Shown: piece by piece, positions 1-64,000 of the stretch | Layout: the number at the start of each line of letters is the position of its first letter | Numbering within the stretch: the first letter of the stretch is position 1 | NCBI GenBank assembly: GCA_004144865.1 | Contig: SEAY01000028.1 | Span: forward strand, 1-64,000 | Reading direction: 5' to 3' | Origin: Comamonadaceae bacterium | GTDB lineage: Bacteria > Pseudomonadota > Gammaproteobacteria > Burkholderiales > Burkholderiaceae_C | DNA length: 64,000 nucleotides | Position numbers and translations under genes: made by a program | Notes under the pieces: model-generated | Databases searched by the model: none | Told to the model about the DNA's origin: nothing | The model's input: only the letters and a program-made list of their open reading frames with translations

Positions 1-1
1 C

Positions 2-1948
2 ATGAAGTCCCATTTGCCCGAAGAGGAGAGGGCTCCTCCCGCCCCTGCGCGCACGGAGGCGCCCCAGCGCCGCGCAAGCCACCATCACCGCCAGTTCGAG
101 GTGATGGGCGCCCATCCCGACGAGCGGGGCGCCTGGTTCACCGTGTGGGCGCCGAACGCTCGCAGCGTGGGCGTGATCGGCGGCTTCAACGGCTGGCATT
201 GCGAGCCGCTGCAACGCCTCGACGACGGCAGCGGCCTCTGGAGCGGCTTCATCGAGCGGGCCCAGCCGGGGCACTGCTACAAGTTCCGCATCCAGGACGC
301 CCACGGCCACTGGATGGACAAGGCGGATCCGTACGCCTTCCGCATGGAGCACCCGCCGGGCACGGCATCGCAGATCTGGGACCTTTCCCACGCATGGGGC
401 GACCAGCAGTGGATGCACACGCGCTGGCAGCGCCAGGGCCACCACTGCCCGATCTCCATCTACGAGGTCCACCTCGGCTCCTGGCAGCGCGAGGAGGACG
501 GCCGCTTCCTCAATTACCGCGACATCGCGCAGCGCCTCGCGGTGCACTGCCACAACATGGGCTTCACGCACGTGGAGCTGATGCCCATCACCGAGCACCC
601 GTTCTACGGCTCCTGGGGGTACCAGACCACGGGCTACTTCGCGCCCACCTCGCGCTACGGCACGCCGCAGGACCTGATGACGTTCGTCGACACGCTGCAC
701 CAGCAGGGCATCGGCGTGTTCCTGGACTGGGTGCCCTCGCACTTCCCGGCCGATCCGCACGCCCTCGCCCGCTTCGACGGTACCGCGCTGTACGAGCACG
801 CCGATCCGCGCCAGGGTTTCCATCCCGAGTGGCAGAGCCTGATCTTCAACTACGGCCGCTACGAGGTGCGCGACTTCCTGATCAGCAATGCGCTGTTCTG
901 GCTGGAGAAGTACCACTTCGACGGCCTGCGCGTCGATGCCGTGGCTTCCATGCTGTACCTGGACTACGGCCGCAAGCACGGCGAATGGATCCCCAACGAC
1001 CGCGGCGGCAACCAGAACCACGACGCGGTGCGCTTCCTGCAGGACCTCAACACCTCGGTGTACGCGCAGTTCCCGGACGTGCACATGATCGCCGAGGAGT
1101 CCACCGCGTGGCCCGCCGTGTCGCGGCCCGTGCACGACGGCGGACTCGGCTTCGGCATGAAGTGGAACATGGGCTGGATGAACGACACGCTGCGCTACGT
1201 GTCGCGGCCGCACCTCTACCGCCACTGGCACGGCGACGACATCCGCTTCTCCGCGGTGTACGCCTTCCACGAGAACTTCATCCTGCCGCTGTCGCACGAC
1301 GAGGTGGTCTACGGCAAGGGCAGCCTGCTGGCACGCCAGCCGGGCGACGAGTGGCAGCGCTTCGCCGGGCTGCGCAACCTGTTCGGCCTCATGTGGGCGC
1401 ATCCGGGCAAGAAGCTGGTCTTCATGGGCGGCGAGTTCGGGCAGATGGAGGAGTGGCACCACGAGCGCACGCTCGACTGGCACCTCTGGGCCCGGCCCTA
1501 CCACGCGGGCATCGCGCGCTGGGTGGCGGACCTCAATGCCGCCTACCGCAACCTGCCGGCGCTGCACGTCCACGATTTCGAGAGCCAGGGCTTCAGCTGG
1601 CTGCCCTGCGAACGGCACGAACCCACGGTCCTCACCTTCGTGCGCCGCGCGGGCCCCGGCGACGCGCAGGTCGTCGCCATCGTCAACCTGACACCGGAAC
1701 CGCGCACCGGCCTGCGGGTCGCAATGCCCGAGACGGGCACCTGGTACGAGCTTCTGAACAGCGACGCTGCCATCTACGGCGGCAGCGGCGTGGGCAATCT
1801 CGGGCGCGTGCAGGCCACGCCCCATCCGGTAGGCGGCTGGCCGGCCAGCGCCTACGTCACCGTTCCCCCGCTGGGGACCGTGCTTCTCTGCAACCGCCCG
1901 ATCGCACCGACCGATACCAACGAGGGAATCCTTCATGCCCGCCACTAG
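2..1948 (+). CDS. glgB: 1,4-alpha-glucan branching enzyme
   Basis: Makes the alpha-1,6 branches of glycogen by transferring cleaved alpha-1,4 chains in the cytoplasm. The N-terminal CBM48-like domain lies around residues 30-125, followed by a GH13 barrel and an all-beta C-terminal domain. The three GH13 carboxylates are visible: Asp312 in GLRVDAV, Glu365 in IAEEST and Asp433 in SHDEVV. At 648 residues it is the shorter GlgB form, without the extra N1 module of the 730-residue enzymes. The ATG is at base 2, so the ribosome site is outside the window and an upstream start cannot be excluded. The 3' end overlaps glgC by 14 bases. It is the first visible gene of the glycogen/trehalose operon. Confidence 0.93.
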
Positions 1949-3226
1949 AAATGTCCTGGCCTTCGTGATGGCCGGGGGCGAAGGCTCGCGCCTGCATCCG
2001 CTGACGGCCGACCGCTGCAAGCCTGCCGTGCCCTTCAACGGCAAGCACCGCATCGTCGACTTCGTCCTGTCCAACCTGGTGAACTCGGAGATCTACTCCA
2101 CGTACCTGCTGGTGCAGTACAAGTCGCAGTCGCTGATCGAGCACGTGCGCCAGACCTGGACGATGGCGCGCTTCATGCCGCAGCACTTCATCACGGTGGT
2201 GCCGCCGCAGATGCGCCACGGCCCCGCCTGGTTCCAGGGCACGGCCGACGCGGTGTTCCAGAACATCCACCTGATCGAGAGCATGCAGCCCGACATCGTG
2301 GCGGTGTTCGGCGCCGACCACATCTACCGCATGGACGTGCGGCAGATGATCGACTTCCACGTGAAGAGCAACGCGCATGCGAGCGTCGCCACCATCCCGG
2401 TGGAACTGCGCGAGTCCGACCAGTTCGGCATCGTGGAGATCGACGACAGCCACCGCATCACGGACTTCAAGGAGAAGCCGAAGTCCACCCGGCCGATGCC
2501 GGGCAGCCGCACCCACGCGCTGGCCTCCATGGGCAACTACATCTTCAACGCCGACGTGCTGCTGCGGCAGCTGAAGCGCATGCACGAGAGCGGCGAGACC
2601 GATTTCGGCAAGCACATCCTGCCCTCCATGGTGAAGTCCCACAAGCTCGTGGCCTATGACTTCGCCACCAACGAGATCCAGGGCACCGAGCCCTACGAGG
2701 AGCACGCGTACTGGCGTGACGTAGGCACCATCGACGCGTACTTCCAGGCGCACTTCGACACGCTGGGCGCGCAGCCGAAGTTCCGCATGACCAACCGGCA
2801 CTGGCCGATCTACGCCAGCCCCGACCAGGCCGAATCCGCGCAGATCGAGAACGGCGTGATCAACCGCTCGGTCGTGGGCTCCGGCAGCATCGTGGACGGC
2901 GCGACGCTGGACCACGCCATGCTGCGCCGCTCCGTGCTGGTGGAGCGCGGCGCCCACCTGGAGCACTGCATCGTGATGGAGCGCTCGCGCATTGGCCGCG
3001 GCGCGCAGGTGAGGCGCGCCATCATCGACCAGGACAACGACATCCCGCCTGACGCGCGCATCGGCTTCGACCTCGAGCAGGACCGCCAGCGCTTCCACGT
3101 CACGCCCTCGGGCATCGTGGTGGTGCCCGCCGGCGCCTTCCCGGCCCGCAAGGCCGCGTCGCCCTTCCTCGCGGCGATGGACAAGGCGCCGCTGGGCGGG
3201 TCCGTGCCACGGATGGAGGTTCTTGC

Positions 3227-3230
<4 letters not shown>
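1935..3230 (+). CDS. glgC: glucose-1-phosphate adenylyltransferase (ADP-glucose pyrophosphorylase)
   Basis: Makes ADP-glucose from ATP and glucose-1-phosphate, the committed and usually allosterically controlled step of bacterial glycogen synthesis. The N-terminal nucleotidyltransferase signature [13 protein letters not shown] is followed by KPAVPF. The C-terminal third has the left-handed beta-helix character of the family, with [15 protein letters not shown] and related hexapeptides. At 431 residues it has the usual length. It overlaps glgB by 14 bases, and its TGA lies inside the ATGA that starts glgX, so the genes are probably translationally coupled. Assignment is firm; effector specificity cannot be read from the sequence. 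Confidence 0.95.
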
Positions 3231-5410
<2,180 letters not shown>

Positions 5411-5415
5411 TTTCC

Positions 5416-7239
5416 ATGCGATGCCAGCACGAAATGCCTTTCGGCGCCCGCCTGCAGCCCGGCGGCGGCGCCGTGTTCCGCCTCTGGGCGCCCGGGGCGC
5501 AGCAGGTGGAGCTCGCCATCGAAGCCGCCGGCACCGCGCCCGAACTGCATCCTGCGCAAGCCGACGCGAAGGGATGGTGGGAGTGCCGCGTGCCGCATGC
5601 CGGCGCGGGCACGCTGTACCGCTGGCGCATCGGCGGCGAGCTGCTCGTGCCCGACCCCGCCTCGCGCCACAACCCCGAAGGGCCGCACGGCCCCAGCTGC
5701 CTGGTGGATCCCGCCCGGTTCGAGTGGGACGGCGGCTGGAACGGCCGGCCCTGGCACGACACGGTGCTCTACGAACTGCACGTGGGCACCTTCACGCCGG
5801 AGGGCACCTTCGCCGCCGCCGGACGCCGCCTGCAGGAACTGGCGGACCTGGGCGTCACGGCCGTGGAGCTGATGCCCGTGGCCAGCTTCGCCGGCCGCTT
5901 CGGCTGGGGCTACGACGGGGTATTGCCCTATGCGCCGCATCCCGCCTATGGCACGCCCGACGACCTCAAGCGCTTCGTGCAGCAGGCGCACCGCCTCGGC
6001 CTGATGGTCTTCCTCGACGTGGTCTACAACCACTTCGGCCCGGACGGCAACTACCTGCATGCCTACGCCGAGCCCTTCTTCTCGCAGACCAAGGAGAGTC
6101 CGTGGGGCAAGGCGATCAACTTCGACGGGCCGGGCAGCGACACGGTGCGCGAGTTCTTCATCCACAACGCGCTGTACTGGGTGCAGGAGTTCCGCTTCGA
6201 CGGGCTGCGCCTGGACGCCGTGCATGCGATCAGCGACGACAGCCCGCGGCACGTTCTGCACGACCTGTCGGACCGCGTGCGCACCGCGACGGCCGGCCGC
6301 CACGTGCACCTGGTGCTGGAGAACGAGGACAACGGGCACGAATTCCTGGCGCCCACGCCCATGCACGGCTTCTACGACGCGCAGTGGAACGACGACTTCC
6401 ACCACGTGGTGCACGTGGCGCTCACGGGCGAGACGCAGCGCTACTACCATGACTACGGCGACGACACGCTGGACCTGCTGGCCCGCTGCTTCACGCACGG
6501 CATGATCTTCGAGGGCTCGCAGCGCAAGGTAGGCGGCGCCCGCAAGGTGGTGCAACCCGCGCCCGCGCAGCCCCTGTCGGCCCTCGTGAACTTCGCGCAC
6601 AACCACGACCAGGTGGGCAACCGCGCGCGCGGCGAGCGCCTGTCCGAGCTGGTGCCCGCCGAAGCCTCGGGCCTGGCCACGCTGCTGGCGCTGTTGACGC
6701 CCGCCATCCCGATGCTGTTCTTCGGCGAGGAATGGGGTGCGCGCGAGCCTTTCCTGTACTTCGCTGACTGGGAAGGCGAACTGCGCGACGCGGTGCGGGC
6801 CGGCCGCAAGCGCGAGTTCGGCCACGAGCACGCGGAGGACCTGCCCGACCCCTGCAGCAGCGACACCTTCGACCGCAGCCGGCCCGATCCAGCGGGCGCG
6901 CGTTCCGGGACCGGACAGGCGCGCCTGCAGGAGGTGCGCTCCGCCCTCGCCGCGCGCCGCCAATGGATCACGCCGCGGCAGGCGCAGCTGCTGACCGGCA
7001 AGCACTCGGCGCAGCGCATCGGCGAGCGCGGGCTGAGCGTGCAGTGGCGCTATGAAGACGGCAGGATGCTGTGCCTGGACCTGAACCTGGGCGCCGAGCC
7101 GCTGCAGGTGGAAGCGCAGCACCTCGGCCCCGTGGAAGCGCAACTCGTGTTCGCGCACCGCTGGCCGGCCGGCACGCCGCGTGGCACCTGGCCGGCCTAC
7201 GCCGCCCGATGGACGCTCGGCGAGGAGATCACGCTATGA
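5416..7239 (+). CDS. treZ: malto-oligosyltrehalose trehalohydrolase
   Basis: Releases trehalose from maltooligosyl-trehalose, the second step of the TreY-TreZ pathway. The ORF track extends this frame back to 3223, but that part is a shadow of glgX. The true start is the ATG at 5416 (MRCQHEMPFG), just after the glgX stop; an in-frame ATG at 5434 is an alternative. It has an N-terminal CBM48-like domain, then a GH13 barrel with Asp267 in GLRLDAVHA, Glu302 in LVLENEDNG and Asp398 in HNHDQVGN. The motif LENEDN is typical of TreZ rather than GlgB. At 607 residues it is normal in length. It ends in a 4-base ATGA overlap with the fusion gene. Confidence 0.93.
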   Translation: MRCQHEMPFGARLQPGGGAVFRLWAPGAQQVELAIEAAGTAPELHPAQADAKGWWECRVPHAGAGTLYRWRIGGELLVPDPASRHNPEGPHGPSCLVDPARFEWDGGWNGRPWHDTVLYELHVGTFTPEGTFAAAGRRLQELADLGVTAVELMPVASFAGRFGWGYDGVLPYAPHPAYGTPDDLKRFVQQAHRLGLMVFLDVVYNHFGPDGNYLHAYAEPFFSQTKESPWGKAINFDGPGSDTVREFFIHNALYWVQEFRFDGLRLDAVHAISDDSPRHVLHDLSDRVRTATAGRHVHLVLENEDNGHEFLAPTPMHGFYDAQWNDDFHHVVHVALTGETQRYYHDYGDDTLDLLARCFTHGMIFEGSQRKVGGARKVVQPAPAQPLSALVNFAHNHDQVGNRARGERLSELVPAEASGLATLLALLTPAIPMLFFGEEWGAREPFLYFADWEGELRDAVRAGRKREFGHEHAEDLPDPCSSDTFDRSRPDPAGARSGTGQARLQEVRSALAARRQWITPRQAQLLTGKHSAQRIGERGLSVQWRYEDGRMLCLDLNLGAEPLQVEAQHLGPVEAQLVFAHRWPAGTPRGTWPAYAARWTLGEEITL

Positions 7240-10200
7240 ATTCCGTAGCGGACGCGCTACCCGTCTCGCTGGCGGAACAGGCGCGGCGGCTCGGCGTCTC
7301 CGACCGCTACCACGGCTTCTGGGGCAAGGAGGAAATCGTCCCCGAGGCCGTGCTGCAACGTGCCGTGGCTGCGATGCACGGAGATGGACGCGAACTCGTC
7401 GCGCAGCGGTTCGGCCTGCCGCCCGTGCACGTGGCGCGCGAGGGAGAGGTCGCGCCCCTGCGCTGGACCAGCCATGACGACGGGGGCGCACGCTGGCGCC
7501 TCGTCACGGAAGACACCGGGCAGGACGTGGCGTCCGGCGAGCTGCAACGCAGCTTCCAGCAGGCAGCCGTTGCCCTGCCCGAGGGCATGGCGATCGGCTA
7601 TTACCGCCTCACGCTCGAGGGCGCGCCGCGGGAAGAATACTGCCGCGTGGCCATCGTGCCGCGCCACTGCCACGTGGCGCCCGGCCTGCAGCAGGGCGAG
7701 CGCTGGTGGGGCTGCACGATCCAGCTGTATGCCCTGCGCTCCGCGCGCAACTGGGGCATCGGCGACTTCGGCGACCTGCGGCGCCTGTGCGACGCCGCCG
7801 CGCACCAGGGCGCATCGTTCATCGGCCTGAGCCCGCTGCACGCCCTCTTCCCGGACAACCCCGCGGCGGCCAGCCCCTACAGCCCCTCCAGCCGCAAGGC
7901 GCTCAACCCGATCTACCTCGACGTGCAGACGCTGGTGGACCTGGGTGGCTGCGAAGAGGCCGCCGAGCGCGTGCAGTCCGAGGGCTTCCAGGATCGCCTC
8001 CAGGCGCTGCGCGAAGCGGAGATGGTCGACTATGCGGGAGTGGCCGCGGCCAAGGAGGAAGTGTTGCGCATCCTCTGGCGCCACTTCGAGCAGCACGAGC
8101 TGGACAAGGACCGTTCGCGCGGCGCGCACTTCATGGCCTACATGCGCGACCGCGAGCCGACGCTCGGCCGGCATGCGCTCTTCGAGGCGCTGCAGGAACA
8201 CCTGGCGCGCAAGGACGCGGCGGTGTGGGGCTGGCCGGCGTGGCCGCAGGAGTTCAAGGATCCCGACGGCGCCGCCGTGCAGGCGTTCCGCGAGCAGCAC
8301 GCCTCCGACGTGCGCTACCGCTTCTGGCTGCAGTGGCTCGCCGAGGTGCAGCTGGAATCCTGCCAGCGCTACGCGCGCACCCGCGGCATGGGCATCGGCC
8401 TTTACTGCGACCTCGCGGTGGGCGTCAACGGCGGGGGCGCCGAAACCTGGATGGAACACGAGGTGTTCGCGCTGGGCATGCACGCCGGCGCGCCGCCCGA
8501 CCCGCTGGCACCCCAGGGGCAGGATTGGGGCCTGCCGCCCTGGAGCCCGCAGCGCCTGCGCGCGGTGCGCTACCAGCCCTTCATCGACACGCTGCGCGCC
8601 AACATGCGCCACTGCGGCGCCCTGCGGCTCGACCACGTGATGGCGCTGATGCGCCTGTTCTGGACCGGCCCGGATGGCGGCACCTACGTCGAGTACCCGC
8701 TGGATGACCTCATGGGCCTGCTCGCCCTGGAGAGTCGGCGCCACGAGTGCATGGTGATCGGCGAGGACCTGGGCAACGTGGCGCCCAAGATGCGCGAGGC
8801 GATGCGCGAGGGCAGCCTGCTGTCGTACAAGCCGCTGCTGTTCGAGCGCGAGGACGACGGCGGATTCCGCCGCCCGGCACAGTGGCAGGCCAAGGCGCTG
8901 GCCGTGGTCAGCACGCACGACCTGCCGACGCTGCGCGGCTTCTGGCTGGGGGAGGACATCGAGCTGTCCGCGCGGCTCGGGCTCTATCCCGACCAGGCCG
9001 CGCGCGAGGAGCAGGTGCTGCAACGCGCGCAGGACCGCGCGCGGCTGCTGCTGGCGCTGCAGCGCGAAGACCTGCTGCCCGAAGGCGCATCGGCGCAGCC
9101 GACCTCGCTGCCCGACGCGACCCAGGCGTTCGTCGACGCCGTCTATGCCTACCTGGCACGCACCCCCTGCTGGCTGGTGGGCGTGCAGCTCGAGGACGTC
9201 ACCGGCCAGCTGCTGCAGGTGAACGTGCCCGGCACCACGGAAGACCGCTTCCCCAACTGGAGGCGCAAGCTCCCCGTGACCGTGGAGGGGCTGGGCAGCG
9301 ACGCACGCTGGTCGTCGCTCGCCGCCGTGCTGCGCGCCGAGCGCCATGGTCCGCAGCCGCTGCAGAACGCGCCGCTGGAGCTGCCCGGGCTGGAGACGGC
9401 GAGCGTGCCCTGTGGCACCTATCGCGTGCAGTTCCACAAGGGCTGCACCTTCGAAGACATCACGCGGGCCGTCCCCTACCTCAAGGCCCTGGGCGTCAGC
9501 CACCTCTACAGCTCGCCCTACCTGCGCGCGCGCCCCGGCAGCACGCATGGCTACGACATCGTGGACCATGGCGCGCTCAATCCGGAAGTGGGCGACGCCG
9601 CGGCCCACGGCCGCCTGTGCCACGCCCTGCGGCGCAGCGGCATGGGCCAGATCCTCGACATCGTGCCCAACCACATGGGCGTGCTGGAGGCGGACAACGC
9701 GTGGTGGCTCGACGTGCTGGAGCACGGACGCTCTTCGTCGCACGCCGAGACCTTCGACATCGAGTGGCATCCGGCGCAGCCGGAGATGGCCGGCCGCGTG
9801 CTGCTGCCGGTGCTGGGCGACCATTTCGGCAAGGTGCTGGAAGCCGGCGAGATCCAGCTGCACTTCGAGGCGGACGCGGGCGAATTCCGCCTGCGCTACT
9901 GGGACCACCGGTTCCCGATCGACCCGGGCAGCTATCCGGCGATCTTCGCGGCCCTGCCGGCGCCGCCCGCACGCGACGACAGCGAAGGCGACAGCCATGC
10001 CGTCATCGGGGCGCTGCTCGATGCGCTGGCGAAGCTGCCATCGCGCGACGACCCCGATCCGGAGGCGCGGCGCGTGCGCGTGCGCGACGCCGATGTCTTC
10101 AAGCGGCAACTCGCGCGGCTGGCATCGCGCCACGATTGGCTGGCGCGCTGGATCGAGTCCTGCGTCCAGAGGCTCAATGGCACGCCCGGCGAGCCCGGCA

Positions 10201-12305
10201 GCTTCGACGCGCTGGAGAAGCTGATCTCCACCCAGGCCTACCGGCTGGCGGACTGGCGGGTGGCCAGTGACGACGTCAACTACCGGCGCTTCTTCGACGT
10301 CAACACGCTGGCGGCCCTGCGCATGGAACGCCCGGAAGTGTTCGAGGCCACCCACCGCAAGGTGCTGCACTGGCTGCAGGAAGGCATGCTGACCGGGTTG
10401 CGCATCGACCACCCCGACGGCCTGAGCGATCCACGGGCCTACTTCGAGACGCTGCAGCAACGCTATGCCGCGCAGGCGGAAGTCGGCGGACACCAGCCGC
10501 GCGCGCTGTACCTCGTGGTGGAGAAGATCCAGGCGGAGCACGAGGCCCTGCCCGAGGAATGGCCGGTGCACGGCGACACCGGCTATCGCTTCGGCAGCCT
10601 GGTCAACGGCCTGTTCGTGGAGCCGCGCAACGAGAACGCGATGCTGGCGGCCTACCATGCTTTCACGGACGCGCCCACGGATTTCGAGGCCATCCTCTAC
10701 GAGTGCAAGAAGCTCATCATCGAGACCTCGCTGTACTCGGAGCTGAACTGGCTGGCGCACACGCTTTACCGCCTCACGCGCGGCAACCGCCGGCGCTGCG
10801 ACTTCACCCGCAACCGCCTGCGTGCCGCGCTGGCCGAGGTGGCCGCGGCCTTCCCGGTCTACCGCACCTACCTGCGCACGCAAGTCACCGCCACCGAGAT
10901 GGACCGGCGCCACATCGACTGGGCGATCGCCGCCGCGGAACGGCGCCTCGGCAAGTCCGAGGCCACGGTGCTGCAGCACCTGCGCGAAGTCCTGCTCGGC
11001 GAGGGCGAGGCGGCCAACCTCCCGCAGGCCGGCCGCGAGCGCTTCCTGGCGCGCTGGCAGCAGTTCACCGCGCCGGTCACGGCCAAGGCGATGGAGGACA
11101 CGGCGTTCTACCGCTACCTGCCGCTGGTGTCGCTCAACGAAGTGGGGGCCGATCCGCGCAGCTTCGGCGTGTCGCTGGCGGCTTTCCACTTCGAGAACGT
11201 GCGGCGGCAGCGCCATCGCCCGCATTGCCTGCTGGGAACCTCCACGCACGACAGCAAGCGCGGCGAGGACCTGCGCGCGCGCATCCACGTCCTGTCGGAA
11301 ATGCCCGCGCAGTGGGAAGACTGCCTGCTGCGGCTCTCGGGCTGGGCGCAGCTGTACCTCACCCGCACGCCCAAGGAGAGCTGGCCGGCCAACAACGACA
11401 TCTGGCTGCTGTTCCAGACGCTGGTGGGCCTGTGGCCGGCGCAGGCGCCGGACGACGCCCAGCGGGAAGACCTGCGCCAGCGCGTGCAGGCCTACATGCG
11501 CAAGGCGATCCGCGAAGCGAAGCTGCACACCAGCTGGGTCTGCCCGGATGGAGCCTACGAGGAAGCGGTCGAGCGCTACGTCGACGGCGTGCTGCGCGCG
11601 GGCCCGAGCCCCTTCGCCGACGAACTGCAGAAGTTCACCGCCCGCATCGCGCCGTTCGGCTTCCGCAACAGCCTGGCGCAGGTCGCGCTGAAGTTCACCG
11701 TGCCCGGCGTGCCGGATGTGTACCAGGGCTGCGAGCATTGGAACTTCAGCCTGGTCGATCCCGACAACCGCCGGCCGGTCGACTACGCCGCCCTCGCCAG
11801 CGGCCTGGAGGGCATAGCGGCGATGTATCGCAGGGGCGCGCCGTCGCAAGCCGACTGGGACGCCCTGCACCGCGATGCCGCCGACGGCCGCATCAAGCAG
11901 CTGGTGACCTGGCGGCTGCTGCGCCTGCGGCGGGAGCGCAGCGCGCTGTTCCGCCAGGCCGGCTACGTGCCGCTCACCGTGGAAGGACCGGCCGGCGAAC
12001 ACGCCCTTGCGTTCCTGCGCGTGCACGAGCGCGAGGCCGTGCTGGTGGTCGTGGCGCGGCTCACCTGGACCCTGTGCGAAGGCGACGATGCACGGTGGTC
12101 GCCCGCCCTGTGGGACGGCACCCGCATCGAGGGCCTCGACGCCGCCACGGCGCGGCGCTTCCGCCGCTGGCGCAACTGGTTCACGGGCGCCGACACCACC
12201 CTTTCGAACGACGAAGAACCCACCCTGGACCTGCAGGGCCTGTTCGCCGGCGCCGGCGGGCTGCCTTTCGCGGTGCTGGTCGCGGAGGCGGAGGCCGCGG
12301 CATGA
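7236..12305 (+). CDS. MalQ-TreY fusion: 4-alpha-glucanotransferase / malto-oligosyltrehalose synthase
   Basis: A single 1689-residue reading frame joining two GH enzymes. Residues 1 to about 715 are a GH77 amylomaltase (MalQ) with Asp466 in LRLDHVMAL, Glu510 in IGEDLGNV and Asp562 in THDLPTLRGFW. From about residue 722 a complete TreY follows, starting GTYRVQFHKG and YSSPYLRARPGSTHGYD, with Asp1058 in GLRIDHPDG, Glu1096 in VVEKIQ and Asp1339 in STHDSKRGED. All catalytic residues are present in both halves, so both activities are probable. MalQ rearranges short malto-oligosaccharides; TreY converts the reducing end of longer ones to trehalose. Start and stop are both in 4-base ATGA overlaps with treZ and glgA. 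No internal stop or separate start context was seen at the junction. Confidence 0.92.
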   Translation: MNSVADALPVSLAEQARRLGVSDRYHGFWGKEEIVPEAVLQRAVAAMHGDGRELVAQRFGLPPVHVAREGEVAPLRWTSHDDGGARWRLVTEDTGQDVASGELQRSFQQAAVALPEGMAIGYYRLTLEGAPREEYCRVAIVPRHCHVAPGLQQGERWWGCTIQLYALRSARNWGIGDFGDLRRLCDAAAHQGASFIGLSPLHALFPDNPAAASPYSPSSRKALNPIYLDVQTLVDLGGCEEAAERVQSEGFQDRLQALREAEMVDYAGVAAAKEEVLRILWRHFEQHELDKDRSRGAHFMAYMRDREPTLGRHALFEALQEHLARKDAAVWGWPAWPQEFKDPDGAAVQAFREQHASDVRYRFWLQWLAEVQLESCQRYARTRGMGIGLYCDLAVGVNGGGAETWMEHEVFALGMHAGAPPDPLAPQGQDWGLPPWSPQRLRAVRYQPFIDTLRANMRHCGALRLDHVMALMRLFWTGPDGGTYVEYPLDDLMGLLALESRRHECMVIGEDLGNVAPKMREAMREGSLLSYKPLLFEREDDGGFRRPAQWQAKALAVVSTHDLPTLRGFWLGEDIELSARLGLYPDQAAREEQVLQRAQDRARLLLALQREDLLPEGASAQPTSLPDATQAFVDAVYAYLARTPCWLVGVQLEDVTGQLLQVNVPGTTEDRFPNWRRKLPVTVEGLGSDARWSSLAAVLRAERHGPQPLQNAPLELPGLETASVPCGTYRVQFHKGCTFEDITRAVPYLKALGVSHLYSSPYLRARPGSTHGYDIVDHGALNPEVGDAAAHGRLCHALRRSGMGQILDIVPNHMGVLEADNAWWLDVLEHGRSSSHAETFDIEWHPAQPEMAGRVLLPVLGDHFGKVLEAGEIQLHFEADAGEFRLRYWDHRFPIDPGSYPAIFAALPAPPARDDSEGDSHAVIGALLDALAKLPSRDDPDPEARRVRVRDADVFKRQLARLASRHDWLARWIESCVQRLNGTPGEPGSFDALEKLISTQAYRLADWRVASDDVNYRRFFDVNTLAALRMERPEVFEATHRKVLHWLQEGMLTGLRIDHPDGLSDPRAYFETLQQRYAAQAEVGGHQPRALYLVVEKIQAEHEALPEEWPVHGDTGYRFGSLVNGLFVEPRNENAMLAAYHAFTDAPTDFEAILYECKKLIIETSLYSELNWLAHTLYRLTRGNRRRCDFTRNRLRAALAEVAAAFPVYRTYLRTQVTATEMDRRHIDWAIAAAERRLGKSEATVLQHLREVLLGEGEAANLPQAGRERFLARWQQFTAPVTAKAMEDTAFYRYLPLVSLNEVGADPRSFGVSLAAFHFENVRRQRHRPHCLLGTSTHDSKRGEDLRARIHVLSEMPAQWEDCLLRLSGWAQLYLTRTPKESWPANNDIWLLFQTLVGLWPAQAPDDAQREDLRQRVQAYMRKAIREAKLHTSWVCPDGAYEEAVERYVDGVLRAGPSPFADELQKFTARIAPFGFRNSLAQVALKFTVPGVPDVYQGCEHWNFSLVDPDNRRPVDYAALASGLEGIAAMYRRGAPSQADWDALHRDAADGRIKQLVTWRLLRLRRERSALFRQAGYVPLTVEGPAGEHALAFLRVHEREAVLVVVARLTWTLCEGDDARWSPALWDGTRIEGLDAATARRFRRWRNWFTGADTTLSNDEEPTLDLQGLFAGAGGLPFAVLVAEAEAAA

Positions 12306-13795
12306 AGATCCTCTTTGCGACGCCGGAGTGCGCGCCCTACGTGAAGACCGGCGGGCTGGGCGACGTCAGCGCGGCGCTGCCCGCCACGCTGGCGCGCCTC
12401 GGCCACGACGTGCACATCCTGCTGCCGGCGTACAAGGGCATGAAGGTCGCCGGCGAGATCGGCGACGGCGTGGAATTGCCGCCTTACGGTCCCTGGCCGG
12501 CGGCGCAACTCGTGCCGGTGAAGCTTCCCAGTGGCGTCACCCTGCTGCTGCTGGCGTGTCCCAGCCTGTACCAGCGCCCGGGCGGCCCGTACGTGGACAG
12601 CAGCGGGCGCGACTACCACGACAACGCCATGCGTTTCGGCATGCTGTCGCGCGTGGCGGCGCTGCTGGGCACCGTGCATTCGCCCCTGCGCGGGTGGATC
12701 GCCGACGTCGTGCACGCGAACGACTGGCCCTGCGCACTGGCGCCGCTGTACCTGGCGCAGCACCGCCTGATCAGTCCGGAGGACAAGACCGCGGGCAGCG
12801 TGCTCACCATCCACAACCTGGCTTTCCAGGGCGTGTTCCCCATGGGCAGCGCCGACCTGCTGGGCGTGCCGCTGCACTGGCGCGGCATGGACGGCGTGGA
12901 GTTCTGGGGCGACCTGTCGATGCTGAAGGCCGGCATCCAGTTCGCCGACGCGATCACCACCGTGAGCCCCAGCTATGCGCGCGAGATCCAGACGCCGGCG
13001 CACGGCGTGGGCTTCGACGGCATCCTGCGCGCGCGCGCCGCGCGGCTGCACGGCATCCTCAACGGCATCGACACGCAGCAATGGGACCCGGCCAGCGACC
13101 CGCTGCTGCCCGCGCACTTCAGCCGCGAAAACCTGCAGGGCAAGGCAGCCTGCAAGGCGGCCTTGCAGGCCCGCGTGGGATTGCCCGCCGACGCCAAGGC
13201 CATGGTGCTGGCGATGGTGAGCCGCCTCACGCCGCAAAAGGGCGTGGACCTCGTGCTCGGCGCCTTGCAGCGCATCGTCTCGGCGGGGGCGCAGCTGGTC
13301 GTCCTGGGCAGCGGCGAGCCGGCGCTGCAGCAGGCGCTGCGCGATGCAGCCAGGAAGCACCCGAAGCACATCGCGGTGACGCTCGGCTTCGACGAGGCGC
13401 TGGCGCACTTGATCGAAGCCGGCTCGGACGCCTTCCTGATGCCTTCCCGCTTCGAGCCCTGCGGCCTCAACCAGATGTACAGCCAGGCCTACGGCACGCT
13501 GCCCATCGTGGGACCGGTGGGCGGACTGCTCGACTCCGTCACCGATGCGAGCGCCGATCCGGCGCGCGGCACCGGCTTCATCATGACCGGGTGCGATGCC
13601 GCCGGCCTCGACGACGCACTGGCGCGCGCATTCCGTGCCTGGCGCGAGCCGCAGAAGTGGCGCCGCATCCAGGCCAACGGGATGGACCGGCACTTCGGCT
13701 GGGACGACAGCGCGATGCAGTACCTCGAGGTGTACCAGCGCGCCATGCTGGAGGCGGTGGACGCCGCCGCGGTCAGCGGTACTTCGCCGCGGTGA
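12302..13795 (+). CDS. glgA: glycogen synthase (ADP-glucose-dependent)
   Basis: GT5 glycosyltransferase that elongates alpha-1,4-glucan from ADP-glucose. The frame in the track runs back to 10559, but the start is the ATG at 12302 (MKILFATPECAPYVKTGGLG), overlapping the fusion-gene stop as ATGA. The N-terminal KTGGLGDVSAALP motif binds ADP-glucose. The C-terminal PSRFEPCGLNQMYSQ segment carries the retaining-GT-B glutamate. At 497 residues it is of normal length. It is the last gene of the operon, and its 3' end overlaps the convergent DM13 gene by 23 bases, leaving no room for a terminator outside coding sequence. Confidence 0.95.
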   Translation: MKILFATPECAPYVKTGGLGDVSAALPATLARLGHDVHILLPAYKGMKVAGEIGDGVELPPYGPWPAAQLVPVKLPSGVTLLLLACPSLYQRPGGPYVDSSGRDYHDNAMRFGMLSRVAALLGTVHSPLRGWIADVVHANDWPCALAPLYLAQHRLISPEDKTAGSVLTIHNLAFQGVFPMGSADLLGVPLHWRGMDGVEFWGDLSMLKAGIQFADAITTVSPSYAREIQTPAHGVGFDGILRARAARLHGILNGIDTQQWDPASDPLLPAHFSRENLQGKAACKAALQARVGLPADAKAMVLAMVSRLTPQKGVDLVLGALQRIVSAGAQLVVLGSGEPALQQALRDAARKHPKHIAVTLGFDEALAHLIEAGSDAFLMPSRFEPCGLNQMYSQAYGTLPIVGPVGGLLDSVTDASADPARGTGFIMTGCDAAGLDDALARAFRAWREPQKWRRIQANGMDRHFGWDDSAMQYLEVYQRAMLEAVDAAAVSGTSPR

Positions 13796-14240
13796 TGAAG
13801 CGCGAGAAGGACTCGCACCACACCAGCACGGTGTCGTAGTCCTCCAGCGGCGTGCCGGGGGCGAGCGGCACGATGAAGTTCTCGAAGGTCCGGATGTCGC
13901 CCACCGGCAGCGACGCCGCCTTCACGCGGCGGAAAGCCTCTTCCGTCTCGACGACGCCGCGCACGAGGTACAGCCTGTAGGCCGGGCCCGGCGCCAGGCG
14001 GCCGTCGAAGACGATGGCATCGCGCGTGAGCGTGACCACGCCCTCGCCCCAGTGGAACAGGTCGCTGCCCGCGAGGTCGCGCCGGAAGCGCGCGGTGAAC
14101 ATGCGGTCCCGTGCCGCCGCCTGCACCTCCGCCGCGCTGGGCGCGGGCGGTGCCGAGAGGATGGGCAGCAGGTACACCCCGAGGCCGAACCCCAGGGTGA
14201 ACACCACCAGGTACGACAGCGACAGCAGCAGGATCCTCAT
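13773..14240 (-). CDS. membrane-anchored DM13-domain protein
   Basis: 155 residues. The track begins this ORF at 14435, but the natural start is MRILLLSLSYL at 14240, overlapping the upstream LysR gene stop as ATGA. One N-terminal membrane segment or uncleaved signal (about residues 3-28) is followed by a DM13-like domain ending YDTVLVWCESFSRFITAAKY, with the single conserved cysteine of that domain. DM13 domains have been proposed to take part in redox or electron transfer; the function here is unknown. Coupling to the LysR gene suggests the two are co-expressed. It converges on glgA with a 23-base overlap. Confidence 0.72.
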   Translation of the reverse strand: MRILLLSLSYLVVFTLGFGLGVYLLPILSAPPAPSAAEVQAAARDRMFTARFRRDLAGSDLFHWGEGVVTLTRDAIVFDGRLAPGPAYRLYLVRGVVETEEAFRRVKAASLPVGDIRTFENFIVPLAPGTPLEDYDTVLVWCESFSRFITAAKYR

Positions 14241-15151
14241 GCGGCCCCCACGATGCGTTCGCCCGCCACGTTGTCCCCGAGGAAATCGAGGAAGCGGCGG
14301 ACCGCAGGGACCATACCACGGCGCGACGGAAACACCGCGAGGACCATCGCCACCGGCGGCGCCCACCCGCGCAGGACCGGCACCAGCTCCTGCCGCCGCA
14401 ATTCCTCGGTGCACATGTAGTCCGGCAGCACGCACATGCCGGTGCCCTGCGCCACCGCGTATTTCAGCGACAGGAGGTCGTTGGCCGTGTACACCGGGTG
14501 GTGCTGCAGTTCGAACTCCGCGTCGCGCGGGCCCACCAGCCGCCAGCTCGCGCGCCCGTCGGCGGCGTTCATCGCCACCGTCGGAAGGTGGTGCAGCTCC
14601 TCGGGCGACGCGGGCTGGCCGAAGCGTTGCAGCAGTTGCGGGCTGGCGACCAGCACGCCGTGCGTGCGCCCGAGGTTCTTCATGACGAGGCTGCCGCCGT
14701 CGTCCAGGCTGGCGCGCACGCGCAGCGCCACGTCCACGCCTTCCTGCACCAGGTCGACGACGCGGTTGGTCACCTGCATGTCCACGCGCACCTGCGGGTG
14801 CGCGGCCAGGAAGCGCGGCAGGATGGGGCCGATGGTGGTCTGCGCCAGCGTGACCGGACAGGTGACGCGCACGGTGCCGCGCGGTTCGGTCTGCACCTGC
14901 GCCACGGCCTCGTCGGCGGCTTCGGCCTGCTCACGCATCGCGACGCAATGGCGGTGGTAGATCTCGCCGGCCTGCGTGAGGGACAGCTTGCGGGTGGTGC
15001 GCTGCAGGAGGCGCACGCCGAGCCGTGCTTCCAGGTCGGCCACGCGGCGCGACAGCTTGGACTTGGGGATGTGCAGTGCCCGCCCCGCCGCCGCGAAACC
15101 GCCGTGGTCGACGACCTCGGCAAAGAAGAGCATGTCGTTCAGGTCCTGCAT
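14237..15151 (-). CDS. LysR-family transcriptional regulator
   Basis: 304 residues. The N-terminal winged helix-turn-helix (about residues 3-62, GFAAAGRALHIPKSKLSRRV) is followed by the type 2 periplasmic-binding effector fold (from about residue 90, PRGTVRVTCPVTLAQ). It is transcribed away from the azoreductase gene, with 77 bases between the starts. By the usual LysR arrangement it may control that gene as well as itself. Its stop overlaps the start of the DM13 gene. The effector is not predictable; CrgA/PecT-like features and the azoreductase partner would fit a quinone, aromatic or oxidative signal, but that is inference. Confidence 0.9.
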   Translation of the reverse strand: MQDLNDMLFFAEVVDHGGFAAAGRALHIPKSKLSRRVADLEARLGVRLLQRTTRKLSLTQAGEIYHRHCVAMREQAEAADEAVAQVQTEPRGTVRVTCPVTLAQTTIGPILPRFLAAHPQVRVDMQVTNRVVDLVQEGVDVALRVRASLDDGGSLVMKNLGRTHGVLVASPQLLQRFGQPASPEELHHLPTVAMNAADGRASWRLVGPRDAEFELQHHPVYTANDLLSLKYAVAQGTGMCVLPDYMCTEELRRQELVPVLRGWAPPVAMVLAVFPSRRGMVPAVRRFLDFLGDNVAGERIVGAA

Positions 15152-15178
15152 GATCGTTCCATCGTTGGGACAATCTAG

Positions 15179-15209
15179 TGCAATTTTGCATTCTTATCAA
15201 ACGATCGTT
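15179..15209. promoter_or_regulatory. inverted repeats between lysR and azoR (candidate LysR operator)
   Basis: The short divergent intergenic region contains TGCAATTTTGCA (15179-15190, arms matching 5 of 6) and the perfect palindrome AACGATCGTT (15200-15209). A related half, GATCGTT, lies nearer the LysR start. Dyads of this kind are typical of LysR sites, but neither is a proven operator. Confidence 0.4.
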
Positions 15210-15228
15210 GCACCCTCATACTTGAAGC

Positions 15229-15870
15229 ATGAAACTGCTGCACATCGACTCCAGCCCGCTGGCCGCGAACTCCGCCTCCCGCGAACTGACCCGCCGCGCC
15301 GCCGCCCAATGGCAGGCCGCCCACCCCAACGTCGAAGTCGAGTATCTCGACCTCGTGGCGGATGCGCCGTCGCACCTGGCGCACGACTCGCTGGGCTTTC
15401 GCCTGGGCATTGCCGCCGAAGGGCTGACCGACGCGCAGCAGGGCGAGAACGCGCTGTCCGAGAAGCTGGTGAGCCAGTTTCTCGCCGCCGACGTCGTGGT
15501 GCTGGGCGCTCCGATGTACAACTTCTCGGTCCCCTCCCAGCTGAAGGCGTGGATCGACCGCATCGCGCAGGCGGGCCGCACCTTCCGCTACACCGAGAAG
15601 GGACCGCAGGGCCTGGCCGGCGGCAAGACGGTCGTCATCGTGTCCACGCGCGGCGGTGCCTACGGGGACGCATCGGTGATGGACCACCAGGAGAGCTACC
15701 TGAAGGCCGTGCTGGGCTTCTTCGGCGTCACGGACATCCGCATCGTGCGCGCCGAGGGACTGGCGATGGGCGACGCGGGCAAGGCGCAGGGCATGGAAGC
15801 CGCGCAGCGCGCGATCCAGGCGCTGACGCCGGAAGCCGCGAACGAGGGCCAGGCAGCCCTGCGCGCCTGA
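15229..15870 (+). CDS. azoR: FMN-dependent NADH-azoreductase / quinone reductase
   Basis: 213-residue flavodoxin-like protein that reduces azo compounds and quinones with NADH and FMN, probably a detoxifying quinone reductase. It begins [11 protein letters not shown] (FMN phosphate loop) and has the family motif [18 protein letters not shown] around residues 95-112, followed by [11 protein letters not shown] and the TRGGAYG loop. Length matches E. coli AzoR. It is divergent from a LysR regulator. Its stop lies six bases from the convergent sulfate-binding protein stop. Confidence 0.92.
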
Positions 15871-15876
15871 GTCGCC

Positions 15877-16899
15877 CTATTTCTTCGTGTAGATCTGGTC
15901 GAACGACCCGCCGTCCGCGAAGTGGGCGCGGGTCGCCGGCTCCCAGCCACCGAAGGCCTGGGCTATCGTGAACAGCTCCAGCTTTGGGAACTGCTTCGCG
16001 TACCTGGCCTGCGCCTTCTGCGACACGGCCGGCCGGTAGAAGTGCTTGCCGGCGATGTCTTGGCCTTCCTCGGAGTACAGGTACTTCAGGTATTCCTCGG
16101 CCACGGCCCGCGTGCCCTTGCGGTCCACGACCTTGTCGACCACGGCCACGGCGGGTTCTGCCAGGATGCTGATGGAGGGCGCGACGACGTCGAACCTGGC
16201 GCCGAACTCCTTCTCCAGCAGCCAGGCCTCGTTCTCCCAGGCGATGAGCACGTCGCCCTGGTTGCGCTGGGCGAAAGTGATCGTCGATCCGCGCGCGCCC
16301 GTGTCCAGCACCGGCACGTTGCCGTACAGCCTCGCCACGAACTCCTTCGCCTTCTCGTCGCCGCCGTACTTGCGCTTCGCGTATTCCCAGGCCGCGAGGT
16401 AGTTCCAGCGCGCGCCGCCGGACGTCTTGGGATTCGGCGTGATCACGCTCACGCCGGGCTTCACGAGATCGTCCCAGTCCTTGATGCCCTTCGGGTTGCC
16501 GGCACGCACCACCAGCACGATGGTGGAGGTGTAGGGCGAGGAATTGTGCGGCAGGCGCTTCTGCCAGTCCGGCCTGATCCAGCCGCCGTTCTTCACCAGG
16601 GCGTCGGTGTCGCCGGCCAATGCGAGGGTCGCCACGTCGGCGTCGAGCCCGTCGATGATGGACCGCGCCTGCTTGCCGGACCCGCCGTGCGATTGCTTCA
16701 CCTGGATGTCCTGCCCCGTCTTCGCCTTCCAGTACTTCGCGAACGCGGCGTTGAACTCCACGTACAACTCGCGCGTGGGGTCGTAGGAGACGTTGAGCAG
16801 CTGCAGCGGCTGCGCAATCGAAGGCAGGCCGGTGAGGCCAAGCCCGGCCGCCGCGGCGAGCGCCAGGGGAATCTTGATAAAGTCGCGTCGAAGGCTCAT
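15877..16899 (-). CDS. sbp: sulfate ABC transporter substrate-binding protein
   Basis: Periplasmic sulfate or thiosulfate binding protein, 340 residues. The N-terminus [19 protein letters not shown] resembles a twin-arginine (Tat) signal, RR-x-F-I-K, rather than a plain Sec signal. The mature part has the Sbp/CysP motifs [23 protein letters not shown] and [18 protein letters not shown]. No permease or ATPase gene is adjacent, so the transporter partners must lie elsewhere. It is divergent from yggX with 104 bases between. That gap carries a CATAAG-containing motif also found before cysI, suggesting shared sulfur regulation. Confidence 0.92.
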
Positions 16900-16970
16900 G
16901 GAGGCGTCCCGTCGTTGGTGGGCGCATTCTGGGAGCCGCGAAGCACGACTGGAACGACAGAGTTTTCAGT

Positions 16971-16990
16971 TCCATATCCCCATAAGCTAA
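16971..16990. promoter_or_regulatory. candidate CysB-type site upstream of sbp
   Basis: The stretch TCCATATCCCCATAAGCTAA lies between the divergent sbp and yggX starts. Its CATAAGCT core recurs in the cysI promoter region at 18771. Sharing between two sulfur-assimilation promoters is the only evidence; assignment to CysB is inference. Confidence 0.35.
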
Positions 16991-17003
16991 TCAGGAGCCG
17001 TGA

Positions 17004-17276
17004 ATGGCACGCACCGTCCACTGCATCAAACTCGGCCGCGAGGCCGAAGGCCTCGACTTCCCCCCCTACCCCGGCGAACTGGGCAAACGCCTCTACGAGA
17101 GCGTGAGCAAGGAAGCCTGGGCCGGCTGGCTGAAGCACCAGACGATGCTGGTCAACGAGAACCGCCTGAACCTGGCGGACCAGCGCGCCCGCGAATACCT
17201 CAAGCGCCAGATGGAGAACCACTTCTTCGGCGCCGGCGCCGACCAGGCGGCCGGCTACGTGCCGCCCACGCCGTAA
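17004..17276 (+). CDS. yggX: YggX-family iron-trafficking / oxidative damage protection protein
   Basis: 90 residues, full length for the family. It has the N-terminal [21 protein letters not shown] with the conserved cysteine and the [15 protein letters not shown] segment. The family protects Fe-S proteins from oxidative damage and is linked to iron handling. An AGGAG lies 6 bases before the ATG. It is 4 bases upstream of mnmC and probably co-transcribed. Its position between the sulfate-binding protein and the sulfite reductase operon, a heavy user of Fe-S clusters, is suggestive only. Confidence 0.93.
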
Positions 17277-17280
17277 GGCC

Positions 17281-18705
17281 ATGATGCAGCCCGCCGCCTG
17301 GGCGGGGCGCGGCCAGTGGCGCATCCTCGCGATGGGCTTCGGGCCGGGCCGCGACTTCCTGGCGGCCTGGGATGCGTGGCGCAAGGATCCGCAGCGCCCC
17401 GGCCTGCTGCACTTCGTCGCCATCGAGCCTCGCCCCGCGGACCCGGCGGACTTGTGCCGCCTCCCGGAGCTGGAGGCGCTCTGCGGGCCACTTCGCGCCC
17501 AGTGGCGAGGACTGGTCCCAGGCTTCCATCGGCTGGCCTTCGAAGGGGGCCGCGTGCTGCTCACGCTGTGCGTGGGCGAGGCGGCTGCCATGCTGCGGGA
17601 GCTCGACTTCCGGGCCGACGGCGTCTTCCTCGATGGCCTCCATCCCACGGACCTTGCGACGCTGAAGGCGATCACGCGGCTGTGCCGCCGGGACGCTAGC
17701 CTTTCCACGCCCGCGGCCGACGCTTCGCTGCGGCAGGACCTGCAGACCTGCGGCTGGCAACTCGAGAGCCCCGTGCCGGGGCGAGACGGGCTGTTCGCGC
17801 GCTACGCGCCCGCGTGGCAGGTGAAGGGCCTGCAGGACGCTACCGCCGTGGTCCCCGGCCATGCCGTGGTGATCGGCGCCGGCCTCGCCGGGGCCGCGGC
17901 AGCCGCCAGCCTCGCGCGGCGCGGCTGGAAGGTCCGAGTCCTCGACGCCGCGGCCGCGCCGGCGTCGGGTGCTTCCGCCCTGCCCGCGGGCCTGCTCGCG
18001 CCCCACCAGTCCCCGGACGACAACCTGCTGTCCCGCCTGAGCCGCGCGGGCGTGCGCCTCGCGCTGCAGGAAGCGCGGCAGCGGCTGGCGGAACGCCTCG
18101 AATGGGAAGCGACCGGCGTGCTCGAATGGCGCGGAGACGACGCCCGCCCGCTACCCGCGTTGGGGGATGCGCTGGGGGTGTGGAGCCGCGAAGCATCGGC
18201 GGCCCAGAAATCGGCGGCGGGCCTCGCGGCGGACACCCCGGCGTGGTGGCACGAGAACGCCGCGTGGATCGAACCCGCCGCGCTGGTGCGCTCCTGGCTG
18301 CGCGAGCCGGGCGTGCAATTCGTCGGCGGACGCCGCGTCGCCCGCATCACGCGCAACGGCCCGGACTGGCAGTTGCTCGATCTGCACGGGAATGCGATCG
18401 CCGAAGCGCCGCTGGTGGTCGTGGCCGCGGCGATCCAGAGCGCACCGCTGCTGGACGGACGCATCGCCCTGCACCCGGTGCGCGGCCAGGTGACGTGGGC
18501 GGCGCACGGCGACGATGCGGCAGCGCTGCCGCCCTTCCCGGTCAACGGGCACGGCCACTTCCTGCCGCGCGTGGGGTCGCGCGGGCTGACCTTCGCGGCC
18601 CTGTGCGGCGAGCTGTTGGCGGCCCGGCTGCACGGCGAACCGCTGCCGGTCGAGGCGCGCCTGGCGCAGGCGCTGGATGCCGCGCGCCAGCTCGGCTCCG
18701 GCTGA
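17281..18705 (+). CDS. mnmC: MnmC-like tRNA wobble-uridine modification protein, shortened methyltransferase domain
   Basis: Bifunctional MnmC converts cmnm5s2U34 to mnm5s2U34 in tRNA through an FAD oxidase domain and a SAM methyltransferase domain. Here the FAD domain is intact, beginning VVIGAGLAGAAAAASLARRG near residue 193. The N-terminal methyltransferase part is only about 190 residues against roughly 250 normally. It starts directly at motif I (LAMGFGPGRDFL) and lacks the preceding 45 or so residues. The usual DGFxPxxNPxxW catalytic segment is reduced to LDGLHPTD. The oxidase activity is likely; the methylation activity is doubtful. It lies 4 bases after yggX. Total length is 474 residues against about 620-670 for full MnmC. 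Confidence 0.8.
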   Translation: MMQPAAWAGRGQWRILAMGFGPGRDFLAAWDAWRKDPQRPGLLHFVAIEPRPADPADLCRLPELEALCGPLRAQWRGLVPGFHRLAFEGGRVLLTLCVGEAAAMLRELDFRADGVFLDGLHPTDLATLKAITRLCRRDASLSTPAADASLRQDLQTCGWQLESPVPGRDGLFARYAPAWQVKGLQDATAVVPGHAVVIGAGLAGAAAAASLARRGWKVRVLDAAAAPASGASALPAGLLAPHQSPDDNLLSRLSRAGVRLALQEARQRLAERLEWEATGVLEWRGDDARPLPALGDALGVWSREASAAQKSAAGLAADTPAWWHENAAWIEPAALVRSWLREPGVQFVGGRRVARITRNGPDWQLLDLHGNAIAEAPLVVVAAAIQSAPLLDGRIALHPVRGQVTWAAHGDDAAALPPFPVNGHGHFLPRVGSRGLTFAALCGELLAARLHGEPLPVEARLAQALDAARQLGSG

Positions 18706-18770
18706 GCCCGCCATTCGGCCTTATCCGGCGACGTGAGCAAACCGCGCGGCAGCCCGCGCCGATCCTCGCG

Positions 18771-18826
18771 CATAAGCTTATCTCCATAAGGCCCGAACTA
18801 AAAAGTAGTTTGGCTCCATAAGACCC
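18771..18826. promoter_or_regulatory. cysI promoter region with three CATAAG motifs (candidate CysB sites)
   Basis: The 170-base gap before cysI is locally AT-rich. It holds CATAAGCTTATCTCCATAAG (18771-18790) and CTCCATAAGACC (18814-18825). CATAAG starts at 18771, 18785 and 18817, and CATAAGCTTAT contains a perfect ATAAGCTTAT dyad. The same core is upstream of sbp. CysB is the expected regulator of such an operon, but no site has been demonstrated. Confidence 0.4.
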
Positions 18827-18875
18827 ATCCCTACAGTCGTGGCTCCGCCCCTTTCGAGGGTGCTTCCGACGAGCC

Positions 18876-20705
18876 ATGTACCAATACACAGAATTCGACC
18901 GGCAGTTCGTGCGCGCGCGCGCCGCCCAGTTCCGCGACCAGCTCGAACGCTGGCAGGCCGGCAAGCTGAGCGAAGAAGAACTGCGGCCCCTGCGTCTTCA
19001 GAACGGCTGGTACATCCAGCGCTATGCCCCGATGGCCCGCATCTCCGTGCCGTACGGCGAGCTTTCGAGCGCGCAGCTGCGTGCGCTCGGCAAGGTGGCG
19101 CGCGAGTACGACCGTCCCGATCCGGAACTGCTGAAGGACGCCCAGGACAAGCAGCTGGCGCTCGGCAGCGTGCCCGTCCCCGGCACCGACCGGCAGGTGG
19201 GCACGAAGCTGACGTACGGCTATGGCCACTTCACGACGCGGACCAACGTCCAGTTCAACTGGATCCCGATCACCCGGGCGGCCGACGTGATGGAGCTGCT
19301 CGCCGGCGTGAACATGCACGGCATCCAGACCAGCGGCAACGCGATCCGCAACATCACCACCGAGGAACTCGCCGGCATCGCCGCCGACGAGATCGCCGAT
19401 CCGCGGCCGTTCGCGGAGATCATCCGCCAGTGGGCTGCGCTGCACCCGGAATTCGCGTTCCTGCCCCGCAAGTTCAAGATCGCGCTCAACGGCGCCAGGG
19501 AAGACCGCGCGGCGCTGGGCTGGTACGACATCAGCCTGCAGCTCGTGAAGAACCCGGCCGGGGCGCTGGGCTTCAAGGTGCTGGTCGGCGGCGGCATGGG
19601 CCGCACCCCGGTGATCGCGACGGCCGTGCGCGAGTTCGTGGAATGGCAGCACGTCCTGAGCTACCTCGAGGCCTGCATCCGCGTGTACAACCAGTACGGC
19701 CGCCGCGACAACGCCTGGAAGGCGCGCATCAAGATCCTCGTGAAGTCCGAGGGCCAGCGCTACATCGACAAGGTGGAAGAGGAATTCCGGCAGATCCTCG
19801 AGATCGACGGCGCCCCCCACACCATCACGCAGGCCGAGTACGACCGCGTGGCCGCCCAGTTCGTCGCGCCCGAGATCCGGCGCCCGCTGCGCGGCTCCGC
19901 CGACGCGCGCGTGCACGAGATCATCCGCGCCGACGCCGAGGCCGATCCGCTGTACGACCGCTGGCTGCAGCGCAACGTGCTGCCGCACCGCAACCCGGAA
20001 CTGCGCGCCGTCCTGCTGTCGTTCAAGCGCCTGGGCCAGAACCCGGGCGATTGCACGGCGGACCAGTTCGATGCGTGCGCCGAGCTCGCGGACCGCTTCT
20101 CCGCCGGGGAGGCGCGCGTCACGCACGAACAGAACCTGCTGCTGCCGTGGGTGCACCAGGACGACCTGCCGGAGCTGTGGGCCGCCGCGCGCAAGCTGGG
20201 CCTGGCCCGGGCGAACATCGGCCTGATCACCGACATGATCGCCTGCCCGGGCGGTGACTTCTGCTCGCTGGCCAACGCGCGCTCGCTGCCGATCGCGGAA
20301 GCGATCACCGAGCGTTTCCAGGACCTCGACGAGGAACACGACATCGGCGAGATCGACCTGAACTTCTCGGGTTGCATCAACTCCTGCGGCCACCACCACG
20401 CCGGCCACATCGGCATCCTCGGCGTCGACAAGGACGGCAAGGAGTGGTACCAGATCACGCTGGGCGGCTCCAATGGCTCCAACCTGTCCGGCCCCGCCAC
20501 GCCGGGCAAGATCGTCGGCCCCTCCTTCGCCAAGGAGGAGGTGCCGGGCGTCATCGAAGCGCTGATCGACGCCTACCGCCAGCTGCGCCAGCCGGCCGCC
20601 GACGGCCGCCTCGAAACCTTCATCGCCACGCTGCGCCGCGTGGGGCACGAGCCGTTCAAGGCCGCCGCCAACGCCGCCCGATTCGTGGAAAGGGAATTCG
20701 CGTGA
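18876..20705 (+). CDS. cysI: nitrite/sulfite reductase hemoprotein (sulfite reductase)
   Basis: Siroheme-[4Fe-4S] enzyme reducing sulfite to sulfide, 609 residues. The cluster ligands are visible as ACPGGDFC (Cys-x5-Cys) and SGCINSCGHHHAGHIG (Cys-x3-Cys). The first ferredoxin-like half includes TNVQFNWI. It heads the operon cysI-DUF934-cysH-cysD-cysN, so sulfite rather than nitrite is the likely substrate. No flavoprotein subunit CysJ is present; a ferredoxin and a ferredoxin reductase follow the operon. The stop overlaps the next gene as GTGA. Confidence 0.92.
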   Translation: MYQYTEFDRQFVRARAAQFRDQLERWQAGKLSEEELRPLRLQNGWYIQRYAPMARISVPYGELSSAQLRALGKVAREYDRPDPELLKDAQDKQLALGSVPVPGTDRQVGTKLTYGYGHFTTRTNVQFNWIPITRAADVMELLAGVNMHGIQTSGNAIRNITTEELAGIAADEIADPRPFAEIIRQWAALHPEFAFLPRKFKIALNGAREDRAALGWYDISLQLVKNPAGALGFKVLVGGGMGRTPVIATAVREFVEWQHVLSYLEACIRVYNQYGRRDNAWKARIKILVKSEGQRYIDKVEEEFRQILEIDGAPHTITQAEYDRVAAQFVAPEIRRPLRGSADARVHEIIRADAEADPLYDRWLQRNVLPHRNPELRAVLLSFKRLGQNPGDCTADQFDACAELADRFSAGEARVTHEQNLLLPWVHQDDLPELWAAARKLGLARANIGLITDMIACPGGDFCSLANARSLPIAEAITERFQDLDEEHDIGEIDLNFSGCINSCGHHHAGHIGILGVDKDGKEWYQITLGGSNGSNLSGPATPGKIVGPSFAKEEVPGVIEALIDAYRQLRQPAADGRLETFIATLRRVGHEPFKAAANAARFVEREFA

Positions 20706-21091
20706 CCGACCGCCTGATCCAGATCCTGCAGGCCGACGACGTGCGGCCGGAGCCCGAACTCAAGGTGCTGGTCGTCGCCAACGACGCCGACGTGGCGGAA
20801 CTCCCGCTCGAAGGCGTGGACCGCGTCGAACTGCACTTCCCGAAGTTCAGCGACGGCCGCGCCTTCAGCCAGGCCTACCTGCTGCGGCGCCGGCGCAAGT
20901 TCACGGGCGACATCCGCGCCACCGGCGACGTGCTGGTCGACCAGCTGGTGCAGATGCAGCGCACGGGGTTCTCCAGCGCGGTGCTGAAGGAGGGCAAGGA
21001 CGCCGCGGATGCGCAGCGCCAGTTCGAGCGCTACGCCGCCTTCTACCAGGCCGACGTGGTCGTGCCGCGGCCCCTCTTCGCGCGGGGCTGA
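20702..21091 (+). CDS. DUF934 protein of the sulfur assimilation operon
   Basis: 129 residues, starting at a GTG that overlaps the cysI stop (GTGA). The track begins this frame at 20372, which is inside cysI and is a shadow. It has the DUF934 core FPKFSDGRAFSQAYLLRRR and RATGDVLVDQLVQMQRTGFSS. The family is almost always encoded next to cysI-type reductases in proteobacteria. Its role is unproven; a structural or assembly partner of the sulfite reductase is plausible. No membrane segment or signal peptide is visible. Confidence 0.85.
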   Translation: MTDRLIQILQADDVRPEPELKVLVVANDADVAELPLEGVDRVELHFPKFSDGRAFSQAYLLRRRRKFTGDIRATGDVLVDQLVQMQRTGFSSAVLKEGKDAADAQRQFERYAAFYQADVVVPRPLFARG

Positions 21092-21092
21092 C

Positions 21093-21824
21093 ATGGGCGC
21101 CATCGACCTGCATGCCCGTCCGACCCGGGATTTCGACGCCAAGCTGGAGCAGACGCGCAAGCTGCTGCTGCGTGCGGCCTCGGAATTCGCTCCCCTCAAG
21201 CAGGCCTCCAGCCTGGGCGCCGAGGACGTGGTGATCACGCACCTGGTCAACGGGCTGGAGCTGGACATCCCGGTCTTCGTGCTCGAAACCGGCGCGCTGC
21301 ACGCGGAAACCCTGCGCCTGCTCGAACGCACGCAGGCGACCTCGCGGGCGCCCGTCGAGGTGTACCGCCCCGTGCAGGAAGCCGTGGTGCAGTTCGTGCA
21401 GCGTGAAGGCAACGAAGCCATGTACCGCAGCATCGACCTGCGCAAGGCCTGCTGCGCGATCCGCAAGCTGGAGCCGCTGTCGCGCGCCCTGGCCGGCCAG
21501 CGCGCCTGGATCACCGGGCTGCGCCGCGAGCAGTCGGCGGCACGCTCCGACGTCGCGCTGATCGACACACCCGACGCCGAGGGCCGCATCAAGATCAACC
21601 CCCTGGCCGACTGGACCTGGGGCGACGTCTGGCACTACATCGCCACGCACGGCGTGGACTACAACCCGCTGCACGACCAGTTCTTCCCCAGCATCGGCTG
21701 CGCGCCCTGCACGCGGGCCATCAGCCTGGGCGAGGATTTCCGCTCGGGGCGGTGGTGGTGGGAAGAGGAGACCGCGAAGGAATGCGGCCTGCATGTTCAT
21801 CAACAAGAAAAGGCCGCCGCATGA
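21093..21824 (+). CDS. cysH: adenylylsulfate (APS/PAPS) reductase with 4Fe-4S ligands
   Basis: Reduces activated sulfate to sulfite. It is 243 residues from the ATG at 21093, one base after the DUF934 stop. It contains both paired-cysteine motifs of the Fe-S form, RKACCAIRKLEPL and IGCAPCTRAI. These mark APS-using assimilatory reductases rather than the cluster-free PAPS enzyme of E. coli. The absence of a cysC kinase in the operon agrees with direct APS use. Its stop overlaps cysD as ATGA. Confidence 0.92.
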   Translation: MGAIDLHARPTRDFDAKLEQTRKLLLRAASEFAPLKQASSLGAEDVVITHLVNGLELDIPVFVLETGALHAETLRLLERTQATSRAPVEVYRPVQEAVVQFVQREGNEAMYRSIDLRKACCAIRKLEPLSRALAGQRAWITGLRREQSAARSDVALIDTPDAEGRIKINPLADWTWGDVWHYIATHGVDYNPLHDQFFPSIGCAPCTRAISLGEDFRSGRWWWEEETAKECGLHVHQQEKAAA

Positions 21825-22753
21825 ACGCGCGCACGGAACCCCGGTTGCTGTCACGCGTGAGCAACCGCCACCTCGACGCCCTCGAAGAGGAAGCCATCTT
21901 CGTGCTGCGCGAGGTGGCGGGCGCTTTCGAACGCCCGACGCTGCTCTTCTCCGGCGGCAAGGACTCGCTGGTGCTGCTGAAGTGCGCCGAGAAGGCCTTC
22001 GGTGCCGGCCGCATCCCCTACCCGCTGCTGATGATCGACACCGGGCACAACTTCCCGGAGGTCACGGCCTTCCGTGATTTCCGCGCCAAGGAGCTGGGCG
22101 CCGAGCTGGTCGTGCGCAGTGTGGAAGATTCGATGAAGCGCGGCACGGTGCGCCTGGCGCGGCCCGACGAGAGCCGCAACGCGCACCAGTCGGTGACGCT
22201 GCTGGAAGCGATCGAGGAATTCCGCTTCGACGCGCTGATCGGCGGCGCGCGCCGCGACGAGGAGAAGGCACGCGCGAAGGAGCGCATCTTCTCGCACCGC
22301 GACAGCTTCGGCCAGTGGCAGCCCAAGGCGCAGCGGCCCGAGCTGTGGACGCTGTTCAACACGCGCCTGCAGCCGGGCGAACACTTCCGCGTGTTTCCCA
22401 TCTCCAACTGGACCGAACTGGACGTCTGGCAGTACATCGAGCGCGAGGAGATCGCGCTGCCCTCGCTGTACTACGCGCACCAGCGGCCGGTGGTGGAGCG
22501 CCGTGGCCTGCTGGTGCCGGTGACCGAACTCACCCCGCCCAGGGACGGCGAGGAAGTCGTCACCCGCACCGTGCGCTTCCGCACCGTGGGCGACATCACC
22601 TGCACCTGCCCGGTGGCGAGCGATGCGGCAGACGCCTCCGACGTCGTGACCGAAACGCTGGGCGCTGAAGTCAGCGAGCGGGGCGCCACGCGGATGGACG
22701 ACAAGACCTCCGACGCCTCGATGGAAAAACGCAAGAAGGACGGGTATTTCTGA
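21821..22753 (+). CDS. cysD: sulfate adenylyltransferase subunit 2
   Basis: Small catalytic subunit of ATP sulfurylase; makes APS from sulfate and ATP together with CysN. The start is the ATG at 21821, overlapping cysH; the track's 21752 start is inside cysH. The PP-loop SGGKDSLVLL is at about residues 44-53. GGARRDEEKARAKERIFS and the C-terminal SMEKRKKDGYF are typical of CysD. It is 310 residues and normal in length. It shares one base with the cysN start (TGATG). Confidence 0.95.
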   Translation: MNARTEPRLLSRVSNRHLDALEEEAIFVLREVAGAFERPTLLFSGGKDSLVLLKCAEKAFGAGRIPYPLLMIDTGHNFPEVTAFRDFRAKELGAELVVRSVEDSMKRGTVRLARPDESRNAHQSVTLLEAIEEFRFDALIGGARRDEEKARAKERIFSHRDSFGQWQPKAQRPELWTLFNTRLQPGEHFRVFPISNWTELDVWQYIEREEIALPSLYYAHQRPVVERRGLLVPVTELTPPRDGEEVVTRTVRFRTVGDITCTCPVASDAADASDVVTETLGAEVSERGATRMDDKTSDASMEKRKKDGYF

Positions 22754-24024
22754 TGACGACGACGCCTACCGGCCACGACGCGGCGCTGCGTTTCATCACC
22801 TGCGGCTCGGTCGACGACGGCAAGAGCACGCTGATCGGCCGACTGCTGGTGGACAGCCGCGCGGTGCTGCAGGACCAGCTCGCCTCCGTCTCCCGCTCCG
22901 GCGAGACCGACCTTGCGCTGCTGACCGACGGCCTGTCCGCCGAGCGCGAACAGGGCATCACCATCGACGTGGCCTACCGCTACTTCGCCACGCCGGCGCG
23001 CAAGTTCATCATCGGCGACGCGCCCGGCCACGAGCAGTACACGCGCAACATGGTGACGGCCGCCTCGAGCGCCGACGCCGCGGTGGTGCTGGTCGATGCG
23101 ACCAAGCTGAAGTGGCAGAACCCCGGCCTCGACCTGCTGCCGCAGACCCGCCGCCACACGCTGCTGGCCAGGCTGCTGCGCGTGCCCGCCATCGTGTTCG
23201 CGGTGAACAAGCTCGATGCGGTGGAGGATCCCACCGTGGCCTTCACCAACATCCGCGGCGCGCTGGAGAACTTCACCGAATCCGCCGGCATCGAAGCCGA
23301 GGCGATCATCCCGATCTCCGCGCTGAAGGGGCACAACGTCGTCGAAGCCCGGCCGGGCTGGTGCGCCTACCAGGGCCCTTCCCTGCTGGCGCTGCTGGAA
23401 GCCCTGGACGTCACGCCGGCCGAGACCGAGGAAGCCTTCGCCTTCCCCGTGCAATGGGTGGAAAAGTTCTCCGCCTCCGCCGACACCTCGCAGGGCCGCC
23501 GCGTGTTCTGGGGCCGTGTCGCCACGGGCAGCGTGGCTCCCGGCCAGGAAGTCACGGTCCTGCCGGGTGGGCAGGTTGCGAAGGTGGCCCAGGTGCTGGA
23601 CCACGTCCGGCAGCCGGGCACGGTGGCCGCGCACCACAGCGCGGGCATCGTCCTGGACCGCGAGGTGGACGTTTCCCGGGGCGACTGGCTGCTGGCGCGG
23701 GGCGCGCTGGCGCCATCGCGCGAGCTGTCGGCGACGATCGCCTGGCTGGACGACGAGCCGCTGGTGGCCGGGCGCGTGTACTGGGCGCTGCACGGGCACC
23801 GCTGGGTCAAGGCCCGCATCCAGCGCATCGTGCACAAGCTGGACGTGAACACCCTCGCCGAAGAGGCAGCGGACCACCTGGAGCCCAACGGCATCGGGCA
23901 CGTGGAGCTGGCGCTGCAGGAGCCGCTGGCCACCTTGCCGCATGCCCGCTCGCGCGCACTGGGCGCGCTGGTCCTGGTGGACACCGCCACCCACAAGACG
24001 TCCGGGGCGGTCCTCGTTCGTTGA
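22753..24024 (+). CDS. cysN: sulfate adenylyltransferase subunit 1 (GTPase)
   Basis: GTPase subunit whose GTP hydrolysis drives APS synthesis by CysD. It has the G1 P-loop [14 protein letters not shown], the switch segment [16 protein letters not shown]3 GDAPGHEQY and G4 NKLD, followed by EF-Tu-like beta barrels. At 423 residues it lacks a fused CysC kinase domain. That agrees with the Fe-S type CysH using APS directly. It is the last gene of the cys operon, with 97 bases before fdxA. Confidence 0.95.
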
Positions 24025-24121
24025 CCTGAAGCAAACCCTCCCGGCCCCGCGGGCTCGCGAGGAGGGGCAAAATCGAAAACAAATAAAATCGAGGGTTTCC
24101 CCCCAAGCCCTCGGAACCACA

Positions 24122-24451
24122 ATGACCCACGTCGTCACCGAACAATGTATCCGCTGCAAGTACACCGACTGCGTGGACGTCTGTCCCGTCGACTGCTTCC
24201 GTGAAGGCCCCAACATGCTCGTCATCGACCCTGACGAGTGCATCGACTGCGCGGTGTGCATCCCGGAGTGCCCGGTGAATGCGATCTACGCGGAAGAGGA
24301 CGTGCCGGCGGACCAGGTGGCCTTCACCAAGCTCAACGCGGACCTGTCGCACGCGCCGGGCTGGAAGAGCATCACCAAGCGCAAGCCCGCCCTGCCGGAC
24401 GCCGAGGAATGGAAGGACAAGCCGGGCAAGCTGTCCGAACTGGTCAAGTAG
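24122..24451 (+). CDS. fdxA: 7Fe-8S ferredoxin FdxA
   Basis: 109-residue ferredoxin. The track starts it at 23942 inside cysN; the conserved start is [17 protein letters not shown] at 24122. It has the [3Fe-4S]/[4Fe-4S] ligand pattern in [17 protein letters not shown] and [12 protein letters not shown], and the typical acidic/basic C-terminus [18 protein letters not shown]. It lies between the sulfite reductase operon and a ferredoxin-NADP reductase, so it may carry electrons to CysI. That is inference. A GC hairpin (CGAGGG...CCCTCG, 24090-24113) lies in its leader. Confidence 0.93.
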
Positions 24452-24465
24452 GGGGCGCACCCCGG

Positions 24466-24484
24466 CCCCTCCCCGCGGGAGGGG
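24466..24484 (+). other. GC-rich hairpin between fdxA and the reductase gene
   Basis: CCCCTCCC-CGC-GGGAGGGG is a perfect 8-base stem with a 3-base loop and no following T run. It could limit read-through or stabilise the fdxA message. No further support is available. Confidence 0.4.
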
Positions 24485-24511
24485 GTGAGAACGGAGCAAG
24501 CTAGTATTCGC

Positions 24512-25627
24512 ATGGAACCACAACTGAACCAAGAAGTGATCAAGACCGCCGCCGCGCACGATGGCCCGATCGAGACCGACGCGGTGATCGTGGGCGCGGG
24601 CCCCGTGGGCCTGTTCCAGGTCTTCGAACTCGGCCTGCTGGAGATCAAGGCCCATGTCATCGACTCGCTCGCCTATCCCGGCGGCCAGCCGATCGAGCTG
24701 TATCCGGACAAGCCGATCTACGACATCCCCGCCATCCCGGTGTGCACCGGCAAGGAACTGACCGACGCGCTGCTCAAGCAGATCGAGCCTTTCGGCGCGA
24801 CCTTCCACCTGGGCCAGACGGTCAGCGTGGTGCAGAAGCAGGACGACGGCCGCTTCTTCGTCGAGACCTCCAAGGGCACGCGCTTCCTCACCAAGACCAT
24901 CTTCATCGCCGCCGGCGTGGGCGCGTTCGAGCCGCGCACGCTCAAGGTGGACGGCCTCGACAAGTTCGACGGCTCGCAGCTGTTCTACCGCGTGCGGAAC
25001 CCGGCCGACTTCGCCGGCAAGAACCTGCTGGTGGTGGGCGGCGGCGACTCCGCGCTCGACTGGGCACTGAATTTCACCGCCGGCAACGACGACGGCAACC
25101 CGCACAAGGCCGAGAGCGTGATCCTCGTGCACCGACGCGACGGCTTCCGCGCGGCGCCCGCCTCCGTGGCCCGCATGCATGAACTGTGCGAACAGATGGA
25201 GATGCAGTTCGTGGTCGGCCAGGTGACCGGCTACGAGGAGAAGGACGGCAAGCTCACGGGCGCCAAGGTGACCGGCTCCGACGGCGTGACGCGCGTGGTG
25301 CCGCTCGACGTGCTGCTGGTGTTCTTCGGCCTCTCGCCCAAGCTCGGCCCGATCGCCGACTGGGGGCTGGACATCGAGCGCAAGCAGCTCAAGGTCGACA
25401 CCGAGAAGTTCCAGACCAGCGTGCCGGGCATCTTCGCGGTGGGCGACATCAACACCTACCCGGGCAAGAAGAAGCTGATCCTCTCGGGCTTCCACGAATG
25501 TGCGCTGGCCGCCTTCGGCGCCGCGCCCATCATCTTCCCCGAGAAGGGCAAGATCCACCTGCAGTACACGACCACCAGCCCGAAGCTGCACAAGGTGCTG
25601 GGCGTCGAATCGCCGGTGTTCGACTGA
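24512..25627 (+). CDS. ferredoxin-NADP reductase, thioredoxin-reductase-like type
   Basis: FAD/NADPH oxidoreductase of the TrxR-like FNR group, which transfers electrons between NADPH and ferredoxin. The FAD motif [17 protein letters not shown] and the NADPH motif [16 protein letters not shown] are both present. The CxxC redox centre of true thioredoxin reductases is absent between them. The C-terminus [13 protein letters not shown] is typical. The track starts at a GTG (24485) inside a GC hairpin region; the ATG at 24512 (MEPQLNQEV) is more likely, giving 371 residues. It is directly downstream of fdxA, with which it probably pairs. Confidence 0.88.
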
Positions 25628-25676
25628 CGAAAAGCTGAAGCGTGGCCGAGCTGCCGGAAAGGCGCAAAAGCCACGC

Positions 25677-25682
25677 TATAAT
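25677..25682 (+). promoter_or_regulatory. -10 element of the tRNA-Asn promoter
   Basis: A consensus TATAAT lies 11 bases before the mature tRNA 5' end. The -35 region is poor (CTGCCG at about 20 bases upstream), as often seen in GC-rich genomes. Confidence 0.6.
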
Positions 25683-25693
25683 CGCAGGCTTGT

Positions 25694-25769
25694 TCCCCGA
25701 TAGCTCAGTCGGTAGAGCGCCGGACTGTTAATCCGTAGGTCCCTGGTTCGAGCCCAGGTCGGGGAGCCA
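25694..25769 (+). tRNA. tRNA-Asn (anticodon GTT)
   Basis: 76 bases including an encoded CCA. The acceptor stem TCCCCGA pairs with TCGGGGA. The D arm AGCTCAGTCGGTAGAGC, the anticodon loop CTGTTAA with GTT, and the T arm CCTGGTTCGAGCCCAGG are all intact. A consensus -10 lies upstream and a strong terminator just downstream, so it is a monocistronic tRNA. Confidence 0.97.
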
Positions 25770-25776
25770 AAAAATC

Positions 25777-25811
25777 AAGCACCTAGCCCACAAGGCTAGG
25801 TGCTTTTCTTT
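25777..25811 (+). terminator. rho-independent terminator of tRNA-Asn
   Basis: A perfect 10-base stem, GCACCTAGCC / GGCTAGGTGC, with loop CACAA, followed by TTTTCTTTC. It is placed 9 bases after the tRNA CCA. Confidence 0.93.
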
Positions 25812-25909
25812 CGGCCTCTGTTTCCTTCAGGTAAAGGTCGCAGGTAAAGCGCGTGCCATGCCGCTGCCGGACTCACACTAGTCCCCAGGCAACTTTCCTG
25901 GAGACAAGC

Positions 25910-26239
25910 GTGAGAGCACTCCTCCTCCCCCTCGCGGCATGCGCCGCGCTCGCAGGCTGTGCGTACCCCTACTACGGCGGTTACGGCTACCCGCAAACGT
26001 CGGTCGACGTCTACTCCGGTTACCCGGGCTACTCCGGCTACCCGGGCTACTACGGTCACCACCCGGCCCATCGCGTGGACGGCCGCCGCCATCGCGACCG
26101 GGACCGCGACGGCATCCCCAACCGGCTGGACCGGGATCGCGACAACGATGGCATCCCCAATCGGATCGACCGCGACCGGGACAACGACGGCGTGCCCAAT
26201 CGACAGGACACGCGGCCCGGCAATCCGCGCCGCCACTGA
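25910..26239 (+). CDS. small lipoprotein with thrombospondin type 3-like Asp-rich repeats
   Basis: 109 residues from a GTG at 25910 with CTGGAG upstream; the track's 25853 start lies before this ribosome site. The N-terminal lipoprotein signal ends in the lipobox LAGC. A Tyr/Gly-rich stretch (YGGYGYPQ, GYPGYSGYPGYYG) follows. Then three 13-residue repeats of the form DRDNDGIPNRIDR occur, resembling the calcium-binding DxDxDG loops of thrombospondin type 3 repeats but with many arginines. It is probably an outer-membrane or periplasmic anchored protein; function is unknown. It is convergent with the P-type ATPase gene. Confidence 0.75.
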   Translation: MRALLLPLAACAALAGCAYPYYGGYGYPQTSVDVYSGYPGYSGYPGYYGHHPAHRVDGRRHRDRDRDGIPNRLDRDRDNDGIPNRIDRDRDNDGVPNRQDTRPGNPRRH

Positions 26240-26270
26240 ACGGCGGATGGCGCCTTCCCGGCGCAACGGC

Positions 26271-28727
26271 TCAGTCCGCGTGACGGCGCAAGCGCGATGC
26301 CAGGGCCAGCGTCATCACGCCGAGCACGGCAAACGCCACGGCGACCAGCGCCCAGTCGGAGCCATGCAGCGGCCGGAGACTCAATAGCCTGCTCATCACC
26401 GGGAGCTGCACGAGCAATCCAACGGATGCCAGCGTGGCGACGACCAGCCAGCGGGCGGTCGCCTGGCGCAGCTTCGTGAGTCCCGCCGTGATGCCCGCGC
26501 TGGCGGCCAGCAGCACGGCCAGGGCCATCGCGCGCGCATGCTCGACGTCCTGGTCCGCTCCGAGCGCGTGGAGATAGCTCCAGACCACGGCAACGCTCGC
26601 GAGTCCGCCGATGAGGCCCATGCCCAGCCAGGCTTCGGTCGAGAAGAAGCGGGCACGCCGACGGCGCCGCACCGGCGCGAGCGGCCCCCCGGCCGGGAGA
26701 TCCTGGAAGGCGAGCATCGCCGTGGGATGGATGACGAGTTCCAGCCACACGATGTGGATCGGCAGGAACAGCAGGGGCAGGCCCATCAGCGGGATGGCCG
26801 CGGCACCGATCACCAGGGGCAGGTGCACGAGCAGCAGGTAGGCAAAGGCCAACCGCAGGTTCTGGAAGAGCTGGCGGCCTTCGGCCACGGCATCGACGAT
26901 GGTCCTGAAGTTGTCGTCGAGGAGGACCACGGGCGCGACCTCGCGCGCGCTGCGCGTACCGCGCTCGCCCATGGCCACGCCGACGTCGGCCAGGCGCAGG
27001 GCCGGCACGTCGTTGACGCCGTCGCCCGTGACGGCCACGAGTTCTCCCTCGGATTGCAGCGCCTGCACCAGGGCAAGCTTTTGCGCGGGCGTGGCGCGCG
27101 CCACGACGTGCACTTCGCCCGCGGCGCCCAACACGGCGCGCACATCGTCGCCGGGTGCAAGGACGACGACCTTCCCATCCCCGCCCAATCCGATCTCATG
27201 GGCGATCGAGGCCGCCGTGGCCGGATGGTCTCCCGTGACCATGACCACGCGCATGCCGGCGGCCATGCAGTCGGCGATGGCCTCGCGCACGCCGTCGCGG
27301 ACGGGATCCTCGAAGGCCAGCAAGCCGGCGAACCGGAACCCTCCCCCGGGTTCGGCGTCGAGCGCCGCGCCTGCGGGCATGTCACGCCGGGCGCATGCGA
27401 TGACCTTGTGCCCGGACCGCGCGTACACCTCCACGCGCGCCAGCCAGTCGGCCCGCTCGGGCTCGGCCATCTCGCAGGTGGCCAACACGGTCTCCGGCGC
27501 GCCCTTGGTGAAGGCCGTCGGCTCGCCAGGCGCCAGGCGCCAGATGACCGTCTCGCGCCGCCGGGCTTCGGTGAACGGGAAGTCGGACAGCCTCGTCGCT
27601 TGCGGCAGCGGCCCTGCCGCGGCGTGCAGCGCCTGGTCGAGCGGGTCGCCGCTGTCAGGCCGCGCGGCGAACGTCGCCACCTGCAGGACCGAGGCTTCGT
27701 CCAGGCCCTCGGCCGGACTCCGGTGGGCCAGCACCAGCGAGCCGGCGGTGATCGTCCCCGTCTTGTCCGACACGATGCAGGTGATGCGGCCGATGTTCTC
27801 CACGGCCACCGCGCGCCGCACCAGGGCCTTCTTGCGCGCCAGCCGGAAGACGCCGGCGCCGAGGAAGAACGTGTAGACCACCGGAAACTCCTCGGGCAGC
27901 GCGGCCACGGCCAGCGTCAGCGCGCTCAGGAGCGCATCGATCCACCCATGGCCGTGCCACAGCCTGACGGCCGCAAGGACGATGCACATGGCGACGGCCA
28001 CACCGAGCAGCACCACGACGAGTTCGCCGATCGCCTTCTGCAGCGGGGTCGCGGCGTGGCTGCCCTCCGTGGCGGAACGAACGATCTCGCCATACCGCGT
28101 CTCGCCGCCGATGCAGGCGATGCGCACCCGGGCCGTGCCGGTGAGCAGGAGGGTGCCGGCCATGCACCAGTGCTCCTCGGATGCGCTGGCGGGCAGCGGC
28201 ACCGTGGACTCGAGGCATCGCTTTGCCACCGGCAGCGACTCGCCGGTCAAGGTGGATTCGTCCACCTGGATGCCGTGGCCGGACACCAGCAGGCCATCGG
28301 CCGGAAAGTACCCGCCGGGTGTCACTTCGGCCAAGTCGCCTGGAACCAGTTCCCGCGACGGGATGTCGCGCCACGCCCCGTCGCGCAGGACCCGTGCCGA
28401 ACTGGCCAGCCGGCTCGCCAGCCCCGCGGAGGACGCGGTGGTGCGCCTGTGCAGGTAGGCGTCCATGCCTAGCAGCGGCGCCATGGCGACGAGCAGGGTC
28501 AGGGCCTCGGCGACTTGCCCCAGCAGGCCGAACAAGCCCGCCGTCAGCGCCAGGAACCACAGCATCGGGTCGCGCGCCGTGTCGCGCGCGACGACGCGCC
28601 AGCCGCTGGCGGCCGGCGCCACGATGTCGTTGAAGCCGTAAGCACGTTGCTCTTCGACCTGCGCGGCACGCAGGCCCGCGGTACCGGTGGCAGGCAGTCT
28701 TTCGAGAGGGACGAGGCGCTGGCTCAT
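26271..28727 (-). CDS. cation-translocating P-type ATPase
   Basis: 818-residue P-type ATPase. The N-terminal cation ATPase domain is followed by the actuator loop with DESTLTGES (about residue 165). Transmembrane segment 4 carries PEEFPV. The phosphorylation motif is SDKTGTIT, a Leu-to-Ile variant of DKTGTLT. MVTGDHPATA and the hinge TGDGVNDVPALR complete the fold. No heavy-metal CPC motif or HMA domain is seen, so a type II/III ATPase (Ca2+, Mg2+ or H+) is more likely than a metal exporter. The ion cannot be decided. A universal stress protein gene lies 21 bases upstream, probably in the same transcript. Confidence 0.88.
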   Translation of the reverse strand: MSQRLVPLERLPATGTAGLRAAQVEEQRAYGFNDIVAPAASGWRVVARDTARDPMLWFLALTAGLFGLLGQVAEALTLLVAMAPLLGMDAYLHRRTTASSAGLASRLASSARVLRDGAWRDIPSRELVPGDLAEVTPGGYFPADGLLVSGHGIQVDESTLTGESLPVAKRCLESTVPLPASASEEHWCMAGTLLLTGTARVRIACIGGETRYGEIVRSATEGSHAATPLQKAIGELVVVLLGVAVAMCIVLAAVRLWHGHGWIDALLSALTLAVAALPEEFPVVYTFFLGAGVFRLARKKALVRRAVAVENIGRITCIVSDKTGTITAGSLVLAHRSPAEGLDEASVLQVATFAARPDSGDPLDQALHAAAGPLPQATRLSDFPFTEARRRETVIWRLAPGEPTAFTKGAPETVLATCEMAEPERADWLARVEVYARSGHKVIACARRDMPAGAALDAEPGGGFRFAGLLAFEDPVRDGVREAIADCMAAGMRVVMVTGDHPATAASIAHEIGLGGDGKVVVLAPGDDVRAVLGAAGEVHVVARATPAQKLALVQALQSEGELVAVTGDGVNDVPALRLADVGVAMGERGTRSAREVAPVVLLDDNFRTIVDAVAEGRQLFQNLRLAFAYLLLVHLPLVIGAAAIPLMGLPLLFLPIHIVWLELVIHPTAMLAFQDLPAGGPLAPVRRRRRARFFSTEAWLGMGLIGGLASVAVVWSYLHALGADQDVEHARAMALAVLLAASAGITAGLTKLRQATARWLVVATLASVGLLVQLPVMSRLLSLRPLHGSDWALVAVAFAVLGVMTLALASRLRRHAD

Positions 28728-28748
28728 GCCCCTGAAGCCCCAAACACG

Positions 28749-29171
28749 TTACCGGACCAGCAGCACCGGTGTCTGGCAGAGCGCCAGGACCTTGGTCGCC
28801 ACGGAGCCCATCACCAGTCCGGCAGCCGCGCCGTGGCCGTGCGATCCCATGAGGAGCAGGTCGAAGCGGCCACGCTCCGCCAGCTTGGCGATGGTCGCTG
28901 CCGGCGGGCCGATGCGCAGCACGAACTTTGCCTTGATGCCATGCATGGCGAAGAAGGCGCGGATCGGCTTGAAGACCATTTCCGCGTCGTCCTCGTAGTA
29001 GGTCCTGGCCTGGTCGCGGTCCAGGAACGCCGCGGCGCGGTGCGGGATCGCGGGCACGGCATGGACCACTGTGTAGGCGTGTTGCGCCCCCAGCCATTCG
29101 TCATGTGCCGCCAGGTAGGCCAGCACGCGCTTGGTGTAGGGGCTGCCGTCCGCCGCGATGAGGATCTTCAT
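28749..29171 (-). CDS. universal stress protein, UspA family
   Basis: 140 residues from MKILIAADGSPYTKRVL at 29171; the track's longer N-terminus is low-complexity shadow sequence. It has the C-terminal ATP-binding motif GSHGHGAAAGLVMGSVATKVL (G-2x-G-9x-G-S/T), so it is probably an ATP-binding Usp. It lies just upstream of the P-type ATPase gene and 28 bases after the substrate-binding protein gene. Usp-ATPase pairs suggest stress-linked ion homeostasis; this is inference. Confidence 0.9.
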   Translation of the reverse strand: MKILIAADGSPYTKRVLAYLAAHDEWLGAQHAYTVVHAVPAIPHRAAAFLDRDQARTYYEDDAEMVFKPIRAFFAMHGIKAKFVLRIGPPAATIAKLAERGRFDLLLMGSHGHGAAAGLVMGSVATKVLALCQTPVLLVR

Positions 29172-29199
29172 CACCCGGCACTGTAGCCGGGCCCGCCGC

Positions 29200-30405
29200 T
29201 CACTGCTGCTTTTCCGCCTCCTTGCGGCGGATGATGGTCGCGCGGCGCTCGTCTTCCTTGTAGTAGTAGCCGCGCTCGCCGTTGCGCCACGTGCCCAGCC
29301 ACAGCATGTTGGCGGAAATGGCATCGTGGTCGTTCGGCGTGAAGGCGCGCTCGTACGTGGTGACCACGCCGCGGTAGGTGGCCGAAGGATTTTCGAGCGC
29401 CCGCTTCAGCGAGGCGGAGCCCAGGTCTCCCTTGGAGTCGAACATCGCCCGCAGCAGCAGGTGCACGGCGTCGTAGGTCTGCGCGGCCGACATCATCGAG
29501 CCGATGGGCGCTTCCTTGCTCACCTTGGCATAGTTGCGCAGGAAGGTGCTGTTGCGCTCCAGGAAGATGTTCGGCAGCACCGTCTGCACCATCTGCGCAC
29601 CTTCCACCTTGCCCTTGGACACCTCGAACGCGGACCTGTGGGACAGGCCCCAGGGCCCGAATTGCGGAACGTTCCAGCCGGTGGCCGCGCGCGCGGCGGA
29701 GATCACGCCCTCTTCGGGCCCGACCGTCCACCCGATCAGGGCGTCGGCGCCTGAGGCCTTCAGCTGCTTCATCTCGTCGTCGAGGTTCTGGACGCCCACC
29801 TTGAAGCGCACGACCGCCGCGGGTTTCAGGTTGGCCCGGCCCAGCGCGCCTTCGAGGTCCTTCAGTCCCGCGTCGCCGTAGCCGGAGGTGTCCACCAGCA
29901 GCGCCACCTTGGTCAGGCCGCGCTTGACGATCTCGTCGACGAGGAACTGCGTCTGCAGCTGGTCGCGCGCGGAGGTGCGGAAGATGTAGCTGTCCTTCGC
30001 GGGGTATTTGGCGGTGACGGCGGTCCCCGTGGCGCAGGTCACCATCAGGATGTGCCTGTTGGACTGGAACACGTCGAGCGCCTTCATCGCGACCCCGGTG
30101 TTGCAGAAGCCGATGGTGGCCGTCACCTTCTCCTTCAGCACCAGTTCCTCGGCATGCTTCAGGCCGGTGTCGTTGTCGGCCTTGTCGTCCCGGATCACCA
30201 GTTCCAGCGGGCGCCCCAGGTAGCCGCCCACCTGGTTGATTTCATCGACCGCGACTTGTGCCCCCGTGCGCGCGCTATGCCCCATGTCGGCGGAACCGCC
30301 GGTGAGGGGGAAGATGAGGCCGATGCGGATCGGCTGGGTCTGCGCGAGTGCGGGGCCCCCGAGCGTGGCCGCGAGGAATGCGGCAGCGGCAGCGCGTTTG
30401 AACAT
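29200..30405 (-). CDS. ABC transporter substrate-binding protein, branched-chain amino acid (LivK) type
   Basis: 401 residues. A Sec signal peptide ends at PALAQ (about residue 22), followed by a type 1 periplasmic-binding fold (IRIGLIFPLTGGSADMG; VDEINQVGGYLGRPLELVIRDDKAD). This group binds branched-chain amino acids, amides or aromatic acids. No permease or ATPase gene is adjacent, so it is an orphan binding protein, as is common in Comamonadaceae. It is the first gene of a possible unit with the Usp and P-type ATPase genes. The ligand cannot be predicted. Confidence 0.9.
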   Translation of the reverse strand: MFKRAAAAAFLAATLGGPALAQTQPIRIGLIFPLTGGSADMGHSARTGAQVAVDEINQVGGYLGRPLELVIRDDKADNDTGLKHAEELVLKEKVTATIGFCNTGVAMKALDVFQSNRHILMVTCATGTAVTAKYPAKDSYIFRTSARDQLQTQFLVDEIVKRGLTKVALLVDTSGYGDAGLKDLEGALGRANLKPAAVVRFKVGVQNLDDEMKQLKASGADALIGWTVGPEEGVISAARAATGWNVPQFGPWGLSHRSAFEVSKGKVEGAQMVQTVLPNIFLERNSTFLRNYAKVSKEAPIGSMMSAAQTYDAVHLLLRAMFDSKGDLGSASLKRALENPSATYRGVVTTYERAFTPNDHDAISANMLWLGTWRNGERGYYYKEDERRATIIRRKEAEKQQ

Positions 30406-30528
30406 GTAAGCTCCTGCTGGATCTGTGACACAGCAAGTTACGTGTAGCCGCGAACCTCTACAAGAGAGGTTGCCCGCGCGTACGTGGCTTACGCCACGGA
30501 ATCGCAGAGTTTTGCTTAGGGAAGAAGC

Positions 30529-30735
30529 TTAATTGCTCTGGCGCAAGGCGCGCAGCGCCTGCTCCATGTGCGGAAAAACGGGGTTGCGAATGGACTTCGC
30601 GACCTCGGCGTCGTCCGCCAGGCGCGCTTCGAGCGCCTTGGTCAGGTAGGGCACCACGCTGTGCGCGCCAAAACCCCAACGCCGGCCTTCGGGCAGCAGG
30701 CGCGATCGGGAGTCGTGGAAGGGGGATGCGTGCAT
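30529..30735 (-). CDS. small hypothetical protein
   Basis: 68 residues from an ATG at 30735 (MHASPFHDSRSRLLPEG); an upstream GTG at 30750 would add five. It has a basic N-terminus and a helical C-terminal half (LTKALEARLADDAEVAKSI). No signal or membrane segment and no recognised family. The ribosome site is weak. It sits between the binding-protein promoter region and another small gene on the same strand. It could be a real small gene or a chance ORF in GC-rich DNA. Confidence 0.4.
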   Translation of the reverse strand: MHASPFHDSRSRLLPEGRRWGFGAHSVVPYLTKALEARLADDAEVAKSIRNPVFPHMEQALRALRQSN

Positions 30736-30796
30736 GGCGGGACTCGACACCGCGAGTGTGTCACAGCCGCGCCGCGCTTCGCCGGATTTTTACCGC

Positions 30797-30970
30797 TCAG
30801 CCGGTGAGCCAGAGCACGGCGCCAGTCCACACCAGGAGGCCAGCGCCCCCTGCCGCCCACATCAGAACGCCATCGAGCACGGAGCCTTCCGGGCCATCGC
30901 TGGACGACCCGCCCCAGGCGAGCAGCACGGGTGCGCCCTGCGAGAGTCCATCGCGCGTTTCGTTGGGCAT
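30797..30970 (-). CDS. small single-pass membrane protein
   Basis: 57 residues from MPNETRDGLSQ at 30970. AAGGAG lies 6 bases before the ATG, which argues strongly for this start over the track's 31081. The C-terminal half is one hydrophobic segment (VLMWAAGGAGLLVWTGAVLWLTG). The N-terminal half is polar and Gly/Ser rich. No family is recognised. It is probably expressed, judging by the ribosome site. Confidence 0.6.
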   Translation of the reverse strand: MPNETRDGLSQGAPVLLAWGGSSSDGPEGSVLDGVLMWAAGGAGLLVWTGAVLWLTG

Positions 30971-31163
30971 GGCGGCTCCTTGAACACGAGCGGCCCATGC
31001 TAGGAAAGCACCCGGACCGCCCTTGTCGGAAAAGGCCTTCGCGGCGCGTAGTCGCTGCGCCTTCGCGTGGCACGCCTGCACAGGCCTACACGCCCGCGGG
31101 CACGCGGACTACACGGGACGCCGGAGCCAAAGCTAAGGTGCGGACACCACAGCAGGAGGAAGC

Positions 31164-31538
31164 ATGGCCGCCACGGGTCCCACCATTCCGGTCGTGATCG
31201 GCAAGCCGGCGGACCGGCGCGGCGCCGAGCGATTCGGCGCGGCGATGCCCGTGCGCGTGGATGGCCGTCCCGGAACCACCGAGGACCTCAGCACCAGCGG
31301 ACTGTCCTTCCTCGCGGATCACGAGTACGCGCCCGGCGCGCGCATCGACGTCGTCATCGAGTACCTGCTCGACGGCCACAACTATCCGCTGCGCTGCGAA
31401 GCCGAAGTCGTGCGCGTGGAACGCGCGGGCACCGGCTATCGCGTCGGCGCGCGTCTCATGCCGCATTCGCGGCTACAGGAGATCTCTGCCGGCGAACAAG
31501 GTGGCGGCGACGCCGGGCCGCGCCTGCGAAGCGTCTAG
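31164..31538 (+). CDS. PilZ-domain protein (candidate cyclic-di-GMP receptor)
   Basis: 124 residues, essentially a lone PilZ domain. The N-terminal RRGAERF (RxxxR) and DLSTSGLSF (D/N-x-S-x-x-G) motifs match the cyclic-di-GMP contact residues. The domain ends around YRVGARLM. AGGAGGA lies before the ATG. It is convergent with a second PilZ gene; their stop codons interlock in a CTAG. A single-domain PilZ protein usually acts as an adaptor; the partner is unknown. Confidence 0.85.
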   Translation: MAATGPTIPVVIGKPADRRGAERFGAAMPVRVDGRPGTTEDLSTSGLSFLADHEYAPGARIDVVIEYLLDGHNYPLRCEAEVVRVERAGTGYRVGARLMPHSRLQEISAGEQGGGDAGPRLRSV

Positions 31539-31858
31539 GTTTCGCTGGAGGTCCGGTCCTCGTCGAAGAACGGGGCCACCAGCCGTGCCGCGACACCGAC
31601 GCGGTCACCGCGCGGCTCCACCCGCACGACCTTGCCTTCGCACAGCAGCCGGTGCTTGTGGCCGTAGAGGGTGAACTCCACGGTGAAATTGACCAGCGAG
31701 CCCAATTCCTGCCGCGAGTCGGTCTCGAAGTAGATGCCCTGGGCGCTGACGTTGTGCGTCTGCCCGGAAGCTCCTTCGATGGACACCGGCAGGCCGGTGT
31801 CGAAGCGGTCGGCGCGGCGCTGCTCGCGCGCCGCCTGCAGGGTGTCGTTGGAGGCCAT
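31535..31858 (-). CDS. PilZ-domain protein
   Basis: 107 residues, a lone PilZ domain with RRADRFD (RxxxR) and HNVSAQGIYF (N-x-S-x-x-G) motifs and the barrel end VGVAARLV. It differs clearly from the facing PilZ gene, so it is not a recent duplicate. The two are arranged tail to tail with a 4-base overlap. Both are predicted to bind cyclic-di-GMP. Confidence 0.85.
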   Translation of the reverse strand: MASNDTLQAAREQRRADRFDTGLPVSIEGASGQTHNVSAQGIYFETDSRQELGSLVNFTVEFTLYGHKHRLLCEGKVVRVEPRGDRVGVAARLVAPFFDEDRTSSET

Positions 31859-32019
31859 GTCGGCTGCCAGATGGGAGGGAGCCCCACGCTAAGGCCGGGC
31901 GGACTCCCGGCCTGTAGGCAGCGCGGCGAATCACGATGTCGGACGCCGCCCACCCGCCGCTTCGCGCCGCTTGCGGCAGGCACAATGGGATTCGCTCCCC
32001 GCCTGCCCCTGTCCGTCCG

Positions 32020-32766
32020 ATGCACCTGCCCTGGCTCCAACCCGGCGACCCCTTCCCCGACCCGTCCCGCGCGTGGGACGAGGGACAGCCGGCCCCGGGG
32101 CTGCTGGCCGCCGGCGGCGCGCTCGACATCGACAGCCTGCAGCGGGCGTACGCACGGGGCATCTTTCCGTGGTTCAGCGAAGGCCAGCCCATCCTGTGGT
32201 GGAGCACGGACCCCCGCATGGTGCTCTACACGAGCGAGTTCCGCCTGCACCGCTCGCTGCGCAAGACCATCGTGCGGTTCGCCGCGGACCCGCGCTGCGA
32301 GATCCGCTTCGACAGCGCCTTCGACGAGGTGATCCAGGCGTGCGCCACCAGCTCGCGGCCGGGGCAATCCGGCACCTGGATCCTGCCGGCCATGGTGGAG
32401 GCGTACCGGGCCTTCCACCGCGCCGGCTTTGCCCACAGCGTGGAGACCTGGATCGACGGCCAGCTGGCCGGCGGCCTCTACTGCGTCGTGCTCGGGCGCG
32501 CCGTGTTCGGCGAATCGATGTTCACGCGCGTGCCGGACGCCTCCAAGATCGCGCTGGCCGCCCTCGTGGCGTGGTGCCGCCGCATGGACGTGGGCATGGT
32601 CGACTGCCAGCAGAACACGCGCCACCTCGCATCGCTGGGCGCCCGCGAGATCCCGCGCGTGGAATTTGTGCGTCACGTCGCGGGCGAATCGCGGCGACCC
32701 CCTGCTGCATGGCAATTCGAGCCCGTATACTGGAACGGACTCCTGCCGCATCCTCCCGACGCGTGA
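32020..32766 (+). CDS. aat: leucyl/phenylalanyl-tRNA-protein transferase
   Basis: N-end rule enzyme adding Leu or Phe from tRNA to proteins with N-terminal Arg or Lys, marking them for ClpAP. The conserved core [26 protein letters not shown] is near the N-terminus, and [17 protein letters not shown] and [16 protein letters not shown] follow. The track's 31936 start adds a non-family peptide; the ATG at 32020 ([11 protein letters not shown]) gives 248 residues, the usual size. The stop overlaps bpt as GTGA. Confidence 0.94.
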
Positions 32767-33500
32767 CGCACCTCAAGGATCTTCCGCTCCAGACGCTGCA
32801 GTTCTACGCAACGGCGCCCTACCCGTGCAGCTACCTGCCGGGGCGCCAGGCGCGCTCGCAGGTGGCGACGCCCAGCCACCTGATCCACAACGACGCCTAC
32901 TCGGACCTCGTCACCAGCGGCTTTCGCCGCAGCGGCATGTTCACGTACCGGCCGTACTGCGACGGCTGCCGCGCCTGCGTGCCCCTGCGCGTCGTGGTCG
33001 ACGAGTTCCGGGCCAGCCGCAGCCAGCGCCGCGCCGCCAGGCAGCACGCTGGGCTGCAGGCGCGCGTGCTCAAGCTGTGCTTCGTGCCGGAGCACTACCA
33101 CCTCTACCTGCGCTACCAGACCGGTCGCCATGCCGGCGGGGGCATGGACCACGACAGCATCGACCAGTACACGCAGTTCCTGCTGCAAAGCCGCGTGAAT
33201 TCGCGGCTGGTGGAGTTCCGCGAGACGCGTGCGGACGGCAGCGCCGGCGCGCTGCGCATGGTGTCCATCCTGGACGTGCTGAACGACGGCATCTCGGCGG
33301 TCTACACCTTCTACGAGCCCGACGCCGAAGCGAGCTACGGCACCTACAGCGTGCTGTGGCAGATCGACCAGGCGCGCCGCCTCAAGCTGCCCCACGTGTA
33401 CCTCGGCTACTGGATCGCCGAGAGCCCGAAGATGAACTACAAGGCCCGCTTCGAGCCCCACGAGGTCCTCGAGGACGGGGAGTGGAAACGGGCCGGCTGA
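32763..33500 (+). CDS. bpt: aspartate/glutamate leucyltransferase (arginyltransferase family)
   Basis: N-end rule enzyme that adds Leu to proteins starting with Asp or Glu. It starts at a GTG overlapping the aat stop and is 245 residues; the earlier part of the track frame is an aat shadow. The N-terminal motif [16 protein letters not shown] and the cysteine-rich [15 protein letters not shown] are typical, as is the C-terminal [18 protein letters not shown]. The coupled aat-bpt order is the common proteobacterial arrangement. The two together extend the set of degradable N-termini. Confidence 0.94.
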
Positions 33501-33524
33501 CCGCTTTCCTTTTCACAAGATAAA
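33497..33524 (+). promoter_or_regulatory. candidate promoter of the iclR gene
   Basis: CTGACC (33497-33502) and GATAAA (33519-33524) are separated by 16 bases in a locally AT-rich stretch, TTTTCACAAGATAAAAT. This lies just before the ribosome site GAGGACC of the IclR gene. Assignment is by similarity to sigma70 elements only. Confidence 0.4.
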
Positions 33525-33546
33525 ATGGCGGCCGAGGACCTCCGCC

Positions 33547-34344
33547 ATGCGCAAAACCGACTCCCAGGCTCCGGCCACGCCCACCATCCAGGTGATCGAG
33601 CGCATGTTCGCTCTGATCGACGTGCTGGCGTCGCGCGAGGAAGCGATCTCGCTCAAGGAGATCAGCGAGAAGACCGGCCTGCACCCGTCCACCACGCACC
33701 GCATCCTGAACGACCTCGCCACGGGCCGCTTCGTCGATCGTCCCGAGGCCGGCAGCTACCGGCTGGGCATGCGCCTGCTGGAGCTGGGCAACCTGGTCAA
33801 GGCGCGCCTCAACGTGCGCGACGCGGCGCTGCTACCCATGCGCGAGCTGCACAAGCAGATCCAGCAGCCGGTGAACCTCAGCTTGCGGCAGGGCGACGAG
33901 ATCGTTTATGTCGAGCGAGCGTACAGCGAGCGCTCCGGCATGCAGGTGGTGCGCGCCATCGGCGGCCGCGCGCCACTGCACCTCACCTCCACCGGCAAGC
34001 TGTTCCTTGCCGCGGACGACGCCCAGCGCGTGCGCGCTTACGCCACGCGCACCGGCCTCGCCGGCCACACCCGCAACAGCATCACGCAGCTTCCGATCCT
34101 GGAGCGCGAGCTCGCGAAGGCGCGCCAGTACGGCATCGCGCGCGACAACGAGGAGCTGGAGCTGGGCGTGCGCTGCATGGCGGCGGGCATCTACGACGAC
34201 CAGTCCAGGCTGGTGGCCGGCCTCTCGATCTCCGCGCCCGCCGACCGGCTCGACGAGAGCTGGCTCGGCAAGCTGCAGGCAACCGCGGACGAGATTTCGG
34301 CGGCGCTCGGGTACAAGCCGCCGACGCAGAGAATGGCTGCCTGA
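33547..34344 (+). CDS. IclR-family transcriptional regulator
   Basis: 265 residues. The N-terminal winged helix-turn-helix (about residues 10-70, ISLKEISEKTGLHPSTTHRILNDL) is followed by the IclR effector domain with GRAPLHLTSTGKLFLA and the LELGVRCMAAGIYDD segment. No target operon is adjacent in a divergent orientation, so its regulon is unknown. A terminator and a REP-like repeat follow it. Confidence 0.92.
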   Translation: MRKTDSQAPATPTIQVIERMFALIDVLASREEAISLKEISEKTGLHPSTTHRILNDLATGRFVDRPEAGSYRLGMRLLELGNLVKARLNVRDAALLPMRELHKQIQQPVNLSLRQGDEIVYVERAYSERSGMQVVRAIGGRAPLHLTSTGKLFLAADDAQRVRAYATRTGLAGHTRNSITQLPILERELAKARQYGIARDNEELELGVRCMAAGIYDDQSRLVAGLSISAPADRLDESWLGKLQATADEISAALGYKPPTQRMAA

Positions 34345-34356
34345 CCGCGGAATGAA

Positions 34357-34382
34357 GAAAGCGGCCCGCGGGCCGCTTTTTC
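34357..34382 (+). terminator. rho-independent terminator after iclR
   Basis: The palindrome GCGGCCCGCGGGCCGC is flanked by GAAGAAA before and TTTTT after, so it may work in both directions, also serving the convergent pbpG gene. Confidence 0.85.
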
Positions 34383-34390
34383 CTGGAAGC

Positions 34391-34419
34391 TCTGGATTCC
34401 CGCCTGCGCGGGAATGACG
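34391..34419. repeat. REP-like palindromic repeat, single copy
   Basis: TCTGGATTCCCGCCTGCGCGGGAATGACG, a half-unit of the family seen in pairs elsewhere in the window. It has a core GGGAATnACG and an imperfect GC hairpin. Confidence 0.85.
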
Positions 34420-34425
34420 CGAGGC

Positions 34426-35475
34426 TCAACCGCTCACGTGGCGGATCAGCGTGTTGCCGTCCTGCACCGCAGGCAGCTGGCCCGGTGCATGCGTCTCCAC
34501 CCAGCGCCGCACGCGCTCGGCATCGCCGATGCGGCTCAGTTTGCCGGCGGAATCGAGGAACACCATGATCAGCTTGCGGCCCGCCACCTTGGCCTGCATC
34601 ACGAGGCACTGGCCGGCTTCGGAGATGTAGCCGGTCTTCTGCAGGCCGATGTCCCAGGCCGGGTTCTTCACCAGGCGGTTCGTGTTGTTGAATTGAAGCG
34701 TGCGGCGCCCGACGGCCACCTGGTGCCCGTGCGACGTGGACAGCTCGCTGATCATCGAGTCATTCGAGGCCACTGCCACCAGGCGCGCCAGGTCCTTGGC
34801 GCTCGACTGGTTGCGGCTCGACAGGCCAGTCGGTTCGACATAGCTCGTGTCGGCCATCCCCAGCAGCTTGGCGCGGGCGTTCATGGCTTCCACGAAGGCG
34901 CTCATGCCCCCCGGATAGGTACGGCCCAGGGCGTGCGCTGCACGGTTCTCGCTGGACATCAGCGACAGGTGCATGAGCTCGCCGCGGGTGAGCGTGGTGC
35001 CCACGCGCAGGCGCGAGGAACTGCCCTTCTCGGTATCCACGTCGTCCTGGGTGATGGTGATCGTCTCGTCCATCGGGAGCTTGGCCTCGCTGATGATCAG
35101 CCCGGTCATCAGCTTGGTGATGGACGCGATCGGCAGCACGGCCGAATCGTTCTTGGACAGCAGGACCTGCTGGGTCTCCTGGTCGATGACCAGGGCCACG
35201 CTGGACCTCAGGTCCAGTTCGTCTTCCGTGGCATGCAGGCCGGCGAGTTGCCCGAAGGACGGGCGCGCAGGTGCGAGACGAATGACGGAGCGGCGGGACT
35301 GCTTGGCGACATAGCCGCGTCGGCCCTGCGCGAAGCTCTTCGTGACGCGGGCACGCTTCACGACCGTCGTGCCCGGCTTCTTCACCACGCGCTTGTTGCC
35401 GGCTTCGGCGACCACGGGCGCGGTCAAGGCCAGGGCCAGAACACTCAGCGCAATCGCATGAACGAATCGGATCAA
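34426..35475 (-). CDS. pbpG: D-alanyl-D-alanine endopeptidase, PbpG/S11 family
   Basis: Periplasmic serine peptidase acting on peptidoglycan cross-links. The S11 motifs are SITK (catalytic Ser about 118), SSEN, and KTG in LQKTGYISEAG. The track starts at a GTG (35502) with no ribosome site. A TTG at 35475 has CCAGGAG ideally placed 8 bases upstream and begins directly with a Sec signal peptide (IRFVHAIALSVLALALTAPVVAEA). I choose the TTG, giving 349 residues. A basic linker precedes the catalytic domain. It is convergent with iclR. Confidence 0.85.
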   Translation of the reverse strand: MIRFVHAIALSVLALALTAPVVAEAGNKRVVKKPGTTVVKRARVTKSFAQGRRGYVAKQSRRSVIRLAPARPSFGQLAGLHATEDELDLRSSVALVIDQETQQVLLSKNDSAVLPIASITKLMTGLIISEAKLPMDETITITQDDVDTEKGSSSRLRVGTTLTRGELMHLSLMSSENRAAHALGRTYPGGMSAFVEAMNARAKLLGMADTSYVEPTGLSSRNQSSAKDLARLVAVASNDSMISELSTSHGHQVAVGRRTLQFNNTNRLVKNPAWDIGLQKTGYISEAGQCLVMQAKVAGRKLIMVFLDSAGKLSRIGDAERVRRWVETHAPGQLPAVQDGNTLIRHVSG

Positions 35476-35657
35476 GTTCGGTACTCCTGGCAGCGACGTC
35501 ACGGGATGTAGGAGACTGCTTACATCCTTGGCGGCGAGTGTACTTCGGCTGTGTACCTGCTGTGGGTAAAGTTACAAATAATCAATCACTTAGGACGGTA
35601 ACTTCACGGCTCGGGTACGGAATCCGCAGTAACCCTAAGGTCGTTGCCAGGCTGCAT

Positions 35658-37208
35658 CTACACGTTGCCGCCCCCCTGCGCGGCGACCCGCTCCACCTTG
35701 CTGTGAAGCTTGTTCAGGGCGCTGAGGTAGGCCTTGGCGGAGGCGACGACGATGTCGGGGTCCGCCCCCACACCGTTGACCACCCGCCCGGAGTTCTGCA
35801 GGCGCACGGTGACCTCGCCCTGGCTCTCGGTGGAGCCGCTGATCGCGTTGACCGAATACAGCACCATCTCGGCCCCGCTTTTCACGTGCGCCTCGATGGC
35901 TTTGAGCGACGCGTCGACCGGGCCGTTGCCGTCGGACTGCCCGCGGACCTCCTTGCCGTCGGCGGTGAACACCACCTCGGCCTGCGGCCGCTCGCCCGTT
36001 TCGCTGTGTTGCCGCAATGAGACAAGCCGGTAGGTCTCCTGTTCCTGCGTGACGGCTTCGTCGCCCACCAGCGCCAGGATGTCCTCGTCGAAGATCTCGC
36101 TCTTGCGGTCGGCCAGCTCCTTGAACTTGGCAAAGGCCGCGTTGCTCTCGGCCTCGCTCTCCAGCTGCACGCCCAGTTCCAGCAGGCGCTGCTTGAAGGC
36201 GTTGCGGCCCGACAGCTTGCCCAGCACCATCTTGTTGGAGCTCCAGCCCACGTCCTCGGCGCGCATGATCTCGTAGGTGTCGCGCGCCTTGAGCACGCCG
36301 TCCTGGTGGATGCCGCTGGCGTGCGCGAAGGCGTTGGCCCCGACCACCGCCTTGTTCGGCTGCACCACGAAGCCCGTCGTCTGGCTCACCATGCGGCTGG
36401 CCGGCACGATGTGCTTGGTGTCGATGTTCACCTCCAGGCCGAAGTAGTCCTTGCGGGTCTTCACGGCCATGACGATCTCTTCCAGCGAGCAGTTGCCGGC
36501 GCGCTCGCCCAGGCCGTTGATCGTGCACTCGACCTGGCGGGCGCCGCCGATCTTCACGCCGGCCAGCGAGTTGGCCACCGCCATGCCGAGGTCGTTGTGG
36601 CAATGCACGGACCAGACCGCCTTGTCGGAATTGGGCACGCGCTCGCGCAGGGTCTTGATGAAGTTGCCGTACAGCTCCGGCACGGCATAGCCCACCGTAT
36701 CCGGCACGTTGATGGTGGTCGCGCCTTCCTTGATCACCGTTTCCAGCACGCGGCAAAGGAAGTCCACCTCGCTGCGGTAGCCGTCCTCGGGCGAGAACTC
36801 GATGTCCCCGCAGAGGTTGCGCGCGAAGCGCACCGACTGCTTCGCCTGCTCCAGCACCTGCTCGGGCGTCATCCGCAGCTTCTTCTCCATGTGCAGCGGC
36901 GACGTGGCGATGAAGGTGTGGATGCGCGCGCGCGCCGCGCCCTTCAGCGCCTCGGCCGCGCGCGAGATGTCGCGGTCGTTGGCGCGTGACAGCGAACACA
37001 CCGTCGAGTCCTTGATGGCGTGGGCGATGGCGGACACCGCCTCGAAGTCGCCGTTGGAGCTGGCCGCGAAGCCGGCCTCGATGACGTCCACCCGCAGGCG
37101 CTCGAGCTGGCGCGCGATGCGCAGCTTCTCGTCCTTGGTCATCGAGGCGCCCGGCGATTGCTCGCCATCGCGCAGCGTCGTGTCGAAAATGATCAGTTGG
37201 TCTGCCAT
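35658..37208 (-). CDS. leuA: 2-isopropylmalate synthase, type 1
   Basis: First committed step of leucine synthesis: condenses acetyl-CoA with 2-oxoisovalerate. 516 residues. The catalytic N-terminus [13 protein letters not shown] is intact (Asp9 metal ligand region, Arg13). The metal-binding HCHNDLGMA and the C-terminal LeuA regulatory domain for leucine feedback (about residues 370-516) are present. AGGAGG precedes the ATG and lies inside the end of leuA2, with which it overlaps 16 bases. It is the last gene of the ilvIHC-pssA-leuA2-leuA series. This copy should be the working enzyme. Confidence 0.94.
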
Positions 37209-38743
37209 GCCTGTTCCTCCTGTTCCGTGCCCAGCCCGGCGCGCTGCAGCCCGGAGACGATCGCCTTCAGCGAGGCCGAGACGATGTTCGAATCCATGCC
37301 CACGCCGAACAGCGTGCGGTCCCCCACCCGGAGCTCCAGGTAGGCAACCGCGCGTGCGTCGGCGCCCGATGCGATGGCGTGCTCATGGTAGTCGAGCACC
37401 CGGATGGTTTGGCCGGTGGCCTGGCCCAGGCCTTCGACGAAGGCAGCGATCGGGCCGTTGCCCGCGCCCCGGACCTGGATGGCACGGCCGCCGAGCTGCA
37501 CTTCGGCCGACAGCGTCACGGTGTCGCCGCCGGCGCCCTGCCCCGATTCCAGCACCTGGTGCACGACGCCGGCTTGCCCGACGCGGAACTCGCGCCCGAA
37601 CAGCTCCCACAGGTCCTGCGCGGAGAGCTCCTTGCCGCTCGCGTCCATCACGGCCTGCACCACCTGGCTGAACTCGATCTGCAGGCGGCGCGGCAGCTCG
37701 AGGCCGTACTCGGTTTCGAGCAGGTACGAGATGCCGCCCTTGCCCGACTGGCTGTTGACGCGGATCACCGCCTCGTAGCTGCGCCCCAGGTCCTTGGGAT
37801 CGATCGGCAGGTAGGGCATGTCCCAGGGGTCGCCCTCCCTGCGCGCGGCGAAGGCCTTGCGGATGGCATCCTGGTGCGAGCCGGAGAAGGAGGTGTAGAC
37901 CAGGTCGCCCACATAGGGGTGGCGCGGGTGCACCGGCAGCTGGTTGCAGTGCTCCACCGTGCGGCGGATCTCGTCGATGTCGGAGAAGTCCAGGCCGGGG
38001 TCCACGCCCTGGCTGTACATGTTGAGCGCCACGTTCACCAGGTCGAGGTTGCCGGTGCGCTCGCCGTTGCCGAACAGGCAGCCTTCGAGACGGTCGGCGC
38101 CCGCCATGATGGCGAACTCACCGGCCGCGGTGCCGGTGCCGCGGTCGTTGTGCGGATGGACCGAGAGCACGATGGAGTCCCGGCGCGCGAGGTGGCGGTG
38201 CATCCACTCGATCATGTCCGCGAAGATGTTCGGGGTGGAGTGCTCCACGGTGGATGGCAGGTTGACGATGCACTTGCGCTGCGGCGTGGGCTGCCAGACC
38301 TCCGTGACCGCGTCCACGACGCGCTTGGCGAAGGGCAGCTCGGTGCCCGAGAACATCTCGGGCGAGTACTGGAACACCCACTCGGTGTCCGGCTGCTGCG
38401 CGGCGAGCTCCTGGAACAGGCGCGCCTGCGAGGTGGCGAGCGCCACGATGCCATCCTCGTCCAGCCCCAGCACCACCTTGCGCATCACGGGCGCCGTGGC
38501 GTTGTACAGGTGGACGATGGCGCGGCGCGCGCCCTTCAGCGCCTCGAAGGTGCGCCGGATCAGCGGTTCGCGGGCCTGCGTGAGCACCTGGATGGTCACG
38601 TCCGCCGGAATGCGGTCCTCGTCGATCAGCCTGCGCAGGAAGTCGAACTCCACCTGCGAGGCCGAGGGGAAGCCCACCTCGATCTCCTTGAAGCCGATCG
38701 CCACCAGCGCCTCGAACATGCGCAGCTTGCGCGGGATGTCCAT
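37193..38743 (-). CDS. leuA2: second 2-isopropylmalate synthase (type 2), N-terminally truncated
   Basis: Closely matches the LeuA2 family from [30 protein letters not shown] onward, including [12 protein letters not shown] (metal-binding) and the C-terminal regulatory domain. The first 50 or so residues of the family, which contain the invariant STDLRDGNQAL segment (metal ligand and catalytic Arg), are missing. Translating the upstream bases in all frames gives no trace of it. The track's 542-residue form starts at a TTG and adds only unrelated residues; I use the ATG at 38743 (516 residues). The product should be catalytically inactive unless it acts through leuA, or the gene is decaying, or the assembly has a deletion. 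It overlaps leuA by 16 bases. Confidence 0.75.
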
Positions 38744-38777
38744 CGGCCGTGATCCGGGAATTTCCTGCGCGCGCGCG

Positions 38778-38831
38778 CTACCGTCTCCGCCCGTGGGGGG
38801 ATAGCAGTAGCGCCAGGGCAATGCGGTTCAT
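38778..38831 (-). CDS. leucine-rich leader-like peptide upstream of leuA2
   Basis: A 17-residue [20 protein letters not shown], ends 34 bases before the leuA2 ATG. It contains four Leu codons in a run of five positions (LALLL) before a Pro and an Arg-rich end. Leucine attenuation leaders have this character. However, no terminator/antiterminator stems fit in the 34 bases that follow. This may be a leader left behind by the same deletion that removed the leuA2 5' end. It is too short for the track. Confidence 0.5.
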
Positions 38832-38858
38832 GGGGTCAATGTAGCACAGAACTTCCCC

Positions 38859-38887
38859 GTCATTCCCGCGGAGGCGGGAATCCAGGG
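38859..38887. repeat. REP-like palindromic repeat, single copy
   Basis: GTCATTCCCGCGGAGGCGGGAATCCAGGG, between the pssA stop and the leader-like ORF. Same family as the other intergenic repeats. Confidence 0.85.
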
Positions 38888-38890
38888 CGT

Positions 38891-39703
38891 TCAGCGATGC
38901 AGGCCACTTTCCTCGGGTTCTTCCGTGGACGTGCTGATCACGCTGGCGCGCTCGCCGCGCGCCTTGCGCCAGAAGTACAGCACGTAGCCGGAGAGGCCAT
39001 ACACCACGAAGATCGCGAACAGCACGATGGGCGGGTGGATGTTGATGACGGCGATGCCCAGCGCGATCAGCACGATCACGGCGAAGGGCACGCTCTTCTT
39101 CATCTGGATGTCCTTGAAGCTGTAGAACGGCACGTTGGTCACCATCGTGAGGCCCGCGTACAGCGCCACCGCGAACATGACCCAGGGCACGTCGTACGGC
39201 TTGATGCCGGCCTCCGTCATGATCCAGATGAAACCCGTCACGAGCGCCGCGGCCGCCGGCGACGGCAGGCCCTGGAAGTAGCGCTTGTCGACGACCTGCG
39301 TATTCACGTTGAAGCGCGCCAGGCGCAGCGCGGCACAGGCGCAATAGACGAACGCCGCGATCCAGCCCCAGCGGCCCAGGCCCTTCAGGGCCCACTCGTA
39401 GGCGATCAGCGCGGGCGCCGCGCCGAAGGAGACCATGTCGGAGAGCGAGTCCATCTGCTCGCCGAAGGCACTCTGCGTGTTGGTCATGCGAGCCACGCGG
39501 CCGTCGAGGCTGTCGAGGACCATGGCGCTGAACACGCCCGCGGCAGCCAGGTCGAAGCGGCCGTTCATGGCCATCACCACCGCATAGAAGCCGCCGAACA
39601 GCGCGGCCAGGGTGAACAGGTTGGGCAGGATGTAGATGCCCTTGCGGCGCTTGCGCACCACCACTCCCTCGTCAGGCATCTCGTCGTCGTGTCCGTCGTG
39701 CAT
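38891..39703 (-). CDS. pssA: CDP-diacylglycerol-serine O-phosphatidyltransferase
   Basis: Membrane enzyme making phosphatidylserine, the precursor of phosphatidylethanolamine. 270 residues with several membrane segments. The CDP-alcohol phosphotransferase signature DSLDGRVARMTNTQSAFGEQMDSLSD is complete (D-G-2x-A-R-8x-G-3x-D-3x-D). Its location between ilvC and leuA is a known Burkholderiales order. Paired repeats and a terminator separate it from ilvC. Confidence 0.93.
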   Translation of the reverse strand: MHDGHDDEMPDEGVVVRKRRKGIYILPNLFTLAALFGGFYAVVMAMNGRFDLAAAGVFSAMVLDSLDGRVARMTNTQSAFGEQMDSLSDMVSFGAAPALIAYEWALKGLGRWGWIAAFVYCACAALRLARFNVNTQVVDKRYFQGLPSPAAAALVTGFIWIMTEAGIKPYDVPWVMFAVALYAGLTMVTNVPFYSFKDIQMKKSVPFAVIVLIALGIAVINIHPPIVLFAIFVVYGLSGYVLYFWRKARGERASVISTSTEEPEESGLHR

Positions 39704-39769
39704 GGGGCAAGTGTAAGGGGGACGGGTGGCGAAAAGAACACACCGCCATCACGCCCGCGGTGCCCCACC

Positions 39770-39868
39770 GTCATCCCCGCGCAGGCGGGGATCCAGGGCG
39801 CCCAAAGAAAAAGCCCGCAGTGCGGGCTTTCTCCAACGCTCTGGGTTCCCGCCTGCGCGGGAACGACG
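39770..39868. repeat. paired inverted REP-like repeats flanking a terminator hairpin
   Basis: Left unit TCATCCCCGCGCAGGCGGGGATCCAGGGCG and right unit CTGGGTTCCCGCCTGCGCGGGAACGACG are inverted copies. Between them lies the hairpin AAAGCCCGCAGTGCGGGCTTT. It sits between ilvC and pssA, both on the minus strand. Confidence 0.85.
39808..39833. terminator. terminator hairpin downstream of ilvC
   Basis: AAAGCCCGCA/TGCGGGCTTT is a 10-base stem with almost no loop, with A and T runs on each side, so it could work in both directions. It lies between inverted repeats. Confidence 0.75.
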
Positions 39869-39872
39869 CAGT

Positions 39873-41421
<1,549 letters not shown>

Positions 41422-41498
41422 GTGCGATTCCTCTTTTCGCCGCCCTCCCCTGCAGCCGGTAAGCGGCAGGCTTGGCGGGCAATAGATTCGTCTCTGGG

Positions 41499-41595
41499 TC
41501 GTCGTCCCCGCGGAGGCGGGGACCCAGGGCGCCCAACGCTGCGCGCTCGCGCGCAGTTTCAATGCTCTGGGTTCCCGCCTGCGCGGGAATGACGG
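41499..41595. repeat. paired inverted REP-like repeats inside the ilvI-ilvH gap
   Basis: Left unit GTCGTCCCCGCGGAGGCGGGGACCCAGGGCG and right unit CTCTGGGTTCCCGCCTGCGCGGGAATGACG flank the hairpin CTGCGCGCTCGCGCGCAG followed by TTTC. This interrupts an operon whose genes are usually nearly adjacent. Confidence 0.85.
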
Positions 41596-41602
41596 GCTTG
41601 CG

Positions 41603-43378
41603 TTAGAGGTCCTCCGAACCGAGCAGCATCTCCGTGATGCCCTGCCCGGCCTTCACCATCGGCCAGACGTTTTCCGTCGGGTCGGTGCGGAAGTCCATGA
41701 ATACCGTGCGGTCCTTCAGCTTGCGCGCCTCGCGCAGCGCCGGCTCGACGTCCGCCGGGCGCTCGATCAGCATGCCGACGTGGCCATAGGCCTCGGCGAG
41801 CTTCACGAAGTTGGGCAGCGCGTCCATGTAGCTGTGGCTGTAGCGGCCCTCGTAATCGAGCTGCTGCCACTGGCGCACCATGCCCAGGTAGCGGTTGTTC
41901 AGCGAGACCACCATGATCGGCGTGTTGTACTGCAGGCAGGTCGAGAGTTCCTGGATGCACATCTGCACCGAGCCCTCGCCCGTGATGCAGTAGACCTCGG
42001 AATCGGGCTTGGCCATCTTGATGCCCATGGCATAGGGGATGCCCACGCCCATGGTGCCCAGGCCGCCGGAATTGATCCAGCGCCGCGGCTCCTGGAACTT
42101 GTAGAACTGCGCGGCCCACATCTGGTGCTGGCCGACGTCGGACGTGATGTAGGTGTCGACGTCCTTCGTCATGTTCCACAGCGTCTCGATCACGTGCTGC
42201 GGCTTGATCACGTCGCGGTTGTTGCGGTCGTAGCGCAGGCAGTCCTTCCTTCGCCAGCCCTCGATGGTGTCCCACCAGCCGCCCAGCGCGCCGGCATCGG
42301 GCTTCTGCCCGGATTCCTTCAGTTGCGCGATCAGCTCCGCCAGCACGTCCTTCACGTCGCCCACGATCGGGATGTCGACCTTCACGCGCTTGGAGATGCT
42401 GGACGGGTCCACGTCGATGTGGATGATCTTGCGGTCGCTCGAGCCGAAGTGCTTGGGGTTGCCGATCACGCGGTCGTCGAAGCGCGCGCCCACGGCCAGC
42501 AGCACGTCGCAGTTCTGCATCGCGTTGTTGGCCTCGAAGGTGCCGTGCATGCCCAGCATGCCCAGGAACTTCGGGTCGGTGCCGGAGATGGCGCCCAGTC
42601 CCATCAGCGTATTCGTGCAGGGGTAGCCGAGCAGGTTGGCCAGCGTGCGCAGTTCCTCGGTGGCGTTGCCGAGGACCACGCCGCCGCCCGAGTAGATGTA
42701 CGGACGCTTGGCGGCCAGCAGCAGCTGCAGCGCCTTGCGGATCTGCCCGCTGTGGCCCTTGCGCACCGGGTTGTACGAGCGCATCTCCACCTTGTCCGGG
42801 TAGCCGGTCCAGGCGGTCTTGTTGAAGGAGACGTCCTTGGGGATGTCCACCACCACGGGGCCCGGGCGGCCGCTGCGGGCGATGTGGAAGGCCTTCTTCA
42901 TCACGTCGGCCAGGTCGCGCACGTCCTTCACCAGGAAGTTGTGCTTGACGATGGGGCGCGTGATGCCGACCGTGTCGCACTCCTGGAAGGCGTCCAGGCC
43001 GATCGCGGCCGTGGGCACCTGCCCGGTGACGATCACCATCGGGATCGAATCCATGTACGCGGTGGCAATGCCGGTGACGGCGTTCGTCACGCCGGGGCCG
43101 GAGGTCACCAGGGCCACGCCGACATCGCCGGTGGCGCGCGCATAGCCGTCGGCCGCGTGCACCGCCGCCTGCTCGTGGCGCACCAGCACGTGCTGGATGG
43201 TGTCCTGCTTGTAGAACGCGTCGTAGATGTGCAGCACCGCGCCGCCCGGGTAGCCCCAGACGTACTTCACGCCTTCGGCCTGGAGGGCCTTGACGAGGAT
43301 TTCGGCGCCGCGGAGGTCCTGGGTGTGGCCGGCAGTGGCTGCGGCCGCGGAGCTGAGCTCCGTGCGGGAGATTTCCAT
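41603..43378 (-). CDS. ilvI: acetolactate synthase large (catalytic) subunit
   Basis: Thiamine-diphosphate enzyme for the first shared step of branched-chain amino acid synthesis. The track start at 43627 is a shadow extension; the ATG at 43378 (MEISRTELSS) follows AAAGG. 591 residues. The motifs are VWGYPGGAVLHIYDA, RHEQAAVHAADGYARA (catalytic Glu) and the TPP-binding segment TGEGSVQMCIQEL ending SLNN, with Glu in place of the more common Asp of GDG. The rest of the operon follows on the minus strand. Confidence 0.95.
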   Translation of the reverse strand: MEISRTELSSAAAATAGHTQDLRGAEILVKALQAEGVKYVWGYPGGAVLHIYDAFYKQDTIQHVLVRHEQAAVHAADGYARATGDVGVALVTSGPGVTNAVTGIATAYMDSIPMVIVTGQVPTAAIGLDAFQECDTVGITRPIVKHNFLVKDVRDLADVMKKAFHIARSGRPGPVVVDIPKDVSFNKTAWTGYPDKVEMRSYNPVRKGHSGQIRKALQLLLAAKRPYIYSGGGVVLGNATEELRTLANLLGYPCTNTLMGLGAISGTDPKFLGMLGMHGTFEANNAMQNCDVLLAVGARFDDRVIGNPKHFGSSDRKIIHIDVDPSSISKRVKVDIPIVGDVKDVLAELIAQLKESGQKPDAGALGGWWDTIEGWRRKDCLRYDRNNRDVIKPQHVIETLWNMTKDVDTYITSDVGQHQMWAAQFYKFQEPRRWINSGGLGTMGVGIPYAMGIKMAKPDSEVYCITGEGSVQMCIQELSTCLQYNTPIMVVSLNNRYLGMVRQWQQLDYEGRYSHSYMDALPNFVKLAEAYGHVGMLIERPADVEPALREARKLKDRTVFMDFRTDPTENVWPMVKAGQGITEMLLGSEDL

Positions 43379-43644
43379 GATCAACCTTTCGGGTTTCGAA
43401 CTCGAACCTTGGGGTGCCCCTTCGCCCACCCTCGTGAGGCGACGTCGGGACTTAGAACACCGGGCCATGGGCGCGCCAATCGCTGCGCCGGATCCGGGCT
43501 CGTTTGCCTTTTGACTAGCAGGCGGCATTATCGCACTGCAACAGGACAGTGCCCAGCCCCCTGCGGCAGCGATGCCATAATTTCCGGCTGCCCGCGTCGC
43601 GATGCGCCCGCGGGCCACACAGAACACCAGCTTCCCGGGACTCC

Positions 43645-44211
43645 TTGGCCACCGAACGCGAACTCTCCGACTTCCTGCAGAGCGTGGAGAAACGGGCGTT
43701 CAAGCGCACCGTCTACCACGTGCGCGACGCGGAGGCGGCCCTGGACATCGTGCAGGACAGCATGATGAAGCTGGCGGAGCACTACGGCGACAAGCCGCCC
43801 GGCGAGCTGCCCATGCTGTTCCAGCGGATCCTGTCGAACTCCACGCTCGACTTCTTCCGCCGCCAGAAGACGCGCAACGCCCTCTTCTCGAACCTGAGCG
43901 ACTTTGAGTCCGCCGGCGAGGACGGGGATTTCGACCTGCTGGAGAATCTCGACTCGTCCAGCCAGTCCCAGCAGGTGGAAAGCGCCGAGGACGCCACGCG
44001 GCGGGCCCAGGTCTTGCGTGAGATCGAGGCCGAGATCATGGAACTGCCCGCCCGTCAACGGGAAGCATTTCTCATGCGTTACTGGGAGGACATGGACGTG
44101 GCCGAAACGGCAGCGGCCATGGGCTGCTCCGAAGGCAGTGTCAAGACACACTGCTCCCGGGCAGTCGCCGCCCTCAGCAAGGCACTGAAGGCAAAGGGAA
44201 TTCAACTATGA
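43645..44211 (+). CDS. ECF-type RNA polymerase sigma factor
   Basis: 188 residues, starting at a TTG (43645, LATERELSDFLQSV) with GGGA upstream. The track's 43549 start adds a non-conserved peptide. Region 2 (DAEAALDIVQDSMMKLAEHYG) and region 4 (LPARQREAFLMRYWEDMDVAETAAAMGCSEGSVKTHCSRA) are clear. Its stop overlaps the next gene as ATGA; that gene is a one-span membrane protein and may be its anti-sigma factor. It is divergent from ilvI. Confidence 0.9.
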   Translation: MATERELSDFLQSVEKRAFKRTVYHVRDAEAALDIVQDSMMKLAEHYGDKPPGELPMLFQRILSNSTLDFFRRQKTRNALFSNLSDFESAGEDGDFDLLENLDSSSQSQQVESAEDATRRAQVLREIEAEIMELPARQREAFLMRYWEDMDVAETAAAMGCSEGSVKTHCSRAVAALSKALKAKGIQL

Positions 44212-44648
44212 CCACCACGGACCCCACGCGCGCCCAGCAACAGGCCGATCGCTTCGGCCGTGCGGTGGCCGCGCGCCTCTCCGCCAGCGCGGACGACATG
44301 CCGTACGAGGCCGGCGAACGCCTGCGCGCCGCCCGCGTGCGCGCGCTGCAAGCCCGCAAGAAGCCCGCCGTTGCCCCCGCGATGGTCGCAAATGGCGGCG
44401 GAACGGCCGCGCTCGGCTTTGGCGAGGGCCCCTCCCTGTTCACCCGCATCGCGTCGGTGCTGCCCCTGCTGGTGCTGGTGGCCGGCATCGTGCTCATCCA
44501 TGACCTGCAGTCCGAACGCCGCGCCTCCGAGCTCGCGGAGGTCGACGCAGCCCTGCTCCTCGACGACCTGCCGCCCTCGGCCTATGCCGACCCCGGCTTC
44601 GTCCAGTTCCTGAAGCAGCAAACCCAGCCCTTGAACGGCGGCCGATGA
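44208..44648 (+). CDS. DUF3619 single-span membrane protein, candidate anti-sigma factor
   Basis: 146 residues, translationally coupled to the sigma factor gene. The N-terminal cytoplasmic segment (about 75 residues, RFGRAVAARLSASADDMPYEAGERL) is followed by one transmembrane helix (IASVLPLLVLVAGIVLIHDL) and a short C-terminal part. It resembles DUF3619. The size, topology and position directly after an ECF sigma gene are those of an anti-sigma factor, but the family has no demonstrated function that I know of. Its stop overlaps the next gene. Confidence 0.8.
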   Translation: MTTTDPTRAQQQADRFGRAVAARLSASADDMPYEAGERLRAARVRALQARKKPAVAPAMVANGGGTAALGFGEGPSLFTRIASVLPLLVLVAGIVLIHDLQSERRASELAEVDAALLLDDLPPSAYADPGFVQFLKQQTQPLNGGR

Positions 44649-45286
44649 CCCCCAGCCGCAGTTTCCTGGCCGTGGCCTGCCTCGGCGGCCTGCTCGCTGC
44701 CTCCGCACTTGCGCAGGGCGTGCCCCCTTCTCCCTCGGAGCGCCCGGCCTCGCCATCGCGGCCCGTCGTGCGCAGCGCGCCGGCGCCGCGCGCCGAGGCG
44801 CTGCCTGCCTGGGCCGAGCTCAATGCACAGCAGCAGCTCTCGCTGGCGCCGCTGGCCGGCACCTGGAGCACGCTCAGCGCGGCGCACAAGCGCAAGTGGA
44901 TCGCCCTGTCCGCGAACTACGCCACCCAGCCCCCGGCGGACCAGGCGCTGATGCACAGCCGCATGGCCGAATGGGCGGCGCTGTCGCCGCAGCAGCGCAC
45001 GACGGCCCGCCTGAACTTCGCCGAGAGCAAGACCGTCCCGCGCACCGACCGCAAGGCCCAGTGGGAGGCCTACCAGGCACTCCCGGCCGAAGAAAAGCGC
45101 AAGCTCGCCGCAGGCGCCGCCGCGGCCAAGCCGCCGCCGCCGCCGACCGCCCCCGCGCTGAAGCCGGTGCCCCAGCAGAAGCTCGCCAAGGTGCCCAGGG
45201 CGAAGAAGGGCGAAGCCGCCAAGGTCGGCGCCGGCCGGCCGGTGGACCCCAACACCCTGCTGCCGCAGTACCCGCAAAACCCTTGA
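44645..45286 (+). CDS. secreted DUF3106 protein
   Basis: 213 residues. An N-terminal signal peptide ends near ASALAQG. The central DUF3106 region has repeated W-x-x-L patterns (PAWAELNAQQQLSLAPLAGTW; MAEWAALSPQQRTTARLNF; YQALPAEEKRKLAAG). The C-terminus is Pro/Lys/Ala-rich and low in complexity. Function unknown. It is coupled to DUF3619 upstream and overlaps the RDD gene start (TTGA), so it belongs to the sigma-factor operon. Confidence 0.85.
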   Translation: MTPSRSFLAVACLGGLLAASALAQGVPPSPSERPASPSRPVVRSAPAPRAEALPAWAELNAQQQLSLAPLAGTWSTLSAAHKRKWIALSANYATQPPADQALMHSRMAEWAALSPQQRTTARLNFAESKTVPRTDRKAQWEAYQALPAEEKRKLAAGAAAAKPPPPPTAPALKPVPQQKLAKVPRAKKGEAAKVGAGRPVDPNTLLPQYPQNP

Positions 45287-45804
45287 CGGAGCCCGCTTCC
45301 CTGCTCGCGCCCGGCCTGCGGCGGCGCATGGCCTGCTGGCTCTACGAGGCCCTGCTGCTCTTCGCCATCGCCCTGGTCGCGACACTGCTGTTCTCGGTCA
45401 CGGTGCAGATGCGCCACGGCCTCGACCCGCGGCAGTGGCTGCTGCAGGTGTTGCTGGTCGCGGTCTTCGGCGCCTACTTCGCCTTCTTCTGGTCAAGGGG
45501 CCGCCAGACGCTGCCCATGAAGACCTGGCGCATCGCCGTCGTCGACCGCGCGGGACGCCCCATCGGCCGCGGCCGGGCGCTGCTGCGTTACGCCTTTTGC
45601 GCGATCTGGGTGGTCCCGCCGCTCGCGGCGTTGGCCTCGCGCCACTTCACCCTGCCCGAGCTGGGCGTGATCTTCGCGGGTTGGATAGCCTTCTGGGCGC
45701 TCCTGAGCCGCCTGCACCCGCAGCGCCAGTTCTGGCACGACGCATGGGCGGGCACGCGCCTGGTGGATGCGCCGCGGGACGGTCATCGCGCTGCGCCACA
45801 ATGA
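45283..45804 (+). CDS. RDD-family membrane protein
   Basis: 173 residues, starting at a TTG overlapping the upstream stop. It contains the RDD family pattern RRRMACWLYEALLLFAIALVA and TLPMKTWRIAVVDRAGRPIGRGRALLRY, with three or four membrane segments. The function of the family is poorly known. It is the last gene of the coupled sigma-DUF3619-DUF3106-RDD set, 4 bases before dgkA. Confidence 0.85.
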   Translation: MTEPASLLAPGLRRRMACWLYEALLLFAIALVATLLFSVTVQMRHGLDPRQWLLQVLLVAVFGAYFAFFWSRGRQTLPMKTWRIAVVDRAGRPIGRGRALLRYAFCAIWVVPPLAALASRHFTLPELGVIFAGWIAFWALLSRLHPQRQFWHDAWAGTRLVDAPRDGHRAAPQ

Positions 45805-45808
45805 CGGG

Positions 45809-46216
45809 ATGTCGACTCCCCAGGAAGCACTGCGCGAGCCGGTGAACGCGCAGAAGGCGCGCACCGGATTCAGCCGGGTCTGGCACGCCACCGGCTACTC
45901 GCTCTCGGGCCTGCGCGCCGGCTGGAGCGAGGCCGCCTTCCGGCTCGAGGCGTGCCTGTCCTTCGTGCTGCTGCCGCTCGCGTTCTTCCTCGGGCGCAGC
46001 TGGGTGGAGGTGGCGCTGCTGGCCGGCTCGGTGCTGCTGGTCATGATCGTCGAACTGCTGAATACGGCCGTGGAGGCCGCCATCGACCGCATCGGCCCCG
46101 AATGGCACGACCTGTCCAAGCGCGCCAAGGACATGGGCAGTGCCGCGGTCTTCCTCTCCCTCCTCATCGCGGGCGGCATCTGGCTCGCTGCGCTCAACCA
46201 ATACTTCTTCGGATGA
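45809..46216 (+). CDS. dgkA: diacylglycerol kinase
   Basis: Membrane enzyme recycling diacylglycerol to phosphatidic acid. 135 residues from the ATG at 45809 (MSTPQEALREPV); the track's earlier start is inside the RDD gene. EAAFRLEA, the catalytic motif VELLNTAVEAAIDRIG and the C-terminal span SAAVFLSLLIAGGIW are typical. The stop overlaps the next gene as ATGA. Confidence 0.93.
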   Translation: MSTPQEALREPVNAQKARTGFSRVWHATGYSLSGLRAGWSEAAFRLEACLSFVLLPLAFFLGRSWVEVALLAGSVLLVMIVELLNTAVEAAIDRIGPEWHDLSKRAKDMGSAAVFLSLLIAGGIWLAALNQYFFG

Positions 46217-46797
46217 CGCCTGCCTTCTCTCTCTGTGTGTATTGCGGCTCCCGTCCGGGCGCCGAGCCGCGCTTCGGCGAGGCCGCCGTGCAGGTCGGCC
46301 GCTGGATCGGCGAGCACGGCGGCCAGCTGGTCTACGGCGGCGGCAACAACGGCCTCATGGGCGTGCTCGCCGACGCCACGCTCGCCGCCGGGGGGCGCGT
46401 GGTCGGCGTGATCCCGCGTTCGATGGTGGAACGCGAATGGGCCAAGCGCGACTGCACCGAGCTGCACATCGTGGACAACATGCACCAACGCAAGAGCCTG
46501 ATGGCCGAGCGCGCGGACGCTTTCCTGGCGCTGCCCGGAGGCATCGGCACCTTCGAGGAGTTCTTCGAGGCGTGGACGTGGCGGGTGCTGTCCTTCCACG
46601 AAAAGCCGGTGGGCCTGCTGGACCTCGACGGCTACTACGCGCCGCTGCTCACGTTCCTTCGCCAGAGCGTGCGCAACGGCTTCATGAACGACTGGCAGAT
46701 GGACATGCTGACGGTGGACAGCGACGCCGCCACCCTGTTGCAGCAGCTCGTTCAGTCCGCGGCCTTCACCACCCGGATGGACACCTCGCAGATCTGA
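46213..46797 (+). CDS. LOG-family nucleoside-monophosphate phosphoribohydrolase (TIGR00730)
   Basis: 194 residues. The two family motifs are YGGGNNGLMGVLADA and LPGGIGTFEEFFEAW (PGGxGTxxE). The family releases the base from nucleotides; plant members activate cytokinins, and bacterial members may recycle AMP. It starts at 46213 in an ATGA overlap with dgkA. It is convergent with glnB, and a paired repeat lies between. Confidence 0.88.
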   Translation: MTPAFSLCVYCGSRPGAEPRFGEAAVQVGRWIGEHGGQLVYGGGNNGLMGVLADATLAAGGRVVGVIPRSMVEREWAKRDCTELHIVDNMHQRKSLMAERADAFLALPGGIGTFEEFFEAWTWRVLSFHEKPVGLLDLDGYYAPLLTFLRQSVRNGFMNDWQMDMLTVDSDAATLLQQLVQSAAFTTRMDTSQI

Positions 46798-46803
46798 AGA
46801 ACC

Positions 46804-46882
46804 CGTCCTTCCCGCGAAGGCGGGAATCCAGGGCGTCCGCCTTCCTGGAGGCCCTGGGTCCCCGCCTCCGCGGGGACGACGG
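46804..46882. repeat. paired inverted REP-like repeats between convergent genes
   Basis: Left unit GTCCTTCCCGCGAAGGCGGGAATCCAGGGCG and right unit CCCTGGGTCCCCGCCTCCGCGGGGACGACG. A short spacer, TCCGCCTTCCTGGAGG, carries no clear hairpin. Confidence 0.85.
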
Positions 46883-46884
46883 AC

Positions 46885-47238
<354 letters not shown>

Positions 47239-48903
47239 CTAGGCTTTGAACTTACCGGTAATAGGATACCGCCAATCCTTGCCGAAGCTCCGGTGCGTGA
47301 CGCGGATCCCCACCGGCGCCTGGCGGCGCTTGTATTCGCTGATGCGGATCAGGCGGGCGACGCGCTCCACCACCGCACGGTCGAACCCCTCGGCCACGAT
47401 GTCCTCGATGCCATGGTCGTTCTCCATGTAGCGCGAGAGGATGCCGTCGAGGATCTCGTAGGGCGGCAGGCTGTCCTGGTCGACCTGGTCGGCGCGCAGT
47501 TCCGCGCTGGGCGGCCGCGTGATGATGCGCTCCGGGATCGGGTTCTCGCCGGTGCCGTAGGGATCGTTGGCGTTGCGCCAGCGGGCCAGCTTGAACACCA
47601 CGGTCTTGAGCACGTCCTTGATCACCGCGAAGCCGCCCGCCATGTCGCCGTACAGCGTGGCGTAGCCGGTGGCCATCTCGCTCTTGTTGCCCGTGGTCAG
47701 CACGATGCTGCCGAACTTGTTGGACAGCGCCATGAGCAGCACGCCGCGGATGCGCGCCTGGATGTTCTCCTCGGTCGTGTCCTCCGGCAGGCCAGCGAAC
47801 TCCTTCGAGAGCGACTGCAGGAAGGCCTCGAACATCGGCTTGATGGAGATCTCGTCGTAGCGCACCTTCAGGCGCCGCGCCATCTCCGCCGCATCGATCC
47901 AGGAGATGTCCGCCGTGTACGGCGAGGGCATCATCACGGCGCGCACCTTGTCGGCGCCGAGCGCATCGACCGCGATGGCGAGCACCAGCGCGGAATCGAT
48001 GCCGCCGGAGAGCCCGAGCAGCACGCCGGGGAAGCCGTTCTTGCCGATGTAGTCGCGCACGCCCATCACCAGGGCGTGCCACAGTTCCGCCTCGCCATCG
48101 GGCTGGTTCGCCTTGGGCCCGGAGAGCGTGACGGTCTCGCCCGTGGCCTGTGCCTGCACGTAGAACAGGTTCTCCTCGAAGGCAGGCGCGAGCGCCGCGA
48201 GGCTGCCGTCCGCATTCACCGCGAAGGAGGCACCGTCGAACACCACTTCGTCCTGGCCGCCCACGAGGTGCGAATACACGAGCGGCAGTTCGACGTCCTG
48301 CGCGCGATCCATCATGCGTGCGAGCCGCTCGCCGCTCTTGCCGGCGTGGAACGGCGAGGCGTTGGGCACCACGAGCAGCTGCGCGCCGGAGGCGCGCGCG
48401 AGGCGGGCCGGTTCCGCGAACCAGGCGTCCTCGCAGATCAGCAGGCCGACGTTGATGCCTTCCACCTGGAACACGGCGGTGCCCTGCCCGCGCGTGAAGT
48501 AGCGGTATTCGTCGAACACCTGGTAGTTCGGCAGCTCGCGCTTGGCATAGGTTTCCAGCACGCGGCCCTCGCACAGCACGCTGGCCGCGTTGTAGCGCTG
48601 CTGGACTTCGACCGAGCGGCCGCGGATGGCGCCGCCATGCGGGTGGCCCACCACCACGTGCAGGCCCTTCAACCCCGCCAGCTCGCGGGCCACCGTTTTC
48701 ACGGCATCATCGCAGGCAGCGATGAAGGCGGGCCGCAGCAACAGGTCTTCGGCGGGATAGCCGCAGATCGAAAGCTCGGGGGTGACCACCAGGCGCGCGC
48801 CCTGCTCATAGGCGGTGCGCGCGGCGGCGATGATCTTCTTCGCGTTGCCCTCGGTGTCACCGACGGTGACGTTGAGCTGGGCCGTACAGATTGTGAGTGT
48901 CAT
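47239..48903 (-). CDS. nadE: glutamine-hydrolysing NAD+ synthetase
   Basis: Makes NAD+ from deamido-NAD+, ATP and glutamine. The N-terminal nitrilase-type glutaminase has the Glu/Lys/Cys triad context (VTPELSICGYPAEDL; YAKRELPNY; LICEDAWF). The C-terminal synthetase has the PP-loop LGLSGGIDSALVLAI. From the ATG at 48903 (MTLTICTAQLN) it is 554 residues; the track uses an ATG at 48921. It is divergent from a GNAT-like gene, and the two 5' ends nearly touch or overlap. Confidence 0.95.
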   Translation of the reverse strand: MTLTICTAQLNVTVGDTEGNAKKIIAAARTAYEQGARLVVTPELSICGYPAEDLLLRPAFIAACDDAVKTVARELAGLKGLHVVVGHPHGGAIRGRSVEVQQRYNAASVLCEGRVLETYAKRELPNYQVFDEYRYFTRGQGTAVFQVEGINVGLLICEDAWFAEPARLARASGAQLLVVPNASPFHAGKSGERLARMMDRAQDVELPLVYSHLVGGQDEVVFDGASFAVNADGSLAALAPAFEENLFYVQAQATGETVTLSGPKANQPDGEAELWHALVMGVRDYIGKNGFPGVLLGLSGGIDSALVLAIAVDALGADKVRAVMMPSPYTADISWIDAAEMARRLKVRYDEISIKPMFEAFLQSLSKEFAGLPEDTTEENIQARIRGVLLMALSNKFGSIVLTTGNKSEMATGYATLYGDMAGGFAVIKDVLKTVVFKLARWRNANDPYGTGENPIPERIITRPPSAELRADQVDQDSLPPYEILDGILSRYMENDHGIEDIVAEGFDRAVVERVARLIRISEYKRRQAPVGIRVTHRSFGKDWRYPITGKFKA

Positions 48904-48910
48904 TTCAGCC

Positions 48911-50065
48911 GTGCCGGACATCTCGAACGATTATGTCACCCGGGTGCTGCACGCGCCGTCGGAGGCGGACGCATCCGCGTGGGACGGCCTGCTGGCCCTG
49001 TGCGGCGGCTCGCCGTTCATGCGCCACGCCTACCTCGCGGCGCTGCACGCAAGCGGCAGCGCCACGCCGGACAGCGGCTGGCTGCCGCAGTTCATCACCT
49101 TGTGGCAGGGCGACGAACTGCACGCCGCCTGCCCGCTGTACCTCAAGAGCCATTCGTACGGCGAGTACGTCTTCGACTGGGCCTGGGCGAATGCGTATGA
49201 GCAGCACGGGCTGCGCTACTACCCCAAGGCGCTGACGGCGGTACCCTTCACGCCGGTGCCGGGGCCGCGCCTGCTTGCACGCGACGCGAAGTCGCGCGCG
49301 GCGCTGGTGCAGTCGGTGCTGGCCTGGTGCCGCAAGAAGAAGACTTCTTCCTGGCACCTGCTCTTCGGCGACGACGACGACGTGCAAGCCTGCGCCGAGG
49401 CCGGGCTGATGCTGCGGCACACCGTGCAGTTCCACTGGACGAACGCCCATTACGCGGACTTCGACGCCTTCCTCGCGAGCCTCGCGCAGGAGAAACGCAA
49501 GAAGATCCGGCAGGAGCGGCGCAAGGTCGCGGAAGCCGGCGTCGTGTTCCGCCATGCGCGCGGGGCGGAGATCCGTGCGGAGGACTGGGACTTCTTCTAC
49601 CGCTGCTACGAGCGCACCTACCTGGAGCACGGCAACCCGCCCTACCTCACCCGCGATTTCTTCGACCGCATGGCCTCGGACATGCCGGAGAACTGGCTGC
49701 TGTTCGTCGCCGAACGTCGTGGCAAGCCGATCGCCTGCAGCCTGATCGGCCTGGGCGGCAAGGTGGCCTACGGGCGTTACTGGGGCGCGCTGGAACGCGT
49801 GGACTGCCTGCACTTCGAGGCCTGCTACTACCAGCCGCTGGAATGGTGCATCGCCAACGGCTTCGATCGCTTCGAAGGCGGCGCGCAGGGCGAGCACAAG
49901 ATGGCCCGCGCCCTGATGCCGGTGAAGACCACCAGCGCGCACTGGCTGGCGCATCCGGCGTTCGCGGATGCGGTGGAGAAGTTCCTGGAGCGGGAGGGGC
50001 GGGGAATCGAGGGCTACATGGAGCACCTGGAGGAGCGCTCGCCGTTCCGCCGCGGCGGGGGATGA
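48911..50065 (+). CDS. FemAB/GNAT-like protein (COG3146)
   Basis: 384 residues from a GTG at 48911 (VPDISNDYVTRVL). The track start at 48815 runs antisense through nadE, and a GTG at 48893 is an alternative. It has the family motifs FMRHAYLAALHASGSA, YGEYVFDWAWANAYEQHGLRYYPK and FEGGAQGEHKMARALMP. The family is predicted to transfer acyl or aminoacyl groups (peptidoglycan-related or GNAT-like), but no activity is certain. No signal peptide is seen. Confidence 0.85.
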   Translation: MPDISNDYVTRVLHAPSEADASAWDGLLALCGGSPFMRHAYLAALHASGSATPDSGWLPQFITLWQGDELHAACPLYLKSHSYGEYVFDWAWANAYEQHGLRYYPKALTAVPFTPVPGPRLLARDAKSRAALVQSVLAWCRKKKTSSWHLLFGDDDDVQACAEAGLMLRHTVQFHWTNAHYADFDAFLASLAQEKRKKIRQERRKVAEAGVVFRHARGAEIRAEDWDFFYRCYERTYLEHGNPPYLTRDFFDRMASDMPENWLLFVAERRGKPIACSLIGLGGKVAYGRYWGALERVDCLHFEACYYQPLEWCIANGFDRFEGGAQGEHKMARALMPVKTTSAHWLAHPAFADAVEKFLEREGRGIEGYMEHLEERSPFRRGGG

Positions 50066-50075
50066 CCCCCCGCCT

Positions 50076-50192
50076 TGTCATTGCGGGCTTGACCCCGGAT
50101 CAAGTCCGGGGCAGGCTCCGCAATCCATGGATCCCGGGTCAAGCCCGGGATGACAGCCATGGCGTCATTCCCGCGCGGGCGGGAACGACGGA
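50076..50192. repeat. two repeat types between convergent genes
   Basis: One type has the GACCCCGGATC / GTCCGGGGCAGGCTCC hairpin (50091-50119), then CCCGGGTCAAGCCCGGG. The other is a GTCATTCCCGCGCGGGCGGGAACGACGG unit of the common REP-like family (50164-50191). The first type also occurs inside mobA. Confidence 0.8.
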
Positions 50193-50735
50193 CTAGCCCT
50201 GCGGGTGCGCCTTCTTGTACGCCTCGATCCCGTCCAGCACTTCCTTCTTCGCCGACTCCGGGCCTTCCCAGCCCAGCACCTTCACCCACTTGCCGGGCTC
50301 GAGGTCCTTGTAGTGCTCGAAGAAGTGCGCGATGGTCTTCAGGCGCAGCGGGTTCAGGTCTTCCGGCTTCTGCCACTGCGTGTAGATGGCCAGGATCTTG
50401 TCGGTGGGCACCGCCAGCACCTTGGCGTCGTCGCCGGCCTCGTCCTCCATCTTCAGGATGCCGATCGGGCGGCAGGGCACCACCACGCCGGGGATCAGGG
50501 GCACGGGAGTGATCACCAGCACGTCCACCGGGTCGCCGTCGCCGCTGATGGTCTTGGGCACGTAGCCGTAGTTGGTCGGGTAGTGCATCGAGGTGGACAT
50601 GAAACGGTCCACGAAGATGGCGCCGGTTTCCTTGTCGACCTCGTACTTCACGGGATCCGCATTCATCGGGATCTCGATGATCACGTTGAAGGCGTCGGGA
50701 ACGTTCTTGCCGGGGGTGACTGCGTCGAGGGACAT
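50193..50735 (-). CDS. ppa: soluble inorganic pyrophosphatase, family I
   Basis: 180 residues. Hydrolyses PPi in the cytoplasm. The signature [10 protein letters not shown] holds the metal-binding aspartates, and [26 protein letters not shown] is the other conserved block. It is divergent from the membrane pyrophosphatase hppA, so the cell has both a heat-wasting and an energy-conserving route for PPi. Confidence 0.95.
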
Positions 50736-50964
50736 GTTGGGTTGTACAGGTAGGGAAACGGCCGATCGGGGGAAACCCTGATTTTAGTTGGTGCCGCCAC
50801 GCTTTCCACCGGCGGTCATATCTGTGTAAAGACATCGCCTGTATATTCCGCCCGTTGGCCAATCGTCTCCTTCGACGGGAGTCACGAGGAAGCAACGCAG
50901 CGGGGGCACCGCGGCGTTGGCGCCCTCGCAAAGACTCACAAGCGAAACGACAGGAGAAACTTAG

Positions 50965-53031
<2,067 letters not shown>

Positions 53032-53034
53032 TCC

Positions 53035-53135
53035 GTCGTTCCCGCGCAGGCGGGAACCCAGGGCATCCAGCGAAGCGGCCTTCGGGCCGCTTTTCCTTTT
53101 GGAAGCCCTGGATCCCCGCCTGCGCGGGGATGACG
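53035..53135. repeat. paired inverted REP-like repeats flanking a terminator
   Basis: Left unit GTCGTTCCCGCGCAGGCGGGAACCCAGGGC and right unit GCCCTGGATCCCCGCCTGCGCGGGGATGACG flank the hppA terminator. It lies between convergent hppA and the tetR gene. Confidence 0.85.
53072..53100 (+). terminator. rho-independent terminator of hppA
   Basis: AGCGGCC-TTCG-GGCCGCT with a UUCG tetraloop, followed by TTTCCTTTT. Strong and well placed, 40 bases after the stop. Confidence 0.9.
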
Positions 53136-53187
53136 ATCCCGTAGGCCGGCGGTGAGCGCGAAGCCGAACCCCGGTGATCGGCCCTCG

Positions 53188-53769
53188 CTACCCCCGGTGC
53201 GCCACCGCCTTCACCAACGCCGTCGCCGTGCTCGTGAGCCGCGGCAATTCATCCACCTTGCCGTCCTCGATCGCCTGCAACACCAGTTCGTGGATGCCGC
53301 CCACCACCGCCATGGCGAGATCCGGCGTCACGTCGCGCACCACCGCCACCATGTAGTCGGCGATCTCCTGGTTCACGCGCCTGCGCGCGGCCAGGCCCTC
53401 CGGGCCCAGGTGCAGGATCTCGATGAACAGGGTGCGCATCAGCGCCGGATTGGAGGCCATGGCGCCCAGGTAGGCGTGCAGCGCGTGTTCGAGCTGCTCC
53501 TCCCAGTTGCGCGCGGGATCGATCTCCTGCCGCAGCACCTTCAGCGCGTTGTGGCTTGCCGCCTCGTAGAGCGCCACCAGGCAATCGGCCTTGGTCGGGA
53601 AATGCTCGTAGAAAGTGCGGCGCGACACGCTCGCCTCGCGCACGACGTCGGCGATGGTGGTGTCGCCGTAGCCCTTCTGCGCCATGGCCACGGCCATGCC
53701 TTCCAGCAACCGGCTGCGATGCTGGTGGGCACTGGTATCCGGCTCGAGCGTGGCGAAATCCGAGTTCAT
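53188..53769 (-). CDS. TetR/AcrR-family transcriptional regulator
   Basis: 193 residues from MNSDFATLEPD at 53769; the track fuses it to a long antisense frame of the next genes. The N-terminal helix-turn-helix (YGDTTIADVVREASVSRRTFYEHFPTKADCL, about residues 35-65) is followed by a ligand-binding helical domain with LFIEILHLGPEG. It is divergent from a PF10118 protein gene. Two matching palindromes between the starts are likely its operators. The ligand is unknown. Confidence 0.9.
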   Translation of the reverse strand: MNSDFATLEPDTSAHQHRSRLLEGMAVAMAQKGYGDTTIADVVREASVSRRTFYEHFPTKADCLVALYEAASHNALKVLRQEIDPARNWEEQLEHALHAYLGAMASNPALMRTLFIEILHLGPEGLAARRRVNQEIADYMVAVVRDVTPDLAMAVVGGIHELVLQAIEDGKVDELPRLTSTATALVKAVAHRG

Positions 53770-53779
53770 GCGGGCCCCA

Positions 53780-53795
53780 GGTACTTGACAGTACC
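53780..53795. promoter_or_regulatory. TetR operator 1
   Basis: GGTACTTGACAGTACC, perfect 6-base arms GGTACT/AGTACC with a 4-base centre. It contains a consensus -35 hexamer, TTGACA, on the plus strand, so repressor binding would block RNA polymerase. Confidence 0.75.
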
Positions 53796-53813
53796 AACTC
53801 CTGGCGTCACGAT

Positions 53814-53829
53814 GGTACGACTTCGTACC
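53814..53829. promoter_or_regulatory. TetR operator 2
   Basis: GGTACGACTTCGTACC, perfect 6-base arms GGTACG/CGTACC with a 4-base centre. Same half-site GGTAC and same spacing as operator 1, 34 bases centre to centre. It is just before the downstream gene start. Confidence 0.75.
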
Positions 53830-53853
53830 GCCGTTGAGCCACGGCCCTATCTT

Positions 53854-54687
53854 ATGACCGATCTCGTCGTCCGCCGCCTCCTCGTCGACATGGAGCAGCC
53901 GATCGCCCGGCACTGGTGCGCGGGCGACGCTTTCCGCACCGCGCTGTTCAACGCGCTGTCGATGAGCTTCCCGTTCGGCGAGCAGTTCTTCATCGATTCG
54001 GTGCGCAACGGCTTCAAGGAATTGCCGCCGGAAAAGCAGGAGCGGTTCCGCGCCGAGGTGCAGGGCTTCGTCGGCCAGGAAGCGACGCACCGGCGGCTGC
54101 ACGCCCTCTACAACGCACACCTGGAGAAACAGGGGCTGGTGAACTCCTGGGAAGCGCGCGCCCGCGAGCGCCTGCAGCTGCTGCAAGGCCAGGACGTGCG
54201 CCACTGGCTGGGCATCACCGCGGCCAACGAGCACTTCACCGCGATCTTCGCGGACTTCATGCTGCACAACGCCGATCTCCTGGGCGACCAGGACGAGCGC
54301 CTGAAGACGCTGTGGCTGTGGCATAGCGCCGAGGAGTCGGAGCACAAGTGCACCGCCTTCGACCTGTACCAAGCCCTGGGCGGCAGCCACGAATGGCGCG
54401 TGCGCTGGATGCGGCGCGTCACGATGTTCTTCCTCACCGACGCCCTGCGCCAGACCGTGAGCAACCTGCGGCGCGACGGCACGCTGTGGAAGTGGAGCAC
54501 CTGGAGGAGCGGCGCCAGCTATTTGTTCGGCAAGCGCGGGCTGGTCACGCTCACGTACAAGCCCTGGAAGGAATACTTCCGGCGCGACTTCCATCCGATG
54601 CAGCAGGATTCGAGCGCGTCGGTGCGCTGGCTGGAAACGCACGGCGACAAGTTCGTTCCGGTGGGGCAATCCGTCGTTCCCGCGTAG
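53854..54687 (+). CDS. PF10118-type predicted metal-dependent hydrolase
   Basis: 277 residues from the ATG at 53854. His/Glu-rich motifs resemble a di-iron helical bundle (VGQEATHRRLH; ANEHFTAIFADF; WHSAEESEHKCTAFDLYQ). The usual label is predicted metal-dependent hydrolase, but the ExxH pattern would also suit a ferritin-like oxygenase. It is under likely TetR control. The last residues, SVVPA, and the TAG stop are encoded by a REP-like repeat, so the natural C-terminus may once have been different. Confidence 0.82.
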   Translation: MTDLVVRRLLVDMEQPIARHWCAGDAFRTALFNALSMSFPFGEQFFIDSVRNGFKELPPEKQERFRAEVQGFVGQEATHRRLHALYNAHLEKQGLVNSWEARARERLQLLQGQDVRHWLGITAANEHFTAIFADFMLHNADLLGDQDERLKTLWLWHSAEESEHKCTAFDLYQALGGSHEWRVRWMRRVTMFFLTDALRQTVSNLRRDGTLWKWSTWRSGASYLFGKRGLVTLTYKPWKEYFRRDFHPMQQDSSASVRWLETHGDKFVPVGQSVVPA

Positions 54688-54797
54688 GCGGGAACCCAGG
54701 GCGTTCGGCGCAGCGCAACGCGCCGCTTCTCGGGAAGCCCTGGATTCCCGCCTTCGCGGGAATGACGGGAGATTCCCGCCTTCGCGGGAATGACGGG
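54671..54797. repeat. REP-like repeats: inverted pair plus one extra tandem copy
   Basis: Left unit CCGTCGTTCCCGCGTAGGCGGGAACCCAGGGCG overlaps the end of the preceding gene. The right unit CCCTGGATTCCCGCCTTCGCGGGAATGACGGG is followed by a further tandem half (GATTCCCGCCTTCGCGGGAATGACGGGG). Confidence 0.85.
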
Positions 54798-54819
54798 GCA
54801 CTTGGCGCAAAATCGCGCC

Positions 54820-56253
54820 ATGCAGCACCATTTCATCGCCAACGCCCCGGTGCGCTCGACCTCCGAGCGCACGCTGCCCGTCATCGATCCGTCCGACGGC
54901 CAGCCCTACGACACCATCCAGCGCGGCACCGCGGAGGACATCGACGCCGCGGTGCAGGCCGCTCGCAAGTGCTTCGAAGGCCCCTGGAGCCGCCTGAGCG
55001 CCGCCGAGCGCGGCCGGCTGCTGATGCGCCTGTCGATGAAAGTCTCCGAGCACGCGGACGAACTCGCCGCCATCGAGCAGCGCGATTGCGGCAAGCCCAC
55101 CAAGCAGGCGAAGGCCGACGCCGTGGCCCTCGCCCGCTACTTCGAGTTCTACGCCGGCGCCTGCGACAAGCTGCACGGCGAGACGTTGCCCTACCAGGAC
55201 GGCTACACGGTGCTCACCTGGCGCGAGCCGCACGGCGTGACCGGCCACGTGATTCCCTGGAACTACCCGATGCAGATCTTCGGGCGCAGCGTCGGCGGCG
55301 CGCTGGCCGCCGGCAACGTGTCGGTGGTGAAGCCTTCCGAGGATGCGTGCCTGTCGCTGATCCGCGTGGCGCAGCTGGCCGCCGAAGTCGGCTTCCCCGC
55401 CGGCGCCATCAACATCGTGACGGGCTACGGCCATGAAGTGGGCGACGCGCTCGCGCGCCATCCCGGCATCGACCACATCAGCTTCACCGGCAGCCCGCGC
55501 GTGGGCACGCTGATCCAGCAGGTGGCGGCCGAGCGGCACTGCCCCGTCACGCTGGAGTTGGGCGGCAAGAGCCCGCAGATCGTCTTTGCCGATGCGGACA
55601 TCGACCAGGTGCTGCCCGTGGTGATCAATGCCATCGTGCAGAACGCCGGCCAGACCTGCTCCGCCGGCTCGCGCCTGCTGGTGGAACAGAGCCTCTACGA
55701 GCCGCTGCTGGAGCGCCTGGGCGAGGCTTTCACGCGCCTGCGCGTCGGCCCGGCGCAGATGGACCTGGACGTCGGCCCCCTGATCCGCCAGAGCCAGCAG
55801 CAGCGCGTGTGGGACTTCCTCTCCGACGCGCAGCATGCCGGCATCTCCATGGTGGCGCAGGGCACGATCGTCGAGGAGGCGCCGGAGTCCGGCTTCTACC
55901 AGGCCCCCACCCTGCTGCGCGACGTGCCCATCGCGCACCGGCTGGCGCAGGAGGAAGTGTTCGGCCCGGTGCTGGCGGCCATGAGCTTCCGGGACGAGGA
56001 CCATGCCGTGGAACTCGCCAACGCCACGCACTTCGGCCTGGTGGCCGGCGTGTGGACGCGCGACGGCGGCCGCCAGCTGCGCATGGCGCGCCGCGTGAAG
56101 AGCGGCCAGGTCTTCATCAACAACTACGGCGCCGGCGGCGGCGTGGAACTGCCTTTCGGCGGGGTGAAGTCCTCGGGCTATGGGCGCGAGAAGGGCTTCG
56201 AGGCCTTGTATGGGTTCACGACGCTGAAGACGGTGGCGATCAAGCACGGGTGA
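54820..56253 (+). CDS. NAD(P)-dependent aldehyde dehydrogenase
   Basis: 477 residues from the ATG at 54820 (MQHHFIANAPVRST); the track's 54790 start lies in a repeat. It has the ALDH motifs: WNYPMQIFGRSVGGALAAGNVSVVKPSE (cofactor), FTGSPRVGT, LELGGKSP (general-base Glu), GQTCSAGSRLLV (catalytic Cys) and EVFGPVL. It resembles betaine/aminobutyraldehyde-type ALDHs, but the substrate cannot be told. It is downstream of the TetR-controlled gene, separated by repeats, so co-regulation is uncertain. Confidence 0.92.
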   Translation: MQHHFIANAPVRSTSERTLPVIDPSDGQPYDTIQRGTAEDIDAAVQAARKCFEGPWSRLSAAERGRLLMRLSMKVSEHADELAAIEQRDCGKPTKQAKADAVALARYFEFYAGACDKLHGETLPYQDGYTVLTWREPHGVTGHVIPWNYPMQIFGRSVGGALAAGNVSVVKPSEDACLSLIRVAQLAAEVGFPAGAINIVTGYGHEVGDALARHPGIDHISFTGSPRVGTLIQQVAAERHCPVTLELGGKSPQIVFADADIDQVLPVVINAIVQNAGQTCSAGSRLLVEQSLYEPLLERLGEAFTRLRVGPAQMDLDVGPLIRQSQQQRVWDFLSDAQHAGISMVAQGTIVEEAPESGFYQAPTLLRDVPIAHRLAQEEVFGPVLAAMSFRDEDHAVELANATHFGLVAGVWTRDGGRQLRMARRVKSGQVFINNYGAGGGVELPFGGVKSSGYGREKGFEALYGFTTLKTVAIKHG

Positions 56254-56257
56254 GACC

Positions 56258-56353
56258 GTCATTCCCGCGGAGGCGGGAATCCAGGAAAGCGAAAGCGGCC
56301 GAATGGCCGCTTTCTTCATGAACGCCCTGGGTCCCCGCCTCCGCGGGGACGAC
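56258..56353. repeat. paired inverted REP-like repeats flanking a terminator
   Basis: Left unit GTCATTCCCGCGGAGGCGGGAATCCAGG and right unit GCCCTGGGTCCCCGCCTCCGCGGGGACGACG surround a hairpin. It lies between the convergent ALDH and lipoprotein genes. Confidence 0.85.
56290..56316. terminator. terminator between convergent genes
   Basis: AAAGCGGCC-GAAT-GGCCGCTTT, a perfect 9-base stem with A and T runs on the two sides, so probably bidirectional. Confidence 0.85.
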
Positions 56354-56357
56354 GCAG

Positions 56358-56966
56358 CTATCCCTTCACCCGCGCCGTCTTCACCACCTCCTCCGCCATC
56401 GGCAGCAGCCGCGGGAAGAACGACAGCCTCGGCGCGACGAAGGTCGCGGCGTACAGCTCCTCGCCGTACACCGGGTCCGGCCGCACCGCGACCCAGCCCA
56501 CGCCCTGCATGCCCAGGTCGTCGCGGCGGCGCGCCAGCGTGAACTCGAAGCGCACGCCCTTCTGACCCGCGAACACGGCCGGATCCATCTTCGTGATGGT
56601 CACGGTACCCGCGGTGGCGTACAGCTCCTCGAACAGGTTCACCAGCTTCTCGGGCGTGAGGCCTTGCCGGAAGGTGGGCACGCGCGGCTCCTTCGCGTCC
56701 GGCTGGCGCGAGAACATCGCCGGCTTGATCATCAGCGGCTGCCCGGGACGCACGCCGCCCCAGAAGCGCAGGTGGTCCAGCGGCAGGCCTTCCTGCGTCC
56801 ACGTCTCGTAAGGGTCCTGCACGAACCGGTCGGTCACCTTGTTCCAGGCCCGCGGCACGTCCACGGCCAGGCGCTCGTTGACGACCTGTTCGCCCTGCAT
56901 GCTCGACATGCTGGCGCAGGCGGCCAGCAGCAGCACGGGCAGCAGCGCGGCAAGACGCTTGATCAC
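56358..56966 (-). CDS. hypothetical lipoprotein next to an M48 protease
   Basis: 202 residues from a GTG at 56966 overlapping the M48 gene stop (GTGA). The lipoprotein signal VIKRLAALLPVLLLAACAS has the lipobox LAAC. The mature part has no family I recognise; a C-terminal region (GVRFEFTLARRRDDLGMQGVGWVAV) looks like a beta-sandwich. It is the last gene of a three-gene envelope cluster on the minus strand. Coupling to the protease suggests a periplasmic partner or substrate. Confidence 0.75.
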   Translation of the reverse strand: MIKRLAALLPVLLLAACASMSSMQGEQVVNERLAVDVPRAWNKVTDRFVQDPYETWTQEGLPLDHLRFWGGVRPGQPLMIKPAMFSRQPDAKEPRVPTFRQGLTPEKLVNLFEELYATAGTVTITKMDPAVFAGQKGVRFEFTLARRRDDLGMQGVGWVAVRPDPVYGEELYAATFVAPRLSFFPRLLPMAEEVVKTARVKG

Positions 56967-58156
56967 TTCAGCTCCTCGAGATAGCTGCGCACCATGCCCG
57001 CATCGGGCGCTTGCGGTGCCTGCGCGAGATACGTCTCGAAGGCCTGCACGGCGCCGGCGCGGTCGTTGCGCTGCTTGTGCACGAGGCCCAGCGCACGGAA
57101 GGTGTCGGCGGGCGCCTTCGCCAGCCGGCTTGCACGGTCCAGGTCGGCCAGCGCCTTGCCCACGTCGCCCGCCTCGTCGCGCCGGCGGTACACCTCGCCG
57201 CGCGCGTAGAGCACTTCCACGTCCTGCGGGTCCTTCTTCAGCATGCGCTCGAAAAGGACCAGGCTCTCCTCGTACTGGCCGCGCTTCACTTCGTCCTGCA
57301 GCCAGCCCAGGCGCAGCGGCGCGATCACCTTGCGGAAGCGGTCCGCGCCCAGTTCGCCGCCCACGTCGCCCGCGAGCTGCAGCAATTCGTCGCGCCGGCC
57401 GGCCGTGGCCGGGTGGGTCTCGAACAGGTCGCCGCGCTTGCCGGCCTCCTTGCCCCCGGTGACCTGCAGCTCGGCGAGCAGGTTGTCCCAGACGACCGCG
57501 GCCTCGCGCCCGTCGTAGCCGGCGTGGCGCATCAGGCGCATGCCCATGCGGTCGGCGCGCGCCTCGTGCTCGCGCGAGAAGGCGAACATGTTGGCCATGA
57601 GGCCCATCTGGCCGAGGAAGCCGCCCACGCCGCCGACCATGCCCACCATCGTGGAGAGCACCGCTTGGTTCTTCGCGGCGCGCAGCTGCTCCACCTGATG
57701 GCGCTCCAGGTAGTGGCCGAGCTCGTGGCCGAGGATGGCGACGAGCTGCGCCTCGTTCTCCACGCGCAGCAGCAGGCCGCTCCACACCAGCATCATGCCG
57801 TTGGGCGCCATCATGGCGTTGAAGTGCGGCGTGCGCACCGCGTGCACGCGGATGTCGGGACAGTGGCCATCGCTCAGGCGGCACACCAGCTCGGTGAGGT
57901 ATTCCTTGAGCGCCTGGTCCTGGATGGTGAGCGGGCTGCGCTTGAGGCGGACCTCCTCGCGGTCCATCAGGCCCCACAGGCCGCCTTCGTCGGTGTTGGA
58001 GGCCGGGCGGCTGAAGCGCGGCGGCACCTTGATGGCCGACAGGTCCTGCGCGATCGCCATCGGCGTCGCGAGCGGGCTCGCCAGCGTGGCGAAGCACAGG
58101 CCAAACACCGACGCGGCGCGCAGCGTCCGGCGGAATCCGGGGCGGGACTTGTTCAT
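56963..58156 (-). CDS. secreted M48-family metalloprotease with C-terminal TPR-like region
   Basis: 397 residues. A signal peptide ends near MAIAQD. The zinc motif HELGHYLERH has His144, Glu145 and His148, with the third ligand Glu in the REHEARADRMG segment. A C-terminal TPR-like region follows (VLYARGEVYRRRDEAGDVGKAL; FRALGLVHKQRNDRAGAVQAFETYL). This is the BepA/YfgC-like architecture, associated with outer-membrane protein quality control. It lies between a secreted unknown protein and a lipoprotein, all on one strand. Confidence 0.9.
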   Translation of the reverse strand: MNKSRPGFRRTLRAASVFGLCFATLASPLATPMAIAQDLSAIKVPPRFSRPASNTDEGGLWGLMDREEVRLKRSPLTIQDQALKEYLTELVCRLSDGHCPDIRVHAVRTPHFNAMMAPNGMMLVWSGLLLRVENEAQLVAILGHELGHYLERHQVEQLRAAKNQAVLSTMVGMVGGVGGFLGQMGLMANMFAFSREHEARADRMGMRLMRHAGYDGREAAVVWDNLLAELQVTGGKEAGKRGDLFETHPATAGRRDELLQLAGDVGGELGADRFRKVIAPLRLGWLQDEVKRGQYEESLVLFERMLKKDPQDVEVLYARGEVYRRRDEAGDVGKALADLDRASRLAKAPADTFRALGLVHKQRNDRAGAVQAFETYLAQAPQAPDAGMVRSYLEELK

Positions 58157-58163
58157 GGCGTTC

Positions 58164-58922
58164 TCACTTCAGGGCCGGAAAGCCCTTGAGCAGGGCCTCC
58201 ACCGTCTCGACGGCGGGAGCGGGCTCGCGCAGGTCACCCGACATGCGCGAGAGCTGGTTGAACCATACGATGCGGCCCGTGTTGAGGTCCACGAGCGAGG
58301 CGTAGCCGGTCTGCTCGCCGCCCAGGCTGATGGCGCCGAGGGCGGCCAGCGCCACCATGGCCAGCTTGCGTTCGCTGCTGGCGTAGCTGTCGCGCACCCA
58401 GGTGAACAGCGCGTAGTCGGCGCCGGTGCGTTCCTTCAGCGGCCGCACGGCGTCGCCGAGCGACCAGTCGAGCGCGCGGTTCTTGGTGGGCAGTTCCATC
58501 CAGCCGCCACGGTGGTGCAGCTGGATGGCGTCGGCGACCGCGCGATGCAGGGCAGTGACTTCGGCGAATTCGTCGGCCTGCAGCGCATTCAGCTCGGTCA
58601 CCTGGGTGCCCAGGCGGGCGCGCTGGGAAGCGAGCCCGGCGGCGAAGTTCTTCTGCGCCGCCTCCGTCCAGTCGTTGCGCGGCTCGACCACGCCGCCGGC
58701 GCTGATGGAGAACAGCTCCATGTCGGCGGGCAGCACCAGCAGGCGCGAATCGGCCGCGCGGGTGGTGAAGCCGGGGGCGAGGTGCCGCGAGGGCGCCTCG
58801 CGCGAAGCAGCGGTGGACGCGGCGGCACTGGCGACCTGTGCATCCTGGGCGTGGGCCGCCGCTGCGGCGAACAGCGCGGCCAGCAGCAGCGGTCGGGTGA
58901 GGTGCGATGCAAGGGTGGGCAT
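58164..58922 (-). CDS. secreted hypothetical protein, first gene of the M48 cluster
   Basis: 252 residues from the ATG at 58922, preceded by CAGGAGTACCAC; the track start at 59009 lacks a ribosome site. A Sec signal peptide ends AAAAHAQD. The mature part (LLVLPADMELFSISAGGV; WSLGDAVRPLKERTGADYALFTWVRDSYASSERK; GGEQTGYASLVDLNTGRIVWFNQL) resembles uncharacterised envelope proteins that accompany M48 proteases. I cannot assign a function. It is 7 bases upstream of the protease gene. Confidence 0.78.
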   Translation of the reverse strand: MPTLASHLTRPLLLAALFAAAAAHAQDAQVASAAASTAASREAPSRHLAPGFTTRAADSRLLVLPADMELFSISAGGVVEPRNDWTEAAQKNFAAGLASQRARLGTQVTELNALQADEFAEVTALHRAVADAIQLHHRGGWMELPTKNRALDWSLGDAVRPLKERTGADYALFTWVRDSYASSERKLAMVALAALGAISLGGEQTGYASLVDLNTGRIVWFNQLSRMSGDLREPAPAVETVEALLKGFPALK

Positions 58923-59112
58923 GTGGTACTCCTGCCTCTGGGTGGCCGCGGGAACCCGAGAAATCCCGCGGTGGAAATCAGCAACAATGCGCACTGTATG
59001 CAGAGCCACGCAGGGGTCCAGAGCCTGCGTGCCTCGGCGGGTAAATCTCCCCGGCGCCGCCCAGTTTTCACGCAGGCGTGCGCTTTAACCAACAGCAGCA
59101 GAAGGAGCAGTC

Positions 59113-59874
59113 ATGCGGGTCAAGGACAAGTCGATCATCGTCACGGGCGCAGGCGGCGGCATCGGCGAAGGCATAGCCCATCGGCTGGCCGAGGAAGGCG
59201 CGCAGGTCATCGTCAACGACATCGATGCGGCCAAGGGCGAGAAGGTGGCCGCGGCCATCGCCGCCAAGGGCGGCAAGGCCAGCTTCTTCCGCGCCGACGT
59301 CACGAAGTCCGCCGACGTCAAGGCGCTGGTGGAAGCCGCCGTGCAGCGCCACGGCAAGCTCGACGTGATGGTCAACAACGCCGGCTGGACCCACCGCAAC
59401 CGCCCGGCCCTGGAGGTGAGCGAGGAAGACTTCGACAAGGTCTATGCCATCAACATGAAGAGCATCTACCTCGCCACCATCCACGCGGTGCCGGCCTTCC
59501 GCGCCAACAAGGGCGGCGCCTTCATCAACATCGCCTCCACCGCCGGCCTGCGCCCGCGCCCGGGCCTCACCTGGTACAACGGCTCCAAGGGCGCGGTGAT
59601 CACCACCAGCAAGTCGCTGGCGGCCGAGTTCGGGCCCGACAACATCCGGGTGAACTGCATCAACCCGGTCTTCAACCCGGATACGGGCCTGTCCGCCGAG
59701 TTCGCCGGCGGCCCCGTGGACGAAGCCCGCCGTGCGAAATTCCTCGCCACCATCCCGCTGGGGCGCTTCTCCACCGCCCTGGACGTGGCGAACGCCGCGC
59801 TGTACCTGGCCAGCGACGAAGCCGCCTTCATCTCCGGCGTGTGCATCGAGGTGGACGGCGCCCGCTGCGTCTGA
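59113..59874 (+). CDS. short-chain dehydrogenase/reductase
   Basis: 253 residues, with AGAAGGAG before the ATG. NAD(P)-binding TGAGGGIGEGIAHRL at residues 10-24, NNAG, and the catalytic Tyr-x-x-x-Lys in TWYNGSKGAV with an upstream Ser (NIASTAGL). It is a classical SDR; the C-terminal ASDEAAFISGVCIEVDGARCV is typical of FabG/glucose-dehydrogenase-like members. The substrate is unknown. It is 66 bases before moaA and probably not functionally linked. Confidence 0.9.
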   Translation: MRVKDKSIIVTGAGGGIGEGIAHRLAEEGAQVIVNDIDAAKGEKVAAAIAAKGGKASFFRADVTKSADVKALVEAAVQRHGKLDVMVNNAGWTHRNRPALEVSEEDFDKVYAINMKSIYLATIHAVPAFRANKGGAFINIASTAGLRPRPGLTWYNGSKGAVITTSKSLAAEFGPDNIRVNCINPVFNPDTGLSAEFAGGPVDEARRAKFLATIPLGRFSTALDVANAALYLASDEAAFISGVCIEVDGARCV

Positions 59875-59940
59875 GGCTGGTTCGGGTTGGCTTGATCCCC
59901 CGCAATTGGCAGGGAAAGGGTTCCGCCCGACAATGCGGCC

Positions 59941-61056
59941 ATGGCTGAACGCGTGATCCCGCTGGTCGACCAGCGCCTGACGGCGCTGCGCGCGGCCGTG
60001 CCCGACCGGCCCGTGGCTGCCACGGGCCTGCTGGCCGACACGCTCGGCCGGCCGCTGCGCGACCTGCGCATCAGCGTCACCGACCGCTGCAACTTCCGCT
60101 GCAGCTACTGCATGCCCAAGGAGGTGTTCGACAAGGACTACCGCTACCTGCCGCATGCCTCGCTGCTGAGCTTCGAGGAGATCACGCGCCTGGCGCGCCA
60201 GTTCCTTGCCCATGGCGTGCGCAAGATCCGCCTGACCGGCGGCGAGCCGTTGCTGCGCAAGAACATCGAGATCCTCGTCGCCCAGCTGCGCGAGCTGCGC
60301 ACGGTGGAAGGCACGCCGCCCGAGCTGACGCTCACCACCAACGGCTCGCTCCTGGCCCGCAAGGCCAAGGCCTTGAAGGAAGCCGGCCTGCAGCGCGTGA
60401 CGGTCAGCCTGGACGGGCTGGACGACGCCGTCTTCCGCCGCATGAACGACGTGGACTTCCCCGTCGCCGAAGTGCTGGAAGGTATCGCCGCCGCGCGCGA
60501 GGCGGGCCTGGGCCCCGTCAAGGTGAACATGGTCGTGAAGCGCGGCACCAACGACCACGAGATCCTGCCGATGGCGCGCCATTTCCGCGGCAGCGGCATC
60601 GTTCTGCGCTTCATCGAATACATGGATGTCGGCGCCACCAACGGCTGGCGCATGGACGAAGTGATGCCCTCTTCCGAGGTGCGCGAACGCATCGCCTCGG
60701 AGTTTCCGCTGGTGCAGCTCGATCCCTCCGCGCCGGGCGAAACCGCCGAACGATGGGGCTATGCGGACGGCGAGGGCGAAGTCGGCTTCATCAGCAGCGT
60801 GACGCAGGCCTTCTGCGGCGACTGCAACCGCGCGCGCCTGTCCACCGAGGGCAAGCTGTACCTGTGCCTGTTCGCCAGCAACGGCTACGACCTGCGCGAA
60901 CTGCTGCGTGGGAACGCCAGCGACGAGGAGCTCGCCTCCGCCATCGGGCACATCTGGCAGGGACGGGGCGACCGCTACTCGGAATTGCGTGGTTCGCTTC
61001 CGGCTGATGCAAGCACCGGCCGCCGCCGCGTCGAGATGAGCTACATCGGCGGATAA
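59941..61056 (+). CDS. moaA: GTP 3',8-cyclase (molybdenum cofactor)
   Basis: Radical-SAM enzyme for the first step of molybdopterin synthesis. 371 residues. N-terminal cluster [10 protein letters not shown]-terminal cluster [19 protein letters not shown], and the essential C-terminal Gly-Gly (MSYIGG). It is followed by mobA after 7 bases and then moeA. The three genes cover cofactor steps 1, guanylylation, and molybdate insertion. Confidence 0.95.
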
Positions 61057-61063
61057 TCCGCCG

Positions 61064-61702
61064 ATGATCGACAAGGACGACATCACCGGCCTCATCCTCG
61101 CCGGCGGCCGCGGCTCACGCATGGGCGGAGTCGACAAGGGCCTCCAGAACTTCCGCGGCATGCCGCTCGCGTTACACACGCTGATGCGGCTCGGACCGCA
61201 GGTGGGGACCGTGATGGTCAACGCCAACCGCAACCTGTCCGCCTATGAGTCGTTCGGCGCCGAGGTGTGGCCGGACGTGATCTCCGACTACGCCGGCCCG
61301 CTGGCCGGCTTCCTCACCGGGCTGGAGCGCTGCGAGACCGAGTACCTGGTGACGGTGCCGTGCGACACACCGCTCTTCCCGCCGGACCTGGTGGCGCGCC
61401 TGGCCGAGGCGCTGGAGCGCGAAGGCGCCGAGATCGCGATGGCCGCGGCGCGCGAGGAAGACCCCGGATCGGAGTCCGGGGCAGGCTCCCAGGTGCGCAC
61501 GCAGCCGGTGTTCTCGCTGATGAAGCGCGACGTGATGGAAAGCCTGGTGAAGTTTACGCAGAGCGGCGGCCGCAAAATCGACGCCTGGACGGGCGAGCAC
61601 AAGACCGTGGTCGTACCCTTCGATCGCGAAGGCGACGAGCGCTCGGCTTTCTTCAACGCCAATACGCTCGAGGAGCTGCACCGCCTCGAGCAGGCGCCAT
61701 GA
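61064..61702 (+). CDS. mobA: molybdenum cofactor guanylyltransferase, with a repeat inserted in frame
   Basis: 212 residues. Adds GMP to molybdopterin. The N-terminal motif [21 protein letters not shown] is intact, as are the PCDTPLFP metal site and the C-terminal [10 protein letters not shown]. An unusual segment, [11 protein letters not shown] (about residues 133-143), is encoded by a copy of an intergenic repeat. It lies in a loop region before QPVFSLM and leaves the frame open. The gene is probably functional. The stop overlaps moeA as ATGA. Confidence 0.92.
61460..61489. repeat. REP-like repeat inside mobA
   Basis: GACCCCGGATCGGAGTCCGGGGCAGGCTCC nearly equals the intergenic copy at 50091-50119 (GA...AA difference in the loop). 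The 7-base arms CCCCGGA/TCCGGGG form a hairpin. It is read through in the mobA frame. Confidence 0.8.
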
Positions 61703-62964
61703 GCACCATCGCGGAGATCGCCGCGCAGCTGCAGGGCTATGACCCGCAGGCGCTCTCGGCCGAGGATGTGGGCGAGTTCCTGGCGCGCCTGGTGGCGCCT
61801 GTCGACGAGACGGAGAGCGTGGGCGTGTTCGATGCGCTCGGCCGCGTGCTCGCCGAAGACCTGGTCTCGCCGATCAGCGTGCCGCCGCACGACAACTCCG
61901 CCATGGACGGCTTCGCCTTGGCCGGCGCGCAGCTCGTGCGAGGTGCGCTGCAGCTGGAAGTGGTGGGCACCGCGCTCGCGGGCAAGGCCTGGCAGGGCGA
62001 GGTGCGCAGCGGCCAGTGCGTGAAGATCATGACCGGGGCCATCATGCCGGCCGGACTCGATACGGTGGTCCCGCAGGAATTCACCAAGACGCTGGCCGAC
62101 GGACGCGTCGAAGTGCCCGCGGGCCTGCTGCAGCCCGGCGACAACCGCCGCCACAAGGGCGAGGACCTGATGGAAGGCCGCCCTGCCCTGCACGCCGGCG
62201 AACGGCTGGGCCCTGCGGCGTGCGGGCTCATTGCCAGCCTGGGCATCGCGCAGGTGCCGGTGCGCCGGCGGCTGCGTGTGGCTTACTTCTCCACCGGCGA
62301 CGAGATCCTGTCGCTCGGCGAGCCACCGCGCGAAGGCGCGGTGTACGACAGCAACCGCTACACGGTACACGGCCTGCTGACGCGCCTGGGCTGCGAGGTG
62401 ATCGATCTCGGCGTGGTGCGCGACGAGCCCGCGAAGCTGGAACAGGCGTTCCGCGACGCCGCCGCGCGCGCCGATGCCATCATCACCAGCGGTGGCGTGA
62501 GCGTCGGCGAAGCGGACTTCACCAAGGCCATGATGAAGAAGCTGGGCGACGTGGCGTTCTGGAGGATCGCGATGCGGCCGGGGCGGCCCATGGCCGTGGG
62601 CAAGATCGGCGAGTCCGTGCTGTTCGGCCTGCCGGGGAATCCGGTGGCGGTGATGGTGACCTTCCTGGCCTTCGTGCGCCCTGCGCTGCTGCGCATGATG
62701 GGCGCGCGCGTGACGGCGCCGGTGTACCTGAAGGCGAAGAGCGTAGAAGCGATGCGCAAGAAGCCCGGGCGCACGGAGTACCAGCGCGGCACGGTCGTCC
62801 GCACCGAAGACGGTGCGCTGGAAGTGCGCACCACCGGCAACCAGGGATCCGGCGTGCTCAGTTCGATGGTGCAGGCGAATGGATTGATCGTGCTGCATCA
62901 CGACCAGGGCAACGTTGCGCCGGGGGAACTGGTGGACGTGATGATGTTCGACGGTGCGGTCTGA
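61699..62964 (+). CDS. moeA: molybdopterin molybdenumtransferase
   Basis: 421 residues from the ATG at 61699, overlapping mobA; the earlier track frame is a mobA shadow. Inserts molybdate into adenylylated molybdopterin. The motifs are [32 protein letters not shown] and [14 protein letters not shown]. It ends the moaA-mobA-moeA set. Confidence 0.95.
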
Positions 62965-63020
62965 GGGCTCGGCGTGGATGGCGCCTCGCATCTCTCGCGT
63001 TGCCGAACGTTAGACCTCAC

Positions 63021-63464
63021 ATGAAGTCCTTCGCGCGCCCTTGCCTCCTCTGCCTGGCCCTTGCCGCGCCGAGCGGCTATGCGGTTGCCCCAGACCCCTC
63101 GCTCGTTGGCTGTTGGCGCGCGGTCAAGATCGTCTTGTACGCCCAGGACGGTTCGAGAACCGAGGACACCTCCGGGCGTTGCACCCTCCAATTCAAGGAC
63201 GATCAATTCGAATCCACATGCGGGACGACCACTGGGACGATGACAACCACCTACCAGTATCGGGTCGTACGACCGAATGTCTATTCGGCCACCATGGCGG
63301 GCAGCACCTACAGGACGAGCCTGCTTGGGACCACGCGTGAGTACGAATACCGCGTTGACGGTGATCGCCTTGTCACCGTGACCAGTACGCAAGCCGGTTC
63401 GCCTGCGTCTCCAACGGTGGCGCCGCGGGTGGAGTCGGAAGCAACGAGGATGCCGTGCCCCTGA
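63021..63464 (+). CDS. small secreted hypothetical protein
   Basis: 147 residues from the ATG at 63021; the track's 62016 start is a moeA shadow. A Sec signal peptide ends at about GYAVA. The mature part starts PSLVGCWRAVKIVLYAQDGS, followed by beta-strand-rich sequence with two cysteines, similar in style to lipocalin-like or YodA-type small proteins. No family is certain. It has more A/T-ending codons than the genes upstream, so it may be of other origin. Confidence 0.65.
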   Translation: MKSFARPCLLCLALAAPSGYAVAPDPSLVGCWRAVKIVLYAQDGSRTEDTSGRCTLQFKDDQFESTCGTTTGTMTTTYQYRVVRPNVYSATMAGSTYRTSLLGTTREYEYRVDGDRLVTVTSTQAGSPASPTVAPRVESEATRMPCP

Positions 63465-63553
63465 GGCCTGACAGGTCGGCCGACACGACGTACCATCGGC
63501 CGGCTTCGCCCATCTCCTGTCCGCCGGTCATTTCCAACCTTGGACGTCACGAT

Positions 63554-63844
63554 ATGGCCCCAGTCCGTCCTACGCAGCATGAACGCGTGGAGTCGGCGTG
63601 GGCCGCCCACGTGTCGCTGCATCGGGAGCTCGTGGGTGCCACACTCGTGCGGAAGCAAGACGAAGACTCTGGTGATGCACCTCTGCAGACGCATCGAATC
63701 TATCGGTCGACCGAGGGAGCCTACTACCTCTTCATTTGCACGGCCGGTCAGCCGGGGTACCTCACACAGCTCACCACCGAGCGAGTCAAGAATGCCTTGC
63801 GCTCCACTCCCGAGATCTTCGCGAAGGAGTTCGGCTGTGATTGA
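63554..63844 (+). CDS. hypothetical protein
   Basis: 96 residues from the ATG at 63554 (MAPVRPTQHERVESAW); the track's 63455 start overlaps the previous gene and lacks support. No signal or membrane segment. A central ATLVRKQDEDSG and a C-terminal ERVKNALRSTPEIFAKEFG suggest a small soluble fold. I do not recognise it. Its base use is less GC-biased than the core genes. Confidence 0.5.
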   Translation: MAPVRPTQHERVESAWAAHVSLHRELVGATLVRKQDEDSGDAPLQTHRIYRSTEGAYYLFICTAGQPGYLTQLTTERVKNALRSTPEIFAKEFGCD

Positions 63845-63931
63845 TGGAGGCTCGGTGACGTCTGACAGAACGGTCCGGACCCAAGCCGGATCACCTTGAC
63901 GGTAGACCGCACAACCAGTCCCCTCCCTGCC

Positions 63932-64000
63932 GTGAAGTACGTTGCGAACTTCCTTTTCTACTGTGTTGTGGCGATCTTCACGACAGTCGGATTTGGGTTC
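63932..64000 (+). CDS. start of a hydrophobic protein, cut by the window end
   Basis: An open frame from a GTG at 63932 (or an in-frame TTG at 63896) reads VKYVANFLFYCVVAIFTTVGFGF to the window edge. That looks like an N-terminal membrane segment or signal anchor. Only 23 residues are visible, so it could be chance. Confidence 0.35.
   Translation, partial: MKYVANFLFYCVVAIFTTVGFGF

Follow-up and report, generated by a model that had tools for sequence, protein, structure and literature searches.

The tetR-PF10118 locus

The window, by which we mean the whole 64,000-nt stretch of DNA analysed, belongs to a Ramlibacter genome of 4.35 Mb. Within it, a gene for a TetR-family repressor and a gene for a PF10118 protein are transcribed away from each other, and two palindromes lie in the gap between them (Table 1). 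The first-pass annotation had described this divergent arrangement, and domain matches and coordinates bear it out: the repressor scores 46.5 bits against PF00440 (cutoff 24) and the PF10118 protein 249 bits against its own model (cutoff 33). An aldehyde dehydrogenase gene follows and possibly shares a transcription unit with the PF10118 gene. It is found directly 3' of PF10118 in nearly all Ramlibacter loci examined that have enough flanking sequence. In one genome (G029) PF10118 is absent, and tetR and a single GGTAC-N6-GTACC site face the aldehyde dehydrogenase gene directly.

Table 1. Positions of the genes, operators and promoter elements in the window
Feature	Position	Strand	Remarks
tetR-family repressor gene	53188..53769	-	193 aa; PF00440 TetR_N, E=3e-12; divergent from PF10118 gene
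Operator 1, GGTACTTGACAGTACC	53780..53795		exact match; encloses -35 hexamer
-35 hexamer TTGACA of PF10118 promoter	53785..53790	+	inside operator 1; near-invariant centre
-10 CACGAT	53808..53813	+	family consensus CANNAT; spacer 17; abuts operator 2
Operator 2, GGTACGACTTCGTACC	53814..53829		exact match; over expected transcription start
PF10118 gene ("predicted metal-dependent hydrolase")	53854..54687	+	PF10118, E=6e-74
Aldehyde dehydrogenase gene	54820..56253	+	downstream of PF10118 gene; PF00171, E=9e-155

A REP/BIME-like inverted repeat (TCCGTCGTTCCCGCG...GGGAATGACG) also occurs on either side of the tetR-PF10118 pair, once at 53032-53135 and once at 54670-54796; the second copy sits between PF10118 and the aldehyde dehydrogenase gene.

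Two palindromes in the intergenic gap

Both palindromes are present exactly where they had been placed, and the first contains TTGACA, as reported. They are separated by 18 bases, so the earlier figure of 34 bases apart holds from start to start; 10 bp separate operator 1 from the tetR start codon. Two details of the earlier description stand only in part. The perfect 6-base arms are real in this genome, but the unit that is conserved among relatives is GGTAC-N6-GTACC; similarly, the "same 4-base centre" is shared in length but not in sequence (TGAC versus ACTT). Exact GGTAC-N6-GTACC occurs four times in the genome, twice in the tetR-PF10118 gap and nowhere else in the window. If two background sites per genome are assumed, two sites would fall in one particular 85-bp gap with a probability of about 8e-10.

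Conservation of the operators and of the PF10118 promoter

Relatives of tetR were sought in 60 genus and 401 family genomes. A match is found in 39 of the former and 62 of the latter, in 30 genera, and 80 loci from the family in which tetR faces PF10118 were used as a footprint set. At least one exact GGTAC-N6-GTACC site is kept in all 80; these loci share descent, so the counts are not independent events. Operator 1 is present as GGTACTTGANNGTACC, with TTGA inside, in 62 loci, and an exact site is present at the position of operator 2 in 71, the remaining nine having operator 1 only. In the 18 loci without an exact GGTACTTGANNGTACC-type operator 1, another exact site is always kept, and TTGACA is still found in 13. 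Intergenic columns outside the operators and the -10 are close to random (mostly 0-0.4 bit), and therefore conservation of the operators does not simply reflect recent ancestry. The operator flanks favour T or C before the site and A after it.

Within the sites, the invariance of the arms is partly a product of selection, since sites were picked by their exact arms. The centre of operator 1 usually reads TTGACA (of the 62 loci, 61 have the C and 55 the final A), whereas that of operator 2 is nearly free, with position 6/11 complementary in just 29 of 71 sites. Together, these observations indicate that the repressor most likely reads GGTAC-N6-GTACC rather than 6-base arms, and that the centre of operator 1 is most likely kept by RNA polymerase, as a -35 box. 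The locus family thus offers a natural experiment, the same half-sites being placed around a fixed -35 centre and around a free one, so that the demands of polymerase and of repressor on the DNA become separable.

A consensus promoter scan of the locus returns no promoter; the -10 sequence CACGAT is too weak for such a scan. In the relatives, positions A2, A5 and T6 of the -10 are conserved at a spacer of 17, and this spacer is the best one for a CANNAT -10 in 58 of 62 loci. The conserved centre and the position of the -10 across the orthologous loci support the earlier suggestion that the first palindrome lies over a true -35. Transcription of PF10118 would then start near 53820, at a position covered by operator 2.

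The start of operator 2 lies 34 to 49 bp beyond that of operator 1, and in no locus does operator 2 overlap the -10. The spacings fall mainly into two ranges, 34-37 and 42-46 (p ~3e-8 in a naive Rayleigh test), but we do not claim helical phasing, as little of the signal is left once every distance is given a single count (R = 0.15), and related genomes dominate it.

Association of the operators with tetR

The occurrence of the 16-mer GGTACTTGACAGTACC follows that of tetR. Within the family it is present in 42 of 62 tetR-positive genomes and in none of 339 tetR-negative ones (Fisher 6e-42, with relatedness not corrected), and 42 of its 43 copies adjoin tetR; outside the family it is present in none of the genomes searched at the order and class level. 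The lone copy away from tetR (L181) has a paired site 43 bp apart, and the pair precedes a second PF10118 gene, divergent to a gene for a MAPEG protein. This second PF10118 gene is likely a trans target of the TetR protein, and the recurrence of such a pair supports the earlier prediction that the sites control the neighbouring PF10118 gene.

Where tetR has been lost, the operators are lost as well. In nine Ramlibacter genomes the genes for an H+-PPase, PF10118 and the aldehyde dehydrogenase lie in order with tetR absent; none of these loci contains an exact GGTAC-N6-GTACC, and none has a site with fewer than three mismatches in the 230 bp upstream. Three tetR-less genomes (L152, L153 and L154) carry another near-palindrome, GATACACGTGTGTATG or GATACACTTGTGTACG, about 65-80 bp upstream of PF10118; in the one of them checked (L182), no TetR gene was seen nearby.

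More distant TetR proteins (35-57% identity) face genes for an outer membrane efflux protein, an alpha/beta hydrolase or a flavin monooxygenase, and GGTAC-N6-GTACC is found beside each. In the efflux-protein and alpha/beta-hydrolase groups the sites are paired, with TTGAC inside one. Minicystis rosea (Myxococcota; L014) also has a distant TetR (30%) opposite a PF10118 gene (31-33%), with no GGTAC sites there.

These distributions bear directly on whether the sites serve a different, unlinked regulator that acts at the PF10118 promoter. TetR genes need not bind beside themselves, and the genome contains two more exact sites, both unpaired. However, GGTACTTGACAGTACC is restricted to genomes with this TetR and nearly always adjoins its gene, the operators disappear along with tetR though the neighbouring genes stay, and TetR relatives that face other genes adjoin the same motif. 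We consider an unlinked regulator very unlikely.

A genome search for GGTAC-N6-GTACC had been proposed as a way to define the regulon; with four exact sites, two of them at the locus, the regulon looks local. A wide regulon is rejected on the number of off-locus sites, which is near the background (20 tetR-less genomes of 59 in the genus hold 9 exact sites, about 0.45 each). One of the two unpaired sites, GGTACTGCCATGTACC (L006:2005-2020; G000:C198:21204), precedes a polyhydroxyalkanoate synthase-like gene by 77 bp, and the other, GGTACGGGCTCGTACC (L005:2008-2023; G000:C86:19907), falls in the gap before an anthranilate synthase-like gene; either may be there by chance.

The repressor and its proposed mode of action

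An AF2 model of the repressor (pLDDT 90) has nine helices in a TetR fold and gives 378 PDB matches at E<=0.001. The closest solved folds are those of Bacillus FadR (PDB 3whb, 3whc and 5gpa; TM 0.67-0.75), and the best NCBIfam match is the FadR equivalog NF053878, at 43.1 bits against a cutoff of 200. From this likeness of fold, which goes with an identity to Bacillus FadR of 15-17%, the ligand is perhaps a fatty acyl compound.

The footprint in all 80 loci, the co-occurrence with tetR and the co-loss all support the reading that both palindromes serve as operators for the adjacent TetR, which would repress the PF10118 promoter by occlusion; we put its probability at roughly 0.9. The first-pass annotation is thus very likely correct in its essentials. 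A TetR dimer bound to operator 1 would cover the -35 hexamer, and one bound to operator 2 would cover the start of transcription from the PF10118 promoter, which may also serve the aldehyde dehydrogenase gene. RNA polymerase would thus be barred from binding or from starting until a ligand frees the repressor. With operator 1 immediately ahead of the tetR start codon, the repressor would also limit its own synthesis. This autoregulation, which is probable, is argued from geometry because no conserved tetR promoter is resolved in the column conservation of the orthologous intergenic regions.

TetR proteins can also activate, and operators at the -35 are usable by activators. Nevertheless, there is little chance that this protein serves the PF10118 promoter as an activator or in both capacities: operators over the -35 and over the start region are in blocking positions, the -35 is already consensus, and a locus without tetR (L144) still retains TTGACA. 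Finally, the leader RNA of PF10118 folds with z = -3.6, with the palindrome included as a stem, but that operator 2 is an RNA hairpin in the leader rather than a DNA site is extremely improbable, as the 71 exact sites compared show unchanging 5-base arms and no compensatory changes (in part a consequence of choosing exact arms), the inner position 6/11 is seldom complementary, every locus has an exact site, and operator 1, which lies upstream of where the transcript begins, carries the same motif.

If the palindromes are operators of the adjacent TetR, then operator, promoter and target become fixed for a repressor family that spans about 30 genera.

The PF10118 protein

Residues E43, E76xxH79, E126 and E161xxH164 are invariant in 26 PF10118 sequences, one of them at 33% identity, and make up the E, ExxH, E, ExxH ligand set of ferritin-like di-metal carboxylate proteins. 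In a structural model (pLDDT 93) all of the ligand residues fall in predicted helices. A sequence search of solved structures finds no relative; the top Foldseek matches are R2 and R2lox proteins, with a probability of up to 0.99 but E>=0.07 and a TM of about 0.5. Rather than a hydrolase, the modelled protein is probably an oxidase of the ferritin-like di-metal type.

R2lox carries a bound fatty acid (PMC6399176), and alkane monooxygenase function has been reported for one such protein (PMC10867098). By analogy, a reasonable guess is that the PF10118 oxidase and the aldehyde dehydrogenase act jointly on a fatty compound. A broader proposal can be made tentatively, at somewhat less than even odds: that an as yet undescribed TetR/GGTAC-N6-GTACC switch, clade-wide in the Comamonadaceae-type family, controls PF10118 proteins, and that these misnamed "hydrolases" are in truth R2lox-like di-metal oxidases which, together with an aldehyde dehydrogenase, act on fatty or hydrophobic compounds. 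The locus also links PF10118 to a regulator with a fold suggestive of lipid-like ligands, which provides a handle on its function.

Comparison with known systems

In our literature search, no description of a GGTAC-N6-GTACC operator was found; PF10118 was met only in the context of lanthipeptide proteases, and COG3687 was not met.

The best-known counterpart is TetR/tetA, in which an autoregulated repressor of the TetR/AcrR type lies divergent to its target gene with two tet operators. The present locus shares the divergent regulator and target, the two intergenic operators, the TetR fold and, as we propose, promoter occlusion; it differs in its operator, GGTAC-N6-GTACC, and in its target, PF10118. 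Bacillus FadR, an acyl-CoA-responsive TetR repressor, is closest in fold but distant in sequence, and acyl-CoA sensing is putative here. FadP, a TetR-type regulator predicted to govern fatty-acid degradation in Burkholderia, Ralstonia and Comamonadaceae, has on average 17.9 target genes in each genome (PMC5343134). The present repressor belongs to the same family of regulators and the same bacterial group, but its paired sites are found at its own locus, plus one extra pair in one other genome, and identity with FadP is rejected on the number of exact sites. With R2lox-type oxidases, PF10118 has the ferritin-type E/ExxH/E/ExxH pattern in common, and the match in fold is a lead rather than evidence of membership. 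The switch is ordinary in kind, of a well known type, and new in detail.

Follow-up and report, generated by a model that had tools for sequence, protein, structure and literature searches.

The mobA insert and the intergenic repeat

The window, by which we mean the entire 64,000-nucleotide stretch analyzed (contig SEAY01000028.1, positions 1 to 64,000), belongs to the draft genome of a Comamonadaceae bacterium (G000; 4.35 Mb in 243 contigs). The features around mobA are the following.

59941..61056, plus strand: upstream gene for a MoaA-like radical SAM protein, named by recognizable motifs
61064..61702, plus strand: mobA, molybdenum cofactor guanylyltransferase, 212 aa, identified by TIGR02665 molyb_mobA and Pfam NTP_transf_3
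61462..61489, plus strand: repeat-derived insert in mobA, CCCCGGATCGGAGTCCGGGGCAGGCTCC, from ortholog comparison and pattern search
61462..61481, no strand assigned: palindromic core CCCCGGATCGGAGTCCGGGG within the mobA insert, from pattern search and DNA fold
61699..62964, plus strand: downstream gene moeA, named by likeness to a protein of genome G077 that matches MoeA models

The start of moeA overlaps the end of mobA by ATGA. The encoded MobA scores 216 bits against TIGR02665 molyb_mobA, well above the equivalog cut-off of 152, and its reading frame is unbroken through the insert. An earlier note on this DNA had described mobA 61460-61489, which reads GACCCCGGATCGGAGTCCGGGGCAGGCTCC, as almost the same as a repeat in the intergenic region near 50 kb, where the following features are found.

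50076..50127, plus strand: intergenic relative of the insert, 52 nt, a TGTC-tagged long hairpin TGTCATTGCGGGCTTGACCCCGGATCAAGTCCGGGGCAGGCTCCGCAATCCA with a CCA tail, from DNA folding
50091..50119, plus strand: stretch of the intergenic repeat corresponding to mobA 61460-61489
50128..50155, minus strand: adjoining CGTC-type palindrome TGTCATCCCGGGCTTGACCCGGGATCCA (minus-strand reading), a canonical TGTC palindrome

The intergenic stretch at 50091-50119 reads GACCCCGGATCAAGTCCGGGGCAGGCTCC, and the likeness holds: the two sequences match across 29-30 nt, the sole difference being in the central spacer, CGGAG in mobA and CAAG in the intergenic copy, which amounts to one extra base and one mismatch. 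The 50076-50127 element folds as DNA into one long hairpin (-19 kcal/mol, z -5.4), and the adjoining palindrome is inverted relative to it, making the pair a REP dimer. Apart from a longer stem, the element fits the CGTC superfamily of REPs (PMC3733652): TGTC at 50076-50079 is one of the three terminal tags of that superfamily (CGTC, TGTC or CCTC), the stem has AT..AT at its base, the loop, at 5 nt, is within the expected 4-5 nt, and the terminal CCA is unpaired. Its stem of about 19 bp with two bulges exceeds the 8-9 bp of CGTC-tagged REPs because an apical hairpin sits on a basal stem. Between genes in the 34364-56356 part of the window there are at least eight more CGTC-tagged REP copies or pairs of the GTCATTCCCGCG..AGGCGGGAATCCAG type, frequently arranged as inverted dimers.

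Of the 52-nt element, mobA has the apical hairpin and a portion of the 3' arm only; as DNA, the palindromic core within the insert forms a hairpin of 8 bp with a loop of 4 nt. Neither the tag nor the CCA tail lies beside the insert; it is an internal fragment and by these features not itself a CGTC-tagged REP. The insert encodes PGSESGAGS, nine codons where orthologs have one Gly codon, a net gain of 24 nt and 8 residues. The claim that about 10 residues had been added without breaking the frame was right about the frame and too high in its count, the Q among the quoted residues being native in the ortholog alignment.

An AlphaFold model of the window MobA (74 rows) has a mean pLDDT of 89.9, with residues 134-140 below 50. 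The insert lies at the tip of a predicted beta-hairpin, modeled as a disordered tip between beta strands 124-130 and 144-154, and is probably nearly neutral for MobA.

Frequency and structure of the repeat unit

The first unit, whose exact ends are ambiguous, is about 24-28 nt long and consists of a hairpin, CCCCGGA-N5/6-TCCGGGG, followed by the 3' tail CAGGCTCC. The looser pattern CCCCGGA-N2..14-TCCGGGG matches twice in the window, in mobA and in the 50 kb intergenic region, with 0.01 matches expected from shuffles. Mapping of the motif across the 4.35 Mb genome, a check that the earlier note had proposed, gave six occurrences of a tighter pattern and none in the backwards-read control; of 60 genomes from the genus, a Ramlibacter-like group, 15 have the tighter pattern, and the backwards control is empty in all 60. 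Outside the genus it is rarer: in 401 genomes sampled evenly across the family it was present in 8, one of these being the window genome. GC-rich palindromes are not rare in a GC-rich genome, which is the one point in favor of a chance likeness, but the shuffles and the backwards control reject it.

Copies within genes consist of the apical hairpin and CAGGCT(CC) and nothing more of the element. This hairpin-plus-tail piece is also nested in palindromes with differing outer stems and occurs in 23-bp tandem arrays, and thus acts as an independent unit. A second unit, CCTTCGACNNGCTCAGGNCAGGC, has no DNA fold, and a hairpin was accordingly rejected as a required feature. The two units align better than all 5,000 shuffles and have the tail in common; with the shared tail CAGGCTC removed, 1.4% of shuffles score as well. 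Head-to-tail 23-bp arrays occur for both families, at L136 (G019:C75 3905-3974) and L361 (G031:C2 91004-91095), and the central dinucleotide differs between units of these arrays. A literature search on the repeat sequences themselves found no report.

The mobA site in related genomes

The segment is absent from mobA in 51 of 53 readable congeners, the sister species included, and no insert was found in 80 named MobA relatives, the nearest of which are from Ramlibacter and other Comamonadaceae, Caenimonas among them. Empty sites mostly read Asp-Gly-x (DGQ, DGN, DGA, etc.), as they do in named relatives outside the genus; the nearest are GAC GGG CAG GTG in G071 and the same with GTC as last codon in G014. 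An ancestral MobA loop is therefore rejected, the orthologs having empty sites, and together with the controls above this leaves chance likeness or an ancestral loop sequence with a negligible probability. The earlier note had named the same residues in distant relatives as the sign of such a likeness, and the only identical insert is in a congener, G011, whose nearest relatives are empty. Its claim of an inserted mobile palindromic repeat stands as to a repeat-derived in-frame insertion from a dispersed family, and falls short in that only part of the tagged palindrome is present.

The two carriers, G000 and the non-sister species G011, lie within one clade of about eight species. In a mobA tree built without the insert columns, G000 pairs with G028 (support 99/99) and G011 with G021 (95/84), and both G028 and G021 are empty. 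The inserts are identical at 29 of 29 nt, with the uncommon CGGAG spacer and at the same codon, whereas the flanking mobA sequence is 82-88% identical within 120 nt and about 13% of sites differ within 30 nt; at 82% flank identity, 29 of 29 has a P of about 0.003. Because these 29 identical bases stand amid less conserved flanks, the comparison suggests that one lineage, if not both, acquired the insert recently.

One ancestral insertion into mobA, cleanly lost again in the majority of descendants, would agree with the placement of both carriers in a clade of about eight species, and a remnant-like tract at the hutH site of G011 shows that decay can occur. However, a single clade of the two carriers is rejected, albeit weakly, by the AU test (p 0.018), the losses would need to have restored the outgroup-like Asp-Gly-Gln several times, and an old insert would be expected to have diverged like its flanks. 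Sequence comparison thus already disfavors this history, which we consider improbable.

Lateral spread is less easily set aside: the insert may have arisen once, after which homologous recombination would have carried the filled allele, or just a short tract of it, from species to species, and other shared sites may be alike. The 29-nt identity with the uncommon spacer despite the diverged flanks, and the failure to find any further CGGAG-spacer copy in the genomes of G000 and G011, point in this direction. The differences at about 13% of sites within 30 nt would, however, confine the transferred tract to hardly more than the insert itself, and the CGGAG spacer occurs in copies of G034, G192, G406 and G427, so that this variant may have been captured twice independently; the two carrier genomes fit such a history and a short-tract transfer alike. 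We regard lateral spread as a doubtful explanation, though a good deal more credible than ancestral insertion.

In-frame inserts in other genes

The earlier note had thought such an insertion uncommon, which does not hold for this genus: at least 17 genes carry the first or the related second unit in frame, and in several of these genes different species share the codon that is filled. Loci were found by six-frame reading of retrieved copies, which for the second unit was confined to copies whose locus had been fetched. The first unit is present in dnaG of four species (G075, G032, G073 and G019), in hutH of three (G009, G014 and G030), in an acyl-CoA dehydrogenase gene of G001, in hrpA and tctC of G011, in a TrmA/RlmD-like methyltransferase gene of G083, and in an FAD/NAD-binding protein gene of G075. 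The second unit occurs in dnaG of G004 (DPSTGSGQA) and G069 (DPSSGSGQA), at a codon identical to the first-unit site, in a phzF-like gene at the same site in G004 and G020, and in frame also in genes for DUF993, moeA, purH, truB, lpd, an acyl-CoA dehydrogenase, putA and metG. The moeA insert (RIPSTGSGQAAVLFG) is that of G077 (loci L347 and L353), in a gene that adjoins mobA. The identical dnaG codon is filled by the second unit in two further genera, in one of them by two tandem copies (L380 in G126, encoding DPSTGSGQAPSTSSGQA). L126 and L184 were left out of the count, being near gene starts, readable in an opposite-strand frame and of uncertain start site.

That all copies found are in frame is not in itself evidence, because frame-breaking copies would have escaped recognition; the choice among stop-free frames is. 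In 16 of the 17 genes the frame used is the one that gives the PGSx-type peptide (first unit) or PSTGSGQA (second), and with five stop-free frames available such agreement has a P of about 1e-10 if genes are independent. The exception is metG, where another frame is used in a linker between domains. The left neighbor of filled sites is often GA(C), and also GCC, ATC, GTC, CAT or CCC. The hutH loop varies in length without repeats too. The AlphaFold model of DnaG is of low confidence (pLDDT 65) and weakly places the insert between two strands, in a low-confidence stretch (184-193). The G014 assembly has frameshifts within dnaG and, past the insert, in hutH, which point to base-calling errors.

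Recurrence at single codons

In each of four genes (dnaG, hutH, mobA and phzF) one codon is filled in several species. Both families occur at the dnaG codon: four congeners have the first there, and two congeners plus two other genera have the second. In trees built without the insert columns, a single clade of carriers is rejected by the AU test for hutH (p 2e-6) and in dnaG for the first unit (p 2e-4) and the second (p 9e-4). The three hutH inserts have differing central dinucleotides, CA, AA and GG, which point to separate copies. At the hutH site of G011 (L233) the sequence GAC GCC GGG CAG GCG resembles an earlier insert that has been shortened, and dnaG of G025 and G082 possibly has similar remnants.

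The 26 instances in 17 genes give 20 same-gene pairs, where 0.08 would be expected with 4,000 equal genes and 3.3 with 100. Recurrence at the same codon is more than plain survivorship would produce unless tolerant sites are very few; it reflects either very few tolerant loops, or site-preferring insertion, or lateral spread of filled alleles. Under a target-site preference, the machinery would favor certain DNA or structural contexts, hence the recurrence of the dnaG, hutH, mobA and phzF codons, and survival in loops would act as a secondary filter. The filling of one dnaG codon by both units across congeners and two other genera, the rejected single clades and the differing hutH dinucleotides all agree with such a preference, but the filled sites have no evident common DNA motif. 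We hold it as a tentative alternative, the strongest of those considered.

Search for a mobilizing enzyme

Filled and empty sites of mobA, dnaG and hutH were compared, and no target-site duplication was seen, a small replacement being found instead; nor were terminal inverted repeats matching a transposase found. Of 60 congeners, 58 have a Y1 transposase gene, carriers and non-carriers alike and nearly always as a single copy, and the repeat was beside it at none of the 14 loci read, those of G000 and G011 among them. A link to RAYT mobilization was rejected on these grounds. The RAYT-like Y1 transposase gene of the window genome lies at G000:C160 13727-14023 (L382), with no repeat of these families adjoining. 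No dedicated transposase for the repeat was found in the genomes examined, as is reported for CGTC REPs.

Discussion

The reading that we favor, with a probability of roughly 0.8, is that a REP-like short repeat is dispersed widely and that the mobA copy is an in-frame survivor in a tolerant loop. A unit of about 25-28 nt, part of a TGTC-tagged REP-like palindrome, would have been copied into mobA at the Asp-Gly turn, replacing about one target codon. Copies would enter the genome widely, and selection would remove those that shift the frame or disrupt structured parts; the survivors would be those in the frame that spells a flexible peptide rich in Gly, Pro, Ser, Gln and Ala, placed at the tips of loops that in some cases at least vary in length anyway. 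A bolder proposal, to which we give limited credence, is that two related families in free-living hosts have inserted repeatedly at the same few codons with a true site preference, and would serve as ready-made loop cassettes whose favored frame is a flexible linker.

The scattered carriers and the empty sites in most congeners make gains countable and datable, and tolerated loops mappable. More generally, the inserts show how non-coding repeats can, by simple means, add length to protein loops.

REPs within ORFs are known, many of them in DNA synthesis and repair and tRNA pseudouridine synthase genes, with flexible loops suggested as their location, and different REPs occupy about the same recB site in two Xanthomonas species (Di Nocera et al. 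2013, PMC3733652); the main text of that paper does not mention Acidovorax, Delftia or Variovorax. The intergenic element described here resembles these CGTC-tagged REPs in its TGTC tag variant, in a stem that begins with AT, in a loop of 5 nt and in the CCA tail, whereas mobA has an internal piece only, without tag or CCA tail; same-codon recurrence is here tree-tested, with empty sites in most congeners. It differs from RAYT-mobilized REPs in that the repeat does not flank a Y1/RAYT gene at 14 loci. MITEs are small non-autonomous dispersed repeats able to fuse in frame with genes (reviewed in PMC10969869), and the present repeat is likewise small, dispersed and fused in frame with genes, but without target-site duplication or any terminal inverted repeats found to match a transposase.

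The published analogue with longer inserts is in Rickettsia, whose palindromic elements are described, in the account of Ogata et al. 2000 cited in PMC10969869, as in-frame palindromic repeats within ORFs of unrelated housekeeping genes. Here too the repeat is in frame in unrelated protein genes; the Rickettsia elements, however, are about 70-190 bp and belong to an obligate intracellular alphaproteobacterium, whereas ours are 25-28 nt in a betaproteobacterial host. Different groups of Rickettsia elements (RPE-4/6/7) occupy the same locus of orthologs, and since all orthologs examined were filled, a hotspot and a single ancient origin could not be distinguished there (PMC3767692); most orthologs here are empty. 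What is new in the present system is the free-living betaproteobacterial host, the short tagless unit, the second related family behaving alike, the common frame and the tree-tested repeated gains at single codons, and the question of hotspot or ancient insertion left by Rickettsia becomes testable, possibly in culturable bacteria.
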